From Streptomyces sp. Tu 3180 (lineage in GTDB: Bacteria; Actinomycetota; Actinomycetes; Streptomycetales; Streptomycetaceae): a DNA stretch of 64,000 bases. The translations under genes and the position numbers were made by a program. The stretch covers positions 1,426,001 to 1,490,000 of the forward strand of contig NZ_WOXS01000002.1 in assembly GCF_009852415.1 (NCBI RefSeq), given 5' to 3'. Numbering within the stretch: the stretch's first letter is position 1; each line of letters begins with the position of its first letter. Shown here in pieces: positions 1-64,000 of this stretch. Under the pieces are notes generated by a model. The model was not told the origin of the DNA. It did no database searches and was given only the letters and a program-made list of their open reading frames with translations.

Positions 1-2
1 GG

Positions 3-602
3 TTCACCGAACACACGGTGCACGGGCACCGGACGACGGATCCGTACGCGAAGCTGCTCCAGGAGCGGATCGTCCTCCTCGGGACCCGGATCGACGAGAA
101 CTCCGCGAACGACGTGGCGGCCCAGCTCCTGTACCTGGAGCACCGGGCGCCGGACCGGGACATCTCGCTCTACGTCAACTCCCCCGGCGGCCCGTTCCAC
201 GCCATGTCGGCGATCTACGACACGCTGCGCCACGTCACCTGCGACGTGGAGACGGTCTGCCTCGGCCGGGCCGAGGGGACCGCCGCGCTGCTGCTGGCCG
301 CCGGCACCCCGGGCAAGCGGCTCGTGCTGCCCGGAGCCCGCCTGGTGCTCCGTCAGCCCGCCCTGACCGAGCCGGCCGAGGGCCGGGCCGACGACCTGGC
401 GGTCCGGGCCGAGGAGTTGGCCCGCATCCGGTCCCGGACGGAGGAGCTGCTCGTCCGGCACACGGGCCGCACCGCCGAGCAGGTCCGCTCGGACATCGAG
501 CGGGACAGGGTGCTCGACGCGCGGGAGGCGGTGGACCACGGCCTGGCGGACCGGATCGTGCCCGGCCGCGGGGACGTCCGGACCGCCGCCGGCGCGAGGT
601 GA
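3..602 (+). CDS. ClpP-like protease subunit, probably catalytically inactive (5' end outside window)
   Basis: This is a ClpP/crotonase-fold protein of the Clp protease core family, normally a heptameric ring subunit working with ClpX or ClpC. The N-terminal block ([16 protein letters not shown], then SANDV and YLEH), the PGG turn and the C-terminal [18 protein letters not shown] block are clearly ClpP. The frame is open to the left edge and reads [15 protein letters not shown], like the N-terminus of Streptomyces ClpP, so the GTG at 18 is probably internal. The nucleophile region reads [16 protein letters not shown] where active ClpP has CxGQAASMxA, so the Ser position holds Gly. The catalytic His in the IHQP motif is Arg (VLRQP). 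It may be a ClpR-like structural subunit. The next gene starts 7 nt downstream. Confidence 0.85.
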
Positions 603-608
603 GCCCCG

Positions 609-917
609 ATGCTGCCACCGGAGCTGCCTCCCCTGCCCGCGCTGACCCGGGCCGAGGCCGAGTTGATCGACCGTTACCTCGAGGTCGTCGACCTGCTCGG
701 CCGCATCAACCCCGCTTCGGACGGTGACACCTACCGCGGGCTGCGCGCCGCGCAGGCACTGGTCGGCAAGGCCGTCGCGCTGCGCGACGCGCTGACCGTG
801 ATGCACCGGCGCGGCGAGACCGAACTGCACTCCGCCACGCTGGTCCGGGCACTGCGGGTGCTGGACGGCGAGCGGCGCACGGCCCGGCTCATGCTGCCGC
901 CGGCCCGCGGGAGTTGA
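609..917 (+). CDS. small conserved hypothetical protein next to clpP-like gene
   Basis: A 102-residue soluble protein of predicted helical character with many Arg, Ala and Leu residues. It has no signal peptide or membrane segment. I do not recognise a domain. The central part (about residues 15-70, with EAELIDRYLEVVDLLGRI and ALVGKAVALRDALTVMHRRGE) could form a helical bundle. It starts at ATG 6 nt after the ClpP-like stop, so the two are almost certainly cotranscribed and translationally coupled. A role connected with the ClpP-like subunit is only an inference from position. Confidence 0.7.
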   Translation: MLPPELPPLPALTRAEAELIDRYLEVVDLLGRINPASDGDTYRGLRAAQALVGKAVALRDALTVMHRRGETELHSATLVRALRVLDGERRTARLMLPPARGS

Positions 918-1284
918 CGCCCGCACCGGTCCGGACGGCCGCCCTCGCCGGCGGTGTGTCCGGGCCGGGGCCGAAACGGACCAAAAGGCTTACCCCCATC
1001 CGGCGTAGGAGAACCTGCTGTTTTCGGGCCGTCGAAGTTGCACAACGCGCGCGTCCCGAGGGCGGAATGGGGCATTCCAATGCTGGTCCGGGGCCCTTTG
1101 GCGCTCTTGACAACGGCTCGAACAGGGAGGTGTCCACCCGAACGGGTGAGTGGTGAGTAACAACACAAATCCCCGGTTCCGTTGGGATTTCGGGCCGCCC
1201 ATGAGTCAAGATCCCTGACTGACGACAAGCCCCCGCCACCGCGGCGGGGCGATCCGGGCGGACGCCGAGTCCTGCCGCCGCCCG
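918..1284. other. long intergenic leader region before the riboswitch
   Basis: No convincing gene is present; the short frames here have no coding bias and no ribosome binding site. The stretch is less GC-rich than its surroundings, notably about 1153-1195, and probably holds the promoter of the NlpC/P60 gene, but I cannot pick out a firm -35/-10 pair. A short hairpin (7-bp arms at 1231-1237 and 1243-1249) lies just before the riboswitch. Confidence 0.5.
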
Positions 1285-1448
1285 GATGACCGGTCGACAG
1301 GAGTGGATCGGCAGGAGTGGAGGACCCAAGCACGACGGGTCGCCGGGACCCCGGTTCCGAGCAGCCCTTGGGGTGAAGCCGCACGTGTGCGGCCGGGCAA
1401 CTTCGCCAGCCCGAATCCGACAGGTCATCCTTCACAGGCGGCTGACGA
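1285..1448 (+). promoter_or_regulatory. c-di-AMP (ydaO/yuaA-type) riboswitch
   Basis: The conserved landmarks of the ydaO aptamer are present in order: GGAGGACCCAA near 1319-1329, TTGGGGTGAAGCC near 1368-1380, CCGAATCCGACAG near 1411-1423, and a closing GGCGGCTGACGAAGG near 1438-1452 that runs into the ribosome binding site of the next gene. In Streptomyces this class precedes genes for cell-wall hydrolases (Rpf and NlpC/P60 proteins) and represses them when c-di-AMP is high. The exact 5' boundary is approximate. The downstream gene is of exactly the expected type. Confidence 0.88.
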
Positions 1449-1458
1449 AGGGTTGCGC

Positions 1459-1932
1459 ATGACTGCGCTCAATCGTGTCCCGTCTCTCGTGGCCCGGGCC
1501 GGTACGGCCTCGGCCCTCACCCTGGCCGCCGTGGGCGGTTCGATCGTGGTCCCGGGCGCCGCCTCGGAGGCGGCGGCCGCGAGCACGGCCACCAAGGCTC
1601 TGAAGGTCGCCGCGTCGAAGAAGGGCTCACCGTACAAGTGGGGCGCCACCGGGCCGTACCGGTTCGACTGCTCCGGACTCACCCTGTACTCGTTCAAGAA
1701 GGCGGGCAAGAAGCTGCCGCGCACCGCCGCCCAGCAGTACAACAAGACGCGCCACATCTCCGCCTCGAACCGCAGGGCCGGCGACCTGGTGTTCTTCCAC
1801 TCGGGCAGCAACGTCTACCACGTCGGCATCTACGCGGGTAAGGGCAAGATCTGGCACGCCCCGAAGACCGGGGACGTGGTGCGCCTGCAGAAGATCTGGA
1901 CCCGCAGCGTCTGGTACGGCCGGGTCAACTGA
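1459..1932 (+). CDS. secreted NlpC/P60 peptidoglycan endopeptidase
   Basis: A 157-residue exported cell-wall hydrolase expected to cleave peptide stems in peptidoglycan. Residues 1-42 form a signal peptide with a hydrophobic core (LTLAAVGGSIVVPGAA) and a likely AxA-type cleavage site. The remainder is a minimal NlpC/P60 domain: YKWGATGPYRFDCSGL with nucleophile Cys71, YHVGIY with His121, and a third polar residue in IWHAP (His133). I start at ATG 1459, just after GAAGGG, rather than at 1303, because the riboswitch occupies the upstream frame. Expression is therefore probably governed by c-di-AMP, linking it to germination or cell-wall growth. No LysM or other wall-binding domain is present. 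Confidence 0.93.
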   Translation: MTALNRVPSLVARAGTASALTLAAVGGSIVVPGAASEAAAASTATKALKVAASKKGSPYKWGATGPYRFDCSGLTLYSFKKAGKKLPRTAAQQYNKTRHISASNRRAGDLVFFHSGSNVYHVGIYAGKGKIWHAPKTGDVVRLQKIWTRSVWYGRVN

Positions 1933-1935
1933 TCC

Positions 1936-1971
1936 GCGGGGCGGCGGCGCCCCGACGCGCCGCCGCCCCGC
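1936..1971 (+). terminator. GC-rich hairpin after NlpC/P60 gene
   Basis: A perfect 14-bp stem (1936-1949 with 1958-1971) and 8-nt loop begins 4 nt after the stop codon. It has no T-tract, as is usual for Streptomyces terminators. Confidence 0.7.
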
Positions 1972-2217
1972 CGGGCGTGACACGGCCTCGGCGGGGTGCC
2001 CGTCACCGGCACGGCCCGGTGTCACCCCCGCACCGCACGCGGCGGGCCCCCGCCGCCGGCCGTGCCCACCGCCGCACTCACCGCCGTGCCGCCCACCGCC
2101 CGCGGACGCCCCGGGGCCGGGCGCGCACCCGCGGTGCCGCGTGCCGCGCCGAAGCCGCCTCGGGCCGCTCCGAGCCGCACCGGCACGCCGCCGGCCGCTT
2201 CCGCGCGGTGACGGCCC
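1972..2217. other. non-coding stretch with nested inverted repeat
   Basis: No gene is supported here. A long-range inverted repeat GTGACAC/GTGTCAC (1977-1983 with 2019-2025) encloses a smaller GTGCC/GGCAC hairpin, so a branched RNA or cruciform could form. The remainder is Pro/Arg/Ala-type GC-rich sequence without a ribosome binding site. Confidence 0.4.
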
Positions 2218-2691
2218 CTACGGCTCCTGCCGGCCCGCCGCCGTGACCGGCTCGGTGACCGGTGCCGTGACCGGGAGGGCCCACGGCAGTTCGACGGAGA
2301 CCGTCTTGCCCCCCTCACGCGTGGGACGGATCCTGAGCCTCCCCCCGCATTCCGCGGTCAGCCAGCGGATGATGACCAGTCCGCGGCCGTTGTCCTGCTG
2401 GACCGCGGCGGGCAGCCGCTTGGGCAGGCGGGGATGGCTGTCGGTGACGCCGACGTGCAACCGCTCGTCGCGGTCGAGGACCACGTCCACCGTGAAGGTG
2501 GGTGACTGCCCGCACGTGTGCTCCACGGCGTTGGTGGCGAGTTCGGAGACGATCAGCCGGACGGTGTCGGACACGTCCGCGTCCGCCGGCATGCCCCACT
2601 CCGCCAGCATCCCCACCACGTAGGCACGGGCCGCGGAGACCGAGGCGGGATCGCTCGGCAGAGTGACGGATGCTTCCAGGTGGTCTGCCAT
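2218..2691 (-). CDS. ATP-binding anti-sigma-like regulatory protein (HATPase_c)
   Basis: A 157-residue single-domain GHKL ATPase of the RsbW/SpoIIAB-like type that is very abundant in Streptomyces. Visible motifs are the N-box ELATNAVEH (about residues 49-57), the substituted G1 box DSHPRLP and the G2-like DNGRGLVII (about residues 99-107). It has no sensor or membrane part. Start ATG 2691 follows a purine-rich GGGAAAGGGA. It is divergent from an XRE-DUF5753 gene that is followed by a DUF397 gene; this trio is the arrangement seen in the abaA- and whiJ-like regulatory loci. Its likely role is to modulate a regulator or sigma factor by phosphorylation or binding. The target is unknown. Confidence 0.88.
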   Translation of the reverse strand: MADHLEASVTLPSDPASVSAARAYVVGMLAEWGMPADADVSDTVRLIVSELATNAVEHTCGQSPTFTVDVVLDRDERLHVGVTDSHPRLPKRLPAAVQQDNGRGLVIIRWLTAECGGRLRIRPTREGGKTVSVELPWALPVTAPVTEPVTAAGRQEP

Positions 2692-2902
2692 GGCGACGTC
2701 GTCCCTTTCCCACGGGACCGCAGTCCGACACGGAGCGGATGGTTCGAGTACGGTCCCGCACTGGTGCTTCGTCGCCAGACTGCCATCACCACACGGGGCA
2801 GGGCGGCGATCCACCAAGATATGCATATATCTGTCGCCCGAAGCGGTGAACTCTGCGACGGAAGACCGTATACGGGCGACCCGGAGGGAGTAGGGAGAGT
2901 CC

Positions 2903-3757
2903 ATGCAGTACGGTCCCGCGGTGCGCCGTCGGAAACTGGGCGCCGAACTGCGCACGCTGCGCACCTCGGCGGGGCTCACCAGTGGCGAGGCGGCCCGGCT
3001 GGTGGGCTGGCACCAGTCGAAGGTGAGCCGGATCGAGACGGGCACGAGCGGGGTGAAACCGGCCGACGTCCGGTTACTGCTCGACGCCTACGACGTGACC
3101 GATCCGCAGCTGCGGGACCTGCTGCTGGTGCTGTCGGGCTCCGGCGACGGCCGGCACCACTGGTGGCACGCCTACCGCGGCGTACTGCCGCCGACCTACC
3201 GGGACTTCATCAGCCTGGAGTCCCAGGCGAGCGCGATGCGCACCCTGGAGACCACGGTGGTCCCCGGCCTGCTGCAGACGCCGGAGTACGCGCGGGCGGT
3301 GACCCGGGCCGCGCTGGAGGGCGCCTCGGAGGAGCGGCTGGACGCCCTGGTGGAGGTGCGGCTGGCCCGGCAGGACGTGCTGCGGTCCGATCCTCCGCTG
3401 GAGTTGAGCGCGGTCCTGGACGAGGCGGTGCTGCGCCGGGAGGTCGGCGGTCCCGGCGTGATGGCCCGTCAGCTGGCGCGGCTGGTCGAGGCGGCCCGGC
3501 TGCCCCAGGTGCGGTTGCAGGTCCTGCCGTTCAGCGCCGGGGCGCACATCGGCGTGACCGGTCCTTTCGTAATCTTTTCATTTTCGCGCACTTCTGATCT
3601 GGACGTGGTTGTTCTCGACCACTTGACGAGTAGCCTCTACCTGGAGCGGAAAGAAGACCTCCGGGCCTACTCGGAGGCCTTCAACGCCCTTTCGGTCCAC
3701 GCCCTTTCACCCGAGGACTCGTTGGATTTCATCGCCGGTGCAGCCGCCGGCGCGTAA
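2903..3757 (+). CDS. XRE-family regulator with DUF5753 domain (WhiJ-like)
   Basis: A 284-residue DNA-binding regulator. Residues about 10-65 form a helix-turn-helix of the XRE class (LGAELRTLRTSAGLTSGEAARLVG, then SKVSRIETG). Residues about 85-275 match the DUF5753 ligand or partner domain, with the typical ETTVVPGLLQTPEYARA and DEAVLRR blocks. Paralogues such as WhiJ influence sporulation and antibiotic production, usually together with the small DUF397 protein encoded immediately downstream (gap of 9 nt). The end of the gene (about 3560-3730) is noticeably less GC-rich than its surroundings. The start follows a clear GGAGGGAGTAGGGAGA. Confidence 0.9.
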   Translation: MQYGPAVRRRKLGAELRTLRTSAGLTSGEAARLVGWHQSKVSRIETGTSGVKPADVRLLLDAYDVTDPQLRDLLLVLSGSGDGRHHWWHAYRGVLPPTYRDFISLESQASAMRTLETTVVPGLLQTPEYARAVTRAALEGASEERLDALVEVRLARQDVLRSDPPLELSAVLDEAVLRREVGGPGVMARQLARLVEAARLPQVRLQVLPFSAGAHIGVTGPFVIFSFSRTSDLDVVVLDHLTSSLYLERKEDLRAYSEAFNALSVHALSPEDSLDFIAGAAAGA

Positions 3758-3766
3758 GGAGGCACG

Positions 3767-3991
3767 ATGCCTGTACCGCCTCGGACCGTTCCCTCCAGCC
3801 TCGACCTGCACGGTGTGCGGTGGCTGCGCAGCAGCTACAGCACGGGCGCGAACAACTGCGTCGAGACGGCCCGGCCCGCCTCCGGCCCCCCGGCCGGACT
3901 GCTCGCCGTGCGCGACTCCAAGGCCCCGGCCGGGCCCGTGCTGCTCTTCTCCCCCGACAGCTGGGCGAAGTTCCTGACCGCGGTCCGCTGA
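3767..3991 (+). CDS. DUF397 small regulatory partner protein
   Basis: A 74-residue DUF397 protein. The family signature is visible: WLRSSYSTGANNCVETA near the N-terminus, VRDSK in the middle, and a terminal WAKFLTAVR. DUF397 proteins are encoded next to XRE-DUF5753 regulators and are thought to act as antitoxin-like or co-regulatory partners; a direct biochemical role is not settled. Start ATG 3767 follows AAGGAGGC. It is the last gene of the triad before convergent bioF. Confidence 0.92.
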   Translation: MPVPPRTVPSSLDLHGVRWLRSSYSTGANNCVETARPASGPPAGLLAVRDSKAPAGPVLLFSPDSWAKFLTAVR

Positions 3992-4041
3992 CCCCGCCGG
4001 TCAGCCCTTCACCGGGCGACGCACGGCCGTGCCACGCCGAC

Positions 4042-5169
4042 TCATGGCCGCGTTTCGCCGATCACCCGTACAGCGCGTTCGATCTCCGCCCCGGACAGGT
4101 CAGCGCGGGCGGTCAGTCTGAGCCGTGAGACGCCGTCGGGCACGGAGGGAGGACGGAAGCAGCCCACGGCCAGGCCGGCCGCACGGCAGTCGGCCGCCCA
4201 CCGCACGGCCTGCTCCGGGGACGGGGCGCGCACGGAGACGACCGCGGCGTCCGGGCGTACCGCTTCCAGACCCGCGGCCGTCAGGCGTGCGTGGAGTTCG
4301 TGCGCCACCGCACGCGCCCGCTCCGCCCGCTCCGGTTCGCGGCGCAGCAACCCCAGGGCCGCCAGGGCCGCGCCCGCCGACGCGGGGGCGAGGCCCGTGT
4401 CGAAGATGAACGTCCGGGCCGTGTTGACCAGGTGCTCGATCACCCGTGCGGGACCGAGGACGGCACCGCCCTGGCTGCCGAGCGACTTGGACAGCGTGAC
4501 CGTCACGACGACGTCGTCGGCGCCCGCGAGCCCCGCCGCGTGCGGGGCGCCGCGGCCGCCGTCGCCGAGCACCCCCAGGCCGTGGGCGTCGTCGACCAGC
4601 AGACCCGCGCCGCGCTCCCGGCACGCCTCGGCGTACTCGGCCAGCGGGGCCGCGTCGCCGTCGACCGAGAAGACCGTGTCGGACACGACGACCGCCGTGC
4701 CCGCGTGCGTGTGCAGGGCCTTGCGCACCGCCTCCGGATCGGAGTGGGGGACGACCTGGGTGGTGCCCCGGGCCAGCCGGCAGCCGTCGATCAGCGAGGC
4801 GTGGTTTCCGGCGTCGGAGACGATCAGCGAACCGTGCGGGGCCAGCGCGGTGACCGCGGCGAGGTTGGCCGCGTACCCGGAGGAGAAGACCAGGGCCGCC
4901 TCGAAGCCGCAGAAGTCGGCCAGCTCGCGCTCCAGCGCGGCGTGGAGTTCGGTGGTGCCGGTGACCAGGCGTGAGCCGGTCGCACCGCCGCCCCAGAGCG
5001 TCGCGGACCGCGCCGCCCGTCCGACGACCTCCGGGTCGCGGGCCAGGCCCAGGTAGTCGTTGCTCGCGAGGTCGAGGAGCGGCGAGTGGGCGGGGCGGGG
5101 ACGCAGCGTCCGTACGAGTCCGGCCCGGCGGCGCAGCTCCGCCTGCTCGTCGATCCAGCCGAACGCCAT
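4042..5169 (-). CDS. bioF: 8-amino-7-oxononanoate synthase
   Basis: A PLP enzyme of the alpha-oxoamine synthase family (375 residues) that condenses pimeloyl-ACP/CoA with L-alanine in the first committed step of biotin ring assembly. Visible marks are the SNDYLGLA segment, [27 protein letters not shown] (PLP ring Asp/His) and the Schiff-base lysine in [11 protein letters not shown]. Start ATG 5169 is preceded by CGGAGG. It is divergent from bioBAD across about 150 bp, so both directions probably share control. The C-terminus carries the expected [11 protein letters not shown] block. I see no sign of degradation. Confidence 0.95.
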
Positions 5170-5230
5170 GGGTCCTCCGGGGATTTTGTAGGCAGTGCAC
5201 AGACACTAGCGGGACGGCCGACGGACCACT

Positions 5231-5248
5231 GTGTGGCAATACCCACAC
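5231..5248. promoter_or_regulatory. inverted repeat in bioF-bioB divergent promoter region
   Basis: GTGTGG-N6-CCACAC is the clearest dyad in the bioF/bioB intergenic region, about 60-80 nt from each start. It is a candidate operator for a biotin regulator. I do not recognise it as a known BioQ or BirA site. Confidence 0.35.
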
Positions 5249-5316
5249 CTCGAAGCGGCTCTGTTGTACGAACTCTCCTTGGCCCGGGCGGGCCGAGTAG
5301 GACAGGATCGGCTCTC

Positions 5317-6573
5317 ATGGACCTGCTGAACACGCTGGTGGACAAGGGGCTTCGGCGCGAGACGCCGACCCGTGAGGAAGCGCTGGCCGTCCTCGCGACG
5401 TCCGACGACGACCTGCTCGACGTGGTGGCCGCGGCCGGGAAGGTGCGGCGGCACTGGTTCGGCCGTCGAGTGAAACTCAACTATCTCGTCAACCTCAAGT
5501 CCGGCCTGTGCCCGGAGGACTGCTCCTACTGTTCCCAGCGGCTCGGCTCGAAGGCCGGCATCCTCAAGTACACCTGGCTCAAGCCGGACGAGGCGTCGAA
5601 GGCGGCCGCCGCCGGACTCGCGGGCGGGGCCAAACGGGTGTGCCTGGTGGCGAGCGGCCGCGGTCCGACCGACCGGGACGTGGACCGGGTCTCCGACACC
5701 ATCAAGGCGATCAAGGAGCAGAACGAGGGCGTGGAGGTGTGCGCCTGCCTCGGCCTGCTCTCCGACGGCCAGGCGGAACGGCTGCGTGAGGCGGGCGCGG
5801 ACGCCTACAACCACAACCTCAACACCTCCGAGTCCACCTACGGGGACATCACCACCACGCACACCTACGCCGACCGCGTGGACACCGTGCAGAAGGCGCA
5901 CGCGGCGGGCCTGTCCGCCTGTTCCGGGCTGATCGCCGGCATGGGCGAGAGCGACGAGGACCTGGTCGACGTGGTCTTCTCGCTGCGCGAGCTGGACCCG
6001 GACTCGGTACCGGTCAACTTCCTGATCCCGTTCGAGGGCACGCCGCTCGCCAAGGAGTGGAACCTGACCCCGCAGCGGTGCCTCAGGATCCTGGCGATGG
6101 TGCGGTTCGTGTGCCCGGACGTCGAGGTGCGGATCGCGGGCGGCCGCGAGGTGCACCTGCGCACGATGCAGCCGCTCGCGCTCCACCTGGCCAACTCGAT
6201 CTTCCTCGGCGACTACCTCACCAGTGAGGGCCAGGCGGGCAGGGCCGACCTGGAGATGATCGCCGACGCCGGGTTCGAGGTGGAGGGCACCGACCAGGTG
6301 ACCCTGCCCGAGCACCGGGCGGGCGGCGGATGCGGCTCGCACCAGGGCGGCGGGTGCGGCTCGCACGAGGACGGCGGGTGCGGCTCGCACGAGGACGGCG
6401 GGTGCGGCTCGCACGAGGACGGCGGGGTGTGCGGTTCGGCACCGGAGGGTGCCGGCTCCTGCGCGAGCGCGGACGCGGACGCGGAGACCGTGCGCCGGGC
6501 CGGTGAACCGCGTACCGATCTGGTCGCCGTCCGCCGCCGGGGTGCCGGAACGGACCTCGCGCCCAATGCCTGA
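5317..6573 (+). CDS. bioB: biotin synthase with Cys/His-rich repeated C-terminal tail
   Basis: A radical-SAM sulfur transferase converting dethiobiotin to biotin. The cluster motif is CPEDCSYC (Cys65, Cys69, Cys72). Later conserved blocks include [26 protein letters not shown] and [10 protein letters not shown] (the Arg that ligates the 2Fe-2S cluster in relatives). The protein is 418 residues, whereas the E. coli enzyme is about 346. The extra part starts near residue 330 and contains four 8-residue repeats GGCGSHxx (residues 337-368), followed by more Cys. The ATG at 5317 follows AGGA; longer upstream frames have no supported start. The stop overlaps bioA by 8 nt. Confidence 0.95.
6325..6420 (+). 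repeat. four tandem 24-bp repeats inside bioB
   Basis: Copies at 6325-6348 (imperfect), 6349-6372, 6373-6396 and 6397-6420 are in frame. Copies 2-4 are identical; each encodes GGCGSHED. Copy 1 encodes GGCGSHQG. A degenerate fifth copy follows at 6421. Perfect identity suggests recent expansion or slippage. Confidence 0.95.
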
Positions 6574-7846
6574 GCTCTCCGTCACCGACCTGCTGGAGCT
6601 CGACCGGCGGCACGTCTGGCATCCGTACGGGCCCATGCCGGGCCGCCGGGACCCGCTCGTCGTGGAGTCGGCGAGCGGGGTGCGGCTGAAGCTCGCCGAC
6701 GGCTCGGGCGAGCTGGTCGACGGGATGTCGTCCTGGTGGTCGGCGATCCACGGCTACAACCACCCGGTGCTGAACGAGGCCGCGCGCGAGCAGCTCGCGC
6801 GGATGAGCCACGTGATGTTCGGCGGGCTCACGCACGAGCCCGCCGTCCGGCTGGCGAAGCTCCTCGTCGACGTGTCGCCCGACGGCCTGGAGCACGTCTT
6901 CCTCGCCGACTCGGGGTCGGTGTCGGTCGAGGTCGCGGTCAAGATGTGCCTGCAGTACTGGCGTTCGCTGGGCCGGCCGGAGAAACGGCGGCTGCTGACC
7001 TGGCGGGGCGGCTACCACGGCGACACCTGGCAGCCGATGTCCGTGTGCGACCCCGAGGGCGGGATGCACGAGCTGTGGACCGGGGTGCTGCCGCGTCAGG
7101 TGTTCGCCGGCGCCCCGCCCGCCCGCTACGAGGAGTCCTACGCCGACCACCTGCGGGAGCTGATCGGGCGGCACGCCGGTGAACTGGCCGCGGTGATCGT
7201 GGAGCCGGTGGTGCAGGGCGCGGGCGGGATGCGCTTCCACTCCCCCGCCTACCTGCGGGTGCTGCGCGAGGCGTGCGACGCGCACGACGTGCTGCTGGTG
7301 TTCGACGAGATCGCGACCGGGTTCGGGCGCACGGGCGCCCTGTTCGCGGCGGAGCACGCGGCGGTGACCCCGGACGTGATGTGCGTGGGCAAGGCGCTGA
7401 CCGGCGGTTACCTGACCCTGGCGGCGACGTTGTGCACCGCGCGGGTGGCGAGAGGCATCTCGCGCGGCGAGGTGCCGGTGCTGGCGCACGGGCCGACGTT
7501 CATGGGCAACCCGCTGGCGGCGGCGGTGGCCTGCGCCTCCGTCGAACTGCTGCTCGGGCAGGACTGGGCCGCGGAGGTCAAGCGCATCGAGGCGGGCCTG
7601 CGCGACGGGCTGGCGCCGGCGGCACGGCTGCCGGGGGTCCGGGACGTGCGGGTGCTGGGCGCCGTCGGTGTCGTCCAGCTCGACCACGCCGTGGACATGG
7701 AGGCGGCCACCCGGGCCGCGGTGCGCGAGGGTGTGTGGCTGCGGCCGTTCCGGGACCTGATCTACACCATGCCGCCGTACGTCACGGGCGACGAGGACGT
7801 GGCACTGATCGCGCGGGCGGTGCGCGCGGCCGCGGAGGAGGGATGA
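6566..7846 (+). CDS. bioA: adenosylmethionine-8-amino-7-oxononanoate aminotransferase
   Basis: A class-III PLP aminotransferase of 426 residues that makes 7,8-diaminopelargonate using SAM as amino donor. Diagnostic blocks are [11 protein letters not shown] at the N-terminus, [14 protein letters not shown] (BioA-specific aromatic pocket), [23 protein letters not shown] and the catalytic lysine in [15 protein letters not shown] start at ATG 6566, which overlaps bioB by 8 nt and leaves the typical family N-terminus; the longer frame from 6449 lies inside bioB. It is followed by bioD after a single base, so bioB-bioA-bioD form one tightly coupled operon. Confidence 0.95.
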
Positions 7847-7847
7847 C

Positions 7848-8564
7848 ATGCCGGTACTGGTGATCACGGGCACGGGCACGGAGGTCGGCAAGACGGTGGT
7901 GACGGCCGCGGTCGCGGCGACGGCGCTGTCGGCCGGCCGGTCGGTGGCCGTGCTGAAGGCGGCGCAGACGGGCGTGGGGCCCGGCGAGCCCGGGGACGCC
8001 GACGAGGTCGCCCGGCTCGCCGGTGCCGTGACGAAGGCCGAACTCGCCCGCTACCCCGATCCGTTGGCGCCGGCCACGGCCGCCCGCCGGGCCGGCCGGG
8101 CGCCGGTGCATCCGCACGACGTCGCCGAGCGGGCCGCCAAGCTGGCCACCGAGCACGATCTGGTGCTGGTGGAGGGCGCGGGCGGGCTGCTCGTGCGGTT
8201 CGACGCGGCCGGCGGGACGCTGGCGGACGCGGCGGCGCTGCTGGCGGCGCCGGTGCTGGTGGTGGCGTCGGCGGGCCTCGGCACCCTCAACGTCAGCGAG
8301 CTGACGGCCCGTGAGGTGCGCGGGCGCGGGCTCGGCCTGGCGGGTCTCGTGATCGGCAGCTGGCCCGCACGGCCCGATCTGGCCTCGCGCTGCAACCTGC
8401 TGGATCTGCCGGACGTGACCGGGGCCCCGCTGCTGGGCGCGGTACCGGCCGGGGCGGCGGCCCTGGATCCGGCCGGCTTCCGGACCTCGGCACCGCACTG
8501 GCTGGCGCCCCGGCTGGACGGAACGTGGGACGCGGAGGTGTTCCGGGTGCGGGAGGCGCCCTGA
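7848..8564 (+). CDS. bioD: dethiobiotin synthetase
   Basis: A P-loop enzyme of 238 residues that carboxylates and cyclises diaminopelargonate to dethiobiotin. The nucleotide loop GTGTEVGKT is at residues 8-16, LKAAQTGV follows at about 38, and VEGAGGLLVRF is at about 108-118. It starts one base after the bioA stop and is the last gene of the bioBAD operon; a hairpin follows 7 nt after its stop. Its length and motifs are normal for the family. Confidence 0.95.
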   Translation: MPVLVITGTGTEVGKTVVTAAVAATALSAGRSVAVLKAAQTGVGPGEPGDADEVARLAGAVTKAELARYPDPLAPATAARRAGRAPVHPHDVAERAAKLATEHDLVLVEGAGGLLVRFDAAGGTLADAAALLAAPVLVVASAGLGTLNVSELTAREVRGRGLGLAGLVIGSWPARPDLASRCNLLDLPDVTGAPLLGAVPAGAAALDPAGFRTSAPHWLAPRLDGTWDAEVFRVREAP

Positions 8565-8571
8565 CGGCGGC

Positions 8572-8596
8572 GGGGGCGTGCGCGGGAAACGCCCCC
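8572..8596 (+). terminator. hairpin after bioD
   Basis: A perfect 8-bp stem (GGGGGCGT/ACGCCCCC) with a 9-nt loop directly follows the bioBAD operon. Confidence 0.6.
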
Positions 8597-8650
8597 CGCG
8601 GCAGAGGGATGCGAGCGGCCCCCGCGGGGGAGAATCGCGGTGAGGCCCGC

Positions 8651-8677
8651 CCCGGGGAGGCCCCGTGCCTCCCCGGG
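8651..8677 (+). terminator. second hairpin between bioD and methyltransferase
   Basis: A perfect 11-bp stem (8651-8661 with 8667-8677) and a 5-nt loop. It lies 25 nt before the ribosome binding site of the next gene, so it could be a terminator for bioBAD or a leader structure of the methyltransferase mRNA. Confidence 0.5.
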
Positions 8678-8715
8678 CCCCCGGTCTCTCCCCCATGAGC
8701 AGGGAGGTACCCGCC

Positions 8716-9408
8716 ATGTCCGCCGGCTCCGCGAAGGTGACGCGGGATCCCGTGCACCATCCGCTGTTCGCCCGTTGCTACGCACGGATCAGCGTCACCG
8801 CCGAGACCCGGGCGGGCATGGCCGAGGTGCGCCGCCGGCTGCTCGGCGGGCTGTCCGGGAGGGTGATCGAGGTGGGCGCGGGCAACGGCCTGAACTTCGC
8901 GCACTACCCGGGCACCGTCTCGGAGGTCGTCGCCATCGAACCGGAGCGGACGCTGCGCGGGCTGGCCGTGCAGGCCGCCCTGCGCGCCGAGGTGCCGGTG
9001 GACGTGGCACCGGGTGCGGCGGAGGCGCTGCCGGTCAAGAGCGAAGCGTTCGACGCGGCGGTGGTCTCCCTGGTGCTGTGCAGCGTGCGGGACGTGCCGC
9101 GGGCGCTCGCGGAGCTGAGGCGGGTGCTGCGGCCGGGCGGCGAGCTGCGGTTCTTCGAGCACGGCCGGGGCGGCGGCCGCCTCATGACCCTCACCCAGCG
9201 CGCGCTGGACCGGACCGTGTGGCCGCCGCTGGCCGGCGGGTGCCATCTGGCGCGGGACCCGGTCGGCGCGCTGCGGAAGGCGGGGTTCGAGCTCGGCCCC
9301 TACCGGCGGACGCTGATGCCGGAGAACGGACCGAGGCTGCCCACCTCCTACTGCGTCACCGGCACCGCGTGGCGCCCGGTGGCCGACGCGGCGGACGCCG
9401 GACGCTGA
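8716..9408 (+). CDS. class I SAM-dependent methyltransferase
   Basis: A 230-residue methyltransferase with a Rossmann fold. Motif I is VIEVGAGNGLNFAHY (about residues 50-64), followed by an acidic residue in VAIEPERTL and the motif-IV region FDAAVVSLVLCSVRD with the post-motif RVLRPGGELRFFEHG. This is the UbiE/Methyltransf_11 type; similar proteins are often labelled phosphatidylethanolamine N-methyltransferase-like, but the substrate cannot be read from sequence. The ATG at 8716 has GGGAGG 9 nt upstream and is preferred to the ATG at 8695 or the start at 8665. It is probably a single-gene transcript. Confidence 0.85.
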   Translation: MSAGSAKVTRDPVHHPLFARCYARISVTAETRAGMAEVRRRLLGGLSGRVIEVGAGNGLNFAHYPGTVSEVVAIEPERTLRGLAVQAALRAEVPVDVAPGAAEALPVKSEAFDAAVVSLVLCSVRDVPRALAELRRVLRPGGELRFFEHGRGGGRLMTLTQRALDRTVWPPLAGGCHLARDPVGALRKAGFELGPYRRTLMPENGPRLPTSYCVTGTAWRPVADAADAGR

Positions 9409-9417
9409 CGTCTCGTC

Positions 9418-9792
9418 TCACTCGCTCCAGCGGCGCAGCTCGGCCGCGATGTCGTCGACGGTCGCCTCGCCGTCCTTGACCAGCCGGGCCAGATCACGGA
9501 CCTGCTCCGGCGAGGTGACGACCTTCAGACCGCTGGCGACGAGGTAGGCGTACGCGACGGCGGAGGCGAACAGGGCGTTGGAGCGCTCCAGCGCCGGGAC
9601 GTGGATCAGCAGCTGGAGGAGGGCGGCGGCGCGGGCGTGCGGGCTGTCGTAGACGGGGACGCCGAATATCTCGGCCCGGTGGCGCGCGACGGCGGCGACG
9701 AGGGCGCCCCAGTCGGTGACCTGGGGGTCTCCCGGTGTCTGCTGCTCGGCGAGCATCAGCAGCCAGGCGAGGTCGATGCGCAGGTCCTCCAA
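9418..9792 (-). CDS. Fic/Doc-like toxin component, degenerate active site
   Basis: A 124-residue helical protein of the type annotated in Streptomyces as the toxin of a Fic-family toxin-antitoxin pair. The central stretch HVPALERSNALFASAVAYAYLVASG corresponds to the Fic/Doc core, where active AMP- or phospho-transferases carry HxFx(D/E)GN(K/G)R. Here the full motif is not intact: the phenylalanine, glycine and following basic residues are absent. It lies 4 nt downstream of an RHH antitoxin gene on the same strand, which is the main support for a toxin-antitoxin role. It may have lost catalytic activity or use another mechanism. Confidence 0.75.
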   Translation of the reverse strand: MEDLRIDLAWLLMLAEQQTPGDPQVTDWGALVAAVARHRAEIFGVPVYDSPHARAAALLQLLIHVPALERSNALFASAVAYAYLVASGLKVVTSPEQVRDLARLVKDGEATVDDIAAELRRWSE

Positions 9793-9796
9793 CGGA

Positions 9797-10072
9797 TCAG
9801 TGGCGACCTTCGCGCGTGCCCGCGCGGTCCTCCCGCGCCCTCGACGCGGCCCGCGCGGCGGAACCCCCGTCGAACTCCTCGGCGAAGACGGCCTCGTACT
9901 GCTTCATGAAGTCGGCGGCGGCCTCGACGAACGCGCGGCCGGCCTCGCCGGTGTCCTGCCGGACCAGTTCCTCGATGTAGCGGTTCACGCTCATCCCGCG
10001 GGCCAGGGCGCGTTCCCGCGCCGCTCGGGCGGTGCCCTCGTCCACGCGCACGTTCAGCTGGGTCTTCGCCAT
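9797..10072 (-). CDS. ribbon-helix-helix antitoxin
   Basis: A 91-residue protein. Residues 3-45 form a classical RHH DNA-binding fold: the beta strand TQLNVRVDEGTA, then helix RAARERALARG and MSVNRYIEELVRQ. The C-terminal half, rich in Ala, Arg and Glu, is the expected disordered toxin-neutralising tail. Antitoxin precedes toxin with a 4-nt gap, the usual order. A palindromic element at 10080-10101, 7 nt upstream of the start codon, is the likely autoregulatory operator. Confidence 0.85.
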   Translation of the reverse strand: MAKTQLNVRVDEGTARAARERALARGMSVNRYIEELVRQDTGEAGRAFVEAAADFMKQYEAVFAEEFDGGSAARAASRAREDRAGTREGRH

Positions 10073-10079
10073 ACCTCGA

Positions 10080-10101
10080 AGCTAGCGCCGAGGTGCTAGC
10101 T
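10080..10101. promoter_or_regulatory. candidate operator of the RHH/Fic pair
   Basis: An inverted repeat AGCTAGC-N8-GCTAGCT; each arm contains the palindrome GCTAGC, so the site is also a direct repeat of hexamers spaced 14 bp. RHH repressors bind short repeated palindromic half sites in this way. It lies just upstream of the antitoxin start. Confidence 0.6.
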
Positions 10102-10178
10102 CCGGCAAGGGCAACCGCCCCGGGGAGGTGCGTGCCCCTTGCACCGGCATCGGCGGCCGGACCAGGGGGAGTGACCCG

Positions 10179-10201
10179 CACGCCTGGGGATACCAGGTGT
10201 G
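10179..10201. promoter_or_regulatory. inverted repeat upstream of ABC/FtsX operon
   Basis: CACGCCTGG-N5-CCAGGTGTG (one mismatch in 9-bp arms) lies 64 nt before the TTG start of the ABC ATPase. Dyads of this size are typical repressor sites. No linked regulator gene is evident. Confidence 0.45.
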
Positions 10202-10265
10202 GGCGGGATCACATTACCCTCGGGCGCGACGGGTACGACCCGACGTCCTCACGGAGGAGGCGGCC

Positions 10266-11132
10266 TTGTCCACACCTTCTGCCCGGTACTCCCCGGGCCT
10301 CGCGTCGGCCGACGGGATCGCGGCCCGCGCCCGCGGCCTGACCAAGGCGTACGGCTCGGGTGAGACGACCGTGCTCGCCCTGGACGCGGTGGACGTGGAC
10401 ATCGTGCGCGGCCGGTTCACCGCGGTGATGGGCCCCTCGGGCTCGGGGAAGTCCACGCTGATGCACTGCCTGGCGGGGCTGGACACCGTTTCGGCCGGAC
10501 AGGTGTGGCTCGGGGACACCGAGATCACCGGCTTGAAGGACCGCGAGCTGACCCGGCTGCGCCGGGACCGGATCGGGTTCATGTTCCAGTCGTTCAACCT
10601 CATCCCGACCCTGAACGCGCTGGAGAACATCACCCTGCCCATGGACATCGCCGGGCAGAAGCCCGACGGGCGGTGGCTGGACCAGGTCATCGACACCCTC
10701 GGGCTCAGGGACCGGCTGCGGCACCGGCCCGCGCAGCTCTCCGGCGGGCAGCAGCAGCGCGTGGCCTGCGCACGGGCGCTGGCCTCCCGGCCCGAGCTGA
10801 TCTTCGCGGACGAGCCGACGGGGAACCTCGACTCGCGCGCCGGTCTGGAGGTGCTCGGCTTCCTGCGGGAGGCCGTGGACCGGCTGCGCCAGACCGTCGT
10901 GATGGTCACCCACGACCCGGGCGCCGCCGCCCACTCCGACCTGGTGCTCTTCCTGGCGGACGGCCGGATCGTCGACGAGATGCGGCAGCCCACGGCGGAG
11001 GCGGTGCTGGAGCGGATGAAGCGCTTCGACGTGATCCGCGCCCCGTCCGACGGCGGCGGCCCCGCGCTCGGCGCCGTCCCCGCCGGCGACGCCGCCCGCC
11101 GGCGGGACGAGACCACCCCCCGCAAGGACTGA
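10266..11132 (+). CDS. ABC transporter ATP-binding protein (MacB/LolD type), TTG start
   Basis: A 288-residue ATPase of the MacB/LolD class. Walker A GPSGSGKST is at residues 56-64, the Q-loop is FMFQSFNLIP, the signature LSGGQQQRVACARAL and Walker B LIFADEPTGNLD follow, and the switch His is in VMVTHDPG. The longest frame begins at 10128, but the only good ribosome binding site (GGAGGAGG at 10252-10259) points to TTG 10266, giving MSTPSARY. A poorly conserved tail rich in Ala, Arg and Pro follows residue 240. It pairs with the large permease 4 nt downstream. Such pairs are mechanotransmitters or exporters of peptides, lipids or antibiotics; the substrate is unknown. Confidence 0.93.
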   Translation: MSTPSARYSPGLASADGIAARARGLTKAYGSGETTVLALDAVDVDIVRGRFTAVMGPSGSGKSTLMHCLAGLDTVSAGQVWLGDTEITGLKDRELTRLRRDRIGFMFQSFNLIPTLNALENITLPMDIAGQKPDGRWLDQVIDTLGLRDRLRHRPAQLSGGQQQRVACARALASRPELIFADEPTGNLDSRAGLEVLGFLREAVDRLRQTVVMVTHDPGAAAHSDLVLFLADGRIVDEMRQPTAEAVLERMKRFDVIRAPSDGGGPALGAVPAGDAARRRDETTPRKD

Positions 11133-11136
11133 GACC

Positions 11137-13704
11137 GTGCTGAGGGCGACGCTCCGGAGCTTCCTCGCGCACAGGGGACGGCTGCTGCTGTCCGCGCTGG
11201 CCGTCGTCCTGTCCGTGGCGTTCGTCGCGGGCAGCCTGATCTTCTCCGACACGGTCTCGCGCACCTTCGACCGGCTCTTCGCGTCCGGCTCCGCCGACGT
11301 CACCGTCTCGCCCCGGGAGGAGCTGGACTCGCCGGTGCCCTCGGGAGCGGTCCAGACGGTGCCGGCGTCGCTCGCCGGACGGCTGGCCCGGGTCGACGGC
11401 GTGGGGTCGGCCCACGCGGACGTCGAGGCCGGGAACATCACGGTCGTCGGCCGCGGCAACGAGCCGGTGGGGCCGGCGACGGGCGCGCCGGTCGTCGGGG
11501 TGGGCTGGTACGTCAGCGAGCACAGCGTCGTGGAGCTGACCTCCGGGCGCGCCCCGCGCGCGGACGGCGAGGCGGTCCTGGACGCGGACACGGCCGGCGC
11601 CGAGGGCGTGGAGATCGGCGACACGCTGTCCGTGCAGGCGCAGCCGGGCACGTTCCGGGTGGAGGTCGTCGGCATCGCCACGTTCACCACCACCAACCCG
11701 GGTGCGGCGCCCCTCTTCCTCGATCCCGAGGTCGCCGCGACCAGGCTGCTGGGCTCCGCCGACCGGGCCACCGGCATCTCGGTCGACGCGGCGCCGGGGG
11801 TGACCGACGCGGAGCTGAAGCGCCGCGTGGTGGCGGAGATCGGCACCGGCCCCTACGACGTCAGGACCGCCGACGAACTGGCCGAGACGGCCGCCGACGA
11901 GCTCGGCGCGTTCCTCGACGTGATCAAGTACGTGATGGTCGGCTTCGCCGGGATCGCCGTGCTCGTCGGCGTGTTCCTGGTCGTCAACACCTTCTCGATG
12001 CTGATCGCCCAGCGCACCCGCGAACTCGGCCTGCTCCGGGCGCTGGGCGCCGACCGGCGGCAGGTGCGCCGGTCGGTGCTCACCGAGGCGGTGCTGCTCG
12101 GTCTGGTCGGCTCGACGCTGGGACTGGTGGCCGGCATCGGGCTCGCCCTCGGGCTGATCCGTCTCATGGGCGTCTTCGGCATGAACCTCAGGACCTCGGA
12201 GGTGGTCGTCGGCTGGGTGACGCCCGGGACGGCGTATGTCGTCGGTGTCGGCGTCACCTTCGTCGCGGCGTACCTCCCGGCCCGCCGCGCGGCGGGCGTG
12301 TCGCCGATGGCCGCGCTCGCCGACGCCGAGGTCGCGGGGGTCGGCCGGCCGCTGCGGACGCGCGCGGTGGTGGGTTCCGTGACGGGGGCGCTCGGGGCGG
12401 CGGCGCTGATCGGGTCCGCGGCCGCCACCGAGACGTCCTCGGCGGCCTCCCTGCTGGGGCTCGGGGTGGTCCTCACCCTGATCGCGACCGTCATCGCCGG
12501 TCCGCTGCTGGTGCGGCCGGTGATCCGGGTGCTGGGCGCGGCCTTCCCCGCGCTGTTCGGGACGGTCGGCCTGATGAGCCGGCGCAACGCCCTGCGCAAT
12601 CCCCGCCGCACCGGCGCCACCGCCGCCGCGCTGATGGTGGGGCTCGCCCTGGTCGGCGGCATCTCGGTGGCCAGCGCCTCGATGTCCCGCTCCTTCGACC
12701 GGCAGATCGACAAGACGCTGGGCGCCGACTTCGTGATCCAGGACGCCAACTTCAAGCCCTTCCCGCAGGAGGTCACCGACCGCGTCCGGAAGACGGAGGG
12801 CGTGGGGCTCGTCGTCCGGCAGCGGTTCGCGCCGGTGGCGGTACGGCTGCCGGACGGCGAGCGGATCGAGACCACCGCCGCCGGGTACGGCGACCGGGTC
12901 GACGACGTCGCGCGCGTGACGTACGCGAGCGGCGGCACGGCGGCGGCCCTGGCGGACGGCAACCTCGCCATGGACGTCGACTTCGCCCGGGAGCACGGCG
13001 TCCGCCTCGGCGGCACGGTGCCGGTCGAGTTCCCCGGCAGGAGGGGCACCGAGCTGACGGTGGCCGCCCTCACCGACCTGGAGACCGGCGAGGGCTTCGG
13101 GGTGCGGGGCGGGCTGTTCTTCGGCATCGCGACGGTCGAGAAGTACGTACCGGGCGGGCAGGACTCGGCGCTGTACGTGAACGCCGCCGCCGGCACGAGC
13201 GCGGACGAGCTGCGCGAGCGGCTGGAGACGGCGCTCGACCCGTACCCCCAGGTGCGGACCCTCGACCAGGCCGACTACAAGGACCTGGTGCACGACCAGA
13301 TCGCGGTCCTGCTCCACCTCGTCTACGCCCTGCTGGGGCTGGCGATCGTCATCGCGGTGCTCGGCGTGGTCAACACCCTCACGCTGTCGGTGGTGGAGCG
13401 GACCCGGGAGATCGGGCTGCTGCGGGCGATCGGCCTGGCCCGGCGGCAGCTGCGGCGGATGATCCGGCTGGAGTCGGTGGTGATCGCGGTCTTCGGCGCG
13501 GTCCTGGGGCTCGTGCTGGGGCTGGTGTGGGGCCTGTGCGTCCAGCAGGTGCTGGCCCTGGAGGGCATGACCACGCTCGCGATCCCCTGGGGCACCGTCG
13601 TCGCGGTCGTCGTCGGCTCGGCGGTCGTCGGCGTCGCGGCGGCGCTGCTGCCGGCCCTGCGGGCGTCGCGGATGAACGTGCTGGCGGCGATCGCACACGA
13701 GTGA
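11137..13704 (+). CDS. FtsX-like ABC transporter permease, duplicated MacB/FtsX modules
   Basis: An 855-residue membrane protein with two copies of the MacB-periplasmic plus FtsX arrangement. An N-terminal segment (LLLSALAVVLSVAFVAGSLI) is followed by an extracytoplasmic domain (about residues 40-260), three helices with a QRTRELGLLRALGADRRQVRRS coupling loop, then a central linker, a second extracytoplasmic domain (about 510-720) and three C-terminal helices with a matching VERTREIGLLRAIGLARRQLRRM loop. The two coupling loops are clear internal repeats. GTG 11137 follows the ATPase stop by 4 nt. Together they make a complete type VII ABC system with two permease halves fused. Confidence 0.93.
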   Translation: MLRATLRSFLAHRGRLLLSALAVVLSVAFVAGSLIFSDTVSRTFDRLFASGSADVTVSPREELDSPVPSGAVQTVPASLAGRLARVDGVGSAHADVEAGNITVVGRGNEPVGPATGAPVVGVGWYVSEHSVVELTSGRAPRADGEAVLDADTAGAEGVEIGDTLSVQAQPGTFRVEVVGIATFTTTNPGAAPLFLDPEVAATRLLGSADRATGISVDAAPGVTDAELKRRVVAEIGTGPYDVRTADELAETAADELGAFLDVIKYVMVGFAGIAVLVGVFLVVNTFSMLIAQRTRELGLLRALGADRRQVRRSVLTEAVLLGLVGSTLGLVAGIGLALGLIRLMGVFGMNLRTSEVVVGWVTPGTAYVVGVGVTFVAAYLPARRAAGVSPMAALADAEVAGVGRPLRTRAVVGSVTGALGAAALIGSAAATETSSAASLLGLGVVLTLIATVIAGPLLVRPVIRVLGAAFPALFGTVGLMSRRNALRNPRRTGATAAALMVGLALVGGISVASASMSRSFDRQIDKTLGADFVIQDANFKPFPQEVTDRVRKTEGVGLVVRQRFAPVAVRLPDGERIETTAAGYGDRVDDVARVTYASGGTAAALADGNLAMDVDFAREHGVRLGGTVPVEFPGRRGTELTVAALTDLETGEGFGVRGGLFFGIATVEKYVPGGQDSALYVNAAAGTSADELRERLETALDPYPQVRTLDQADYKDLVHDQIAVLLHLVYALLGLAIVIAVLGVVNTLTLSVVERTREIGLLRAIGLARRQLRRMIRLESVVIAVFGAVLGLVLGLVWGLCVQQVLALEGMTTLAIPWGTVVAVVVGSAVVGVAAALLPALRASRMNVLAAIAHE

Positions 13705-13775
13705 GCCAGGTGACGGGTGGTCCGCATCGTGGAAATGCCGGGCCGGCGGGTGGTTCCCCGTGCTGGGATCCCCTC

Positions 13776-14201
13776 ATGAGCGAACTGCGCGTACGGGCCG
13801 CCGCGCCCGAGGACCTCGACACCGTGCTGGCCTTCTGGAGGACGGCCGCCGAGGGCACGAGCATCAGCGACGACCGGGACGGCGTGGAGCGGCTGGTCGC
13901 CCGCGACCCCGAGGCCCTGGTCCTCGCCGAGCTGGACGGCGAACTGGTCGGCACGGTGATCGCCGGCTTCGACGGCTGGCGCTGCCACCTGTACCGGCTG
14001 GCGGTGCACCCGGACCACCGCCGGCGGGGGATCGCCTCCGCCCTGCTGGCCGGCGCGGAGGAGCGGTTCGTACGGCTCGGCGGGCGCCGCGCGGACGCGA
14101 TGGTGCTCCGGCGCAACGAGACCGCGCACCACGCCTGGGGCGCCGCGGGGTACGCGCCGCAGGAGCAGTGGCGTCGCTGGGTGAAGCCGCTCATCGGGTG
14201 A
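13776..14201 (+). CDS. GNAT family N-acetyltransferase
   Basis: A 141-residue stand-alone acetyltransferase. The acetyl-CoA pyrophosphate loop is LYRLAVHPDHRRRGIASALL (motif A, about residues 72-91), preceded by VGTVIAGFDG (strand 4) and followed by AHHAWGAAGYAPQEQWRRWVK, the usual C-terminal hydrophobic strand. The acceptor cannot be told. The ATG at 13776 begins directly at the domain; longer frames run into the permease gene. The spacing from the upstream operon is 71 nt. Confidence 0.85.
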   Translation: MSELRVRAAAPEDLDTVLAFWRTAAEGTSISDDRDGVERLVARDPEALVLAELDGELVGTVIAGFDGWRCHLYRLAVHPDHRRRGIASALLAGAEERFVRLGGRRADAMVLRRNETAHHAWGAAGYAPQEQWRRWVKPLIG

Positions 14202-14359
14202 TCCACGGCCCGACGGGACTCCTTTGCCGATCCTTTACTCTGGTAGGGCCACTCGGTCCTCCATGAAAGGTTGTGTGCGTCCGCCCATGGGCGAGCCCCC
14301 CGGTCCGCGACACCGCGCATTCGTCCCCTCCTGTCCGACCATGGGACGGAGGTGACCCG

Positions 14360-15757
14360 ATGACCGAAGTGCTCCTCCTTCTGGTGGCGATCCTGCTCTC
14401 ACTCGCCTGCGGTGCCTTCGTCGCGGCCGAGTTCTCCCTCACCACGGTCGAGCGCGCCGAGCTGGAGCGTGCCGCCGAGCGCGGCGAGCGGGGAGCTCCG
14501 GGTGCGCTGAAGGCCGTACGGAATCTGACCTTCCAGCTCTCCGGGGCGCAACTCGGCATCACGGTCACCAACCTGGTGGTCGGCATGCTCGCCGAGCCGT
14601 CGATCGCGGCGCTGATCTCGGGCCCGCTGGAGGACGTCGGCGTCTCCGGCCCGGCGGCGCACTCCCTCGCGCTGGTGATCGGCACGGCCCTGTCCACCGT
14701 GTTCCTGATGGTGGTCGGCGAGCTGGTGCCGAAGAACTGGGCGATCTCGTCGCCGCTGGCCGTCGCCAAGCGGGTGGGCAACGCACAGCGCTGGTTCAGC
14801 GCCGCCTTCCGGCCCTTCATCACCCACCTGAACAACACGGCCAACCGCATCGTGCGCCGCATCGGCGTGGAGCCCGCCGAGGAACTGGCGTCCGCGCGCG
14901 GGCCCCAGGAGCTCGCCGCGCTCGCCCGGCACTCCGCGAAGCAGGGCGCGCTGGAGCCGGACACCGCCGAACTCTTCGTCCGCACGCTGAACCTCGCCGA
15001 CCTCACCGCGGAGAACGTGATGACCCCGCGCGTCCAGGTCGTCGCCCTGGAGGTCCGGGCGACCTGCGAGGACGTGGCGAACGTGACCCGGGCGACCGGG
15101 CTGTCCCGCTTCCCCGTCTACCGCGACACCCTCGACTCGGTCGTCGGGACCGCGCACGTCAAGGACGTGCTGGCGCTGCCCGCGGAGCGCCGGGCCCTGG
15201 TCCCGGTGTCGGAGCTGATGCGCGAACCGCTCCTGGTGCCCGAGTCGCTCACCGTCGACCGGCTGCTGGACCGGCTCTCCGGACGGCGCACCATGGCCGT
15301 GGTGATCGACGAGTACGGCGGCACCGCCGGTGTCGCCACGCTGGAGGACATCGTCGAGGAGGTCGTCGGCGACGTCCGCGACGAGCACGACCCGCACGAG
15401 ACCCCCGACCTCGCCCGGGCCGGCGACGACGAGGACGGCCGCGCGCTGTTCTCCGCCGACGGCTCCGCCCGCCTGGACCAGCTCACCCGGGTGGGCCTGC
15501 GCGCGCCGGAGGGGCCCTACGAGACCCTCGCCGGACTCGTGGCGACCGAACTCGGCCGCATCCCGGCCGTCGGTGACGCCCTCGAGGTCGCCGGCTGGCG
15601 GCTGGAGGTGCTGGACGCCACCGGCCGCCGCGCGGCCCGCGTCCTCATGCACGCTCCCCCCGACGACGAGCTCCCCACCGCTGCGGGGACGGACGAGGCC
15701 GCGCCCGCGCGGACGCGCACGGACCGGGCGACGGACGGCAAGGAGGCGCGGCGATGA
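14360..15757 (+). CDS. HlyC/CorC-type hemolysin-like membrane protein (DUF21-CBS-CorC_HlyC)
   Basis: A 465-residue protein. Residues 1-170 form the DUF21 (CNNM) transmembrane domain with LVVGMLAEPSIAALI and VVGELVPKNWA. Next comes a CBS pair (about 215-335: ENVMTPRVQVVAL, LSRFPVY, MAVVIDEYGGTAG) and finally a CorC_HlyC domain (about 350-435). Such proteins are implicated in Mg/Co or Na/Mg transport. The ATG at 14360 follows GGAGGTG; the frame upstream to 14273 has no ribosome binding site. It overlaps the next paralogue by 4 nt (ATGA), so the two are cotranscribed and could form a heteromer. A somewhat AT-richer promoter region lies at 14218-14275. Confidence 0.9.
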   Translation: MTEVLLLLVAILLSLACGAFVAAEFSLTTVERAELERAAERGERGAPGALKAVRNLTFQLSGAQLGITVTNLVVGMLAEPSIAALISGPLEDVGVSGPAAHSLALVIGTALSTVFLMVVGELVPKNWAISSPLAVAKRVGNAQRWFSAAFRPFITHLNNTANRIVRRIGVEPAEELASARGPQELAALARHSAKQGALEPDTAELFVRTLNLADLTAENVMTPRVQVVALEVRATCEDVANVTRATGLSRFPVYRDTLDSVVGTAHVKDVLALPAERRALVPVSELMREPLLVPESLTVDRLLDRLSGRRTMAVVIDEYGGTAGVATLEDIVEEVVGDVRDEHDPHETPDLARAGDDEDGRALFSADGSARLDQLTRVGLRAPEGPYETLAGLVATELGRIPAVGDALEVAGWRLEVLDATGRRAARVLMHAPPDDELPTAAGTDEAAPARTRTDRATDGKEARR

Positions 15758-16767
15758 CCGCCGTACAGCTGCTGATCGGTCTGGCGACCCTCGTCGTCAA
15801 CGCCTTCTTCGTGGGCGCGGAGTTCGCGCTGATCTCGGTCCGCCGCAGCCAGATCGAGCCGTACGCCGACCGGGGCGACCGGCGCGCCAGGAGCGTGCTG
15901 TGGGGTCTGGAGCACGTGTCCGCGCTGATGGCGGCCGCGCAGCTCGGCATCACCCTGTGCACCCTGGTCCTCGGCGTCGTCGCCGAGCCGGCCATCGAGC
16001 ACCTGCTGGAGCCGGTGTTCCACGCGGTGGGTGTGCCGGAGGGCGCGGGGCACGCGGTGTCCTTCGTGATCGCGCTGACCCTCGCGACGTACCTGCACAT
16101 GCTGCTCGGCGAGATGGTCCCGAAGAACATCGCGCTCGCCGAGCCGGTGCGCAGCGCGCTGCTGCTGGGTCCGCCCCTGGTGGCGCTGTCCCGGGCGCTG
16201 CGCCCGGTGATCTTCACCATCAACGCCTTCGCCAACACCCTGCTGAAGCTGCTGCGGGTCGAGGCCCGCAACGAGGTCACCGCCTCCTTCTCGGACGCCG
16301 AGCTGGCCCAGATCGTGAAGGACTCCGGCGAGGCCGGCCTGATCGACGAACGCGCGCTGGAACGCCTGCACGACGCGCTGGAGCTGGGCCGGCGGCCGGT
16401 GCGGGACGTGGTGCTGCCACTGGAGCGCGTGGTCTACGCGCGCGTGGGGGTCACTCCCGAGGGACTGGAGGAGCTGTCGGCCCGGTCCGGGTTCTCCCGT
16501 TTCCCCGTGGTGGACGAGGGGCGGCGGATCGTCGGCTACCTCCACGTGAAGGACGCCCTCGACGCCTCACCGCGTGATCTGCCGTTCCGGCTGCGGGACA
16601 TGCGGCCCATCGCCCGGGTGCGCGAGAGCACACCGCTGGACGACGTCCTGACGGCGATGCGGGGCAGCCGTACGCACCTGGCGGCCGTGCTCGGGGCCGA
16701 CGGGCGGCTGGCGGGGCTGGTCACGATGGAGGACGTCCTGCGGGAGCTGTTCGGGCAGCGGACCTGA
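15754..16767 (+). CDS. second DUF21-CBS membrane protein
   Basis: A 337-residue paralogue of the preceding protein with DUF21 membrane region (residues 1-175; AEFALISVRRSQIEPYADRG, LGEMVPKNIALAEPVR) and a CBS pair (about 195-330; RDVVLPLERVVYARVG, FSRFPVVDEGRRIVGYLHVKDAL, TMEDVLRELFG). It lacks the CorC_HlyC C-terminal domain present in its partner. The overlapping start (ATGA) indicates translational coupling. The pairing of one full-length and one short DUF21 protein is a recurrent actinobacterial arrangement. Confidence 0.9.
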   Translation: MTAVQLLIGLATLVVNAFFVGAEFALISVRRSQIEPYADRGDRRARSVLWGLEHVSALMAAAQLGITLCTLVLGVVAEPAIEHLLEPVFHAVGVPEGAGHAVSFVIALTLATYLHMLLGEMVPKNIALAEPVRSALLLGPPLVALSRALRPVIFTINAFANTLLKLLRVEARNEVTASFSDAELAQIVKDSGEAGLIDERALERLHDALELGRRPVRDVVLPLERVVYARVGVTPEGLEELSARSGFSRFPVVDEGRRIVGYLHVKDALDASPRDLPFRLRDMRPIARVRESTPLDDVLTAMRGSRTHLAAVLGADGRLAGLVTMEDVLRELFGQRT

Positions 16768-16866
16768 GCGGAAGGACGACGGGGCGGGAGACGGCCGGAC
16801 AGGGGCGACGGGGCGGGGAGGGCGACCGACCGGCGGGTATGTGCACGGGATACCATCTCTGTCGCC

Positions 16867-17643
16867 ATGTACACGAACCCCACCCACACCAGCCTCGTCG
16901 CCCTCGGCGACTCCTTCACCGAGGGCATGTCGGACCTGCTGCCCGACGGCACGTACCGGGGCTGGGCCGATCTCCTCGCCTCGCGGATGGCGGCCGTCCG
17001 GCCCGGCTTCCGGTACGCCAACCTCGCGGTGCGCGGCAAACTGATCCAGCAGATCGTCGACGAGCAGGTGGAGGCCGCGGCGGCCATGCGGGCCGACGTG
17101 GTCACCCTGGTCGGCGGGCTCAACGACACCCTGCGGCCCAAGTGCGACATGGGACGGGTGCGGGACCTGCTGACCGAGGCCGTGGAGCGGCTGGCCCCGC
17201 ACTGCAAACAGCTGGTGCTGATGCGCAGCCCCGGCCGCCAGGGCCCGGTCCTGGAGCGCTTCCGGCCGCGCATGGAGGCGCTGTTCGCCTGTGTGGACGA
17301 GCTCGCCGAGCGGCACGGCGCACTCGTCGTCGACCTGTACGGGGCGCCCTCGCTCAGCGATCCCCGGCTGTGGGACGTGGACCGGCTGCACCTGACCGCG
17401 GACGGGCACCGCAGGGTCGCGGAGGCGGTGTGGCAGACCCTCGGCTACCCGCCCGAGGACCCCCACTGGCACCTGCCCCCGGAGGCGACGCTGCCGCCGC
17501 GCTGGGTGGCCCGCCGGGTCGCGGACGCCCGGTTCGCCCGGCAGCACCTGCTGCCGTGGATAGGCCGCCGGCTCACCGGCCGCTCCTCGGGCGACGGCCT
17601 GCCGCCCAAGCGCCCCGAACTGCTGCCGTACGGGGACGGGTAG
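16867..17643 (+). CDS. SGNH/GDSL-family hydrolase
   Basis: A 258-residue intracellular esterase- or lipase-like protein. All four SGNH blocks are seen: ALGDSFTEGM (nucleophile Ser, about residue 16), the block-II Gly in NLAVRGKLI, block III VGGLNDT (oxyanion Asn) and the catalytic WDVDRLHLTADGHRRVAE with Asp and His. There is no signal peptide. A -10 like TACCAT lies at 16851-16856, 10 nt before the ATG, so the leader is very short. The substrate is unknown. Confidence 0.88.
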   Translation: MYTNPTHTSLVALGDSFTEGMSDLLPDGTYRGWADLLASRMAAVRPGFRYANLAVRGKLIQQIVDEQVEAAAAMRADVVTLVGGLNDTLRPKCDMGRVRDLLTEAVERLAPHCKQLVLMRSPGRQGPVLERFRPRMEALFACVDELAERHGALVVDLYGAPSLSDPRLWDVDRLHLTADGHRRVAEAVWQTLGYPPEDPHWHLPPEATLPPRWVARRVADARFARQHLLPWIGRRLTGRSSGDGLPPKRPELLPYGDG

Positions 17644-17734
17644 CGGTGCGCGCTCCCGGGCCCGGCCCCTTGTAGCTTCCGACGAACCACCCCGTGGCGC
17701 TGGCCTGCACGAATCGCCAGTAGACTCCGTACAC

Positions 17735-19177
17735 GTGACTGCTGCGCCCGCCAAGCCCCGTATCCCGAACGTCCTCGCCGGACGCTACGCCTCCGCCGAG
17801 CTCGCCACGCTCTGGTCCCCCGAGCAGAAGGTGAAGCTGGAGCGGCGGCTCTGGCTCGCCGTGCTGCGGGCCCAGAAGGACCTCGGGATCGAGGTGCCGG
17901 ACGCGGCGATCGCCGACTACGAGCGTGTCCTCGACCAGGTCGACCTGGCCTCGATCGCCGAGCGCGAGAGGGTCACCCGGCACGACGTGAAGGCGCGGAT
18001 CGAGGAGTTCAACGACCTCGCCGGGCACGAGCACGTGCACAAGGGGATGACCTCCCGCGACCTCACCGAGAACGTCGAGCAGCTGCAGATCCGGCTCTCG
18101 CTGGAGCTGATCCGCGACCGCGCGGTGGCCGTGCTGGCGCGCCTGGGCAGGCTGGCCGGGGAGTACGGCGAGCTGGTCGTGGCCGGCCGTTCGCACAACG
18201 TGGCCGCGCAGGCCACCACCCTCGGCAAGCGGTTCGCGACCGCCGCCGACGAGCTGCTCGTCGCGTACGGCCGGGTGGAGGAGCTGCTGGGCCGCTACCC
18301 GCTGCGCGGCATCAAGGGCCCGGTGGGGACGGCGCAGGACATGCTGGACCTGCTCGGCGGCGACGCGGACAGGCTGGCGGAGCTGGAGCGGCGGATCGCC
18401 GGGCACCTGGGCTTCTCCGAGGCGTTCACCTCGGTCGGCCAGGTGTACCCGCGCTCGCTGGACTACGAGGTGGTGACCGCGCTGGTGCAGCTGGCGGCCG
18501 CGCCGTCGTCGCTGGCGAAGACGATCCGGCTGATGGCCGGGCACGAGCTGGTCACCGAGGGCTTCAAGCCGGGCCAGGTCGGTTCCTCCGCGATGCCGCA
18601 CAAGATGAACACCCGCTCCTGCGAGCGCGTGAACGGCCTGATGGTGATCCTGCGCGGCTACGCGTCGATGACCGGCGAGCTGGCGGGCGACCAGTGGAAC
18701 GAGGGCGACGTGTCCTGCTCCGTGGTGCGCCGGGTCGCGCTGCCGGACGCGTTCTTCGCGCTCGACGGCCTGCTGGAGACGTTCCTGACGGTGCTCGACG
18801 AGTTCGGCGCCTTCCCGGCGGTCGTGGCCCGGGAGCTGGACCGCTACCTGCCGTTCCTGGCCACCACCAAGGTGCTGATGGGCGCGGTCCGCGCGGGCGT
18901 CGGCCGCGAGGTCGCGCACGAGGCGATCAAGGAGAACGCCGTCGCCACCGCCCTGGCGATGCGTGAGCGGGGCGCCGAGCGCAACGACCTGCTCGACAAG
19001 CTGGCCGCCGACGAGCGGCTGCCGCTCGACCGGGCCGAGCTGGAGGCGCTGATGGCGGACAAGCTGTCCTTCACCGGCGCCGCGGGCGACCAGGTCGCCG
19101 GCGTGGTCGCCCGCGTCGACGCGATCGTGAAGCAGCGCCCGGAGGCCGCCGGTTACGTCCCCGGGGCGATCCTCTGA
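17735..19177 (+). CDS. purB: adenylosuccinate lyase
   Basis: A 480-residue lyase of the fumarase/aspartase superfamily acting twice in purine synthesis (SAICAR to AICAR, adenylosuccinate to AMP). The superfamily signature SSAMPHKMNTRSCERV holds the flexible catalytic loop, and VVAGRSHNVAAQATTLGKR contains the catalytic His segment. The GTG start at 17735 is preceded by a -10 TAGACT (17721-17726) with only 8 nt between, so the mRNA is probably leaderless. The last codons overlap the presumed start of the DNA glycosylase gene. Confidence 0.95.
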   Translation: MTAAPAKPRIPNVLAGRYASAELATLWSPEQKVKLERRLWLAVLRAQKDLGIEVPDAAIADYERVLDQVDLASIAERERVTRHDVKARIEEFNDLAGHEHVHKGMTSRDLTENVEQLQIRLSLELIRDRAVAVLARLGRLAGEYGELVVAGRSHNVAAQATTLGKRFATAADELLVAYGRVEELLGRYPLRGIKGPVGTAQDMLDLLGGDADRLAELERRIAGHLGFSEAFTSVGQVYPRSLDYEVVTALVQLAAAPSSLAKTIRLMAGHELVTEGFKPGQVGSSAMPHKMNTRSCERVNGLMVILRGYASMTGELAGDQWNEGDVSCSVVRRVALPDAFFALDGLLETFLTVLDEFGAFPAVVARELDRYLPFLATTKVLMGAVRAGVGREVAHEAIKENAVATALAMRERGAERNDLLDKLAADERLPLDRAELEALMADKLSFTGAAGDQVAGVVARVDAIVKQRPEAAGYVPGAIL

Positions 19178-19719
19178 CCCGCTTCACCCCCCAGGAGCTG
19201 GAGGCCGCCCGCGACCGGCTGGTGCCGGACGTGGCCGCGGACGGCCTGCGCGTGCTGTTCTGCGGCATCAACCCGGGCCTGATGACGGCCGCGACGGGCC
19301 ACCACTTCGCCCGCCCCGGCAACCGCTTCTGGCCGGCGCTGCACCGCTCCGGCTTCACCCCGAGGCTGCTGAGGCCCTCGGAGCAGGAGGAGCTGCTGTC
19401 GTACGGCCTCGGCATCACCAACGTCGTGGCGCGGGCGACCGCGCGGGCCGACGAGCTGAGCGCCGAGGAGTACCGGGAGGGCGGGCGGCTGCTCGCCCTG
19501 AAGGTGACCCGGCTCCGTCCGCGGTGGCTGGCCGTCCTGGGGATCACCGCGTACCGGGTCGCGTTCGACGACCGCACGGCACGGGTGGGGCCCCAGGCAC
19601 GGACGATCGGCGACACGCGGGTGTGGGTGCTGCCCAATCCGAGCGGGCTGAACGCGCACTGGACACCGGCGACCCTGGCCGAGGAGTTCGCGCGGCTGCG
19701 GGAGGCCGCGGGGCGGTAG
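19174..19719 (+). CDS. mug: G/U mismatch-specific DNA glycosylase, possible CTG start
   Basis: A uracil/thymine-DNA glycosylase of the Mug/TDG family, cleaving uracil or modified bases opposite G. The family active-site block LFCGINPGLMTAATGHHFARPGNRFWPALHRSGFTPR and the C-terminal LPNPSGLNAHW are present. The first ordinary start is GTG 19222, but in-frame codons upstream read TRFTPQELEAARDRLVPD, the N-terminus I recall for relatives. Reaching it requires CTG 19174, which overlaps the purB stop as CTGA. I prefer this coupled non-canonical start; if wrong, the gene runs 19222-19719. Confidence 0.85.
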   Translation: MTRFTPQELEAARDRLVPDVAADGLRVLFCGINPGLMTAATGHHFARPGNRFWPALHRSGFTPRLLRPSEQEELLSYGLGITNVVARATARADELSAEEYREGGRLLALKVTRLRPRWLAVLGITAYRVAFDDRTARVGPQARTIGDTRVWVLPNPSGLNAHWTPATLAEEFARLREAAGR

Positions 19720-19761
19720 GCGCCGGGCCGCCCGCCCCGCGGGGCGCCGGCCGGTTTCCGG

Positions 19762-20487
19762 TCAGGCGTCCCTGCGGCGCAGGCTCCACGCTCCCGCCAG
19801 CAGCGCGGCCGCCGTCCACGACGCGGTCACCGCGAGACCCGACCAGGGACCCAGCGTTCCCTCGTGGGTCCGGTGGAGGACCAGCTGTCCGGCCCGGTCG
19901 GGCATGAACTCGACGACGGTGCCGGCCGCGTCGCCGATCACGAAGGACACGACCAGGATGAAGGGGATCAGCAGGGACAGGGTGGCCACGCCGCTGCGCA
20001 GCAGGGTCGCGAGGCCCGCGGCGAACAGCGCCGTCAGCGTGAGGTAGACGCCGCAGCCCACGACCGCGCGCGCCTGCTCGCCCCCGGTGAGCCCGTCCGC
20101 CGCGGACCCCGCCCCCGCGCGTCCCGCGAGGAGCGCGGCGAGGGAGGTGAGCAGCCCGACGACGAGCGTCGGCACGGCGATCGCCGTCATCTTGGCCGCG
20201 AACCAGCGGCCGCGCCGCGGAACCGCCGCCAGGGAGGTGCGCAGGGCGCCGCCCTGGAACTCCGACGACATCGCCACCGCGCCGAAGGAGATCGCGGCGA
20301 TCTGGCCCGGCATGACGCCGGACAGGGCGGTGAACAGCGGGTCGGAGCCGGGGTCCGAGGAGTCCGACGCCCCGGCGAGCGCGGAGAACGCCGTGGTCAC
20401 GGCGAACAGCGCCAGGAGGGTCGCGAGGAGCGGGCGGAGCGTGCGGATCTTCAGCCACTCGGACCGGAGTACGGGTGCGAACTGCAT
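19762..20487 (-). CDS. ABC-2 type transporter permease
   Basis: A 241-residue integral membrane protein with about six hydrophobic segments (for example LLATLLALFAVTTAFSALAG, LVVGLLTSLAALLAG, LTALFAAGLATLLRSG, LLIPFILVVSFVIGDAAG). The N-terminal VLRSEWLKIRTLRP is typical of ABC-2 permeases that partner with Streptomyces ATPases. The start codon is 2 nt after the stop of the ATPase gene upstream. The divergent two-component genes suggest an efflux or stress-response cassette. The substrate is unknown. Confidence 0.88.
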   Translation of the reverse strand: MQFAPVLRSEWLKIRTLRPLLATLLALFAVTTAFSALAGASDSSDPGSDPLFTALSGVMPGQIAAISFGAVAMSSEFQGGALRTSLAAVPRRGRWFAAKMTAIAVPTLVVGLLTSLAALLAGRAGAGSAADGLTGGEQARAVVGCGVYLTLTALFAAGLATLLRSGVATLSLLIPFILVVSFVIGDAAGTVVEFMPDRAGQLVLHRTHEGTLGPWSGLAVTASWTAAALLAGAWSLRRRDA

Positions 20488-20489
20488 GG

Positions 20490-21410
20490 TCAGGCCTCCC
20501 GGCGCGGTGCGGTGAACTCGGTCTCGGCCGCGGTCAGGTCCAGGTAGGCCTGTTCCAGCGTGCCTTCGTCCGCCGCGAGTTCGAGGATCGGCACCCCTGC
20601 GGCGGAGGCGAGGCGTCCGATGTCGTCCACCCGCGCGTCCGGCACGGTCCAGTGCCCCTCCGGGTGCTCCACCGCGTCGTGACCGTGCCCGGTGAGGACG
20701 CTCCTGAGGGCGGTGGGGTCGGAGGTGCGGACCCGGACGGCGGGCCGCACGCGTGCGCGGACGAACTCCCGCATCGGGGTGTCGGCCAGCAGACGGCCCC
20801 GCCCGAGGACGACGAGGTGGTCGGCGAAGGAGGCGGTCTCGTTCATCAGGTGGCTGGAGACCAGGACGGTCCGCCCCTCGTCCGCGAGCCGGCGCAGCAG
20901 GGTGCGGATCCACACGATGCCTTCCGGGTCCAGGCCGTTGGAGGGCTCGTCGAGCATGATCACCTCCGGGTCGCCGAGCAGCGCGGCGGCGATGCCCAGC
21001 CGCTGGCGCATGCCCAGGGAGTAGGTCCGCACCCGGCGGCGCGCCACGGGCGCCAGGCCGGTCTCCTCCAGCACCTCGTCGACCCTGCGGTCCGGGAGGC
21101 GGTTGCTCGCCGCCAGCACGCGCAGGTGGTCGCGGCCGGTGCGGGAGCCGTGCGCGGCCCGCGCGTCGAGCAGGGCGCCGACACGGCGCAGGGGCTCCGG
21201 CAGGGTGGCGTAGGCGCGTCCGCCGAGGGTGGCGGTGCCGGACGTCGGGTGGTCGAGGCCGAGCACCAGGCGCATGGTGGTGGACTTGCCGGCGCCGTTG
21301 GGGCCGAGGAAGCCGGTGACCCGGCCGGGCAGGACGCGGAAGGTGAGGCCGTCGACGGCTCGCCGGGTGCCGTACTCCTTGGTGAGGTTCTGGACGTCGA
21401 TGCTGGTCAT
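20490..21410 (-). CDS. ABC transporter ATP-binding protein (DrrA-like)
   Basis: A 306-residue ATPase of the DrrA/CcmA class. Walker A is GPNGAGKST, the signature YSLGMRQRLGIAAAL, Walker B VIMLDEPSNGLDPEGI and the switch His lies in LVSSHLMNE. The C-terminal 80 residues form the usual regulatory extension of drug-type exporters. It begins at ATG 21410 and is divergent from the histidine kinase gene with about 110 nt between, implying that the kinase and response regulator control this operon. Confidence 0.93.
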   Translation of the reverse strand: MTSIDVQNLTKEYGTRRAVDGLTFRVLPGRVTGFLGPNGAGKSTTMRLVLGLDHPTSGTATLGGRAYATLPEPLRRVGALLDARAAHGSRTGRDHLRVLAASNRLPDRRVDEVLEETGLAPVARRRVRTYSLGMRQRLGIAAALLGDPEVIMLDEPSNGLDPEGIVWIRTLLRRLADEGRTVLVSSHLMNETASFADHLVVLGRGRLLADTPMREFVRARVRPAVRVRTSDPTALRSVLTGHGHDAVEHPEGHWTVPDARVDDIGRLASAAGVPILELAADEGTLEQAYLDLTAAETEFTAPRREA

Positions 21411-21519
21411 GGGCGCCAGCCTGGCCGTCCGGGCGCGTCCGGGGCCTCCCCCGGCCGTGGAGACCGTCTCCCCCGTGCGGGGGAGGCCGGCCGCCGGCGC
21501 CGGCTGGCACGATGACGCG

Positions 21520-22689
21520 ATGACCACCGTCCTGCGTCCCCTCCTGCGGGGGACGACGTACACCCGTCTGCTGCACCTGTGGATACCCGCGCTGCCGTTC
21601 AGCGTGTGGATGTTCGTCCTCCCGACGGCCCCCTGGGTGCCCGCGCTCGTGCTGGTTCCGCTGGGACTGGTCCCGGCGGTCCGCAGGGGGGAGGGCGTGC
21701 AGGCCCGGCTGCTGCTGACGCCGGGCGAGCGGGAGCCGGGGATCTCCGAGGAGCCGTCGGCGACGTGGCGCGACCGGCTGCGGACCGCGCTGTGGCTGGC
21801 GGTGCGGGTGGCGCTGGCGGGGGTGACGACGGTCGCCACGGTCTGGCTGCCGCTCCTCGCGTACTCCGCGGGCGAGGTCGCGGCGGGGGGCACGCCCGAG
21901 GGCGTGCCCGTGCTGGAGGACGCGCGGCCGCACTGGGCCCACGCCCTGCTGGTGCCGCTCCCCCTGATCGTGCTGTACGCGGTGGTGGTGGGTCTGGGCG
22001 GGCTGGTCACCGCCGTCGCGCGCCGGCTGCTCGGCCCCTCCCCCGCCGAGCGCCTGGCCGCCCTGGAGGCCCGGACCGAACAGCTCCTGGAGCGCACCCG
22101 CATCGCGCGCGAGCTGCACGACTCCATCGGCCACGCCCTGACCGTCGCCGTCGTGCAGGCCGGCGCCGCGCGGGCGGCGGGTGATCCCGGTTTCACCGAC
22201 CGGGCGCTGGAGGCCGTCGAGGAGACCGGCCGGGCCGCCCTGGAGGACCTGGAGCGGGTCCTGGGCATCCTGCGCGAGCCGGAGAGGCCCTTGAGCGGCC
22301 GGCCCACCCTCGCGGACGCCGGCCGTCTGCTGGAGTCCGCCCGGGCCTCGGGGGCGAAGGTCGACGCCGAGGTGAGCGGCCCCCTGGACACCGTGCCCGG
22401 CCCGGTCTCCCGCGAGGGCCACCGCATCCTGCAGGAGTCGCTGACCAACGCGCTCCGGCACGCGGGGACGGTCCCCGTGCGGGTCCGGATCCGCGTCGCC
22501 GGCGGCACGCTCCTGCTGGAGATCCGCAACCCGCTGGTGCGGGACGTACCCGGCGGCGGGCCCGGCAGCGGGCTGCGCGGCGTACGGGAGCGCGCCGCGC
22601 TGCTCGGGGGCCGCGCGCGTACGGGGCCGGACGGGGGCGACTGGGCGGTGCGGGTCGAACTGCCGCTGAACGGGGCCGAGTCGCGTTGA
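21520..22689 (+). CDS. sensor histidine kinase (HisKA_3, NarL/DesK type)
   Basis: A 389-residue membrane kinase. The N-terminal half (residues about 20-175) has several hydrophobic segments (VWMFVLPTAPWVPALVLVPLGLV, LWLAVRVALAGVTTVATVWLPLLAY, LLVPLPLIVLYAVVVGLGGLV). A HisKA_3 dimerisation helix with the phospho-acceptor His200 in RIARELHDSIGHAL follows, then a HATPase_c domain (LQESLTNALRHAG, GSGLRGVRERAALLGG). It has no extended extracellular sensor loop, so like DesK it may sense the membrane itself. The ATG at 21520 is the first codon of the domain pattern. The response regulator follows after 14 nt. Confidence 0.92.
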   Translation: MTTVLRPLLRGTTYTRLLHLWIPALPFSVWMFVLPTAPWVPALVLVPLGLVPAVRRGEGVQARLLLTPGEREPGISEEPSATWRDRLRTALWLAVRVALAGVTTVATVWLPLLAYSAGEVAAGGTPEGVPVLEDARPHWAHALLVPLPLIVLYAVVVGLGGLVTAVARRLLGPSPAERLAALEARTEQLLERTRIARELHDSIGHALTVAVVQAGAARAAGDPGFTDRALEAVEETGRAALEDLERVLGILREPERPLSGRPTLADAGRLLESARASGAKVDAEVSGPLDTVPGPVSREGHRILQESLTNALRHAGTVPVRVRIRVAGGTLLLEIRNPLVRDVPGGGPGSGLRGVRERAALLGGRARTGPDGGDWAVRVELPLNGAESR

Positions 22690-22703
22690 TCTAGGCTGGC
22701 CGG

Positions 22704-23363
22704 ATGCCGGTCACCGTTCTGCTCGTCGACGACGAGCCCCTCGTGCGCGCGGGGCTGCGGGCCGTGCTGGAGGCGCAGCCCGACATCGAGGTGGTCGGCG
22801 AGGCGGCCGACGGGGCGGCGGTGATCCCGCTGGTGCGGCGGCTGCGGCCGGACGTGGTCGCCATGGACGTGCGCATGCCGTTGATGGACGGGATCGAGGC
22901 CACGCGCGCGCTGCTGCGGACGGTCGGGGAGCCGCCGAAGATCCTGGTGGTGACGACGTTCGAGAACGACGAGTACGTCTACGGGGCGCTGCGCGCCGGG
23001 GCCGACGGGTTCCTGCTGAAGCGGGCGCGGCCCGCGGAGATCGTGCACGCGGTGCGGCTGGTCGCCGAGGGCGAGTCACTGCTGTTCCCCGCCTCGGTGC
23101 GCCGGCTGGCGGCCGAGTACGGCGACGGCGGCGATCGCGCGGCGCGGGCCGTGCTGGAGCGGGCGCGGCTGACCGGGCGGGAGGCGGAGGTGCTGCGGCT
23201 GATGGCGCGGGGGCTGTCGAACGCGGAGATCGCCGCCCGGCTGGTGGTGGGGACGGAGACGGTGAAGTCGCACGTGAGCGCCGTGCTGGCGAAGCTCGGG
23301 GCGCGGGACCGCACGCAGGCGGTGATCACGGCGTACGAGTCGGGGTTCGTGGCGCCGGGATGA
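22704..23363 (+). CDS. NarL/LuxR-type response regulator
   Basis: A 219-residue regulator with a receiver domain (Asp9, Asp10; phospho-acceptor Asp55 in [13 protein letters not shown]; Lys in FLLKRA) and a C-terminal LuxR helix-turn-helix ([52 protein letters not shown]). The sequence TAGGCT at 22692-22697, with 6 nt to the ATG, looks like a -10 giving a leaderless transcript in addition to readthrough from the kinase gene. The likely target is the divergent ABC-2 operon. Confidence 0.93.
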
Positions 23364-23464
23364 GCCGCGTCCGCGGGCCGGCGGCGGCCGTGCCCGGAGG
23401 TCGCCGGGGTGTGCCGCGCCGAGTACCATCCGGCCCACACGCGCATGAGCTGGGAGGACGGACG

Positions 23465-24622
23465 GTGGGTCGGCTGACCGGCGGGGACCCCTCGCTGCTG
23501 CGAAGGATCAACTCCGCGGTGGTGCTGCACGCGTTGCGGGCCACGGACTGCGCGACGCTGACCGAGGTCACCCGGGTGACGGGCCTGTCCCGGCCGACCG
23601 TCGAGGGCGTCGTGGAGGGGCTCATCGAGGCGGGTCTCGTCGTCGAGAAGGCGGCCGAGGAGGGCGCCGCGCGACGGCAGGGAAGGCCGGCGCGGAGGTT
23701 CCGGTTCCGCGCGGAGGCCGGGCACCTGCTGGGCCTGGAGATCGGCGTGCACCGGGTGGCCGCGCTGCTGTCCGACCTGGACGGCCGGGTGATCGGCGCC
23801 CAGGTCCGGGACGTCGACGAGACGGTCGAGGCCGACGAGCGGCTGGAGCGGCTGCGCGCCGCCGTCGCCGAGCTGCTGCGCCGGGCCGGTGTGGCACGCG
23901 GCTCCCTGCGGGCCGTGGGCGTGGGCACGCCGGGGATCGTCGAGGCCGACGGGACCGTACGGCTGGGCACGGCGCTGCCCGGATGGACGGGGCTGGGCCT
24001 CGGAGAGCGCCTGCGCCGGTCCTTCAAGTGCCCGGTGCTGGTGGAGAACGACGCCAACGCGGCCGTCGTCGCCGAGCACTGGAAGGGCGTCGCCAAGGAG
24101 ACCGACGACGTGGTGTTCGTGCTGGCCGGGCTGAGCCCGGGAGCCGGTTCGCTGATCGGCGGGCGGCTGCACCGGGGGTACGGCGGGGCGGCCGGCGAGA
24201 TCGGGGCGCTGCACCTGCTGGGCCGGGAGGCCACTCCGGAGACGCTGCTGTCCACCACGGACGAACCGCTGCACCCGCTCGACGAGCAGGCGGTCGCCGA
24301 GGTCTTCGCCCAGGCCCGCGAGGGCGACCAGCGGGCGCTCGCGGCGGTGGACCGCTTCATCCGGCGGCTCGTGCACGACGTGGCGGCGCTGGTGCTGGCA
24401 CTCGACCCGGAACTGGTGGTGATCGGCGGCTGGGCGGCCGGCCTGGACGGGGTCCTGGAGCCGCTGCGCCGCGAACTGGCCCGCTACTGCCTGCGTCCGC
24501 CGAAGGTCGCCCTGTCCCTCCTCGGGGAGGCGGCGGTGGCGACGGGCGCGCTGCGGCTCGCCCTGGACCACGTGGAGGAACAGCTCTTCGCGGTGGACGG
24601 CACGGTGACGGCGCGCCGGTGA
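23465..24622 (+). CDS. ROK family transcriptional regulator
   Basis: A 385-residue repressor-type ROK protein. Residues 1-75 form a winged helix (LRRINSAVVLHALRATDCATLTEVTRVTGLSRPTVEGVV). The rest is an actin-like sugar-kinase domain with VENDANAAVVAEHW and the ROK signature region GLSPGAGSLIGGRLHRGYGGAAGEIG; the usual zinc-binding cysteine cluster is not obvious. The GTG at 23465 has GGGAGGACGG before it and is preceded by a -10-like TACCAT (23424-23429); the frame from 23360 lacks support. Such proteins usually respond to sugars or sugar phosphates. No sugar gene is adjacent, so the ligand is unknown. Confidence 0.9.
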   Translation: MGRLTGGDPSLLRRINSAVVLHALRATDCATLTEVTRVTGLSRPTVEGVVEGLIEAGLVVEKAAEEGAARRQGRPARRFRFRAEAGHLLGLEIGVHRVAALLSDLDGRVIGAQVRDVDETVEADERLERLRAAVAELLRRAGVARGSLRAVGVGTPGIVEADGTVRLGTALPGWTGLGLGERLRRSFKCPVLVENDANAAVVAEHWKGVAKETDDVVFVLAGLSPGAGSLIGGRLHRGYGGAAGEIGALHLLGREATPETLLSTTDEPLHPLDEQAVAEVFAQAREGDQRALAAVDRFIRRLVHDVAALVLALDPELVVIGGWAAGLDGVLEPLRRELARYCLRPPKVALSLLGEAAVATGALRLALDHVEEQLFAVDGTVTARR

Positions 24623-24648
24623 GGAGCCGGTACGCCGGTGAGGGCCTG

Positions 24649-24686
24649 CCCGGTCCCGCCGCGCCCGGGAGGGCGGCGGGACCGGG
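24649..24686. terminator. bidirectional terminator between ROK and GntR genes
   Basis: A perfect 14-bp stem (24649-24662 with 24673-24686) and 10-nt loop lies between two convergent stop codons (24622 and 24699). Confidence 0.8.
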
Positions 24687-24698
24687 ACGCCGGGGCTC

Positions 24699-25460
24699 TC
24701 AGGAGGCGGCGCGCTCGGGCCCGTGGTGGATCTCCACGCCGCCGGAGTCGCCGAAGGTCAGCCGGCAGGTGTCCGCGCGGTAGGTGGCCGCGGAGAGCGC
24801 GGCGGTGCGGCCCCGGGCGATGAAGCGGGTGGTGACGACGAGGACGGGCGCGCCCGGCAGGCGGTCCAGTTCCCTGGCGTCGTCCGCGCGGGCGGAGCCG
24901 AGCTCCACGGTGTTCTCCTGCCGCTCCAGTTCCAGGCGCTGCAGTTCACGCAGCACCGCACGCGCGCGCGGCGCGCCGGACGGCGCGTCGATGCCGGAGA
25001 GCTCGGGCACCGAGCCGGCCGGGATGTACAGCAGCTCGGCCGCGACGGGCTGACCGTGCGACACGCGGGAGCGGCGCACGACGTGCACGGGCTCCTCGCG
25101 GCCGGTCGCCAGGGTCTCGGCGACGGCCGCGGGCGGCACCTCGAGCGTGCAGTCGAGGATCTGCCAGGCGTCGTCCGGGCCGCCCGGCCAGGAGTGCTGC
25201 GCCGTGCCGACGGGCACGCCCATGCGCGGCGGCGCGACGGTCGTGCCCACACCGCGGCGGCGCTGCAGCCTGCCTTCCAGTTCGAGCTGTTCCAGGGCCT
25301 GCCGGAGCGTGGCGCGGGCGACGCCGAAGCGGGCGGCGAGGTCGCGCTCGTTGGGCAGGATCTCGCCCACGGAGAACTCCGAGTCCAGCGCCTCGCTGAG
25401 CACGGTCCTGAGGTGCCAGTACTTCGGTTCCGGCACCGTTTCCAGCTGCGTGGTCCCCAC
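24699..25460 (-). CDS. GntR/HutC-family transcriptional regulator
   Basis: A 253-residue regulator. An N-terminal winged helix (KYWHLRTVLSEALDSEFSVGEILPNERDLAARFGVARATLRQALEQLELEGRLQRRRGVGTTVA) is followed by a UTRA effector domain (about residues 85-250: EPVHVVRRSRVSHGQPVAAELLYIP). It resembles DasR-type sensors of sugars or amino-sugar phosphates, but the ligand is not predictable. I chose GTG 25460 because GGAGG lies 5 nt upstream and because the promoter (-35 25559-25564, -10 25536-25541) would put the alternative GTG at 25526 right at the transcription start. Confidence 0.88.
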   Translation of the reverse strand: MGTTQLETVPEPKYWHLRTVLSEALDSEFSVGEILPNERDLAARFGVARATLRQALEQLELEGRLQRRRGVGTTVAPPRMGVPVGTAQHSWPGGPDDAWQILDCTLEVPPAAVAETLATGREEPVHVVRRSRVSHGQPVAAELLYIPAGSVPELSGIDAPSGAPRARAVLRELQRLELERQENTVELGSARADDARELDRLPGAPVLVVTTRFIARGRTAALSAATYRADTCRLTFGDSGGVEIHHGPERAAS

Positions 25461-25499
25461 CCTGTCCTCCGCGATCGCCGTGTCCGGCGGCGTTTTAGC

Positions 25500-25526
25500 G
25501 CCCTTGTTTATTAAAGGTTGTTTCAC
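25500..25526. promoter_or_regulatory. AT-rich island just downstream of GntR promoter, candidate operator
   Basis: These 27 bases (TTGTTTATTAAAGG region) are strikingly A+T-rich in a roughly 73% GC setting, and sit between the likely transcription start and the start codon. This is where an autorepressor would bind. I cannot define half sites with certainty. Confidence 0.45.
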
Positions 25527-25535
25527 TTATCAGCG

Positions 25536-25564
25536 ACCATAGGACGCCCCCCACCCTTGGTCAA
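25536..25564 (-). promoter_or_regulatory. near-consensus housekeeping promoter for GntR gene
   Basis: On the minus strand TTGACC (25559-25564), a 17-nt spacer and TATGGT (25536-25541) form one of the best -35/-10 pairs in the window. Transcription would begin near 25529. Confidence 0.75.
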
Positions 25565-25654
25565 TACCAATCCCCGGTCCGCTCGCGCGCGGCGTGATCG
25601 CGCGGCCACGAAGCGTGCGGAGGGCGTCCGCGCCCGGACGCGCCCCTGCGGACG

Positions 25655-25688
25655 CACCGGGGCCCCCGCCGCGGCGGGGGCCCCGGTG
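25655..25688 (-). terminator. terminator hairpin after ECF sigma gene
   Basis: CACCGGGGCCCCCGCC (25655-25670) pairs perfectly with 25673-25688; the innermost pairs will be open. It lies 22 nt downstream of the sigma-factor stop. Confidence 0.75.
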
Positions 25689-25709
25689 TCGCGGACGCCG
25701 GTCCGCCCG

Positions 25710-26594
25710 TCAGGCGGCGGCCAGCGAACGCAGCTTGTCGGGGTTGCGGATGATGTACACCGTCCGGACGCGCCCGTCGGCGACGTCGAGCTGGAGGACG
25801 GAGTCGGGCCTGTCGCCGGACAGGGTGAGCACCGCGGGGCCGCCGTTGAGCTCCACGAAGCGGAAGGAGAGGTCCGGAACGCCCTTGCGGGCGGCGCCGA
25901 GGAGGAAGCGGCCCACGTGGTCGGCGCCCTCCAGGACCCGCAGCGGAGCGCGGGACTTGCCGCCGCTGTCGCCGATCAGGCGCACGTCCGGCGCGAGCAG
26001 CTCCATCAGCGCCCCCAGATCGCCGCCGGCCGCCGCGGCCAGGAACCGCTCGGTGAGGTCGCGGCGCCGGGCGGGGTCGACCTCGTAGCGCGGGCGCCGC
26101 TCCTCGACGTGCCTGCGGGCGCGTCCGGCGAGCTGGCGCACGGCGGGTTCGCCGCGGTCGAGCATGGCCGCGATGTCGGCGTACGGGTAGCCGAACGCCT
26201 CCCGCAGCACGAAGACCGCGCGCTCCAGCGGCGACAGGGACTCCAGGACCACGAGGAGGGCGAGGGAGACGGAGTCGGTGAGCACGGCCCGCTCGGCGGC
26301 GTCCGGGGCGGTGTCGCCGAAGTCGGTGAGGTACGGCTCCGGCAGCCACGGGCCGACGTAGGTCTCGCCGCGCGCCTTGATCCGGCGCAGCCGGTCGACG
26401 GCGAGGCGGGTGGTGATGCGCACCAGGTAGCCGCGCGGCTCGCGCACCCCGGACCGGTCGCCGCCCGACCAGCGCAGCCACGCGTCCTGGACCACGTCCT
26501 CCGCGTCGGCCACCCGGCCCAGCATCCGGTAGGCGACCCCCAGGAGAACGGGGCGGTGCTCTTCGAAGACGTCGGTCACGGTGTCGGTGGTCAC
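25710..26594 (-). CDS. ECF41-type RNA polymerase sigma factor with SnoaL-like C-terminal domain
   Basis: A 294-residue extracytoplasmic-function sigma factor. Sigma-2 is residues about 8-72 (YRMLGRVADAEDVVQDAWLRW) and sigma-4 about 105-160 (LSPLERAVFVLREAFGYPYADIA). The linker carries WLPEP at 83-87, and the C-terminal NTF2/SnoaL-like domain carries GDSGGK at 208-213, the two marks of the ECF41 group, whose C-terminal domain acts as a built-in regulator in place of an anti-sigma factor. Start GTG 26594 is preceded by GGGATGG. ECF41 genes normally sit beside a carboxymuconolactone decarboxylase, oxidoreductase or epimerase gene; here the divergent neighbour is an alpha/beta hydrolase. Confidence 0.92.
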   Translation of the reverse strand: MTTDTVTDVFEEHRPVLLGVAYRMLGRVADAEDVVQDAWLRWSGGDRSGVREPRGYLVRITTRLAVDRLRRIKARGETYVGPWLPEPYLTDFGDTAPDAAERAVLTDSVSLALLVVLESLSPLERAVFVLREAFGYPYADIAAMLDRGEPAVRQLAGRARRHVEERRPRYEVDPARRRDLTERFLAAAAGGDLGALMELLAPDVRLIGDSGGKSRAPLRVLEGADHVGRFLLGAARKGVPDLSFRFVELNGGPAVLTLSGDRPDSVLQLDVADGRVRTVYIIRNPDKLRSLAAA

Positions 26595-26691
26595 GGAACC
26601 ATCCCAGCCGACCCGCACGGCCGTGTCCAGGCGGCACCGGCACGTGCCGGGCGCGGCGGGCCGCCGCCCGGCGACGGGGCGGATCCAGGGG

Positions 26692-26705
26692 CTACCCGTC
26701 GGTAG
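26692..26705. promoter_or_regulatory. dyad between ECF sigma and hydrolase genes
   Basis: CTACC-N4-GGTAG is a perfect 5-bp-arm inverted repeat, followed closely by GACA-AGC-TGTC (about 26713-26723). It lies in the divergent promoter region and is A+T-richer than its surroundings, so it is a possible operator or promoter element. Confidence 0.35.
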
Positions 26706-26776
26706 TAATTGCTGACAAGCTGTCTACGGCGCCAGGCGGCGCCCGATTCCGCGAGTCCCAGACGAGGAGCACCCTC

Positions 26777-27610
26777 ATGTCCGCGACCGTCTCCTTCGAG
26801 GTCCCCTCCCCCCTCGGCCCGCAGACCGTGACCCTGTCCTACGCGCGCGCGGGACACGGTGAACCCCTGCTCCTGCTGCACGGCATCGGTCACCACCGGC
26901 AGGCCTGGGACCCGGTGGCGGACATCCTGGCGACCGAGCGCGAGGTGATCGCCGTGGACCTGCCCGGCTTCGGCGCCTCCCCGCCGCTGCCCGACGGCCT
27001 CGCCCACGACCTGCCGACCATGAACGCCGCGCTCGGCGCCCTGTGCGAGGCGCTGGGGCTGGACCGGCCGCACGTCGCGGGCAACTCGCTCGGCGGTCTG
27101 CTGGCCCTGGAGATGGGCCGCCACAGGCGCGTACGGTCCGTCACCGCGCTGTCCCCGGCGGGCTTCTGGACCGGGGCCGAGCGGCGGTACGCCTTCGCCG
27201 TGCTGACCGGCATGCGGCGGATCGCGGAGCGGATGCCGCTGCCGCTGGTCGAGCGCCTGGCCCGCTCGGCGGCCGGCCGGGCGGCGCTGACCAGCACCAT
27301 CTACGCCCGCCCCGGGCGCCGTTCGCCCGAGGCCGTGGTCGCCGAGACGCTCGCGCTCGCCGGCGCCACCGGCTTCGCCGAGACCCTGCGCGCGGGCACC
27401 ACCGTGCGGTTCGCCGACGACGTGCCGGACATCCCCGTGACCGTGGCCTGGGGCGCCCGGGACCGGCTGCTCGTGCCCCGGCAGGGCGTCCGCGCCAAGC
27501 GGGTCATCCCCCGGGCCCGGCTGGTCCGGCTGCCCGGCTGCGGCCACGTCCCGATGAACGACGACCCGGCGCTGGTCGCGCGCGTCATCCTCGACGGCAG
27601 CCGCCGCTGA
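26777..27610 (+). CDS. alpha/beta hydrolase
   Basis: A 277-residue alpha/beta-hydrolase fold protein. HGIGHHRQAWDPV forms the oxyanion loop, the nucleophile elbow is GNSLGG (Ser at about residue 108), the acid is in WGARDRLL and the His is in GCGHVPMNDDP. There is no signal peptide. The start at ATG 26777 follows GACGAGGAG. It could be an esterase, lipase or haloperoxidase-like enzyme; the substrate is unknown. It is divergent from the ECF41 gene and might be a target of that sigma factor. Confidence 0.88.
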   Translation: MSATVSFEVPSPLGPQTVTLSYARAGHGEPLLLLHGIGHHRQAWDPVADILATEREVIAVDLPGFGASPPLPDGLAHDLPTMNAALGALCEALGLDRPHVAGNSLGGLLALEMGRHRRVRSVTALSPAGFWTGAERRYAFAVLTGMRRIAERMPLPLVERLARSAAGRAALTSTIYARPGRRSPEAVVAETLALAGATGFAETLRAGTTVRFADDVPDIPVTVAWGARDRLLVPRQGVRAKRVIPRARLVRLPGCGHVPMNDDPALVARVILDGSRR

Positions 27611-27641
27611 GGGCCGTACGACCGCCCCCGCGCGACCGGTT

Positions 27642-27659
27642 GTTCACCCGGGGTTCGCG
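27642..27659 (+). promoter_or_regulatory. PHO box (PhoP-binding direct repeats)
   Basis: GTTCACC (27642-27648) and GTTCGCG (27653-27659) are direct repeats with exact 11-bp spacing, the pattern bound by Streptomyces PhoP (consensus GTTCACC-N4-GTTCACC). They lie about 72 nt before the start of a PhoD-type phosphatase, a classical phosphate-starvation target. Confidence 0.72.
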
Positions 27660-27730
27660 CGCGGGCCGCGTCGCCCGAGTAGGTGTGGCAGCACACACTG
27701 GCCGGATCCCGTCCCTGGAGGCGCATCCCC

Positions 27731-29317
27731 ATGTCACACCGTCCGTTCCCGGGCCGTCGCGCGGTCCTGCGCGGCTCCCTCGCGGCCCCGGCGGCCCTGG
27801 CCCTGCCCACCGCGCTCGGCGCGGCGCCCGCCTTCGCCCGGTCCGGGCGCCCGCAGGCCGGCTGGGGGGTGCAGACGGGTGACGTGACCCGCGACTCCGG
27901 GCTGGTGTGGGTGCGTTCCGACCGCCCGGCCCGGATGGTCGTCGAGACGTCGGCGACCGAGTCGTTCCGCAATCCGCGCAGATGGCACGGCCCGCTGGTC
28001 GGCCCGGACACCGACTTCACCGGCACGACCCGGCTGCGCGGACTGCCGCCCGGCGAGCAGATCCACTACCGCGTGCTGCTCGCCGACCCCGACGACCCGC
28101 GCCGCACCGGCGAGCCGGTCACCGGCACGTTCCGCACGGTGCCGGCGCGGCGGCGCGACGGCGTGCGGTTCGTGTGGTCGGGCGACCTGGCCGGGCAGGG
28201 CTGGGGCATCAACCCCGACTTCGGCGGCTACCGCATCTTCGACGCGATGGCGCGGCTCGACCCGGACTTCTTCCTGTTCAGCGGTGACACCGTCTACGCC
28301 GACGGCCCCATCGCCGCCACCGCGGCCCTGCCGGACGGCGGCGTCTGGCGGAACGTCACCACCGAGGAGAAGTCCAAGGTCGCCGAGACCCTCGCCGAGT
28401 TCCGCGGCAACTTCCGCTACAACCTGCTCGACGAGAACCTGCGCCGGTTCAACGCCCGGGTGCCGTCCGTCGTGCAGTGGGACGACCACGAGGTGCGCAA
28501 CAACTGGTACCCCGGCCAGCGGATCGCGGACACCGACGCGCGGTACACGGAGAAGAGCGTCGACGTGCTGGCGGCCCGGGCGCGGCGCGCGTTCAGCGAG
28601 TACTTCCCGATGTCCACGCTGCGGCCGGGCGCCCGGGAGGGGCGGGTGTACCGGGTGCTGCGGCAGGGGCCGCTGCTCGACGTGTTCGTGCTGGACATGC
28701 GGACGTACCGGGGCGCCAACTCCTCCGGCGACCAGACCGTCGACCCGCAGGGCATCCTCGGACGCGAGCAACTGGACTGGCTCAAGCGGGAACTGGCGCG
28801 GTCGCGGGCGGTGTGGAAGGTGATCGCCGCCGACATGCCGATCGGCCTGGTGGTGCCGGACACCTCCGAGGGCCGCAAGAACGTCGAGGCGGTGGCCCAG
28901 GGCGACCCGGGGGCGCCGCTGGGGCGGGAGCTGCAGATCGCGGAGCTGCTGCGGTTCGTCAAGCACCGGCGGATCACCGGCACGGTGTGGCTGACGGCCG
29001 ACGTGCACCACACCTCGGCCCAGCACTACCAGCCCTCGCGGGCCGCGTTCGGCGACTTCGAGCCGTTCTGGGAGTTCGTCTCCGGTCCGCTGAACGCGGG
29101 CGCCTTCCCGGCCAGCGCGCTCGACGGCACCTTCGGCCCGGAACGGGTGTGGGTGAAGGCGCCGACCGCCTCGAACGTCTCGCCGGCGGGCGGCTACCAG
29201 TTCTTCGGCGAGGTCGACATCGACGGCGACAGCGGCGAGTTGACGGTGCGGATGCGGGAGCAGGACGGCACCGTCCTGTTCACCAAGACGCTGCAGCCCG
29301 GGCTGGTCGGCCAGTAA
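27731..29317 (+). CDS. PhoD-type alkaline phosphatase/phosphodiesterase with Tat signal
   Basis: A 528-residue secreted metallophosphoesterase releasing phosphate from monoesters or diesters such as teichoic acids. The N-terminus GRRAVLRGSLAAPAALALPTALGAAPAFA is a Tat signal with twin arginine. The PhoD N-domain (about 45-145) is followed by the metallophosphatase core with FSGDTVYADGP, VQWDDHEVRNNW (metal ligands) and LTADVHHTSAQHY. ATG 27731 has GGAGG 10 nt upstream. The PHO box upstream predicts induction under phosphate limitation through PhoR-PhoP. Folded export with calcium/iron cofactors is normal for this family. Confidence 0.93.
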   Translation: MSHRPFPGRRAVLRGSLAAPAALALPTALGAAPAFARSGRPQAGWGVQTGDVTRDSGLVWVRSDRPARMVVETSATESFRNPRRWHGPLVGPDTDFTGTTRLRGLPPGEQIHYRVLLADPDDPRRTGEPVTGTFRTVPARRRDGVRFVWSGDLAGQGWGINPDFGGYRIFDAMARLDPDFFLFSGDTVYADGPIAATAALPDGGVWRNVTTEEKSKVAETLAEFRGNFRYNLLDENLRRFNARVPSVVQWDDHEVRNNWYPGQRIADTDARYTEKSVDVLAARARRAFSEYFPMSTLRPGAREGRVYRVLRQGPLLDVFVLDMRTYRGANSSGDQTVDPQGILGREQLDWLKRELARSRAVWKVIAADMPIGLVVPDTSEGRKNVEAVAQGDPGAPLGRELQIAELLRFVKHRRITGTVWLTADVHHTSAQHYQPSRAAFGDFEPFWEFVSGPLNAGAFPASALDGTFGPERVWVKAPTASNVSPAGGYQFFGEVDIDGDSGELTVRMREQDGTVLFTKTLQPGLVGQ

Positions 29318-29364
29318 CCCAGCAAAACAGACATAAATACTCTTTACTCGTCAGTCACAGTACG

Positions 29365-29378
29365 TTCGTGATCGCGAA
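29365..29378. promoter_or_regulatory. palindrome in promoter region of ACT-GNAT gene
   Basis: TTCG-TGATCG-CGAA is an almost perfect 14-bp palindrome (one mismatched pair) 24 nt before the start codon, within an A+T-richer segment (29325-29400). It is a candidate operator. Confidence 0.4.
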
Positions 29379-29402
29379 ACACGATTCCTTCACAGTGGCT
29401 GC

Positions 29403-30689
29403 ATGAGCCGAGACATGTCCGAAGTGACCAACACCCGACACGAACACCCCGGGCACCGCCGGTGGGACCCGGCCCGACTCGCCGCGCGGTGCGCGGTCGC
29501 CCTCCGGACACGGTGGGCACGCCGCCACGGCCACGCACCGCCGGCGTCCGATACCGGCGGTGCCCGGCCGCCCTCCGCCGCGGCCGGGGACCGCGTGCTG
29601 TGGCGGATGCGGACGACGGTGAAGGACGAGCCGGGTTCGCTGGCCGCGCTGTGCACGGCGCTGGCCGAGCGGCGGGTCGACATCCTGAGCCTGCAGGCGC
29701 ACCCGCTGGGCGAGGACACCGTCGACGAGTTCCTGCTGCGGGCACCGGCCGGCACGGACCTCACCGCGGCGGTGTCGCGCGCCGGGGGTTCGGACACCTG
29801 GATCGAGCGGGCCGACGCCCACGACCTGGTGGACGCCCCGACCCGGGTGCTGGGGCTGGCCGCCCGCACCGCCCAGGACACGGCGGAACTGCCGTTGGCG
29901 CTGCGCCAGTTGCTCGGCCGGTGCACGATCCGTTCGCTGCCCGCCGCACCGGCCGGCGGACACGGGAGGGCGCCGGCCGTGCCGGTGGAGGGGACCCTGG
30001 AGAACACCGTGATGCGGCTGCGCGCCCCGGAGGGCGGGGTGATCACCGTGGAACGGCCGTACCTGCCGTTCACCCCGACCGAGTTCGCCCGGGCCCGGGC
30101 GCTGGTGGACCTCGACGCCCGGCTCGGCCCGCGGATCCCGCACGGCCGGGACGTGCTCACGCTGCCCGAGGGCAGCGACATCTCGGTGCGCCGGGCGGAC
30201 ACCGACGACCTGCGGGCGGCGCGGGCGATGCACGACCGGTGCTCGGAGCGGACCCTGCGCATGCGGTACCACGGGCCGGTCGGCGACGCGGACCGCTACC
30301 TGAACCACCTGCTCGGTCCGCGCTTCGGACGGACGCTCGCGGCGCAGACCGCCTCGGGCCGCATCGTCGGCCTCGGCCACCTGCTGTGGGACGGCGACGA
30401 GACCGAGGTGGCGCTGATCGTGGAGGACGCCTGGCAGCGCCGGGGCGTCGGCGGTGAACTCCTCGCCCGGCTGGTCGCCATGGCCGTCGAGGCCGGCTGC
30501 GCCACCGTGTACGCCGTGACGCAGGCGTCCAACACCGGCATGGTCGCCGCGATGCGCGGCCTCGGGCTCCCCCTCGACTACCAGATCGAGGAGGGCACCC
30601 TGGTCGTCACGGCCCGCCTGGACGCCGAGCCGGCCGCGGGCCGCCTCCTGGAACTGCGCGGCCGCCGGACGGGGACCGGCCGGCCGTAG
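29403..30689 (+). CDS. ACT-GNAT acetyltransferase (amino-acid-regulated protein acetyltransferase type)
   Basis: A 428-residue protein joining an N-terminal ACT domain (about residues 65-135: LWRMRTTVKDEPGSLAALCTALAERRVDILSLQAHPL) to a C-terminal GNAT domain (about 258-410: ISVRRADTDDLRAARAMHDRCSERTLRMRYHG, ALIVEDAWQRRGVGGELLARLVAMA). The order matches actinobacterial protein-lysine acetyltransferases allosterically controlled by amino acids (AAPatA type, studied in Micromonospora and Streptomyces). A variable Arg/His-rich leader of about 60 residues precedes the ACT domain. The acetyl-CoA loop RRGVGG is intact, so it should be active. No clear ribosome binding site precedes ATG 29403; ATG 29418 is an alternative. 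Confidence 0.9.
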   Translation: MSRDMSEVTNTRHEHPGHRRWDPARLAARCAVALRTRWARRHGHAPPASDTGGARPPSAAAGDRVLWRMRTTVKDEPGSLAALCTALAERRVDILSLQAHPLGEDTVDEFLLRAPAGTDLTAAVSRAGGSDTWIERADAHDLVDAPTRVLGLAARTAQDTAELPLALRQLLGRCTIRSLPAAPAGGHGRAPAVPVEGTLENTVMRLRAPEGGVITVERPYLPFTPTEFARARALVDLDARLGPRIPHGRDVLTLPEGSDISVRRADTDDLRAARAMHDRCSERTLRMRYHGPVGDADRYLNHLLGPRFGRTLAAQTASGRIVGLGHLLWDGDETEVALIVEDAWQRRGVGGELLARLVAMAVEAGCATVYAVTQASNTGMVAAMRGLGLPLDYQIEEGTLVVTARLDAEPAAGRLLELRGRRTGTGRP

Positions 30690-30703
30690 CTCCCCGTACG
30701 GCG

Positions 30704-30748
30704 GCCCGTCGGTCCGCACGGCGGATGCCGCCGTGCGGACCGACGGGC
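30704..30748. terminator. perfect 21-bp hairpin terminator between convergent genes
   Basis: Arms 30704-30724 and 30728-30748 are perfectly complementary over 21 bp with a 3-nt loop, placed between convergent stops (30689 and 30759). It should terminate both directions. Confidence 0.88.
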
Positions 30749-30758
30749 GCGCACGGAC

Positions 30759-31946
30759 TCAGCCCCGCGCCAGTTCCTCCGGCCGGGCCGTCGCACCGGC
30801 CCGCTCCCCCAGGGCCGCGTCCAGGTCGGCCCACAGGTCCTCGACGTCCTCCAGGCCGACCGAGAGCCGCAGCAGCCGGTCGCTCACCCCGGCGTTCCTG
30901 CGGTCGTCGGCGTCGACGATGCGGTGGCTGATGGACGCCGGGTGCTGGATGAGGGAGTCCACGCTGCCGAGGCTCACCGCCGGGGTGACCAGCCGTACGC
31001 CGGCGATCACCGCGTGCGGGTCGCCGTGCACCTCGAAGGAGACCATCGCCCCGCCGATGCGCGGGTAGTGCACGCGGGCCACGCGCGGGTCGGCGGCGAG
31101 CCGGCGGGCGAGTTCGGCGGCGTTCGCGGACGCGGCCCGCACCCGCACCGGCAGCGTCGACAGGCCCCGCAGCAGCAGGTAGCCGGCCAGCGGATGCAGT
31201 ACGCCACCGGTGGCGAACCGCACCTGGCGCAGCCGCCCGGCGAACTCCTCGTCGCAGGCCACCACGCCCGCCAGCACGTCCCCGTGACCGCCGAGGTACT
31301 TGGTCGCGCTGTGCAGCACCAGCCGCGCCCCGTGCTCGGCCGGGCGCTGGAGGACCGGGGTGGCGAAGGTGTTGTCGACGAGCAGCGGCACGGAGCCGCA
31401 GGCGTGGGCGACGGCCCGCAGGTCGACCTCGGCGAGCGTGGGGTTGGCCGGGGACTCGACCAGCACCAGACCGGTGTCCGGGCGCAGCGCGTCGGCGACC
31501 CCGGCCGGGTCGGTCCAGGTGACCTCGGAGCCGAGCAGTCCGGCGGTCAGCAGGTGGTCGCTGCACCCGTACAGGGGCCGCACCGCCACGACGTGGCGCA
31601 GGCCCGTCGCGCCGCGGGCCAGCAGGACGGCGCTGAGCGCGGCCATGCCGCTGGCGAACGCGACCGCCGACTCGGTGCCCTCGAGGCGGGCCAGGGCGGT
31701 CTCGAAGCGGGCGACGGTCGGGTTGCCGAGCCGTCCGTAGACCGGCGGGCCGTCCGGTTCGGCACCGGTGGCGGCGAAGGCGTCGATCCGGCCGGCCTCG
31801 CCGCGGCTGTCGTACGAGGGGTAGGTGGTGGACAGGTCGATCGGCGGGGCGTGCAGTCCCCGGCCGGCGAGGTCGTCGCGGCCCGCGTGCACGGCCTCGG
31901 TGTCGAGTGCTCTCCCGGTGGTGTGCGTGTCCGTGCCCAAGTTCAT
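30759..31946 (-). CDS. trans-sulfuration family PLP enzyme (cystathionine gamma-synthase/methionine gamma-lyase type)
   Basis: A 395-residue Cys/Met-metabolism PLP enzyme. Marks are [10 protein letters not shown] at the N-terminus, the substrate and PLP loops [13 protein letters not shown] and [33 protein letters not shown], the PLP Asp in [15 protein letters not shown] and the Schiff-base lysine in [17 protein letters not shown]. The reaction (synthase, lyase or gamma-elimination) is not decided by sequence alone. An Lrp/AsnC regulator is divergent 60 bp away, a pairing often seen with amino-acid lyases, suggesting control by methionine or another amino acid. Confidence 0.9.
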
Positions 31947-32006
31947 GGACGGAAGGGTGAACACCGACCGGGTCCCGGGAGCCGGTCCCCGTGCTACGTT
32001 CGGCCG

Positions 32007-32498
32007 GTGGCCGAATCTGTCGTACTGGATCCGGTGGACCTCCGTCTGCTGCGGCTGTTGCAGAACGACGCCCGGACGACGTACCGGGAGCTCGCCGCGC
32101 AGGTCGGGGTCGCGCCGTCGACCTGTCTGGACCGGGTGACCCGGTTGCGCCGCTCCGGCGTGATCCTCGGGCACCGGCTGGAGCTGGATCCGGCCAAGCT
32201 GGGACGGGGTCTGCAGGCGCTGCTGTCCGTGCAGGTCAGACCGCACCGGCGGGAGCTGGTGGGGCCGTTCGTGGAGCGGATCCGGGCACTGCCGGAGTCG
32301 CTGACCGTGTTCCACCTGACCGGTCCCGACGACTACCTCGTGCACGTCGCGGTCGCGGACATGGCGGATCTGCAGCGGCTGGTGCTGGACGAGTTCACGG
32401 CGCGGCGGGAGGTGGCGCGGGTGGAGACCCGGCTGATCTTCCAGCAGTGGGACTGCGGGCCGCTCCTGCCGCCTTCGCCCTCAGCACAAAGCGGATGA
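32007..32498 (+). CDS. Lrp/AsnC family regulator
   Basis: A 163-residue feast/famine regulator: helix-turn-helix (about residues 8-60: LRLLRLLQNDARTTYRELAAQVGVAPSTCLDRVTRLRRSGVI) plus RAM ligand domain (about 70-150: VFHLTGPDDYLVHVAVADM). GTG 32007 is preceded by TACGTT (31995-32000) at 6 nt, a -10 giving a leaderless mRNA. It probably regulates itself and the divergent trans-sulfuration enzyme in response to an amino acid. Confidence 0.92.
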   Translation: MAESVVLDPVDLRLLRLLQNDARTTYRELAAQVGVAPSTCLDRVTRLRRSGVILGHRLELDPAKLGRGLQALLSVQVRPHRRELVGPFVERIRALPESLTVFHLTGPDDYLVHVAVADMADLQRLVLDEFTARREVARVETRLIFQQWDCGPLLPPSPSAQSG

Positions 32499-32530
32499 CG
32501 TGCCGCGGGCCGCGTACCAGGATGGTCCGC

Positions 32531-34219
32531 ATGTCTCAGACCAACAGCGCGCTGCCCCGTCAGGTCGCCGACGCCTACGTCGACGAGCTCGTCGCCCTCG
32601 ACCCGATCACCGGGACCTTCCTCGGCGTGAAGGAGAGCTCCGCCCGTCTGCCCGACCTCTCGCCCGCCGGCCAGGAGGCGCTCGCCGAACTCCGGCGGGC
32701 CACCCTCGCGCGGCTCGACGAGGCCGAGCGCAGGCCCGGCGCGGACAGCGGCATCGAGCGCCGCTGCGCCCGCCTGCTGCGGGAGCGGCTCACCGCCGAA
32801 CTGGCCGTGTACGAGGCCGACGAGGGGCTGCGCTCGGTCGGCAACCTGGGCACGATCGCGCACACGGTGCGCGAGGTGTTCACGGTGACGCCGGCGCAGA
32901 CGGAGGAGGACTGGGCGGCGATCGCCGAGCGGCTGCGCGCGGTGCCGGCCGCGCTGGCCGGGTACCGCGAGTCCCTCGCGCTCGGCCTGGAGCGCAAGCT
33001 GTACGCGGCTCCGCGTCCGACGGCCACGTTCGTCGGGCAGCTCGGCGAGTGGGCGGACACCGGCGAGGGCCGCGGCTGGTTCGAGGACTTCGCCTCGGCC
33101 GGTCCGGACGCGCTGCGCGCGGACCTCGACGAGGCGGCCCGCACGGCCACCGCCGCCGTCGTGGAGCTGCGGGACTGGATGCGCGACGTGTACGCGCCGG
33201 CGGTCGAGGGCGCGCCGAACACCGTGGGCCGGGAGCGCTACGCCCGCTGGGCCCGCTACTACAACGGCATCGACCTGGACCTGGACGAGGCGTACGCGTA
33301 CGGCTGGTCCGAGTACCACCGGCTGCTCGGCGAGATGAGGAAGGAGGCCGAGAAGATCCTGCCGGGTGCCGGGACGCCGTGGGTGGCGCTCGCGCACCTC
33401 GACGAGCACGGCCGGCACATCGAGGGCGTCGACGAGGTCCGCGACTGGCTCCAGGGCGTGATGGACCGGGCGATCGAGTCCCTGGACGGCACCCACTTCG
33501 ACCTCGCCGAGCGGGTGCGGAGGGTGGAGTCGCGGATCGCCCCGCCGGGCAGCGCGGCGGCGCCGTACTACACGCCCCCGTCGGAGGACTTCTCCCGGCC
33601 GGGCTGCACCTGGCTGCCCACGATGGGCCTGACCCGCTTCCCGGTCTACGACCTGGTCTCCACCTGGTACCACGAGGGCGTCCCCGGGCACCACCTCCAG
33701 CTGGCGCAGTGGGTGCACGTGTCCGAGGACCTCTCCCGCTACCAGGCCTCCGTGGGCATGGTCAGCGCCAACGCCGAGGGCTGGGCGCTGTACGCGGAGC
33801 GGCTGATGGACGAGCTCGGGTTCCTCGCGGACGCCGAGGAGCGGCTGGGCTACCTGGACGCGCAGATGATGCGGGCGGCCCGGGTCATCGTCGACATCGG
33901 CATGCACCTGGAGCTCCGGATCCCGGCGGACTCTCCGTTCCACCCGGGTGAGCGCTGGACGCCGGAGCTGGCCGAGGAGTTCTTCGGGGCGCACAGCAGC
34001 CGCCCGGCGGACTTCGTGGAGAGCGAGCTGACCCGCTACCTGACGATCCCGGGCCAGGCGATCGGCTACAAGCTGGGCGAGCGGGCGTGGCTGCTGGGCC
34101 GGGAGAACGCGCGCCGGCGGCACGGCGACGCCTTCGACCTCAAGGCCTGGCACATGGCGGCCCTGTCCCAGGGTTCGCTGGGCCTGGACGACCTGGTGGA
34201 GGAGCTGTCGGCGCTGTGA
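32531..34219 (+). CDS. DUF885 family (gluzincin-like metallopeptidase) protein
   Basis: A 562-residue soluble protein of the DUF885 family. It contains the HExxH-like motif YHEGVPGHHLQ (about residue 380) with a downstream Glu region NAEGWALYAERLMDE, the layout of M32/gluzincin-type zinc peptidases. Other family blocks are WADTGEGRGWFED, APYYTPPSEDFSRPG and GQAIGYKLGERAWL. There is no signal peptide, so it is cytoplasmic. ATG 32531 is preceded by AGGATGG; upstream frames overlap the Lrp gene. The natural substrate is not established. Confidence 0.88.
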   Translation: MSQTNSALPRQVADAYVDELVALDPITGTFLGVKESSARLPDLSPAGQEALAELRRATLARLDEAERRPGADSGIERRCARLLRERLTAELAVYEADEGLRSVGNLGTIAHTVREVFTVTPAQTEEDWAAIAERLRAVPAALAGYRESLALGLERKLYAAPRPTATFVGQLGEWADTGEGRGWFEDFASAGPDALRADLDEAARTATAAVVELRDWMRDVYAPAVEGAPNTVGRERYARWARYYNGIDLDLDEAYAYGWSEYHRLLGEMRKEAEKILPGAGTPWVALAHLDEHGRHIEGVDEVRDWLQGVMDRAIESLDGTHFDLAERVRRVESRIAPPGSAAAPYYTPPSEDFSRPGCTWLPTMGLTRFPVYDLVSTWYHEGVPGHHLQLAQWVHVSEDLSRYQASVGMVSANAEGWALYAERLMDELGFLADAEERLGYLDAQMMRAARVIVDIGMHLELRIPADSPFHPGERWTPELAEEFFGAHSSRPADFVESELTRYLTIPGQAIGYKLGERAWLLGRENARRRHGDAFDLKAWHMAALSQGSLGLDDLVEELSAL

Positions 34220-34351
34220 TCCGGCCGGCCGGCGCCGGAGTCCCCCGGAGCCGATGACCCGGACCGGTGATCCGGTCCGCCTCGTCGCGCGGCCGGCCGC
34301 GCGACGGGCGGGCGGGGCCGCCGGGACGCCCGGCTCCGCGCATCGCGCCGG

Positions 34352-34388
34352 CGGCCGGCCCCGCGGGGCGGACCCGCGGGGCCGGCCG
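34352..34388. terminator. bidirectional terminator hairpin
   Basis: A perfect 16-bp stem (34352-34367 with 34373-34388) with a 5-nt loop lies between the convergent DUF885 and rhodanese genes. The flanking 34220-34350 contains no gene. Confidence 0.82.
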
Positions 34389-34407
34389 GCGCGTTCCGCC
34401 GGCGGGG

Positions 34408-34884
34408 TCAGCAACCGCAGTCGGCGACGCCCACCGGGGCCGTCAGGGGGTCGGGGGCATGCTGTTCGCGGCCGTGCCGGGACTCGGACTCGAAGCCCTC
34501 GCGCACCCAGTACTCGAAGCCGCCGAGCATCTCCTTGACGCGGTAGCCGAGTTCGGCGAGGGCCAGTGCGGCGCGGGCGGCGCCGTCGCAGCCGGGGCCC
34601 CAGCAGTAGGTCACGACCGGCACCGACGGGTCCAGCAGTTCCCCGGCCCGCTCGGGCACGAGGGCCGCCGGAAGGTGGACGGCGCCGGGGACGTGGCCCT
34701 GGTCCCAGGCCTCGGTGGACCGCGAGTCCACCAGGACGAAACCGGGGTCGCCGCCGGCCGCGAGGGCGGCTGCCACGTCGGAGACGTCGGTGTGGAACGC
34801 GAGGCTCGCGCGGAAGTGGGCGGCGGCCGCGGCCGGGGAGGCGGGGGCGACGCGCAGGACGGGGTTCACCGTGGTGGAGGTCAT
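34408..34884 (-). CDS. rhodanese-like domain protein
   Basis: A 158-residue single-domain rhodanese. The fold is marked by FVLVDSRSTEAWDQGHVPGAVHLP (about residues 49-72) and the active-site loop VVTYCWGPGCDGAARAA, with the likely persulfide-carrying Cys in TYC and a second Cys four residues on. The C-terminus has an additional Cys-Gly-Cys end. A His-rich, charged loop precedes it. It is divergent from an Lrp gene with 93 bp between. Sulfur-transfer function is likely but the acceptor is unknown. Confidence 0.88.
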   Translation of the reverse strand: MTSTTVNPVLRVAPASPAAAAAHFRASLAFHTDVSDVAAALAAGGDPGFVLVDSRSTEAWDQGHVPGAVHLPAALVPERAGELLDPSVPVVTYCWGPGCDGAARAALALAELGYRVKEMLGGFEYWVREGFESESRHGREQHAPDPLTAPVGVADCGC

Positions 34885-34977
34885 GACGGAGAAACTACGG
34901 CCGCGGGGCCCCCGGCCGAAGGGGCGTTCCCCGGCCCCGGCCTTGATCCGCCGTGGATCCCCTGCTATTCCTCGGTG

Positions 34978-35424
34978 ATGACCGCGTATTCCCCGGACGC
35001 CACCGACTGGCGCATCCTCGACGTCCTCCAGCGTGAGGGGCGGGCCAGTTTCGCCGAGCTGGCCCGTGCCGTCTCCATGTCCGCGAGCGCGGTCACCGAA
35101 CGGGTGCGCCGCATGGAGGAGGCCGGGGTCATCCGGGGGTACACGGCGGTGGTGGACCCGGAGCGGATCGGCCTGCCGATCCTGGCCTTCGTCCGGCTGC
35201 GCTACCCGACCGGCAACTACAAGCCGTTCCACGACCTCGTCGCCGCGACGCCCGAGATCCTGGAGGCGCACCACGTCACGGGCGACGACTGCTTCGTCAT
35301 CAAGGTCGCCGCCCGTTCGATGCGGCACCTGGAGGAGGTGTCGGGCCGGATCGGCGCGCTGGGGTCGGTGACCACCAGCGTCGTCTACTCCTCGCCGCTG
35401 CCGCGCCGCGCGCTGGGGCGCTGA
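34978..35424 (+). CDS. Lrp/AsnC family regulator
   Basis: A 148-residue Lrp-type regulator: helix-turn-helix at about residues 8-60 (WRILDVLQREGRASFAELARAVSMSASAVTERVRRMEEAGVI) and RAM domain at about 68-145 (HHVTGDDCFVIKVAARSMRHLEEV). It is divergent from the rhodanese gene and likely controls it, since rhodanese/Lrp pairs recur. It is unrelated in detail to the Lrp at 32 kb. It has no evident ribosome binding site, so its leader is probably very short. Confidence 0.9.
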   Translation: MTAYSPDATDWRILDVLQREGRASFAELARAVSMSASAVTERVRRMEEAGVIRGYTAVVDPERIGLPILAFVRLRYPTGNYKPFHDLVAATPEILEAHHVTGDDCFVIKVAARSMRHLEEVSGRIGALGSVTTSVVYSSPLPRRALGR

Positions 35425-35454
35425 CGGCGCGGCGCACCGGACCCGTCCCCCGGG

Positions 35455-38448
35455 TCAGCGGACCCCGCGCTGCCGCAGCGCCGACCCCGCGCGGCCCTTC
35501 ACGACCTCCAGCTGGGCGTGGACCCTGCGCCGCAGATCGGCGACGTGGCTGACGATGCCCACGCTGCGGTCGCGTTCGCGCAGGGAGTCCAGGACGTCCA
35601 GGACCTCGTCGAGGGTCTGGTCGTCGAGGCTGCCGAAGCCCTCGTCGATGAAGAGGGTGTCCAGCCGGACCCCGCCCGCCTCGTCGGTGACGACGTCGGC
35701 GAGACCGAGCGCGAGGGCGAGCGAGGCGAAGAACGTCTCGCCGCCCGAGAGGGTCGCCGTGTCGCGCTCCCGGCCGGTCCAGGCGTCCACGACGTGCAGG
35801 CCGAGCCCGCTGCGGCCGCGCCCGGTGCGGTCGTCGGAGTGGACGAGGGTGTAGCGGCCGGACGACATGCGGTGCAGGCGTACCGTCGCGGCGGCGGCGA
35901 CCTGCTCCAGGCGGGCCGCCAGGACGTACGACTCCAGGCGCATCCTGCGCTCGTTGTCGGCGGAGGTGCCCGCGGTGAGGCCGGCCATGCGGGCCACGCG
36001 GCCGTACTCCTCGCGCAGCGGCCCCAGCCGGCGCACCGAGGCGGCGGCCCGTGCGGAGAGCCGGTCGAGTTCCGCGCAGCGGCGGGCGGCGGCGTCGCGC
36101 GCGGAGGCCGCCTCGCGCACCCGGCGGGCCGCTTCCTCGGCGGTCCGCTGCGCGGCGGCGGGGTCGGCGGGCGGCAGCTGCGCGGCGGCCGCGGTCTCCG
36201 GCTCCGCGAGGACGGCGCGGACGGCGGCCTCCTCCTGCCACCAGGCGTCCAGGCGCCGCTGCAGTGCGCGGTGGGCGGTGTCGTCGAGGAGGGCGTCGGC
36301 CGCGGCCTGCGGGGTGTCGAAGCCCGCGCGGAAGGCGGCGTCGGCGAGCCGGGCGTCGGCCTCCTTGAGCCGCTGGGCCGCGTCCTCGGCGGCGCGGACG
36401 GCGTCGGCGGCGTCCGTGAGCCGGGTGACGCTCCGCTCCAGCTGCTCGGCGCGCGCGGCCACGCTGGTCGCGGCCCCCCGCGCCCGGGCCAGCTCCTCCT
36501 CCAGGGCGGCCCTCTCACGGTCCAGCCGGTCGCGGTGGCCCACCCGGGAGGCGGCCCGGACCGCGGCCTCCCGCTGGGCGGCGATCCGCGTCCCGTGCTC
36601 GTGCTCCGCCCGGCGCAACTCCTCCTGGACGGAGTGCAGGACCGAGGCGGCGGCCCGGGCCTCGGCGTGGCGTTGCTCCAACTCCTCCACGGCGCGGGCG
36701 AGTTCTTCGGTGGGTGTGTCACCGGCCTCGGCGCGGGCGGCGGCCAGCGCCTCGCGCACGGCGCCGAGGCGCCGCTCGTCCCCGGCGCGCCGCTCCTCCG
36801 CGCGCTGGTGGTCGGCCAGGGCGCGCTCCTCCGCCTCGCGGTCGACGTGCCCGTCGACCCTGCGGGCGGGGGCGGGGTGTTCGGTGGCGCCGCAGACCGC
36901 GCAGGGCGCACCGTCGGTGAGGCCCGCGGCCAGTTCGGCGGCGATGCCGCCCAGTCGCTGCTCCTTGAGGTCGAGCCAGTGCTGCTTGGCCCTCAGGGCC
37001 TGTTCCCGGGCGGTGCGGACCTGCTCGGCGGCCCTCTCGGCGTCCTCGGCCAGCCGGTCGCGCGTCCGGGCCGCGTCCAGCCGCCTGCGCGCGGGGTCGC
37101 GCTGCACGGCGAGTTCACCGGCCCTGGTCCCGGCCTGCCGCGCGGACTCGATGCGGTCCTGCAGACCGGCCCTGGTCCCCTCCCAGTCCGCGAGCCAGCT
37201 CTCCGCGTCGTGCAGCACCTCCTCGTCGGCGCGCTCCTGACGCTCCAGCCCGGCCCGCTCCTCGAGGAGTTCCGCCAGCCTCCGCTCGGCCCGGCGGGCC
37301 GACTCCAGCCCGCCCAGCTCCTCGGCCGCGCGGCGCGCGGCGGCCGCGAGTCCGGCCGCCCCCTCGTCCGCGAAGGACGCCGGGAGCAGGGCCCGCGCGT
37401 GCGCCTCGGCGGCGGCCGCCCGGCGGTGCTCCGCGTCGGCGGCGTCCCGCAGTTCCAGGGCGGGGGCGACCGCCTCGGCCTTGCGGGCCCGCTCCATGCG
37501 GGCCTGGTCCTCCCGGTGGGCGCCGGCCCGCTCCTCCAGGCGCGCGGCCCGCTCCCGCGCCTCGGCGAACCGCCGTTGCAGGCGGTCCCGTTCGCGTACG
37601 TCGTCCAGGGCCCGGTCGGCGGCGGCCTGGGCGGACTCGGCGGCGGCGAGGCGGCAGTGGGCGACGGCGTACTGTTCGCGTGCGGTGCTGCGGGCCACGG
37701 CGGCCGCGCCCAGCACCGCCTCGGCCAGCCCCGGTTCGCCCGGCGCCAGTTCGGGCAGCTCCATGACGCCGCCCGCCGCCTGCTGCATGCGGTGCGCGTC
37801 GGCCAGCAGGTCCGCGTCGCCGTCCCGCACCCGGGCCTCGGCGGCGCGCCGGCGTTCGGCGAGGCGCTTCTCCACGTCGGCGAAGCGGCGGGTGTCGAAG
37901 AGGCGGCCCAGCAGCTTGCCGCGCGCCTCGGCGTCGGCGCGCAGGAAGCGCGCGAAGTCGCCCTGGGGCAACAGCACGACCTGGCAGAACTGCTCCCGGC
38001 TCATGCCGAGGAGCTGGGTGATCTCCTCGCCGACCTCCTGGTGCGAACGGCTGAGGTCCTTCCAGGTGCCCCGGGCCGCGTCGTGCTCGCGCAGCCAGGT
38101 CTGGGCCTTGTCCAGCGTGGTGCCCGTGCCGCGCTTCTTCGGGCGCTCCCAGGGCGGTTGCCGGGTGATCTCCAACCGGCGCCCGGCGACGGTGAGTTCC
38201 AGGGTGACCGAGGTGCGGGTCCCCGGTGCGGCGTGGTCGCTGCGCAGGGACGTGCCCTGACCGCTCTGCCGGGCCCCGGGGACGGAGCCGTACAGGGCGT
38301 AGCAGACGGCGTCCAGCACCGAGGTCTTCCCGGCGCCGGTGGGGCCGTGCAGCAGGAAGAGCCCGGCGGCGGACAGCTCGTCGAAGTCGACGGTCTGGAG
38401 GTCCCCGAAGGGCCCGAAGGCGGTGATGTCCAGCCGGTGCAGCCTCAC
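35455..38448 (-). CDS. sbcC: nuclease SbcCD subunit C
   Basis: A 997-residue SMC-like ATPase, partner of SbcD in the Mre11-Rad50-type nuclease that opens hairpins and trims DNA ends. Walker A is GPTGAGKTS near the N-terminus (ITAFGPFGDLQTVDF precedes it). Two long Arg/Glu/Ala-rich coiled coils flank the zinc hook CAVC at mid-length. The signature TLSGGETFFASLALALGLAD and Walker B TLFIDEGFGSLD lie at the C-terminus. GTG 38448 overlaps the sbcD stop by 4 nt (GTGA), so the two are translationally coupled. Confidence 0.95.
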   Translation of the reverse strand: MRLHRLDITAFGPFGDLQTVDFDELSAAGLFLLHGPTGAGKTSVLDAVCYALYGSVPGARQSGQGTSLRSDHAAPGTRTSVTLELTVAGRRLEITRQPPWERPKKRGTGTTLDKAQTWLREHDAARGTWKDLSRSHQEVGEEITQLLGMSREQFCQVVLLPQGDFARFLRADAEARGKLLGRLFDTRRFADVEKRLAERRRAAEARVRDGDADLLADAHRMQQAAGGVMELPELAPGEPGLAEAVLGAAAVARSTAREQYAVAHCRLAAAESAQAAADRALDDVRERDRLQRRFAEARERAARLEERAGAHREDQARMERARKAEAVAPALELRDAADAEHRRAAAAEAHARALLPASFADEGAAGLAAAARRAAEELGGLESARRAERRLAELLEERAGLERQERADEEVLHDAESWLADWEGTRAGLQDRIESARQAGTRAGELAVQRDPARRRLDAARTRDRLAEDAERAAEQVRTAREQALRAKQHWLDLKEQRLGGIAAELAAGLTDGAPCAVCGATEHPAPARRVDGHVDREAEERALADHQRAEERRAGDERRLGAVREALAAARAEAGDTPTEELARAVEELEQRHAEARAAASVLHSVQEELRRAEHEHGTRIAAQREAAVRAASRVGHRDRLDRERAALEEELARARGAATSVAARAEQLERSVTRLTDAADAVRAAEDAAQRLKEADARLADAAFRAGFDTPQAAADALLDDTAHRALQRRLDAWWQEEAAVRAVLAEPETAAAAQLPPADPAAAQRTAEEAARRVREAASARDAAARRCAELDRLSARAAASVRRLGPLREEYGRVARMAGLTAGTSADNERRMRLESYVLAARLEQVAAAATVRLHRMSSGRYTLVHSDDRTGRGRSGLGLHVVDAWTGRERDTATLSGGETFFASLALALGLADVVTDEAGGVRLDTLFIDEGFGSLDDQTLDEVLDVLDSLRERDRSVGIVSHVADLRRRVHAQLEVVKGRAGSALRQRGVR

Positions 38449-39608
38449 CGGGCCACCTCCCGCACCGTCTCGTCCGCGCGGACCGCGTCGAAGGCGTCCC
38501 GCAGGACGGCGCGCTCGTGCTCGTCGGGGCCGGCGCCGCGCACGTGGGCCACGAAGTCCTCGGCGATCTGCAGGTCGCCGCGGCCGGCGAGGCGGCGGGC
38601 GTAGGACACCTCGGGGTCGTCCGCCGGCCGGTCCGGGGCGAAGACGAGGCTGAGGGTGTGCGGGAAGCGCTCGGTCAGCCGGGCCATGGGGTCGGCCGGG
38701 CGGACCGGGTCGGTGAGCGTCGCCTCGACCCACGCCTCCTCGTGCCGCGCCAGTGCGGGATCGGCGAGCAGTTCCTCCAGGGTGCCGCGGATCCGGGCCA
38801 GGGCCCGCGGCACCGGGCAGTCGACGCGCTCGGCGGTGACGGCCCCGTCGGCGGCCAGGTCGACCAGCCACATGCTCTTGCGGTGGCCGGCCTCCGAGAA
38901 GGAGTACGGCAGCGGGGAGCCGGAGTAGCGCACCCGCTCGGTGAGGGTCTGGCAGCCGTGCAGATGCCCGAGCGCCACGTAGTCGACGCCGTCGAACACC
39001 CCGGCGGGCACGGCGGCCACTCCCCCGACGGTGATGTCCCGTTCGCTGTCGCTGGGCCTGCCGCCGGTGACGAAGGCGTGGGCGAGGACGACGCTGCGGG
39101 TGCCGCGCGCGCGTGCGGCGAGGTCGGCGCGGACCCGGTCCATGGCGGCGGCGAGCACCGTCTCGTGGCCGGCCTTCTCCACGCCGAACTCGTCCCTCAC
39201 CAGGGCGGGTTCGAGGTACGGCAGCCCGTAGAGGGCGACGTCGCCGTGGGCGTCGGACAGGACCACGGGCGTGCCGCACGCGGACGGTTCGGTGCGCAGG
39301 TGGATGCCCGCGCGCCCGATGAGCCCGGCGCCGACGCCGAGACGACGGGCCGAGTCGTGGTTGCCGGAGATCATCACCGTCGGCACGCCGAGGCCGGCGA
39401 GGCGGTGCAGCGCGTCGTCGAACAGCTCGACCGCGGCGAGCGGCGGTACCGCGCGGTCGTACACGTCTCCCGACACGACCACCGCGTCCACGTCGCGCTC
39501 CCGCACGGTGGTGACGAGGTGGTCGACGAACGCGGCCTGGGCACCGAGCATGTTGACCCGGTGGAACGCCCGGCCGAGGTGCCAGTCGGAAGTGTGCAGC
39601 AGTCTCAT
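38445..39608 (-). CDS. sbcD: nuclease SbcCD subunit D
   Basis: A 387-residue metallophosphoesterase nuclease of the Mre11 family. Metal-binding motifs are visible in order: LLHTSDWHLGRAFH, VVVSGDVYDRAVPP, ISGNHDSARRLG, VLAHAFVTGG and LGHLHGCQTL. The start is ATG 39608. It is the first gene of the sbcDC operon. A TACCCT (about 39620) lies 9-10 nt upstream of the start codon on this strand and could be a -10. Direct repeats at 39647-39673 lie further upstream. Confidence 0.95.
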   Translation of the reverse strand: MRLLHTSDWHLGRAFHRVNMLGAQAAFVDHLVTTVRERDVDAVVVSGDVYDRAVPPLAAVELFDDALHRLAGLGVPTVMISGNHDSARRLGVGAGLIGRAGIHLRTEPSACGTPVVLSDAHGDVALYGLPYLEPALVRDEFGVEKAGHETVLAAAMDRVRADLAARARGTRSVVLAHAFVTGGRPSDSERDITVGGVAAVPAGVFDGVDYVALGHLHGCQTLTERVRYSGSPLPYSFSEAGHRKSMWLVDLAADGAVTAERVDCPVPRALARIRGTLEELLADPALARHEEAWVEATLTDPVRPADPMARLTERFPHTLSLVFAPDRPADDPEVSYARRLAGRGDLQIAEDFVAHVRGAGPDEHERAVLRDAFDAVRADETVREVAR

Positions 39609-39646
39609 GATTCCCGCAGGGTATCCGCCGGGCCCGGCGGCACGGG

Positions 39647-39673
39647 CGGTCGCTCCCGTATCGGTCGCTCCCG
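39647..39673. repeat. two direct repeats upstream of sbcD
   Basis: CGGTCGCTCCCG occurs at 39647-39658 and 39662-39673 (15-bp period), about 40-65 nt upstream of the sbcD start. They may be a regulatory element; function unknown. Confidence 0.5.
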
Positions 39674-39746
39674 CACCGCTCCGTCACGGCCCGGCCCGGG
39701 CGCGCCCGTCACGCTCCCGGACGCGGGTGTGCGCGCCCGGCGCCCG

Positions 39747-40373
39747 TCACGCGTCCCCGTACGCCTCTCCGCCGAGTTCGAACCCGGCCGTGCCCGCGGT
39801 CGCGTCGGCGAGCCAGGCGCGGAAGGCCGCCACGTCGGCGTCCGGGAGGCCGATCTCGATCGTGACCTCCTCGCCGTAGCGCACGTCCCGCACCTCGCGG
39901 CCGGTGGCGCGCAGGTCGTTCTGGACCTTGCCGGCCCGCTGGTGGTCGACGGTCACCGTGGCCAGCCGGAAGCGGCGCCGGGTGATGGTGCCGAGGGCGT
40001 CCAGGGCCTCGCCGACGGCGCCGCCGTACGCGCGGATGAGGCCGCCGGCGCCGAGCTTGACGCCGCCGTAGTAGCGGGTGACGACGGCGACGGCGTACCG
40101 CATGTCGCGGCGGAGCAGCATCTGGAGCATGGGGACGCCCGCGGTGCCGCCGGGTTCGCCGTCGTCGCTGGCCTTCTGGGTCGAGGCGTCGGCGCCGATG
40201 ACGTAGGCCCAGCAGTTGTGGGTGGCGTCGGCGTGCTCCTTGCGCACGGCGGCGATGAAGTCCTGCGCCTCCCGCTCGGTGGCCGCCGGGGCGAGGGCGC
40301 ACAGGAAGCGGGAGCGGTTGATCTCGGTCTCGTGCACACCCGCGCGCGCGACGGTGCGGTACTCGTCCTGCAT
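39747..40373 (-). CDS. YigZ/IMPACT family protein
   Basis: A 208-residue protein of the UPF0029/YigZ family. The N-terminal IMPACT domain has INRSRFLCALAPAATEREAQDFIAAVRKEHADATHNCWAY, DDGEPGGTAGVPMLQML and VVTRYYGGVKLGAGGLIRAY, and the C-terminal DUF1949 ferredoxin-like domain covers about residues 135-200. In bacteria the role is unclear; relatives bind nucleic acids or ribosomes. A stand-alone gene between sbcDC and sixA-like genes. Confidence 0.9.
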   Translation of the reverse strand: MQDEYRTVARAGVHETEINRSRFLCALAPAATEREAQDFIAAVRKEHADATHNCWAYVIGADASTQKASDDGEPGGTAGVPMLQMLLRRDMRYAVAVVTRYYGGVKLGAGGLIRAYGGAVGEALDALGTITRRRFRLATVTVDHQRAGKVQNDLRATGREVRDVRYGEEVTIEIGLPDADVAAFRAWLADATAGTAGFELGGEAYGDA

Positions 40374-40440
40374 CCGGCCAGCCTATGCGCCGCCGTGCGG
40401 GCCGGCCGCCCCGGTCACCGCTTCCCGCCCCGGGGCACGG

Positions 40441-40974
40441 TCACCCCCGGGGCACGATCACCGAGGTCAGCAGCGCGGCGCCGGGGGCGAGGTCCCGCCA
40501 GTCGGCGCCGCGCCAGGCCAGGACGGCGACGGCGGAGGTCGGGAACTTCTCGCGGACGCGGTCCAGGGTGTCGTCCAGGCCGTCGTCGGCCAGCGTCAGG
40601 ACGAGGTCCTCCAGGCCGGGGTTGTGGCCGACCAGCAGCAGCGTCTCGACGTCGGCCGGCGTCTCGCGCACCACGGCCAGCAGTTCGGGGACGCCGGCGG
40701 CGTACAGCCTCGGGTCGTACCGGACCGGCGGGGGCGTGCCCCACTGCGCGGCGGCCAGCTCCCAGGTCCGGCGGGCGCGTACGGCGGTGGAGCACAGGGC
40801 GAGGCCGGGCAGGCAGTCGGCCTCGGCGAGCGCGCGTCCGGCGGCGGGGGCGTCCCTGCGGCCGCGCGGGGCGAGGGGGCGTTCGTGGTCGGTGACGTCC
40901 CCGGGCCGGGCGGACTTGGCGTGGCGCAGGACGACCAGGCGGCGCAGCGGTCCCGCCCCGGGGCGCTCGATCAT
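40441..40974 (-). CDS. SixA-type phosphohistidine phosphatase
   Basis: A 177-residue histidine phosphatase. The RHG motif is LVVLRHAKSARPG (His at about residue 18), and the second catalytic His is in LLVGHNPGLEDL. This is the SixA branch, which dephosphorylates phosphohistidine on HPt-type proteins or PTS component NPr in E. coli. In Streptomyces the target is unknown. It overlaps the upstream CysS-like gene by 4 nt (start 40974, upstream stop 40971-40973), so they form an operon. Confidence 0.9.
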   Translation of the reverse strand: MIERPGAGPLRRLVVLRHAKSARPGDVTDHERPLAPRGRRDAPAAGRALAEADCLPGLALCSTAVRARRTWELAAAQWGTPPPVRYDPRLYAAGVPELLAVVRETPADVETLLLVGHNPGLEDLVLTLADDGLDDTLDRVREKFPTSAVAVLAWRGADWRDLAPGAALLTSVIVPRG

Positions 40975-41735
40975 GCCGGGGATCCCAGGTCACGGGTGAG
41001 CTCGAGGCCGAGCAGCCGGTCCGCGTAGGCGTACGTCTCGAAGCGGGCGCCGTCCGGCGTGTCCGGGTCGGTCCCCACCGCGCGCAGGACGCGGAGCACG
41101 CCGCCCGTGTCCAGATCGTCCTCCCACGCGGTGCGCAGGTCCGCGCGCACCCGGTCGGGGATGGGGCGCGAGGGCCGGCGTGCCCAGGCGGCGACCGCGC
41201 GGCGCCAGTGGGCGAGGGTGTCCCCGGCGTCGCCCAGGGCGGCCGTGCCGATCCGCAGGGGTGTGCCCCTGGGGTGCGCGAGCAGGGCGAGGCGCAGCAC
41301 GGCGGGGTCGGCGTCGCCGGGCGGGCCGGGCGCCTCCCAGTGGACGGGGCCCACCAGGACGCGCACCCCGTCGGGCGCCGCGCCGCCCTCGCCCACCACG
41401 TGCAGGACCTGCGCCTCGCCCAGGCCGGTGCCCGTGTCCCGGCCGTCCTCGAAGGGCCGGACGCCGAGTGCCGCGCCCGCCGCGCGCAGTTCCCCCTGCT
41501 GCCGTTCGCCGGTGAGCAGCGCCCACACCGGGGTGCCGCCGAGCTCCAGGGCGCGCACGAGCAGGTCGGCGACGAGCAGCACGCGCAGGTCCGCCGGGTC
41601 CGACCCGTGCGTGTGGGCCTGGACGCGGGTCAGGCCCCGCCGGGCGGGGGCGGCCTCCACGAGCTCGCCGGTTCGGGCGTCGGTGATGCGCAGCACGAGG
41701 TGAGCGTAGGCGCGCGGGCGGCCGTGCGCGGGCAT
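40971..41735 (-). CDS. degenerate CysS/MshC-like protein of unknown function
   Basis: A 254-residue protein that is not a complete enzyme but has the layout of class I cysteinyl-tRNA synthetase/MshC ligase. LLVADLLVRALELGGTPVWALLTG (about residues 57-80) corresponds to the post-HIGH helix and strand. PAVLRLALLAHPRG and DTLAHWRRAVAAWARRP correspond to the region after KMSKS. WEDDLDTGGVLRVLRAV corresponds to the DDLDTPGAL block at the start of the helical domain. HIGH is replaced (HTHGSDPAD), KMSKS is absent and the zinc cysteines are missing. ATG 41735 is chosen over 41792. It is coupled to the SixA phosphatase. The resemblance is from memory of the families and needs a structure search. Confidence 0.6.
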   Translation of the reverse strand: MPAHGRPRAYAHLVLRITDARTGELVEAAPARRGLTRVQAHTHGSDPADLRVLLVADLLVRALELGGTPVWALLTGERQQGELRAAGAALGVRPFEDGRDTGTGLGEAQVLHVVGEGGAAPDGVRVLVGPVHWEAPGPPGDADPAVLRLALLAHPRGTPLRIGTAALGDAGDTLAHWRRAVAAWARRPSRPIPDRVRADLRTAWEDDLDTGGVLRVLRAVGTDPDTPDGARFETYAYADRLLGLELTRDLGSPA

Positions 41736-41852
41736 CTCGCACGCTTTCCGGCTCGTCGTGGCGGATCCGGGCCGGCCGCCGCCGGGAATCACCGCGCGCC
41801 CCGGGTCGTTGTCGCGGGAACAGCACTTTCACGACACTCCGGGAGGCCGACG

Positions 41853-42260
41853 GTGTACGGCGACGAGGCAACGGTCCGCAAGATCCTCACCGAGCTCGGC
41901 GACACCTGGGCCGTGGTGGGCCTGTCGTCGAACCGGCAGCGCGCGGCGTACGGCGTCGCCCAGGTGCTGCAGCGCTTCGGCAAGCGCGTGGTGCCGGTGC
42001 ACCCGAAGGCCGAGACGGTGCACGGCGAGCGGGGTTACGCCTCGCTCGCGGACGTCCCCTTCGACGTGGACGTCGTGGACGTGTTCGTCAACAGCGACCT
42101 GGCCGGAGCCGTCGCGGACGAGGCGGTGGCCAAGGGCGCCGACGCGGTGTGGTTCCAGCTCGGCGTCGTCGACGAGGCGGCCTACGGGCGCACCCGCGCG
42201 GCGGGGCTGGAGATGGTCATGGACCGCTGCCCGGCGATCGAGATCCCCCGGCTCCGCTAG
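41853..42260 (+). CDS. CoA-binding domain protein (Rossmann fold)
   Basis: A 135-residue CoA_binding_2 protein. The Rossmann nucleotide loop is WAVVGLSSNRQRAAYGVAQVLQRFGKRVVPVHP, and later strands read VDVVDVFVNSDLAGAVADEAVAKGADAVWFQLGVVDEAA and the terminal CPAIEIPRL. It resembles the N-terminal domain of succinyl-CoA synthetase alpha and E. coli YccU. GTG 41853 has GGGAGG 7 nt upstream. Function unknown; it may bind CoA in metabolic control. Confidence 0.88.
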   Translation: MYGDEATVRKILTELGDTWAVVGLSSNRQRAAYGVAQVLQRFGKRVVPVHPKAETVHGERGYASLADVPFDVDVVDVFVNSDLAGAVADEAVAKGADAVWFQLGVVDEAAYGRTRAAGLEMVMDRCPAIEIPRLR

Positions 42261-42358
42261 GGCCCGTCCACCGAGGGGTCCCGTCCGCCGGGGTCCCGTG
42301 CGGCGCGGGGCCCGTACGACGCGGTGCCCCCGCGCTGCCGTGCCGCCATAATGACCCG

Positions 42359-43582
42359 GTGGACCAGACCCCCCACCGCTCCGGCTCCCCTGCCCCGCAA
42401 CGGTTTCCGGTCGTCGTCGTGGGCGCCGGACCCGCCGGGCTCACCGTCGGCAACATCCTGCGGGCGGCCGGCCTGGACTGCCTGGTCCTGGAGAGCGAGA
42501 CCCGGGAGTCCGTCGAGCGGCGGCCCCGCGCCGGGGTGATCGAGGAGCGGGCGGTGCGCGGTCTGGAACGGCGCGGTCTCGCGCGGAACCTGCTGGAGCG
42601 GGCCGAGCTGCACACCGCGTGCGAGTTCCGCTTCGACGGGGAGCGGTACCGGTTCCCCTACCAGGAACTGACGGGGAGTCACCACTGGGTCTACCCGCAG
42701 CCGTTGCTGGTGACGGACCTGGTGCGCGAGTACGCGGACGTCCGCGGCGGACGGATCCGGTTCGGCGTGCGCGACGTGCGGCTGCACGACCTGGACGGCG
42801 GCCGGCCGTCGGTGTCGTATCTCTGCCCGGAGACCGGACGGCGGCAGGTCGTCCGGTGCGACTTCGTCGCGGGCTGCGACGGAGCCCGCGGGGTGACCAG
42901 GGCCTCCGTCGCGCCGGAGCGGGCCCGCGTCGCACGGCACGACTACGGCATCGGCTGGCTGGCCCTGCTCGCCGAGGCGCCGCCGTCCGCCGACTGCGTG
43001 CTGTTCGGCTGCCATCCGGACGGCTTCGCCGGGCAGATGCCCCGCAGTCCGGAGGTGACCCGCTACTACCTCCAGTGCCCGCCCGGCGACGACCCGGACA
43101 ACTGGCCGCACGAACGCGTCTGGGCGGAACTGCGGCGCCGGCTCGGGGCGGCCGGGGCGCCCCCGCCGGCCGAGGGGCCGCTGCTCGAGAAGCGCGTGCT
43201 GGCCATGCACGACTACGTCACCGAGCCGATGGTGTTCGGGCGGCTCTTCCTGGCCGGGGACGCGGCCCACCTGGTCGCGCCGATCGCCGCCAAGGGCATG
43301 AACCTCGCCCTGCACGACGCCTTCCTGCTCGGGGACGCGCTGGCCGCCCGGCTCACGAAGGGCGACGACAGCGAACTGGCCGGCTACTCGGCGGCGTGCC
43401 TGCGGCGCGTGTGGGACTACCAGGAGTTCTCGCAGTGGCTGTCCGAGCTGTACCACGGCACCGCGGCGGGAGACCCGTTCCGCGCCGGCACCACGCTCGC
43501 CCGGCTGCGCCGCCTGTTCGCCTCGCCCAGCGCCGCCGCCGCCTTCGCGGAGCAGTACCTGGGCACGGCCGCGCGGTACTGA
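42359..43582 (+). CDS. FAD-dependent aromatic hydroxylase, PobA-like
   Basis: A 407-residue class A flavoprotein monooxygenase closest in pattern to 4-hydroxybenzoate 3-hydroxylase. It has the dinucleotide loop VVGAGPAGLTVGNIL, the RPRAGVIEERA segment, the DG motif VAGCDGARGVTR, and the GD motif RLFLAGDAAHLVAPIAAKGMNLALHDA. Against PobA from memory, substrate-contacting Tyr201 is Phe here (LFGCHPDGF) and the Tyr385 region is not conserved, so the substrate may differ. A -10 CATAAT (42347-42352) lies 6 nt before GTG 42359, indicating a leaderless mRNA. No protocatechuate genes are nearby. Confidence 0.85.
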   Translation: MDQTPHRSGSPAPQRFPVVVVGAGPAGLTVGNILRAAGLDCLVLESETRESVERRPRAGVIEERAVRGLERRGLARNLLERAELHTACEFRFDGERYRFPYQELTGSHHWVYPQPLLVTDLVREYADVRGGRIRFGVRDVRLHDLDGGRPSVSYLCPETGRRQVVRCDFVAGCDGARGVTRASVAPERARVARHDYGIGWLALLAEAPPSADCVLFGCHPDGFAGQMPRSPEVTRYYLQCPPGDDPDNWPHERVWAELRRRLGAAGAPPPAEGPLLEKRVLAMHDYVTEPMVFGRLFLAGDAAHLVAPIAAKGMNLALHDAFLLGDALAARLTKGDDSELAGYSAACLRRVWDYQEFSQWLSELYHGTAAGDPFRAGTTLARLRRLFASPSAAAAFAEQYLGTAARY

Positions 43583-43585
43583 GTC

Positions 43586-43602
43586 GCCGGCGTTCCGCCG
43601 GC
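43586..43602. terminator. short hairpin between convergent genes
   Basis: A 7-bp stem (GCCGGCG/CGCCGGC) with a 3-nt loop sits between the monooxygenase stop and the ArsR-family stop. Confidence 0.5.
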
Positions 43603-43612
43603 CGCGGTCCCG

Positions 43613-43972
43613 TCAGTCGTGCGGCGGCCGGTCGCCGATCCGGTGGTCGGCCACGTTCAGCGCCTCGTCCACCAGGCGGCGCAGGTGTCCGTCGCGCAGT
43701 GAGTAGATCACCCGGCGGCCCTCCTTGCGCGTGTCCACCAGCCCCGCCAGGCGCAGCCGCGCCAGGTGCTGGCTGACCGCCGGCCGCGCCGCGCCGCACA
43801 CCTCGGTGAGCGTGGTGACGTCGGCCTCGCCGCCGGTCAGGGCGTGCAGCAGGGTCAGCCGGGTGCGGTCGCCGAGCAGGGCGAGGAGCTCCGCCGCGAG
43901 CGCGAAGTGCTCCTCGCCCGGCGTGCGTGGGTGCGCATCGTGCGCAGGTGACAGGTGCATGCGTGCGCTCAT
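43613..43972 (-). CDS. ArsR/SmtB-family metal-sensing repressor
   Basis: A 119-residue winged-helix repressor. The helix-turn-helix is VTTLTEVCGAARPAVSQHLARLRLAGLVDTRKEGRRVIYSL, and the C-terminal helix has HLRRLVDEALNVADHRIGDRPPHD with several His/Asp residues suited to an alpha5-type metal site. The first His/Asp-rich residues (MHLSPAHDAHPRTPGEEH) may add ligands. I choose ATG 43972 because a -10-like CATTAT (43979-43984, minus strand) precedes it by exactly 6 nt. It is divergent from a cation diffusion facilitator gene and is expected to repress it until Zn, Co or Ni rises. Confidence 0.9.
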   Translation of the reverse strand: MSARMHLSPAHDAHPRTPGEEHFALAAELLALLGDRTRLTLLHALTGGEADVTTLTEVCGAARPAVSQHLARLRLAGLVDTRKEGRRVIYSLRDGHLRRLVDEALNVADHRIGDRPPHD

Positions 43973-43984
43973 ACGCACATAATG
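43963..43984. promoter_or_regulatory. overlapping promoter and operator of arsR-type gene
   Basis: GTGCG-N6-CGCAC (43963-43978) is an inverted repeat overlapping the start codon and transcription start of the ArsR-type gene; the minus-strand -10 CATTAT (43979-43984) abuts it. Repressor binding here would block its own leaderless transcription. Confidence 0.6.
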
Positions 43985-44033
43985 GTCCCGCGGACGTCAC
44001 CACGTCCACCTCGCGCACCGGAAGGGGTCCCGC

Positions 44034-45104
44034 GTGAACCGACGGCACGCACACCACCACGAGCACGGGCACCACCACGGGCACGAGCCCGCCCCCGGGC
44101 GCCCCCGGGCGCCCCTGCGCCACCGCCTCGCCCATCTCCTCGCCCCCCACTCCCACGAGACCGCGGACAAACTGGATCCCGCCCTCGAGTCCTCGGCGCG
44201 GGGCGTGCGCGCGCTGTGGGTCTCGCTGGCGGTGCTCGGCGCGACCGCGCTGGCGCAGGCGGCCGTGGTGGCCGTCTCGGGTTCGGTGGCCCTGCTCGGC
44301 GACACGGTGCACAACGCCGCGGACGCGCTGACCGCCGTACCGCTGGGCATCGCCTTCGTGCTGGGGCGGCGCGCCGCCACCCGCCGCTTCACCTACGGCT
44401 ACGGGCGGGCCGAGGACCTGGCCGGCATCCTCGTCGTGCTGACCATCGCCGCGTCCGCGGCCTTCGCCGGCTGGACCGCGTTCGGCCGGCTCCTCGACCC
44501 GCGCCCCGTCGAGCACGTGCCGGCGGTCGCCGTCGCGGCGCTCGTCGGGTTCGCGGGCAACGAGTGGGTGGCCCGCTACCGCATCCGCGTCGGCCGCGCC
44601 ATCGGCTCGGCCGCCCTGGTCGCCGACGGACTGCACGCCCGCACCGACGGGTTCACCTCGCTGGCCGTGCTGCTGGGCGCCGGCGGCGCGGCCCTCGGGT
44701 GGCGGCTCGCGGACCCGGTCGTGGGACTGGTGATCACGGCGGCGATCGCGCTGGTCCTGCGGGACGCCGCGCGGGAGGTGTTCCGGCGGGTGATGGACGC
44801 CGTCGACCCGGCGCTGGTGGACCGGGCCGAGCGGGCGCTGAGCGGGGTCCCGGGGGTGCGCGGCGTGGGCGAGCTGCGGCTGCGCTGGATCGGCCACCGG
44901 CTGCGCGCCGAGGTGGCGGTCGTGGTGGACGGCGGGGCGACGGTGCGCGAGGCGCACCGCATCGCGGTCGACGCGGAACACGCCCTGCTGCACGCCGTGC
45001 CGCGCCTCACCGCGGCCCTGGTCCACGCCGATCCGGAGCCGGTGCCGGGCGAGGCGGATCCGCACCTGGCGCTGGCCCACCACGCGGCGCGCGGGGCGTC
45101 CTGA
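44034..45104 (+). CDS. cation diffusion facilitator (Zn/Co/Cd efflux)
   Basis: A 356-residue CDF transporter with a His-rich N-terminal tail (HAHHHEHGHHHGHE, residues 4-17) and six predicted transmembrane segments. The metal-site motifs are LLGDTVHNAADAL in TM2 (HxxxD type) and LVADGLHARTDGF in TM5. The C-terminal domain (about 265-340) is the usual cytoplasmic metal-sensing dimer fold. It exports Zn2+ and similar ions in exchange for protons. GTG 44034 follows GGAAGGGG. It is divergent from its likely ArsR-type repressor. Confidence 0.93.
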   Translation: MNRRHAHHHEHGHHHGHEPAPGRPRAPLRHRLAHLLAPHSHETADKLDPALESSARGVRALWVSLAVLGATALAQAAVVAVSGSVALLGDTVHNAADALTAVPLGIAFVLGRRAATRRFTYGYGRAEDLAGILVVLTIAASAAFAGWTAFGRLLDPRPVEHVPAVAVAALVGFAGNEWVARYRIRVGRAIGSAALVADGLHARTDGFTSLAVLLGAGGAALGWRLADPVVGLVITAAIALVLRDAAREVFRRVMDAVDPALVDRAERALSGVPGVRGVGELRLRWIGHRLRAEVAVVVDGGATVREAHRIAVDAEHALLHAVPRLTAALVHADPEPVPGEADPHLALAHHAARGAS

Positions 45105-45112
45105 TCACCGGC

Positions 45113-45144
45113 GCCGCCGCCCGGCCGGGGGGCCGGGCGGCGGC
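45113..45144. terminator. bidirectional terminator hairpin
   Basis: A perfect 14-bp stem (45113-45126 with 45131-45144) and GGGG loop lies between convergent CDF and YbaK genes. Confidence 0.8.
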
Positions 45145-45159
45145 CGCGGCGGAGCGCCC

Positions 45160-45717
45160 TCAGGCGACCCCCAGTCCCTCCAGGACGACCGCCCCGGGGA
45201 GCTCCGCGAACGCCTTGCCCGGCACCAGCAGCTTGCCCCGGCGCCGGCCGCTGCCCACGAGCACGTACGGCAGGTCGACGACGGTCGCGTCCACCAGCAC
45301 CGGCCAGTCGTCCGGCAGCCCGACCGGGGTGATGCCGCCGTACTCCATGCCCGTCTCCCCCGTCGCCGTGTCCATCGGGGCGAAGGACGCCTTGCGGGCA
45401 CCGAGGTGACGGCGCACGACCCCGTTGACGTCGACCCGGGTGGTGGACGGCACGACACAGGCGGCGAGCGTGCTCCCCCCGCCGCGCTTGCCCGCGACCA
45501 CCACGCAGTTCGCCGACCGCTCCAGCAGGTCCCGGCCGTAGTGCTCCACGAAGACGGCGGTGTCGGCCCAGCGCGGATCGGTGTCGACGTAGAGGATCTG
45601 GTCGGCGGGGACGCCGCCGCTCCAGGCGCGGACGGCGGCGGCGACCGGGGCGGTGAGCTCGTCGAGGCAGTCGGGAGCGGGGGTGGCGTGGTCGAAGTCT
45701 CCGATGGGTGCGCGCAT
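45160..45717 (-). CDS. YbaK/EbsC-type aminoacyl-tRNA deacylase
   Basis: A 185-residue single editing domain of the YbaK/ProX family that hydrolyses mischarged aminoacyl-tRNA (in E. coli, Cys-tRNA(Pro)). Landmarks are ANCVVVAGKRGGGSTLAACVV with the conserved Lys (GKR), DVNGVVRRHLGARKASFAP and GMEYGGITPVGLPDDWPVLVDATV with the characteristic GGITP loop. ATG 45717. The upstream gene is a XRE-cupin regulator on the same strand with 42 nt between, so cotranscription is likely. Confidence 0.9.
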   Translation of the reverse strand: MRAPIGDFDHATPAPDCLDELTAPVAAAVRAWSGGVPADQILYVDTDPRWADTAVFVEHYGRDLLERSANCVVVAGKRGGGSTLAACVVPSTTRVDVNGVVRRHLGARKASFAPMDTATGETGMEYGGITPVGLPDDWPVLVDATVVDLPYVLVGSGRRRGKLLVPGKAFAELPGAVVLEGLGVA

Positions 45718-45759
45718 GGCCGCACCGTAACAGCACCCGCCGGCCCCCGGAGGGGTGTC

Positions 45760-46332
45760 TCAGTGCACGGGCGGCACGGAGACGGTCATGATCATCTCCA
45801 TCGGGACGTCGCCCCGATTGCCGTAGGTGTGCGCGGTGTTGGCCTCGAAGGAGGCACTCGCGCCGGCCGGCACGCGGTGCTCCACCCCGTCGACGGTGAG
45901 CGCCAGCTCCCCGGACGTGACGTGGACGAGTTCGACCGTGCCGGCGGGGTGCGGGTCGGAGTCGCTGCTCTCGCCCGGCATGAGCCGCCAGTCCCACATC
46001 TCCAGCGGGCCGGGGGCCTCGGTGCCCGCGAGCAGCCGGTTGTAGCTGCCGCCCTCGGTGTGCCAGAGCCGTACGGCCTGGTCGGCGGGGACGATGCGGA
46101 CCTTGGGGCCCCGCTCGTAGTCGAGCAGGGTGGGGACGCTGACTCCCAGCGCGTCGCCGATCTTGACGACCGTGCCGATGCTCGGGTTGGTGCGGGCCTG
46201 CTCGATCTGGATGAGCATGCCGCGGCTGACGCCCGCCCGTGCCGCCAGCGCGTCCAGGGTGAAGCCGCGCTCGGTGCGCCAGCGCTTGACGTTGCGCGCC
46301 AGGGACCGGGTCAGCAGGTCGAGGTCCGACAC
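45760..46332 (-). CDS. XRE-family regulator with cupin sensor domain
   Basis: A 190-residue two-domain regulator: helix-turn-helix (about 12-66: LARNVKRWRTERGFTLDALAARAGVSRGMLIQIEQARTNPSIGTVVKIGDALGVSVP) and a C-terminal cupin_2 barrel (about 110-185: HPAGTVELVHVTSGELALTVDGVEHRVPAGASASFEANTAHTYGN). GTG 46332 has AAAGGGACGG upstream; the ATG at 46353 has none. Family members respond to small ligands such as polyamines or amino acids. A palindrome TTCCATGGAA sits 16 nt upstream of this start. The likely target is the operon with ybaK. Confidence 0.9.
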   Translation of the reverse strand: MSDLDLLTRSLARNVKRWRTERGFTLDALAARAGVSRGMLIQIEQARTNPSIGTVVKIGDALGVSVPTLLDYERGPKVRIVPADQAVRLWHTEGGSYNRLLAGTEAPGPLEMWDWRLMPGESSDSDPHPAGTVELVHVTSGELALTVDGVEHRVPAGASASFEANTAHTYGNRGDVPMEMIMTVSVPPVH

Positions 46333-46347
46333 GTTCCGTCCCTTTCG

Positions 46348-46357
46348 TTCCATGGAA
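46348..46357. promoter_or_regulatory. palindrome upstream of XRE-cupin gene
   Basis: TTCCATGGAA is a perfect 10-bp palindrome, 16-25 nt before the chosen GTG start. XRE proteins often bind short palindromes at their own promoters; this one is a weak candidate. Confidence 0.3.
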
Positions 46358-46476
46358 TGGATGTTGGAGTTCAGTTCACTCGACCACGGTGGGGCGCACC
46401 CGATCGTTCACCGCACTGTACTGCGGGGCCCGTCCCGGTGGGGCCGGTGCCGCCGGCGACGGGCGGGAGGGGCGTC

Positions 46477-47307
46477 TCAGCCCTCGGGTTCCAGTTCGGC
46501 GAGCCGGGCCGCGCCGTCCCCGTCCGGTCCGGCGGGCCGGGCCGCGTCCTGCTCGTCCAGCTCCGCGAGCCGGGCCGCGGTCTCCTCGTCCAGCTCCGAC
46601 AGCGCCCGCAGCTGCTCCGGGGTGACCCCCTCCGGGATCGGCACGGGCGCCGGGGTGCGCAGGGGCGGCTGCCAGCCGTCGGCGGGGGTCCAGCGGCGCA
46701 CGACACGGGCCGGGGCGCCCGCGACCACGGCGTGGTCGGGCACCGTGCCCCGGACCACCGCGCCCGCGGCCACCACCACGTTCCGTCCGATCCGCGCCCC
46801 CGGCAGGATCACCGCACCGGTGCCGACCCAGCACCCGGGGCCGATCCGCACCGGCTCCATCCGCGGCCACTGCTTGCCGATGGGCTCGTGCGGATCGTCG
46901 TAGGAGTGGTTGGTGGAGGTGACGTAGACGTACGGCCCGAAGTAGCAGTCGCTGCCGATGGTGACGGCCGTGTCGGCGATGACGTGGCTGCCGCGGCCCA
47001 GGACGACCCCGTCGCCGATGCGCAGGATCGGCTCGGGGCCGAGGTCGAGGCCGGGCATCAGACCGGCGGTGAGGGTGACCTGTTCGCCCACGATGCAGTG
47101 GGCCCCGACGTGGATCCAGGGTTCGCCGAAGATCGTGCCGAGCGGGAAGGCGAGCCTGGTACCCGTTCCCATGGAACCGAAGCGGAAGCGGCCGGGGTGC
47201 TCGGCGGTCACCGAGCCCGTGCGCTGCGCCCAGGACCAGCCCGCGTGGACCGCGCGCTGCGCGAGGCGGCGCGGCCAGGACGAGAACGTGTTCTTGCTCT
47301 TCGGCAC
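46477..47307 (-). CDS. left-handed beta-helix acetyltransferase with charged repeat tail
   Basis: A 276-residue acetyltransferase of the LbetaH (CysE/LacA/NodL-like) class. Hexapeptide turns begin near residue 60 (FGEPWIHVGAHCIVGEQVTLTAG, IGDGVVLGRGSHVIADTAVTIGSD), with VTSTNHSYDDPHEPIG (catalytic His region) and IGPGCWVGTGAVILPGARIGRNVVVAAGAVV. The last 50 residues are a Glu/Ala/Leu-rich tail with two related blocks (ARLAELDE and ARLAELEP) separated by Pro/Gly. The acceptor is probably a sugar. The adjacent LbetaH gene on the other strand is unrelated in function. The CDS starts at ATG 47307. Confidence 0.88.
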   Translation of the reverse strand: MPKSKNTFSSWPRRLAQRAVHAGWSWAQRTGSVTAEHPGRFRFGSMGTGTRLAFPLGTIFGEPWIHVGAHCIVGEQVTLTAGLMPGLDLGPEPILRIGDGVVLGRGSHVIADTAVTIGSDCYFGPYVYVTSTNHSYDDPHEPIGKQWPRMEPVRIGPGCWVGTGAVILPGARIGRNVVVAAGAVVRGTVPDHAVVAGAPARVVRRWTPADGWQPPLRTPAPVPIPEGVTPEQLRALSELDEETAARLAELDEQDAARPAGPDGDGAARLAELEPEG

Positions 47308-47414
47308 CCGCTCACCGTAGTCGGCGGGTGCGGCGCCGGTGAGCCGGTGACCCTGTGATCTTCACCCCACGGCGTTGGCGTACGGTGCCTGCATCACCCG
47401 ACGAGGAGGCGACG

Positions 47415-47948
47415 ATGACGCACCGGGCGTTGATCACCGGCATCGGCGGCAAGGAGCCGCACGTGGCGGACGGGGCGTTCGTGGCCCCCACGGCCGCCGT
47501 GATCGGGGACGTGACACTGCAGGCGGGAGCGAGCGTCTGGTACGGGGCCGTGCTGCGCGGCGACGTCGAACGGATCCGTGTCGGCGCGAGCAGCAACGTC
47601 CAGGACAACTGCACGCTCCACGCCGACCCCGGCTTCCCCGTCAGCGTGGGCGAGCGCGTCTCCATCGGGCACAACGCCGTGGTGCACGGCGCGACCGTCG
47701 AGGACGACTGCCTGATCGGCATGGGGGCCACGGTGCTCAACGGCGCGGTGATCGGCGCGGGGTCCCTCGTCGCCGCGCAGGCGCTGGTGCCGCAGGGCAT
47801 GCGGGTGCCGCCGGGGTCGCTCGTCGCGGGGGTGCCGGCGAAGGTGCGGCGGGAGCTGACCGAGGAGGAGCGCGCGGGGCTGACGCTCAACGGCACGATG
47901 TACGCGGAGCTGGCGAAGGCCCACCGCGACGCGCACGGCGGGCCGTAG
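47415..47948 (+). CDS. gamma-carbonic anhydrase family protein
   Basis: A 177-residue left-handed beta-helix protein of the YrdA/PaaY type. The hexapeptide coils run from about residue 20 to 145, with the metal-site region VLRGDVERIRVGASSNVQDNCTLHADPGFPVSVGERVSIGHNAVVHGATV containing the three expected His positions. Members bind zinc and some are active carbonic anhydrases; others act as acyltransferase-like proteins. ATG 47415 has GAGGAGG 7 nt upstream; the frame from 47355 is not needed. It is convergent with the phosphoketolase gene, stops only 4 nt apart. Confidence 0.9.
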   Translation: MTHRALITGIGGKEPHVADGAFVAPTAAVIGDVTLQAGASVWYGAVLRGDVERIRVGASSNVQDNCTLHADPGFPVSVGERVSIGHNAVVHGATVEDDCLIGMGATVLNGAVIGAGSLVAAQALVPQGMRVPPGSLVAGVPAKVRRELTEEERAGLTLNGTMYAELAKAHRDAHGGP

Positions 47949-47951
47949 CGC

Positions 47952-50330
47952 TCACGCGTTCCAGCTCCACTCGGCGACCTCCGGCAGGTCGGTGCCGTGC
48001 TCGCGGATCCACGCGTGGTGCCGCGTGCGCGCGTCGGCCATCCGCCGGCGTACCGCGGCGGCGCGCACCGCGAGGCCGGGGACGCGGTCGACGACGTCCA
48101 TGACCAGCCGGTAGCGGTCGAGGTCGTTGCGGACGACCATGTCGAAGGGCGTGGTCGTGGTGCCGGACTCCTTGTACCCGCGCACGTGCAGGTTCGCGTG
48201 TCCGTGACGGCGGTAGGCGAGGCGGTGGATCAGCCACGGGTAGCCGTGGTAGGCGAAGATCACCGGCTTGTCCGCCGTGAACAGGCCGTCGTACTCGAAG
48301 TCGGTCATGCCGTGCGGGTGCTCCTCGCGGGGCATCAGCCGGGCGATGTCGACGACGTTCACCACGCGGACCGCCAGCTCGGGCAGGTGGCGCCGCAGCA
48401 GCTGCGCGGCGGCCAGCACCTCCTGGGTCGGCACGTCGCCGGCGCAGCCCAGCACCACGTCGGGTTCGCCGCCGTTCTCGGTGCCGGCCCACTCCCAGAT
48501 CCCGGCGCCCCGTGCGCAGTGGGTGCGCGCCCCGTCGATCGACAGCCAGTCGTAGCAGGGCTGCTTGCCGGCCACGATCACGTTGACGTGGTCGCGGCTG
48601 CGCAGCGCGTGGTCCGCGACGGACAGCAGGGTGTTGGCGTCCGGCGGCAGGTAGACCCGCACGACGTGGGGGCTCTTGTTGAGCACGTGGTCGACGAAGC
48701 CGGGGTCCTGGTGGGAGAAGCCGTTGTGGTCCTGGCGCCACACGTGCGAGGTCAGCAGGTAGTTGAGGGAGGCGATGGGCGCGCGCCAGGGCAGCTCCCG
48801 CGAGGTCTTCAGCCACTTGATGTGCTGGTTGACCATCGAGTCGACGATGTGCACGAACGCCTCGTAGGAGGAGAACAGCCCGTGCCGGCCGGTGAGGAGG
48901 TAGCCCTCCAGCCAGCCCTGGCAGAGGTGTTCGGAGAGGATCTCCATCACCCGGCCGTGCCGGTCGAGGTGCCGGTCGACGTCCAGGACGCCGGCCTGCC
49001 AGGCCTTGCCACCGGCCTCGTAGACGGCCTGCAGCCGGTTGGAGGCGGTCTCGTCCGGGCCCACGAGCCGGAAGTCCCGCCGGTCCGCGGTGTCCTTCAT
49101 GATCCGTTCGAGCAGGTCGCCGAGGATCCGGGTGGGCTCGTGCAGCGTGGTGCCGGGCTTGTCGACGGGGACGGCGAAGTCGTCGAGGGACGGCATCGGC
49201 AGCTCGCGCACCAGCAGCCCGCCGTTGGCGTGCGGGGTGGCGCCCAGTCGCCGGGCGCCCTCCGGGACGTGGGCGAGGACGTCCGCGACGGGCCGGCCCG
49301 CGTCGTCGAACAGCTCCTCGGGCCGGTACGACCTGAGCCAGGCCTCCAGCTGCCGCAGGTGCTCGGGGTTGTCGCGGACACCGGCGAGCGGCACCTGGTG
49401 GGAGCGCCAGGTGCCCTCGACGGGCTCTCCGTCCACCTCCGCGGGGCCGGTCCAGCCCTTCGGGGTGCGCAGCACGATCACCGGCGTGCGCACCCGCTCG
49501 GTCGAGCCGTCCTCGCGGGCGGCACGCTGCGCCTCGGCGATGCGGTCCAGCGCGGTGTCCAGGGCGTGCGCCATCGCGCGGTGGACGGCGGCCGGCTCGT
49601 CGCCGCTCACGTGGAGCGGCTCGTGGCCGTAGCCGCGCAGGAGCGCGTCGAGTTCGGCCTCGGGCAGGCGGGCCAGGACCGCCGGGTTGTCGATCTTGTA
49701 GCCGTTGAGGTGGAGGATCGGCAGGACGGCGCCGTCGTGGACCGGGTCGAGGAACTTGTTGGAGTGCCAGGAGGCGGCCAGCGGCCCGGTCTCCGCCTCG
49801 CCGTCGCCGATCACGCAGGCGACCAGCAGGCCGGGGTTGTCGAGGGCGGCGCCGTAGGCGTGGGCGAGGGAGTAGCCGAGTTCGCCGCCCTCGTGGAGGG
49901 AGCCGGGGACCTCGGGGGCCACGTGGCTGGGCACGCCGCCGGGGAAGGAGAACTGCCGGAACAGCCGCTCCATGCCCGCCGCGTCCCGGCCGACGTCCGG
50001 ATACGTCTCGCTGTAGCTGCCCTCCAGCCAGGAGTTGGCCAGGACGGAGGGGCCGCCGTGGCCCGGTCCCCAGACGCACAGGGCGTCCAGCCCGCGCGCC
50101 GTGATCACCCGGTTGAGGTGGGTATGGACCAGGTTCAGGCCGGGTGAGGTGCCCCAGTGCCCGAGCAGCCGCGGCTTGATGTGCTCGGGCGCGAGGGGCT
50201 CGGTCAGCAGCGGGTTCGCCAGCAGGTAGATCTGCCCCGCCGACAGGTAGTTGGCGGCCCGCCAGTGGGCGTCCAGCGTGCGCAGTTCCTCGTCGCTCAG
50301 TACGGTCCGGGTGTCCGTGGCCTCGGGCAT
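47952..50330 (-). CDS. xfp: D-xylulose-5-phosphate/fructose-6-phosphate phosphoketolase
   Basis: A 792-residue thiamine-diphosphate enzyme splitting xylulose 5-phosphate or fructose 6-phosphate to acetyl phosphate plus a triose or tetrose phosphate. Visible family blocks are [75 protein letters not shown] (ThDP-binding), [27 protein letters not shown] and [17 protein letters not shown]. The start ATG 50330 is preceded by CGGAG. It supplies acetyl phosphate and ATP when respiration is limited. Its upstream neighbour on the same strand is a universal stress protein. Confidence 0.95.
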
Positions 50331-50594
50331 GGATGACTCCGTGAGTGGTCGACGCGGGTGGTCGGGCGGTGACGGGGCGGGTGGACGGCGCGGGTCGCGC
50401 TCCGCGCCGGGCACCAGGACGGGGTACCGGTCTCGTGCGCTTCGACACCCCCCGCGCGGCCGGACAGCGGCATGTGGCGCAATCCGCGCGGGCGCACGGG
50501 GCGGGGCGGCCGTGGGCGCCGCGGCCGGTCCGCGGCGCGCGGGCCGGGCCCGCCGGCGCCCGCGACGAGGAGGAGCCGCCTCGCTCCACGCCCC
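50331..50594. other. intergenic region before phosphoketolase gene
   Basis: No gene is supported. The region holds the promoter of the phosphoketolase gene but no clear -10. A palindrome GCGGGCC-G-GGCCCGC (50539-50553) lies downstream of the universal stress gene and could be a terminator or a regulator site. Confidence 0.4.
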
Positions 50595-51539
50595 TCAGCC
50601 GTGCGCGACGACGGCGACGGGGGCGGCGCAGTGGTGCATCACCGCGTGCGTGACGGGCCCGATGTGCGCGCCGACCGGGTTGCGGCGGATCCGGCGGCCG
50701 ACCACCACCAGCGAGGACCGGGCGGAGGCCTCGACCAGGCGGACGGACGGGCTGCCGCCGAAGGACTCCTCGGCGACCTCCACCTGCGGGAACTTCTCAC
50801 GCCAGGGGGCGAGCACCCGCGTCAGCGTCCCGGCCTGCTGCCGGGCGACGTCGTGGTAGGTCCCGGGAGCGGCCGCCAGGCCGTAGGCGAGGTACGGCGG
50901 CAGGGCCCAGCCGTGCACGACGCGCACGGCGGCGTCCCGTCGCGCCGCCTCCGCGAAGGCGAACCCGATCACCGAGTCGTCGGGCTCGTCGGCGTCCAGG
51001 CCGAGCAGGACGGGCCGGTAGCGCGTGGCGGCGGACGGGATGCCCACGGGGTCCGGTTCGTGCTCGTCGGCGGCCTGCTCGCCGGCGCGGACCAGGACGA
51101 CGGGGCCCTCGGCGTGGGCCACGACGGCGAGTCCGACCGAGCCGACCAGGAACCCGCCGACGCCGCCGAGCCCCCGGGAGCCGAGCACCAGCAGCCCGGC
51201 GTCCCCCGCGGCCCTCGCCAGCACCTCGCGGGGACGGCCGTCGACCTGCTCCTGGGTGACCTCGATCCCGGGGTGGCGCAGCCGCAGCCCCTCGGCGGCC
51301 TCGCGCAGGGTCCTCTCCCAGCCTTCGGCCGGGGGCGGCCCCGTCGCGCCCGGTTCGCCCCGGTGGGCCTGCGTCCCGGCGCCGGACAGCGGCGCCCGGG
51401 CCGCCGGCTCCGCGACGGGCTGCCGGACGTGGAGCAGCCGCAGCGGCAGGCCGCGCAGTGCCGCTTCACGGGCCGCCCACTCGGCGGCGGCCCGGCTCTC
51501 GGGGGAGCCGTCGAGTCCGACCGTGACGGTGCGGGTCAT
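50595..51539 (-). CDS. universal stress protein with two USP domains
   Basis: A 314-residue tandem universal stress protein. Domain 1 (residues about 1-150: VTVGLDGSPESRAAAEWA, then LLVLGSRGLGGVGGFLVGSVGLAVVAHAEGPVVLVR with the G-2x-G-9x-G(S/T) nucleotide loop) and domain 2 (about 170-310: PVLLGLDADEPDDSVIGFAF, SSLVVVGRRIRRNPVGAHIGPVTHAVMHHCAAPVAVV, a modified loop). Such proteins are induced in hypoxia and stationary phase in actinobacteria. ATG 51539. It is divergent from the CNB/CBS genes, with a cluster of dyads in the shared promoter region. Confidence 0.92.
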   Translation of the reverse strand: MTRTVTVGLDGSPESRAAAEWAAREAALRGLPLRLLHVRQPVAEPAARAPLSGAGTQAHRGEPGATGPPPAEGWERTLREAAEGLRLRHPGIEVTQEQVDGRPREVLARAAGDAGLLVLGSRGLGGVGGFLVGSVGLAVVAHAEGPVVLVRAGEQAADEHEPDPVGIPSAATRYRPVLLGLDADEPDDSVIGFAFAEAARRDAAVRVVHGWALPPYLAYGLAAAPGTYHDVARQQAGTLTRVLAPWREKFPQVEVAEESFGGSPSVRLVEASARSSLVVVGRRIRRNPVGAHIGPVTHAVMHHCAAPVAVVAHG

Positions 51540-51602
51540 GGTGGTGCACCTCCTGCTGTGGGGGGACACTCCCAGCTTCGCCCCGGTCCGGGCCCGGCGG
51601 GA

Positions 51603-51691
51603 GGGGCCGCTGGTCCCGGACCGGCGCCGAACGGCCCCCGTACGGCTGCCGGGCAGGGCCGAACGCCCTTCCCCCGGGGGCCGTACGGCCC
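51603..51691. promoter_or_regulatory. array of four DevR/OsdR-like dyads
   Basis: Four G/C dyads occur in 89 bp: GGGGCC-N3-GGTCCC (51603-51617), GCGCCGAACGGCCC (51624-51637), GGGCCGAACGCCCT (51656-51669) and a perfect GGGCCGTACGGCCC (51678-51691). Their centres are about 20, 32 and 22 bp apart, close to two, three and two helical turns, so dimers would lie on one face. The perfect site resembles the OsdR/DevR box (GGGCCGATCGGCCC-like, from memory) in Streptomyces. The region lies between the universal-stress gene and the CNB gene. Confidence 0.65.
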
Positions 51692-51762
51692 ATGGCCCGG
51701 GACGCGGTGCCGCGGGAGGCTGGCAGTGCAAGCAGTCCGTGACGTGGTCCGGGAGGTCCGCC

Positions 51763-52227
51763 GTGTTCGCTCCCCCGTCCCCCAGCATGCCGCGCGCCCT
51801 GCCCGCAGAGCACCGGGCGCGGCTCCTGCAGACCGCCCGTGAGGTGTCCTTCCCGCAAGGGACCCGGCTGTTCGAGGAGGGCGGCCGCGCGGACCGGTTC
51901 TGGGTGATCCGCACCGGCTCCGTCGACCTCGACATGCGGGTGCCCGGCCGGCGGGCCGCCGTCATCGAACGCCTCGGTCACAACGAACTCGTGGGCTGGT
52001 CGTGGCTGTTCACCCCGCACGTCTGGCACCTGGGCGCCGAGGCGGCCACCTTGGTGCGGGCCCACGAGTTCGACGCCGCGGCCGTCCGCGCGCTGTGCCG
52101 GGACGACCCCGGGTTCGGGCGGGACCTCACCCGCTGGGTCGGCGACGTGGTCGCCCACCGGCTGCACGCCGCCCGGATCCGGCTGCTGGACCTGTACGGC
52201 CCGTACGGCGCCGGCAGCGGCCTCTGA
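51763..52227 (+). CDS. cyclic-nucleotide-binding domain protein (Crp-like sensor domain only)
   Basis: A 154-residue protein with a single cNMP-binding fold (about 25-135: EEGGRADRFWVIRTGSVDLDMRVPGRRAAVIERLGHNELVGWSWLFTPHVWHLGAEAATLVRAHEFDAAAVRALC) and a C-terminal helix but no helix-turn-helix, so it is unlikely to bind DNA by itself. GTG 51763 follows GGGAGG. Homologues are common beside universal-stress and CBS genes in Streptomyces. A role in sensing redox or low-oxygen state is an inference from context. It is followed after 78 nt by the CBS-BON gene. Confidence 0.88.
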   Translation: MFAPPSPSMPRALPAEHRARLLQTAREVSFPQGTRLFEEGGRADRFWVIRTGSVDLDMRVPGRRAAVIERLGHNELVGWSWLFTPHVWHLGAEAATLVRAHEFDAAAVRALCRDDPGFGRDLTRWVGDVVAHRLHAARIRLLDLYGPYGAGSGL

Positions 52228-52273
52228 GAACGGCGGCGCCCGCGCCGGCGGTGAGCCGCGGTGAGCGGGAAGC

Positions 52274-52301
52274 GAGGAACGAGGAGTGAGGAGCGAGGAG
52301 G
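52274..52301 (+). repeat. four tandem heptamers with multiple Shine-Dalgarno cores
   Basis: GAGGAAC, GAGGAGT, GAGGAGC and GAGGAGG follow one another at 52274-52301, ending 4 nt before the ATG of the CBS-BON gene. Each contains the anti-16S core GAGGA. This looks like a slippage-derived array of ribosome binding sites. Confidence 0.8.
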
Positions 52302-52305
52302 GACC

Positions 52306-52974
52306 ATGCGCGGTGCGCCGCACACCGTCGGTGACGTCATGACCCGGTCGGTGGCCTCCGTCGCAGGGGAGGCCGCCTTCAAGGAGATCGTCCGGCTGAT
52401 GCGGGACCGGAGGGTGAGCGGCCTGCCCGTGCTGGAGGACGGGGACCGGGTCGTCGGCGTCGTGTCCGAGGCGGACCTGCTGCTCAAGGAGGAGTTCCGG
52501 GACAGCGACCCCGACCGGCGGACGCAGCTGCGCCGCCTCCCGGACCTGTGGAAGGCCGGGGCGTTGACCGCGCGGGAGCTGATGACCTCCCCGGCCGTCA
52601 CGGTCCGGGCCGGCACGACGCTCGCGGACGCCGCCGGCCTCATGGCCCGCCACCGGGTGAAGCGGCTTCCGGTGGTGGACGAACAGGGCTCGCTGGAGGG
52701 CGTGGTCAGCCGCGCCGACCTGCTGCGGGTGTTCCTGCGCGACGACGAGGAACTGGCCGAGCAGGTACGGCGCGAGGTGGTGGCGCACCTGTTCCCCGGG
52801 CCGCGGTCGGCGGTGTGGGTGGAGGTGCGCGACGGCGTGGTCCGGCTGGTGGGCCGGGTCCGGGACACCTCGCTGGTGCCCGCGGCGGCCCGGCTGATCC
52901 GGGCCGTGGAGGGCGTCGTCGACGTGGAGTTCGCACCGACGAAGGAGGCGTCCTCCGCCCCGGTCCCGCCGTAG
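52306..52974 (+). CDS. CBS-pair protein with BON domain
   Basis: A 222-residue soluble protein: two CBS motifs (about 8-65: TVGDVMTRSVASVAGEAAFKEIVRLMRDRRVSGLPVLEDGDRVVGVVSEADLLL, and 88-145: ARELMTSPAVTVRAGTTLADAAGLMARHRVKRLPVVDEQG) followed by a BON-like domain (about 150-215: VRREVVAHLFPGPRSAVWVEVRDGVVRLVGRVRDTSLVPAAARLIRAVEGVVDVE). CBS pairs sense adenine nucleotides; BON domains mediate membrane or phospholipid contacts. Probably cotranscribed with the CNB gene. It resembles hypoxia-regulated CBS proteins in mycobacteria by architecture only. Confidence 0.9.
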   Translation: MRGAPHTVGDVMTRSVASVAGEAAFKEIVRLMRDRRVSGLPVLEDGDRVVGVVSEADLLLKEEFRDSDPDRRTQLRRLPDLWKAGALTARELMTSPAVTVRAGTTLADAAGLMARHRVKRLPVVDEQGSLEGVVSRADLLRVFLRDDEELAEQVRREVVAHLFPGPRSAVWVEVRDGVVRLVGRVRDTSLVPAAARLIRAVEGVVDVEFAPTKEASSAPVPP

Positions 52975-52994
52975 CGGGGGCGTGCGGTGCCGGT

Positions 52995-53028
52995 CCGGGC
53001 CGGCGAGGCTCCGGCGCCGCCGGCCCGG
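52995..53028. terminator. hairpin between convergent CBS-BON and thioesterase genes
   Basis: A 10-bp perfect outer stem (52995-53004 with 53019-53028) with a 14-nt loop lies between stops at 52974 and 53061. Confidence 0.6.
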
Positions 53029-53060
53029 CCGCCCCGCACGGTCCGCCGCCGGGACGGTGG

Positions 53061-53513
53061 TCAGCCGCCCGGGCGCAGGGTCCAGACGACCGTCATCTCG
53101 CCGGTGACCGCCCCGTCCTCGCGGCGGATGGCGATCGACACCGGGAACTCGGGGCGGCGGCCCGCGTCCAGCTCGGCCACGACCTCCGCGGCCGGGCGGC
53201 CGAGGGTCGCGGTGGCGGTGACGGGTCCCATCGCCAGCTTCTTGTAGGCGATCTCGGCGCGGACGGCCAGCGGCACGGCGCGCGAGAGCTGGTCCCCGAA
53301 CGCGGCGAGCACGATCGCGCCGCTCGCCGACTCGCCGAGCGTGAACATCGCACCGGCGTGCGGGCCGCCCACGTGGTTGTGGTAGTCGCCCTGGTCCGGC
53401 AGGGCCACCACGGCCCGCTCCGGCGTGGTCTCCAGGAACTGGAGGTTGAGGGTCCGGGCCATGGGCACCGTGGCGGCGAGCATGTCGCCGACGGACATCT
53501 GGTCTGCGCTCAT
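53061..53513 (-). CDS. hotdog-fold thioesterase-like protein (PaaI/DUF4442)
   Basis: A 150-residue hotdog-fold protein. HNHVGGPHAGAMFTLGESASGAIVLAAFGDQL carries the HxGxxHAG-type region seen in PaaI-family acyl-CoA thioesterases, followed by VRAEIAYKKLAMGPVTATATL. Its substrate is unknown. A -10 TAACGT (53520-53525, minus strand) lies 6 nt before ATG 53513, so the mRNA is probably leaderless. The promoter region is A+T-richer than its surroundings. Confidence 0.85.
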   Translation of the reverse strand: MSADQMSVGDMLAATVPMARTLNLQFLETTPERAVVALPDQGDYHNHVGGPHAGAMFTLGESASGAIVLAAFGDQLSRAVPLAVRAEIAYKKLAMGPVTATATLGRPAAEVVAELDAGRRPEFPVSIAIRREDGAVTGEMTVVWTLRPGG

Positions 53514-53696
53514 GCCCGTACGTTACCCACGAGTAGTATCCGCTGGCCAGATCCGGCGCCGCCCGCCGTCCGCGCCGCCGGGCCCGGTCCGCCCGCCCTC
53601 CGTGCGGCCCGCCGCGCCGTGTTTCCCCGAGTTGCTACGTCCCCGTCAAAGGGCGGTGACCGAATCGTGTCCCGGGCGCGGCTAGGGTTGCTGCCC

Positions 53697-54707
53697 ATGT
53701 GGCCAGGACAGCAGCCGCCCGGGGGCGAGCAGAACCCGCAGTCGAACAACCCGTACCAGCAGCCGGGGTACCAGCAGCCGAATCCGTATCAGCAGCCCGG
53801 CTACCAGCAGCCGAACCCGTACGCACAGCAGCCGCAGTGGGGGACGCCGTCCACGGCCGGCACGCCCCGGCCACCGCAGGGCGGGGGCGGCGGGAACCGG
53901 ACGAAGCTGGTGGCGATCGTGGCGGCGACCGCCGTCGTCGTGGCCGCCGGTGTCACCGGGTTCCTGGTGCTCGGCGGCGACAAGGACGACGAGGCCGGCG
54001 GCGGCAAGGACGGCAAGCCGTCCCGGAGCGCGTCGCCGAGCACGTCGGCGGAGCCGAGCACCTCCGGCTCCGCGGACAATCCCCGCGGCGGCGAGGAGGA
54101 GAAGGCGACCGTTCCGGGCTGGAAGGTCGTCGTCAACACGCGCTTCGGCACCAAGTTCGACGTCCCCGCCGACTGGGAGATCGAGGATCCCGGCACCAGC
54201 GTGGGCTTCGAATGGGAGGAGAAGAACGGTGAGCTGGACCGCACCACCGTCACCGCCCCGGCCTACCTGAAGTCCAAGTGGTGCACCAGCGACGACGACA
54301 AGGACGGCCGCGAGGAGGACACCGCCCTCGTCACCGCCGGGACCCGCGGGGAGAACGGCGCCAAGAACACGGACATGGCGGCCGAGACCCGCGTGCCCTG
54401 GTGGATCTACGGCGGGTACACGCAGCCCGACAAGAAGAGCGTGAAGTACGACAAGCCGAAGCCCTACACCACCAAGTCGGGCATCAAGGGCAGCGTCGCC
54501 CGGGCGCACTCGGAGAACACGCCGCAGAACGGCAAGTGCGACAGCGACGGCAAGGCGATCACCTTCGCGTTCAAGAACAGCGCCGGGGACTTCGTCACCT
54601 GGAACCTGTACGGCGCCAAGGGCGTCAAGGACGAGATCCCCGACTCGACCGTGGAGAAGATCCTCAGCACGGTGCGCCTCAGCGAGGAACCGCCCACGGA
54701 GTCGTGA
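53697..54707 (+). CDS. membrane-anchored extracytoplasmic protein with Pro/Gln repeats
   Basis: A 336-residue protein. Residues 17-44 form tandem NPYQQPGYQQP-type repeats of low complexity; residues about 69-91 (KLVAIVAATAVVVAAGVTGFLVLG) form a transmembrane segment; residues 92-135 are a Ser/Asp/Gly-rich linker; and residues about 138-336 form an extracytoplasmic domain with two Cys (one in KWCTSDDD, one in GKCDSDG) that could form a disulfide. I do not recognise the outer domain. ATG 53697 follows TAGGGT (53683-53688) by 8 nt, suggesting a leaderless transcript. The Pro/Gln-rich cytoplasmic tail plus single TM is common in Streptomyces DUF-type surface proteins. Confidence 0.85.
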   Translation: MWPGQQPPGGEQNPQSNNPYQQPGYQQPNPYQQPGYQQPNPYAQQPQWGTPSTAGTPRPPQGGGGGNRTKLVAIVAATAVVVAAGVTGFLVLGGDKDDEAGGGKDGKPSRSASPSTSAEPSTSGSADNPRGGEEEKATVPGWKVVVNTRFGTKFDVPADWEIEDPGTSVGFEWEEKNGELDRTTVTAPAYLKSKWCTSDDDKDGREEDTALVTAGTRGENGAKNTDMAAETRVPWWIYGGYTQPDKKSVKYDKPKPYTTKSGIKGSVARAHSENTPQNGKCDSDGKAITFAFKNSAGDFVTWNLYGAKGVKDEIPDSTVEKILSTVRLSEEPPTES

Positions 54708-54767
54708 CGGGCCGGGGGCGGGGAACCGGGTTTGGCAAGTCGGCCCCGCCCCGGCGATAGTCACGGG

Positions 54768-56078
54768 GTGCCGACCACCACCGCCTTCCGCCGCCCCGCC
54801 TGGGCGGGCCGCAACTACACCCTGCTGACCGCCGCCGCCGTGGTGACCAACCTCGGCAGCCACGGCGCGCTGATCGCCTCCGCCTTCGCCGTGCTGGGCG
54901 CGGGCGGCGACGGCGGTGACGTGGGGCTGGTGGCCGCCGCCCGCACCCTGCCCCTGGTGCTGTTCCTGCTGATCGGCGGTGCCGTCGCGGACCGCCTCCC
55001 GCGCCACCGGGTGATGGTCGCGGCCAACGCGCTGAACTGTGTCTCGCAGGCCGCGTTCGCGGCGCTGGTCCTGGCCGGTGAGGCGCGGCTGTGGCAGATG
55101 ATGCTGCTCAGCGCGCTGGGCGGGGCCGGTCAGGCGTTCTTCAACCCGGCCGCCGAGGGCATGCTGCTGTCCTCGGTCGACGGCGAGCAGGCCGGCCGGG
55201 CGTTCGCGGTGTTCCGGATGGCGATGCACGGGGCGACCCTGGGCGGGGCCGCCCTCGGCGGGGCCATGGTCGCCGCGATCGGGCCGGGCTGGGTGCTCGC
55301 GGCGGACGCGGCGGCCTTCGCCCTCGCCGCGGCCCTGCGGGCCCTGCTCGACGTGAAGCACATACCGCCGCGCGCCCCGGGCGGCGGCATGCTCGCCGAT
55401 CTGCGGGAGGGCTGGCGGGAGTTCACCGGCCGGCCCTGGCTGTGGGGCGTCGTCGTCCAGTTCTCCGTCGCCAACGCGGTCGTCGGCGCCGCCGACGCGG
55501 TCTACGGGCCGCTGGTGGCCCGCGACCACCTGGGCGGCGCCGCGCCGTGGGGCCTGGCCCTGGCCTTCTTCGGCGCGGGCACGGTGGTGGGCGCGCTGCT
55601 GATGACCCGCTGGCAGCCGCGCCGCCTGCTGTTCGTCGGCACCCTGTGCGTGTTCCCGCTGGCCCTGCCGTCCGCCGCGCTCGCCGTGCCGGTACCGGTC
55701 GGCGTGCTGTGCGCGGTGATGTTCGTGACCGGCGTGACCCTCGAGGTGTTCGGCGTCTCCTGGATGACCGCGCTGCACCAGGAGATACCGGAGGAGAAGC
55801 TGTCCCGGGTCTCGGCGTACGACTGGTTCGGCTCGGTCGCGCTCATGCCGGCGGCGATGGCGCTGGCGGGCCCGGCCGAGACGGCGTTCGGGCGCCCGGA
55901 GGCGCTGTGGGGCTGTGCCGTGCTGGTCGTGGTGGTCACGGCCGCGGTGCTGTGCGTACCGGACGTGCGCAACCTGCGCCGCCGGACCCGGCACGTCACC
56001 GGCGCGGCACCCGGCACGGACACGGCCGCGGGCAGCGGATCAGCCGATGCCGAACGCCCCGTCGGGGGGCTCGGGTGA
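54768..56078 (+). CDS. MFS transporter
   Basis: A 436-residue major facilitator with about 11-12 predicted membrane helices (for example LLTAAAVVTNLGSHGALIASAFAVLG, MMLLSALGGAGQAFFNPAAEGMLLSSV, VLAADAAAFALAAALRALL, VLCAVMFVTGVTLEVFGVSWMTALH). It is of the DHA3-type exporter shape; the substrate is unknown. GTG 54768 follows -10 GATAGT (54756-54761) by 6 nt. Its 3' end overlaps the next, convergent gene by 39 nt. Confidence 0.88.
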   Translation: MPTTTAFRRPAWAGRNYTLLTAAAVVTNLGSHGALIASAFAVLGAGGDGGDVGLVAAARTLPLVLFLLIGGAVADRLPRHRVMVAANALNCVSQAAFAALVLAGEARLWQMMLLSALGGAGQAFFNPAAEGMLLSSVDGEQAGRAFAVFRMAMHGATLGGAALGGAMVAAIGPGWVLAADAAAFALAAALRALLDVKHIPPRAPGGGMLADLREGWREFTGRPWLWGVVVQFSVANAVVGAADAVYGPLVARDHLGGAAPWGLALAFFGAGTVVGALLMTRWQPRRLLFVGTLCVFPLALPSAALAVPVPVGVLCAVMFVTGVTLEVFGVSWMTALHQEIPEEKLSRVSAYDWFGSVALMPAAMALAGPAETAFGRPEALWGCAVLVVVVTAAVLCVPDVRNLRRRTRHVTGAAPGTDTAAGSGSADAERPVGGLG

Positions 56079-56885
56079 CGGCACGGCGTCCTCGTCCCGC
56101 ACCGGCCGCGCGCCGCGGACGAAGTCCCGCAGGGCCGCGCCGTGTTCCACCCGGGCGGGGAAGGCGTCGGCCGCGGTGAGCCGGGCCAGGGCGGCGGTGT
56201 CGAGGGGGCGGTGCGCGGCGGCCAGCACCGCGTTGCCGAACCGGCGCCCGCGCAGCACTCCCGGCTCGGCGATGAGCACCAGCTCCTCGAACCGCGTGCC
56301 GAGGGTGGCGAGCTGGGAGCGCAGGAAGGCGAACGGGGCCGCGTCCGGGAGGTTGGCGAGGTAGACCCCGCCGTCCCGCAGGACGCGCGCCGCCTCGTGG
56401 ACGTAGGCGACGGAGGTGAGGTGCGCCGGGACCCGTGAGCCGCCGAAGACGTCGGCGACCAGGACGTCCGCCGAGTCCGCGGGCGCGGCCTCCAGCCAGG
56501 CGCGGGCGTCCGCCGCGTGCAGCGCGACGCGGGCGCCCTCGGGCAGCGGCAGGTGCTCGGCGACCAGCTCCAGCAGGGCCCGGTCGGCCTCGACGACGTC
56601 CTGCCGGGAGCCGGGCCGGGTGACGGCCAGGTAACGGGGCAGGGTGAGTGCGCCGCCGCCCAGGTGCACCACGTCCAGCGGGCGTCCCGGCTCGGCGAGG
56701 GTGTCCAGGACGTGCCCGAGCCGCCGGGCGTACTCGAACTCCAGATGGGTCGGCTCGTCCAGGTCGACGTACGACTGCGGCGCCCCGTCGACCGTCAGCA
56801 GCCAGGCCCGCTCCCGGTCGACGTCGGGCATCAGCTTGGCGGTGCCGTGATCGACGGCACGGGTCACGGGGAGGGGCTCGTTCAC
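56040..56885 (-). CDS. spermidine-synthase-like protein
   Basis: A 281-residue protein of the spermidine/spermine synthase (aminopropyltransferase) fold. It has DVVHLGGGALTLPRYLAVTRPGSRQDVVEAD (motif I and the acidic end of strand 2) and VLVADVFGGSRVPAHLTSVAYV, where true spermidine synthases have an acidic D-[LI]-x-D catalytic motif. The N-terminal tetramerisation domain of classical enzymes is missing, so real polyamine synthesis is doubtful. GTG 56885. Its 3' end overlaps the MFS gene by 39 nt on the opposite strand. Confidence 0.85.
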   Translation of the reverse strand: MNEPLPVTRAVDHGTAKLMPDVDRERAWLLTVDGAPQSYVDLDEPTHLEFEYARRLGHVLDTLAEPGRPLDVVHLGGGALTLPRYLAVTRPGSRQDVVEADRALLELVAEHLPLPEGARVALHAADARAWLEAAPADSADVLVADVFGGSRVPAHLTSVAYVHEAARVLRDGGVYLANLPDAAPFAFLRSQLATLGTRFEELVLIAEPGVLRGRRFGNAVLAAAHRPLDTAALARLTAADAFPARVEHGAALRDFVRGARPVRDEDAVPSPEPPDGAFGIG

Positions 56886-56913
56886 CGTGCCATTGTGCCG
56901 TCGCCCGTACGGC

Positions 56914-56949
56914 CGGGTGCCCGTCCCCCTTCCCGGGGACGGGCACCCG
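56914..56949 (-). terminator. terminator of tuf3
   Basis: A perfect 15-bp stem (56914-56928 with 56935-56949) and 6-nt loop lies 11 nt downstream of the EF-Tu stop on the minus strand. Confidence 0.82.
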
Positions 56950-56960
56950 CGTGCCGTCGT

Positions 56961-58130
56961 TCAGCCGACCTCCGTGACCGTGCCGGCCCCGACCGTCCGC
57001 CCGCCCTCGCGGACGGCGAAGCCGAGCCCGGGCTCCAGCGGCACCTCGCGCCCCAGCTCCACGGTCATCGTGACCGTGTCCCCGGGCCGGGCGACCGCCG
57101 CCTCGCCGAGGTCGACGTCGCCGACCACGTCCGCGGTGCGGATGTAGAACTGCGGCCGGTAGCCGGTCGACACCGGTGTCGTGCGGCCGCCCTCGCGGGC
57201 CGACAGCACGTACACCTGCGCCGTGAAGCGCCGGCTCGGCACCACGCTGCCCGGCGCGGCCGCCACGTGCCCGCGGCGCACCGCGTCGCGCGGCACCCCG
57301 CGCAGCAGCAGCGCCACGTTGTCCCCGGCCTGCGCCTGCGCCATGGGCTTGCCGAAGGTCTCCAGACCGGTGACGACGGTCTCCACCCCGGCGCCGAGCA
57401 CCTCGACCCGGTCGCCCACGCGGATCGTGCCGCGCTCCACCGCGCCGGTCACCACGGTGCCCCGGCCGGTGATGGTGAGCACGTTCTCCACCGGCAGCAG
57501 GAAGGGCGCGTCCAGGTACCGCTCGGGCACGGGCACATAGGTGTCCACCGCGTCGAGCAGCGCCTCGATCGACGCCGTCCAGCGCGGGTCGCCCTCCAGG
57601 GCCCTCAGCCCGGAGACCCGGACGACGGGCGCGGAGTCGCCGCCGTAGCCGTGCGCGGACAGCAGGTCGCGGACCTCCAGCTCGACCAGGTCGGTGAGCT
57701 CCTCGTCGCCCGCGTCGGCCTTGTTGAGCGCGACCACGACGTGGTCCACGCCCACCTGACGGGCGAGCAGGACGTGCTCGGCGGTCTGCGGCATGATCCC
57801 GTCGAGCGCGGAGACGACGAGGATCGCCCCGTCGAGCTGCGCGGCGCCGGTGACCATGTTCTTGACGTAGTCGGCGTGGCCGGGCATGTCGACGTGCGCG
57901 TAGTGCCGGGTGTCGGTCTCGTACTCGACGTGCGCGATGTTGATGGTGATGCCGCGCGCCGCCTCCTCGGGCGCCCGGTCGATGCGGTCGAACGGCACGA
58001 AGCTGCCGGAGCCACGCTCGGCGAGGACCTTGGTGATGGCGGCGGTCAGGGTGGTCTTGCCGTGGTCGACGTGGCCCATCGTGCCGATGTTCAGATGCGG
58101 TTTGGTGCGGACGTACGCCGTCTTGGACAT
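56961..58130 (-). CDS. tuf3: divergent translation elongation factor Tu (EF-Tu3 type)
   Basis: A 389-residue GTPase that carries aminoacyl-tRNA to the ribosome. Motifs are G1 GHVDHGKT (19-26), effector [22 protein letters not shown]3 [13 protein letters not shown]4 NKADAGDEE and domain [12 protein letters not shown]. It is not in the str operon and differs from a housekeeping EF-Tu: shortened variable loop after the P-loop, [17 protein letters not shown], and substitutions such as [14 protein letters not shown] for the usual TDGPMPQTREH. Streptomyces carry such an extra tuf3. ATG 58130 follows CGAGG. It stands alone with its own terminator. Its role in stress or antibiotic resistance is not shown by sequence. 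Confidence 0.92.
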
Positions 58131-58495
58131 GGCGGTACCTCGAAGCCTCTCGGTGATGACGCGTGAGCGCCCCGGCGCGCGGCGGATGCGGCGCGCGGCG
58201 GGACGGGGACCCCCGGAAAGGTGCCGACCCTCCCCCTGCGGGGTCCGCCGGACGATCCGGGGAGGGTCAGCTTCGGGCGCCGTCGACGGCAACCGGGAAT
58301 GCGGGAACGGCAGCCTTCGGGGCATCCGCGGCGGCGGATGTCGCGAGGTGGAAGGCGTACCGGAACATGGCGTCGATCATCGCCGACCCGTCGCCCCCCG
58401 TCGAATGGTTTTCCACGGCGCGCAGCGGTACGCAGCGGCGCGGAGCGTACGGGGGCACGGAGCGGTACGGAGCCGGCCCGCCCGCGCGCCGGCGG
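58131..58495. other. intergenic region between tuf3 and alkD-like gene
   Basis: A 365-bp region. It holds direct repeats AGCGGTACG-type at 58424-58432, 58444-58452 and 58461-58470, a CCGGA-CGA-TCCGG mini-hairpin (58248-58260), a repeated GCGCGCGGCGG block near 58175-58200 and a possible small gene on the minus strand (58267-58458). The last few bases before 58130 are the tuf3 leader. Confidence 0.45.
58267..58377 (-). CDS. possible small protein upstream of tuf3
   Basis: A frame of 36 residues from ATG 58377 ([37 protein letters not shown]) in the 365-bp gap upstream of tuf3. It has no Cys and no recognised domain; a GGGGG/GGGTCGG stretch precedes the start but no clear ribosome binding site. 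The frame can be extended to 58458. The local sequence is slightly less GC-biased than flanking non-coding DNA. It may be a leader peptide, a short standalone protein or nothing. Confidence 0.25.
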
Positions 58496-59218
58496 TCAGC
58501 CGCCGATGTTCTTCAGCGCCTCCCGCACCGACAGCGGCGCGAGCCGTCCCCGCTCCCGCGCCAGGAAGGCCCGCACGGCGTCGGGGTCGGTCCTGGCGTA
58601 CTCGCGCAGGCACCAGCCGATGGCCTTGCGGACGAAGAAGTCCTGGTGTCCGGCCTGGCGCCGGCAGTAGGCGAACAGGCGCCGGGCGTCGGTGCGCTCC
58701 CTGAGGCGCAGCTGGTGGAGCAGGGCGGTGCGCACGAGCCACCGGTCGTCGGCGCCGATCCAGTCGTCCGTGTCCGCCGTGAGCCGCGGGTCGGCGGCGA
58801 CCAGCGCGCCGACGACGTGCGCGGCGAGCGGGTCGACGGTGTCCCACCAGGGGGTGGTGGTGACGAGGTGCCGGGCGACGGGCAGGAACCCGGAGGAGCA
58901 GTGGCGCACGTGGCGGCGCAGGTAGTCCACGGCGAAGTACCGGTACTCGCGCTCGGGCAGCGCCCAGCAGCGCAGGGCGACCGCGGCGCAGTCGGCCTCG
59001 CCGGGGCGGGGCAGACCGTCGACGACGGTGCGGGACAGGGCCCTGCGGACCGGCGCGGCCAGGCCCAGGAAGGGCGCCACGTCCTTCATGTACGCCCGCA
59101 TGACCACGGCCCGCTCCGGATCGGCGGCGGCCCCGTAGGCGGCGGTGAGCCGCTCCAGCACGGCGTCGGCGAGCGGGCTGTCCGGTGCGCGGGGTGACGG
59201 GACCTCTGTGACGCTCAT
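58496..59218 (-). CDS. DNA alkylation repair protein (AlkD-like HEAT repeats)
   Basis: A 240-residue helical protein of the AlkD family of DNA glycosylases acting on bulky N-alkylated purines. Typical blocks are MRAYMKDVAPFLGLAAPVRRAL, YRYFAVDYLRRHVRH, DDWIGADDRWLVRTALLHQLRLRERTDARRLFAYCRRQAGHQDFFVRKAIGWCLREYARTDPDAVRAFL. The DxW/W segments follow AlkD's DNA-contacting surface. ATG 59218 is preceded at 7 nt by a -10 TAGCGT (59226-59231, minus strand), suggesting a leaderless transcript and a divergent promoter pair with the VTT gene. Confidence 0.9.
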   Translation of the reverse strand: MSVTEVPSPRAPDSPLADAVLERLTAAYGAAADPERAVVMRAYMKDVAPFLGLAAPVRRALSRTVVDGLPRPGEADCAAVALRCWALPEREYRYFAVDYLRRHVRHCSSGFLPVARHLVTTTPWWDTVDPLAAHVVGALVAADPRLTADTDDWIGADDRWLVRTALLHQLRLRERTDARRLFAYCRRQAGHQDFFVRKAIGWCLREYARTDPDAVRAFLARERGRLAPLSVREALKNIGG

Positions 59219-59225
59219 GAGACGA

Positions 59226-59261
59226 ACGCTACGGCGATCACACACATTTGTCGGTTAGTGT
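59226..59261. promoter_or_regulatory. back-to-back leaderless promoters
   Basis: A minus-strand -10 TAGCGT (59226-59231, 7 nt from ATG 59218) and a plus-strand -10 TAGTGT (59256-59261, 6 nt from ATG 59268) lie 24 bp apart. Their -35 regions must overlap, so the alkD-like and VTT genes probably compete for polymerase. Confidence 0.6.
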
Positions 59262-59267
59262 CACCGA

Positions 59268-60071
59268 ATGCTCGATGCCACCACCCGCTCTGGGGGCACC
59301 GCCACGGCCTCTCCCCGGGCCACCGCCACGGACCTCGCGGCCGCCGTCCCCACGGCCGCGCCCCCGTCCGCACCCCCGCCCGTCGCCGCGACGGGTTTCG
59401 CCGCCCGCTGCGCCAGGGTCCTGCTGTCGCCGCGGTCACGGCTGTCCCTGCTCGTCGTGCTGCTCGCCTGCGCCGCGTCGGCGGTGCTGCTGTTCGAGCC
59501 GCAGCGGCTGCTGACCGACGGCTGGCCGCCGTCGCGGCTCGGCGGGTCCGCGGCGGTGGTGGCGTACGCGGTGGCCTACGGGGTGTGCACGGTGGCGTTC
59601 GTGCCGCGCCCGCTGCTGAACCTCGCCGCGGGCGCCCTCTTCGGCTCCCAGCTGGGCCTGGGTGCCGCGCTCGGCGGCACGGTGCTCGGCGCCGGGCTGG
59701 CCTTCTGCCTGGGACGGGTGCTCGGCCAGGACGCGCTGCGTCCGCTGCTGCGCGGACGCTGGCTGCGGGCCGCGGACCACCAGCTGAGCCGGCACGGCTT
59801 CCGCTCCATGCTGGCGGCCCGGCTGTTCCCGGGCATCCCGTTCGCCGCCTCGAACTACTGCGCCGCCGTCTCCCGCATGGGCCTGCCGCCGTTCCTGCTG
59901 GCGACGGCGCTCGGCTCGATCCCGAACACCGCCGCCTACGTCGTGGCCGGCGCCCGCGCCTCGACGCCGACCTCCCCGGCCTTCCTGATCGCGCTGGCCT
60001 GCATCGCCGTACCGGGCCTGGTGGGCGCGGTGGTGGCGTGGCGCAGGCGGCACCGGCTGCGCGGTCACTGA
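59268..60071 (+). CDS. VTT-domain membrane protein (TVP38/TMEM64, DedA-like)
   Basis: A 267-residue membrane protein with an Ala/Thr/Pro-rich N-terminal tail (residues 1-48) and about six hydrophobic segments carrying the VTT/SNARE-associated domain: FVPRPLLNLAAGALFGSQLGLGAALGGTVLGAGLAFCLGR and RLFPGIPFAASNYCAAVSRMGLPPFLLATALGSIPNTAAYVVAGA. Family members are lipid scramblase-like or proton-dependent transport proteins. ATG 59268 follows TAGTGT (59256-59261) by 6 nt. Confidence 0.88.
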   Translation: MLDATTRSGGTATASPRATATDLAAAVPTAAPPSAPPPVAATGFAARCARVLLSPRSRLSLLVVLLACAASAVLLFEPQRLLTDGWPPSRLGGSAAVVAYAVAYGVCTVAFVPRPLLNLAAGALFGSQLGLGAALGGTVLGAGLAFCLGRVLGQDALRPLLRGRWLRAADHQLSRHGFRSMLAARLFPGIPFAASNYCAAVSRMGLPPFLLATALGSIPNTAAYVVAGARASTPTSPAFLIALACIAVPGLVGAVVAWRRRHRLRGH

Positions 60072-60078
60072 CGGACCG

Positions 60079-61248
60079 TCACACCGCTTCCAGGATCATC
60101 GCGTTGGCGAGTCCGCCCGCCTCGCACATGGTCTGCAGGGCGTAACGGGCGCCGCGTTCGCGCATCGCGTGGACCAGGGTCGTCGTCAGCCGGGTGCCGC
60201 TCGCGCCGAGCGGATGGCCGAGGGCGACGGCGCCGCCGTGCACGTTGACCTTGCCGAGGTCGGCGCCGGTCTCCTGCTGCCAGGCCAGGACCACACTGGC
60301 GAACGCCTCGTTGACCTCGAACAGGTCGATGTCGTCGAGCGACAGCGAGGCGCGGCGCAGCACCTTCTCGGTCGCCGGGACGACACCGGTGAGCATCAGC
60401 AGCGGGTCGGAGCCGGTGACCGCGAAGCTGTGCAGCCGGGCGAGCGGACGCAGGCCCAGCCGGGCGGCGGTCTCGCTCGAGGTGATGAGCACGGCGGAGG
60501 CGCCGTCGTTGACCGGGCTGGCGTTGCCCGCGGTGACGTTCCACTCGATCTGCGGGAAGCGTTCGGCGAGGACCGGGTCGTGGTAGGCGGGCCGGAGGCC
60601 GGCCAGGGTCTCGACGGTGCTGTCCGGCCGTACGCACTCGTCACGCGCGACGCCGTCCAGGGGCGCGACCTCGGCGTCGAACAGACCCGCGTCCCACGCC
60701 GCGGCGGCCTTGCGGTGCGAGGAGACCGCGAAGGCGTCCATCCGCTCGCGGGTGATCGACCACTTCGCGGCGATGAGTTCGGCGCTGATGCCCTGCGGGA
60801 CGAGTCCGTCCGGGTAGCGCTCGGCGACCCCGGGGCCGAACGGGTCCTCGCCGGGGGGAACGTTGGACCACATCGGCACCCGGCTCATGGACTCCACGCC
60901 GCAGGCGACGACGAGGTCGTACGCGCCGGAGACGACGCCCTGCGCCGCGAAGTGCACGGCCTGCTGGGAGGAGCCGCACTGGCGGTCCACGGTGGTCGCC
61001 GGCACCGACTCGGGAAGACCGGCCGACAGGACCGCGTACCGCGTGGTGTTCATGGCCTGCTCGCCGACCTGGTCGACGGTGCCCCCGATGACGTCGTCGA
61101 TCAGTACCGGGTCGACACCGGACCGCTCGACGAGGGCGCGCAGGGTGTGGGCGAGGAGCTCGACGGGGTGGACGTGGGCGAGGGCGCCCTGCGGCTTGCC
61201 CTTGCCGATGGGGGTGCGTACGGCTTCGACGACGACTGCGTCACGCAT
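60079..61248 (-). CDS. acetyl-CoA C-acyltransferase (thiolase)
   Basis: A 389-residue degradative-type thiolase. Acyl-Cys is in DRQCGSSQQAV (about residue 89), GGAVALGHPLGASGTRL carries the catalytic His, and the second Cys is in QTMCEAGGLANAM. SNVPPGEDPFGPG and NEAFASVVLAWQ complete the fold. Likely 3-ketoacyl-CoA thiolase/acetyl-CoA acetyltransferase of beta-oxidation or short-chain metabolism; the chain length is not predictable. The start is ATG 61248. It is divergent from an HxlR regulator with a nested inverted repeat between. Confidence 0.92.
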   Translation of the reverse strand: MRDAVVVEAVRTPIGKGKPQGALAHVHPVELLAHTLRALVERSGVDPVLIDDVIGGTVDQVGEQAMNTTRYAVLSAGLPESVPATTVDRQCGSSQQAVHFAAQGVVSGAYDLVVACGVESMSRVPMWSNVPPGEDPFGPGVAERYPDGLVPQGISAELIAAKWSITRERMDAFAVSSHRKAAAAWDAGLFDAEVAPLDGVARDECVRPDSTVETLAGLRPAYHDPVLAERFPQIEWNVTAGNASPVNDGASAVLITSSETAARLGLRPLARLHSFAVTGSDPLLMLTGVVPATEKVLRRASLSLDDIDLFEVNEAFASVVLAWQQETGADLGKVNVHGGAVALGHPLGASGTRLTTTLVHAMRERGARYALQTMCEAGGLANAMILEAV

Positions 61249-61289
61249 GGTGCGGGCCTCCTTGGCCGCCCGGGCGGTGACCGGGGCGA

Positions 61290-61331
61290 TTACCGGTGAG
61301 TAGGAAATCCGGACTCACCATAACCCGGTAA
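61290..61331. promoter_or_regulatory. nested inverted repeats between thiolase and HxlR genes
   Basis: GGTGAGT-N11-ACTCACC (61295-61301 with 61313-61319) is perfect; it is framed by TTACCGG (61290-61296) and CCGGTAA (61325-61331). A winged-helix dimer of HxlR type could bind here and control both genes. Confidence 0.6.
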
Positions 61332-61366
61332 GTTGGAAAAACAAACCCTCACCTAGACTTGGCCGT

Positions 61367-61837
61367 ATGGCCGCCTCCAAAGACCCGCGCCCCTGCTCGA
61401 TCGCCGACACCCTGGCCCTCGTCGGCGAGAAGTACTCCCTGCTCGTGCTGCGCGAGGTGTGCCTCGGCAACGGCCGCTTCGACCAGCTGGTGCGCAACAT
61501 CGGCGCCCCGCGCGACATCCTGGCCACGCGGCTGAAGCGGCTGGTCGACGCCGGGATCCTGACCAAGCGCCCCTACAGCGAACGCCCGCAGCGCTTCGAG
61601 TACCGCCCCACCCGGGCGGGGCTGGAGCTGGAGCCCGTCCTGCTGACCCTGATGGAGTGGGGCGACCGCCATCTGCGCCGGGACGACGACCGGCCCATGG
61701 TGCTCGAGCACGTCTGCGGCGGCGAACTCGTCCCGGTCGTCACCTGCCGGGCCTGCGGCGACCGGGTGCGCCACGAGGACCTGACGCCCCGTCCGCAGGC
61801 CCCGGGGTGGACGGTGGGCGGCCCGGCGGCGGCCTGA
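61367..61837 (+). CDS. HxlR-family winged-helix regulator
   Basis: A 156-residue HxlR/DUF24 regulator. The winged helix is CSIADTLALVGEKYSLLVLREVCLGNGRFDQLVRNIGAPRDILATRLKRLVDAGILTKRPYSERPQRFEYRPTRAGLELEPVLLTLMEWGDRH. The N-terminal Cys (near residue 9) may be redox- or electrophile-sensing as in HypR/YodB proteins, and a CxxC (TCRACGD) lies near the C-terminus. ATG 61367 follows a textbook -10 TAGACT (61354-61359) by 7 nt, so the transcript is leaderless. It should regulate the divergent thiolase gene. Confidence 0.92.
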   Translation: MAASKDPRPCSIADTLALVGEKYSLLVLREVCLGNGRFDQLVRNIGAPRDILATRLKRLVDAGILTKRPYSERPQRFEYRPTRAGLELEPVLLTLMEWGDRHLRRDDDRPMVLEHVCGGELVPVVTCRACGDRVRHEDLTPRPQAPGWTVGGPAAA

Positions 61838-62026
61838 GCCGCCGCCCGGGCGGACACGGGCTCCGGGCTCGGGCTCCGGCGGAGCGTGAAGCCCCTGTGT
61901 CGGGCCCGTCATCTCGGGGCGCTACGCTTCGCCTCGGCGCACCCGATCATCGATCACCGCACGCCGCGGTGCGATGCCGTGTGCCCTTCGCCCGTTGAAC
62001 GATCGGCACTTGGACTCCGCTACCTC

Positions 62027-62902
62027 ATGTCTTGGTTTGAATCCCTCATCCTCGGACTCGTCCAGGGGCTGACCGAGTTCCTCCCCGTCTCCTCCAGCGC
62101 GCACCTGCGGCTGACCGCGGCCTTCTCCGGCTGGGAGGACCCGGGCGCGGCCTTCACCGCGATCACCCAGATCGGCACCGAGACCGCGGTGCTGATCTAC
62201 TTCCGCAAGGACATCGGGCGGATCCTGTCGGCCTGGACGCGCTCGCTGACGAACAAGGAGATGCGCCGGGACCACGACGCGCGCATGGGCTGGCTCGTCA
62301 TCGTCGGCTCGATCCCGATCGGCGTGCTCGGGGTGACGCTCAAGGACCAGATCGAGGGCCCGTTCCGCGATCTGCGGATCACCGCGGCGATGCTGATCGG
62401 CATGGGCATCGTGCTCGGCGTCGCCGACCGCCTCGCGGCACGGGACGAGAGCGGCGGCCGGCACCGCGCGGCCAAGCAGCGCAAGCAGCTCGAGGACCTG
62501 AGCGTCAAGGACGGCCTCATCTACGGCGTCTGCCAGGCCATGGCCCTCATCCCGGGCGTCTCCCGCTCCGGCGCCACCATCAGCGGCGGCCTGTTCATGG
62601 GGTACCGGCGCGAGGCCGCGGCCCGCTACTCCTTCCTGCTCGCCATCCCCGCGGTGCTGGCCTCCGGCCTGTTCGAACTCAAGGACGCCGCGGAGGGCGG
62701 GCACGTCTCCTGGGGCCCGACGGCCTTCGCGACGGTCATCGCCTTCGCGGTCGGCTACGCCGTGATCGCCTGGTTCATGAAGTTCATCTCGACCAGGAGC
62801 TTCATGCCGTTCGTCTGGTACCGCATCGTCCTGGGAATCGTCATCATCGTGCTGGTCGGCGCGGGTGTGCTGAGCCCCGACGCCGGCGAGCCGGCGCACT
62901 GA
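62027..62902 (+). CDS. uppP: undecaprenyl-diphosphatase (BacA type)
   Basis: A 291-residue polytopic membrane phosphatase that recycles undecaprenyl pyrophosphate in peptidoglycan synthesis and can confer bacitracin resistance. Family motifs are [16 protein letters not shown] (glutamate-rich [10 protein letters not shown]), the GSIPIGVLG loop and [24 protein letters not shown] hydrophilic insertion (about residues 140-165) contains [24 protein letters not shown] 62027. A TTGAAC at 61995-62000 could be part of an envelope-stress promoter, but this is weak. Confidence 0.95.
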
Positions 62903-62971
62903 CCGGGGCTCCCGCCGGGCGCGTGGCCGTCCGGTAGCGCACTGTCAGTGTCTGGCCCTAGGCTTGTCCGC

Positions 62972-63151
62972 ATGTCCCCCGATTTAACGACCCCTGGTTC
63001 CGTGCGGTCCGCCGCCGAGGTCAACGAGCAGATCCGCGCGCTGTGGCTGCGGGCGGGCGGCTCCCTCTCGGCCCAGGAGCGCGAGGAGTACGAGATGCTG
63101 GTGGTCGAGTGGGCGGCGGCGGTCCGCGGCGAGGTCGTCGAAGCGGCCTGA
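62972..63151 (+). CDS. small conserved hypothetical protein
   Basis: A 59-residue protein, MSPDLTTPGSVRSAAEVNEQIRALWLRAGG..., predicted helical with many Glu and Arg. I recall close relatives in Streptomyces, which supports its reality, but its function is unknown. The -10 TAGGCT (62959-62964) lies 7 nt before ATG 62972, giving a leaderless mRNA; the frame from 62948 would include the promoter. It is convergent with the SDR gene, 24 nt apart. Confidence 0.72.
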   Translation: MSPDLTTPGSVRSAAEVNEQIRALWLRAGGSLSAQEREEYEMLVVEWAAAVRGEVVEAA

Positions 63152-63152
63152 C

Positions 63153-63169
63153 CCGCCCGCCCCGGGCGG
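63153..63169. terminator. weak hairpin between convergent genes
   Basis: CCGCCC and GGGCGG can pair over 6 bp with a 5-nt loop in the gap of only 24 nt. Confidence 0.35.
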
Positions 63170-63175
63170 CGCGCC

Positions 63176-63916
63176 TCAGCGTCCGCCCGCCACCCGCAGC
63201 ACCGCCCCCGTGGTGTACGAGGCGTCCGGCGACATCAGCCACGCCACGGCCGCCGCGACCTCCTCCGCCCGCCCCGCACGCCGCAGCGGAACCGTCGGCG
63301 CCATCCGCCGGGCCCGGTCCGGGGCGCCCATGGCGGCGTGCATGTCCGTGTCGATCAGGCCCGGAGCGACCGCGTTGACGCGGATGCCGTCCGGGCCGAG
63401 CTCCTTGGCCAGCCCCAGCGTCAGCGTGTCCACCGCGGCCTTGGTCGCCGCGTAGTGCACGTACTCGTCCGGGCTTCCCAGCGTCGCGGCACCGGACGAG
63501 ATGTTCACGATCACCCCCTCGCCCCGGGGCGTCATGAGCCGCGCGGCCCGCCGCGCGCACAGCAGCGGCCCCATGAGGTTGACGTCCACGACCCGGCGCA
63601 GGGTCGCGGTGTCGGCCTCGGCGAACCGCCCCAGCGGCCCGGTCACCGCCGCGTTGTTCACCAGCCCCGTCACCGGGCCCAGCTCCCGCTCCGCCACCTC
63701 GAAGAGCCGGTCGACGTCCGCCTCGGCCGAGGTGTCCCCCCGCACCGTCACGGCACGGGCCCCCGCCGCCCGCACCCCCTCCGCCACCGCCTCGGCGGCG
63801 GCGGAGTCCCGGAGGTACCCCACCGCCACGTCGTGTCCCTCCGCCGCGAGCCGCAGGCAGATCGCGGCGCCGATCCCCCGGCTGCCGCCGGTGACCACGG
63901 TGACGAGACGCTTCAT
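63176..63916 (-). CDS. short-chain dehydrogenase/reductase (3-oxoacyl-ACP reductase-like)
   Basis: A 246-residue SDR. The cofactor loop is VTGGSRGIG near residue 9 with NADP(H) preference suggested by GYLRDSAA; catalytic Asn/Ser/Tyr/Lys blocks are NNAAVTG, NISSGAATL and YAATKAAVDTL. The terminal part (VAPGLIDTDMHAAMG, TTGAVLRVAGGR) is classical FabG-like. The substrate is unknown. The start ATG 63916 follows GGAGG. Confidence 0.9.
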   Translation of the reverse strand: MKRLVTVVTGGSRGIGAAICLRLAAEGHDVAVGYLRDSAAAEAVAEGVRAAGARAVTVRGDTSAEADVDRLFEVAERELGPVTGLVNNAAVTGPLGRFAEADTATLRRVVDVNLMGPLLCARRAARLMTPRGEGVIVNISSGAATLGSPDEYVHYAATKAAVDTLTLGLAKELGPDGIRVNAVAPGLIDTDMHAAMGAPDRARRMAPTVPLRRAGRAEEVAAAVAWLMSPDASYTTGAVLRVAGGR

Positions 63917-63963
63917 GAGTTCCTCCCGGTGAAAGGTCCGAGCCGAAGATCCCTGAGGGGGTT

Positions 63964-64000
63964 CTAGGCTCGCAGACGGGCGAGGACGTCGTCGTCCAGG
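63964..64000 (-). CDS. 3' end of an unidentified gene (right edge)
   Basis: On the minus strand the last codons read LDDDVLARLRA followed by TAG (63964-63966), with normal third-position GC. This looks like the C-terminus of a protein whose body lies beyond the window. Too short to identify. Confidence 0.4.
   Translation of the reverse strand, partial: LDDDVLARLRA

Follow-up and report, generated by a model that had tools for sequence, protein, structure and literature searches.

An ACT–GNAT protein acetyltransferase gene of Streptomyces with a conserved GlnR-type promoter box

The stretch of DNA analysed here (the window, 64,000 nucleotides) lies at C2:1426001–1490000 of an 8.63-Mb Streptomyces genome. 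It contains a protein acetyltransferase gene with its upstream elements, a gene for a PLP enzyme and a gene for an Lrp/AsnC-type regulator (Table 1). For the first of these the original prediction had been an amino-acid-sensing ACT domain fused to an intact GNAT domain, and this domain call holds by Pfam, motifs and model. In a Pfam scan of the protein, the GNAT model PF00583 matches residues 311–388 with 34.1 bits (cut-off 20.7). The ACT domain is borderline by score alone: PF01842 matches residues 71–105 with 26.0 bits, just below its cut-off of 27, in an hmmscan of the protein, and with 28.8 bits, above the cut-off, in a genome-wide search; the order of strands and helices in the predicted structure is that of an ACT domain. 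Both family motifs are found, DXPGXL (as DEPGSL) and QXXGX(G/A) (as QRRGVG), and E335 and E341 of the GNAT domain are invariant in all 12 aligned proteins.

Table 1. Features of the acetyltransferase locus (positions are those of the window; negative numbers count from the ATG)
Feature	Position	Strand	Basis
GlnR-type box TTTAC-TCGTCA-GTCAC (TTTACTCGTCAGTCAC), -60 to -45	29343..29358	+	ortholog conservation, Sven_0867 site
TTCG-N6-CGAA palindrome of the original prediction (TTCGTGATCGCGAA); overlaps -35-like element and GAAAC half-site	29365..29378
Putative -35 element (GTGATC), 17 bp before the -10-like element	29368..29373	+	conserved columns (assignment tentative)
GAAAC half-site, -27 to -23, GlnR b-site consensus GaAAc	29376..29380	+	conservation
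Putative -10 element CACAGT, -12 to -7, a position that suits a leaderless start at the ATG	29391..29396	+	assignment tentative
ACT–GNAT protein acetyltransferase ORF, 428 aa, ortholog (by sequence) of SvePatA/Sven_0867 and SCO1293	29403..30689	+
ACT domain, aa 64–136, DEPGSL (aa 75–80) at the beta1–alpha1 loop	29592..29810	+	Pfam PF01842, model topology
Middle region, aa 137–250, common to free-standing membrane-ACT proteins; no Pfam matches	29811..30152	+
GNAT domain, aa 252–408, acetyl-CoA motif QRRGVG (aa 345–350)	30156..30626	+	Pfam, alignment
Cys/Met-metabolism PLP enzyme, convergent with the acetyltransferase gene; start codon not settled	about 30759..31901	-	PF01053, 309 bits
Lrp/AsnC-type regulator, gene divergent to that of the PLP enzyme; start codon uncertain	31992..32498	+	PF13404, PF01037

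Structural comparisons point in the same direction. A sequence search of the PDB gives 4nxy as best match (3.3e-6), a structure of the GNAT domain from S. lividans Pat. Foldseek was run with an AlphaFold model built from 32 sequences, whose confidence is moderate at best (mean pLDDT 61) and whose middle region is unreliable; it places 4u5y first at E 9.9e-9 (GNAT of S. lividans Pat together with an Acs domain), followed by E. coli PatZ and mycobacterial Rv0998. A by-eye comparison of the 21 PF01842 and 81 PF00583 places in the genome finds both models only in this frame. The one further match to the whole protein in the genome covers only the GNAT part of a 1040-residue open frame, which by its size is perhaps a Pat-type enzyme.

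The gene is an unexceptional member, present in one copy, of an established enzyme family. The predicted likeness to actinobacterial acetyltransferases is borne out by the AAPatA, 150 ACT–GNAT proteins in actinobacteria (Lu et al. 2017, PMC6434083), to which it is of the same kind. The amino-acid assay that had been proposed for it has been done on 24 members of that family with 20 amino acids: all 24 are said to acetylate an acetyl-CoA synthetase in vitro, with asparagine stimulating the enzymes of 16 Streptomyces and one Kitasatospora, and cysteine those of seven from other genera (PMC6434083, Table 1). The effect of asparagine in vitro is modest, from 2.23 to 3.92 nmol NADH per min per ml (PMC6434083). 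The window genome has one AcsA over the model cut-off (990 bits; C2:4528286–4530139), with a PKTRSGK motif.

A match to the window protein was found in all 24 same-genus relatives, and orthologs from named genomes were taken as the best 80 of at least 574 confirmed relatives (79 Streptomyces records and one Kitasatospora). One ortholog, L032 (genome G015), is alone among 107 proteins compared in having D109, K112, P113, E114 and C139, the residues named for SvePatA (PMC6434083), and the 16-mer upstream of its gene, TTAACCCGTCAGTCAC, agrees in every letter with the GlnR ChIP-chip site published for Sven_0867; L032 is therefore taken to be Sven_0867 or a near copy of it. The window protein is 74% identical to L032 over residues 28–412, and by sequence comparison its gene appears as the one-to-one Streptomyces ortholog of SvePatA, a member of the asparagine group, in single copy here. 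Mutation of K112 and P113 of SvePatA as a test of the asparagine site had no effect (PMC6434083). In L032 these residues fall within the linker that precedes the ACT domain (Pfam match at 126–160), outside the DTPGSL loop that begins at residue 130, and this location is offered as a reason for the negative result.

Upstream sequences were compared over 104 loci, namely the window and 103 ortholog loci (L011–L033 and L040–L119). To place the blocks, a 41-base consensus was matched next to an ATG and its best hit taken; the anchored ATG opens the ortholog reading frame in all 104 loci, and its distance to the block is constant in 101, with a shift of 1 nt in three. Mean information per column is 1.61 bits from -61 to -6, 0.46 from -90 to -62 and 0.16 from -130 to -91. 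The box at -60, which was not used for anchoring, reads TT[TA]AC-n6-GTCAC in 96/104 orthologs, while the remaining eight score six of the eight consensus positions; as background, only 3 of 5616 places tested between -130 and -77 reach at least 7/8. Further downstream, G[AC]AAC at -27 and nAnnnT at -12 are present in 104/104 orthologs (CACAGT in 99), a conservation that is partly by construction, since columns -41 to -1 anchored the loci. In the window the GAAAC half-site follows GTCAC by two 11-bp steps and is thus in 11-bp phase with the box. No ribosome-binding site was seen by eye before the window ATG, which, together with the kept distance of the ATG to the block, makes a leaderless start at this codon likely. 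A regulon built on the 18-bp core is rejected: of 20 matches to it in the genome only this promoter has fewer than 3 mismatches. Overlapping matches to the same core fall at G000:C2:6489961–6489982 and 7131315–7131336, where GTTCGTGATCACGAAC, a perfect 16-bp palindrome, is found.

The GlnR motif of Pullan et al. (2011, PMC3087709) is GTnAC-n6-GTnAC, and an earlier S. coelicolor motif given there is gTnAc-n6-GaAAc. The window box has seven of the eight fixed positions of the former, shares 14 of 16 letters with the Sven_0867 site and stands at the position of that ChIP-chip site; the strict motif is found at the box in none of the 104 orthologs, the first base being T instead of G. According to the same study, Sven_0867 is induced 6.7-fold by nitrogen starvation and repressed 5.2-fold by ammonium, does not respond in a glnR mutant and carries a GlnR ChIP-chip peak (PMC3087709). 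Its S. coelicolor counterpart SCO1293 is described in PMC3073908 as induced after nitrogen limitation, and is listed in PMC5826349 as changed 2.3-fold in an ECF sigma mutant. Because the box of ortholog L032 is identical to the GlnR site of Sven_0867, whose induction needs glnR, the window gene is most likely made in nitrogen starvation and its product stimulated by asparagine.

Taken together, the locus probably encodes an asparagine-sensing acetyltransferase of the SvePatA type, induced by GlnR in nitrogen starvation and translated from a leaderless transcript. The domains, motifs, orthology and conserved box were read here from the sequence. The ACT domain would sense an amino acid, most likely asparagine, and raise the activity of the GNAT domain, which would acetylate acetyl-CoA synthetase and lower its activity, and perhaps act on other targets too. 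When nitrogen runs out, GlnR at the direct-repeat box 45–60 bp upstream would, most likely, switch transcription on. The result would be a primed brake, an enzyme made in nitrogen starvation that works hardest when asparagine is at hand. That the SvePatA behaviour holds in the window strain is inferred, as are the in vivo targets, the physiological logic and the leaderless start. Against this explanation count the first base of the window box, which is T, as in the 96 orthologs with this form, and not G; the use of related half-sites by other OmpR-type regulators; the modest effect of asparagine in vitro; the K112 and P113 mutations that changed nothing; an N-terminal hairpin, probably present in SvePatA and absent here; and the ACT score just below the cut-off.

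Two published lines meet in one gene, since for the S. venezuelae ortholog GlnR-dependent induction and in vivo binding are described in one study (PMC3087709), and acetylation of Acs with stimulation by asparagine in vitro in another (PMC6434083); Sven_0867 is thus both an asparagine-activated acetyltransferase and a GlnR target. Joining the lines would give the enzyme a setting, as an acetate-activation brake made in nitrogen starvation and primed for asparagine. In the open-access papers searched none was found that joins GlnR control with an asparagine-activated ACT acetyltransferase in Streptomyces: Lu et al. (PMC6434083) and its commentary mention neither GlnR nor nitrogen, the review PMC8556138 does not mention GlnR, and Pullan et al. 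(PMC3087709) mention neither ACT domains nor acetylation.

The direct-repeat box might instead be read mainly by another regulator of the OmpR type, such as MtrA, AfsQ1 or PhoP. Half-sites of the GTnAC type serve OmpR-type regulators besides GlnR (MtrA, AfsQ1), and MtrA, AfsQ1 and PhoP bind related GTnAC repeats. The SCO1293 protein is reported to be more abundant in phosphate sufficiency and is described as under negative PhoP control. We nevertheless consider this reading unlikely: in PMC3087709 the S. venezuelae ortholog shows GlnR occupancy in vivo, and its induction is lost in a glnR mutant. Co-regulation by GlnR and another OmpR-type regulator is possible.

The original prediction had located transcriptional control at a TTCG-N6-CGAA palindrome in the promoter and had suggested a link with cysteine or methionine through the adjoining enzyme gene. 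That a repressor acts at this palindrome and that the enzyme is tied to Cys/Met metabolism via its PLP neighbour is highly improbable. The palindrome is indeed present, it overlaps the likely -35 element, and its right arm runs into the GAAAC half-site. The motif is commoner in the window than in dinucleotide shuffles (5 against a mean of 0.38, with 0/100 shuffles reaching 5), but the genome has 106 copies of it, where the reversed pattern has 52, and so it is somewhat over-represented and not special to this promoter. At the homologous site TTCG is found in 98/104 orthologs and the core CGTGATCACG, which favours the palindrome, in 82; the full motif is found in 16 and CGAA (at -28) in 17, with CGCAA in 81. 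The CGTG arm is not kept either, for in four Catenulispora-like genes the place reads CCTGATC followed by AT, AC, TT and AT. As an operator, therefore, the palindrome fails against the box (96/104) and the half-site (104/104); the promoter is conserved as if under transcriptional control, as had been expected, though by other elements.

The Cys/Met link is weak. A PLP enzyme gene of this kind does adjoin the acetyltransferase gene; its best NCBIfam model is methionine gamma-lyase, at 299.9 bits against a cut-off of 549.7. When the neighbouring window proteins were searched by tblastn against the 80 named loci at 1e-20, the PLP enzyme was found in 73, where its gene lies downstream, the Lrp-type regulator in 73, a DUF885 protein in 78 and a PhoD-like protein in 77 (L065 and L080 end at a contig edge). 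Five loci (L067, L069, L082, L087 and L105), in which the PLP and Lrp-type genes were not found, keep the acetyltransferase and DUF885 genes. The PLP gene converges with the acetyltransferase gene and diverges from that of the Lrp-type regulator; it is more likely to form a unit with the regulator gene, and is not thought to be part of the acetyltransferase unit, although the conserved neighbourhood may mean some link. AAPatA members outside Streptomyces respond to cysteine, but only the seven from other genera, and the Streptomyces members tested by others responded to asparagine only.

SCO1293 and Sven_0867 are annotated as N-acetylglutamate synthase, an enzyme of arginine biosynthesis, in PMC3073908 and PMC3087709. 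Acetylglutamate kinase and glutamate N-acetyltransferase genes stand in the same GlnR-dependent list in the latter, and the window protein has a weak match to the N-acetylglutamate synthase model NF005921 (23.8 bits). The genome, however, has a separate gene for this model at C2:4617996, with 286 bits (cut-off 180) against about 23 for the window gene, so the annotation is unlikely to describe the role of the protein; family members acetylate Acs in vitro (PMC6434083), the best fold matches are protein acetyltransferases, and a role in arginine synthesis is very unlikely. Translational attenuation by a short leader, an open 12-codon frame with GTG at 29368 and a stop TGA that overlaps the ATG in the window, is rejected as scarcely credible, since the frame is unlike coding sequence in that its third positions are the most conserved (1.63, 1.50 and 1.74 bits by codon position over the first 11 codons) and in 3/104 orthologs is out of step with the ATG by 1 nt.

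Around the SvePatA-type acetyltransferase a wider family can be recognised, in which the N terminus varies. A hydrophobic stretch (19-residue Kyte–Doolittle mean > 1.5) is present at the N terminus of 63/103 orthologs and absent in 40, the window protein included; the comparison covers the window, L011–L032 and L040–L119, without L033, the truncated L035 and the distant L034. The stretch is predicted to form a hairpin, of which L112 and L116 keep one helix. In an AlphaFold model of L057, whose confidence is moderate at best (mean pLDDT 58), it appears as two helices at residues 20–43 and 50–75, and from hydropathy and this model it is predicted to be a membrane anchor. On a quick tree the hairpin label needs 11 changes, but no more than 2 are required by the starred branches, which leaves the number of losses uncertain. 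The hairpin is present in L032, the likely SvePatA; the window protein is without it, and its behaviour may therefore differ. In Lu et al. (PMC6434083) the words membrane (apart from blotting) and transmembrane are not used of the protein.

Of 296 genomes of the class searched, 182 gave matches with E of 1e-15 or lower, though in many cases the match covers no more than the GNAT part. Three layouts are seen: the Streptomyces type, soluble ACT–GNAT proteins, and proteins with a membrane hairpin, an ACT domain and the middle region but no GNAT domain. The GNAT-less layout was found in families f19 and f3, the latter of which we take to be Catenulispora-like, and among the matches listed at least 11 f19 genomes hold both a soluble ACT–GNAT and a membrane-ACT protein. 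The membrane-ACT proteins (L176–L181, L195, L201–L208, L120, L121, L125 and L036) are about 280–350 residues long (L195 is longer); each has a hairpin of two helices at the N terminus, a single ACT module and a middle region that is conserved. In Catenulispora-like L121 the membrane-ACT gene is immediately preceded by what looks, by eye, like a gene for a GNAT protein of 203 residues (L121:7323–7934, minus strand), and in L120 the frame upstream of the membrane-ACT gene ends like that of L121. At L190:723–2600 (minus strand; G058:C270) a 626-residue open frame encodes a TetR–ACT–GNAT fusion, with Pfam scores of 34.1 bits for TetR_N (over the cut-off), 26.4 for ACT (just under) and 43.8 for GNAT; L194 (G276), in which Pfam finds only the GNAT part, groups with it in the ACT-middle and GNAT trees.

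Both trees were midpoint-rooted and have several long branches. In the ACT-middle tree (60 sequences; 8 duplicate, nearly identical or truncated rows left out), ten fused, Streptomyces-type proteins form one group (99/83), which is joined to three f3 membrane-ACT proteins (100/95) and stands apart from a 22-row soluble branch; the soluble L187 adjoins the fused group (92/75), and the membrane-ACT proteins overall fall into more than one group (4 changes). The fused group also stays intact in the GNAT tree of 37 (96/90), where the deeper branches are weak. The window type is thus apart, in both trees, from the soluble branch, which is taken as kin of the cysteine group. The Streptomyces protein may have arisen by fusion, or the GNAT domain may have been lost in the Catenulispora-like line.

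In the relatives each gene was given the highest score among several possible starts, some of which fall within the ACT domain in the soluble set. On this score a GlnR-type box of 7/8 or more stands at -60 in 13/23 membrane-ACT rows (one of them the fused L122; 10/23 score lower) and in 1/24 scored soluble ACT–GNAT rows. Outside this count are L038 and L209 (7/8 and 2/8), L183, the TetR fusions L190 and L194 and the duplicates L197–L200, and L214 gave no score. A G[AC]AAC-type half-site is also found upstream of several free-standing membrane-ACT genes, and in most of those of f19 the CAAC half-site stands one base off. In 12/25 soluble ACT–GNAT genes (L186, L211, L212, L214–L220, L222 and L224) the 150 bp before the start contain GTAGC-n6-GTAAC, which resembles the GlnR-type box and is not claimed as one, because single-gene shuffle values are only 0.02–0.085 and the genes are related.

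A bolder joint reading of the hairpin and of these relatives is tentative, and on balance doubtful. The ancestor of Streptomyces PatA would have been an amino-acid sensor anchored in the membrane and under nitrogen control, whose membrane-ACT module was united with a GNAT domain in the Streptomyces ancestor; the free-standing membrane-ACT proteins would dock soluble ACT–GNAT enzymes at the membrane via ACT–ACT contacts; GlnR-type boxes about 60 bp upstream would control much of the membrane-ACT family; and several Streptomyces lineages, that of the window included, would have freed the enzyme by deleting the hairpin. New here, from sequence comparison, are the apparent hairpin in 63/103 orthologs and not in the window, and the apparent grouping of the ACT half with free-standing membrane-ACT proteins. 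The claims on the predicted hairpin, on its loss and on the wider membrane-ACT family can be tested. Worth following are the proposed union of asparagine activation with GlnR control and the predicted hairpin common to free-standing ACT proteins.

Among known systems, the window protein is closest to the asparagine group of AAPatA (SvePatA/Sven_0867 and ScoPatA; PMC6434083), with which it shares single-copy ACT–GNAT organisation, both motifs and orthology; it differs from the likely SvePatA in lacking the N-terminal two-helix hairpin. The cysteine group (AmiPatA, MaKat/Micau_1670) has the same ACT–GNAT order, but the 22 soluble proteins taken as its kin (L123 and 21 from f19) form the separate branch in both trees, and AmiPatA has Ser17 after the loop Asp where the window protein has Glu. 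Compared with GlnR regulon promoters (PMC3087709), the window box is at the homologous place and begins with T as in Sven_0867 itself, while the in-phase GAAAC at -27 is an extra. S. lividans Pat (4u5y) and the cAMP-regulated lysine acetyltransferase Rv0998 (4ava/4avb) have a protein acetyltransferase GNAT fold, as in the window protein, and in Rv0998 a ligand-binding domain is likewise joined to it; however, the regulatory part is an ACT domain here and a CoA-ligase-like or cyclic-nucleotide domain there. AcuA of Saccharopolyspora erythraea is likewise a protein acetyltransferase, reported to be positively regulated by GlnR and to act on Acs and glutamine synthetases, but it is described as a single-domain GNAT protein without ACT, whereas the window protein has an ACT domain.
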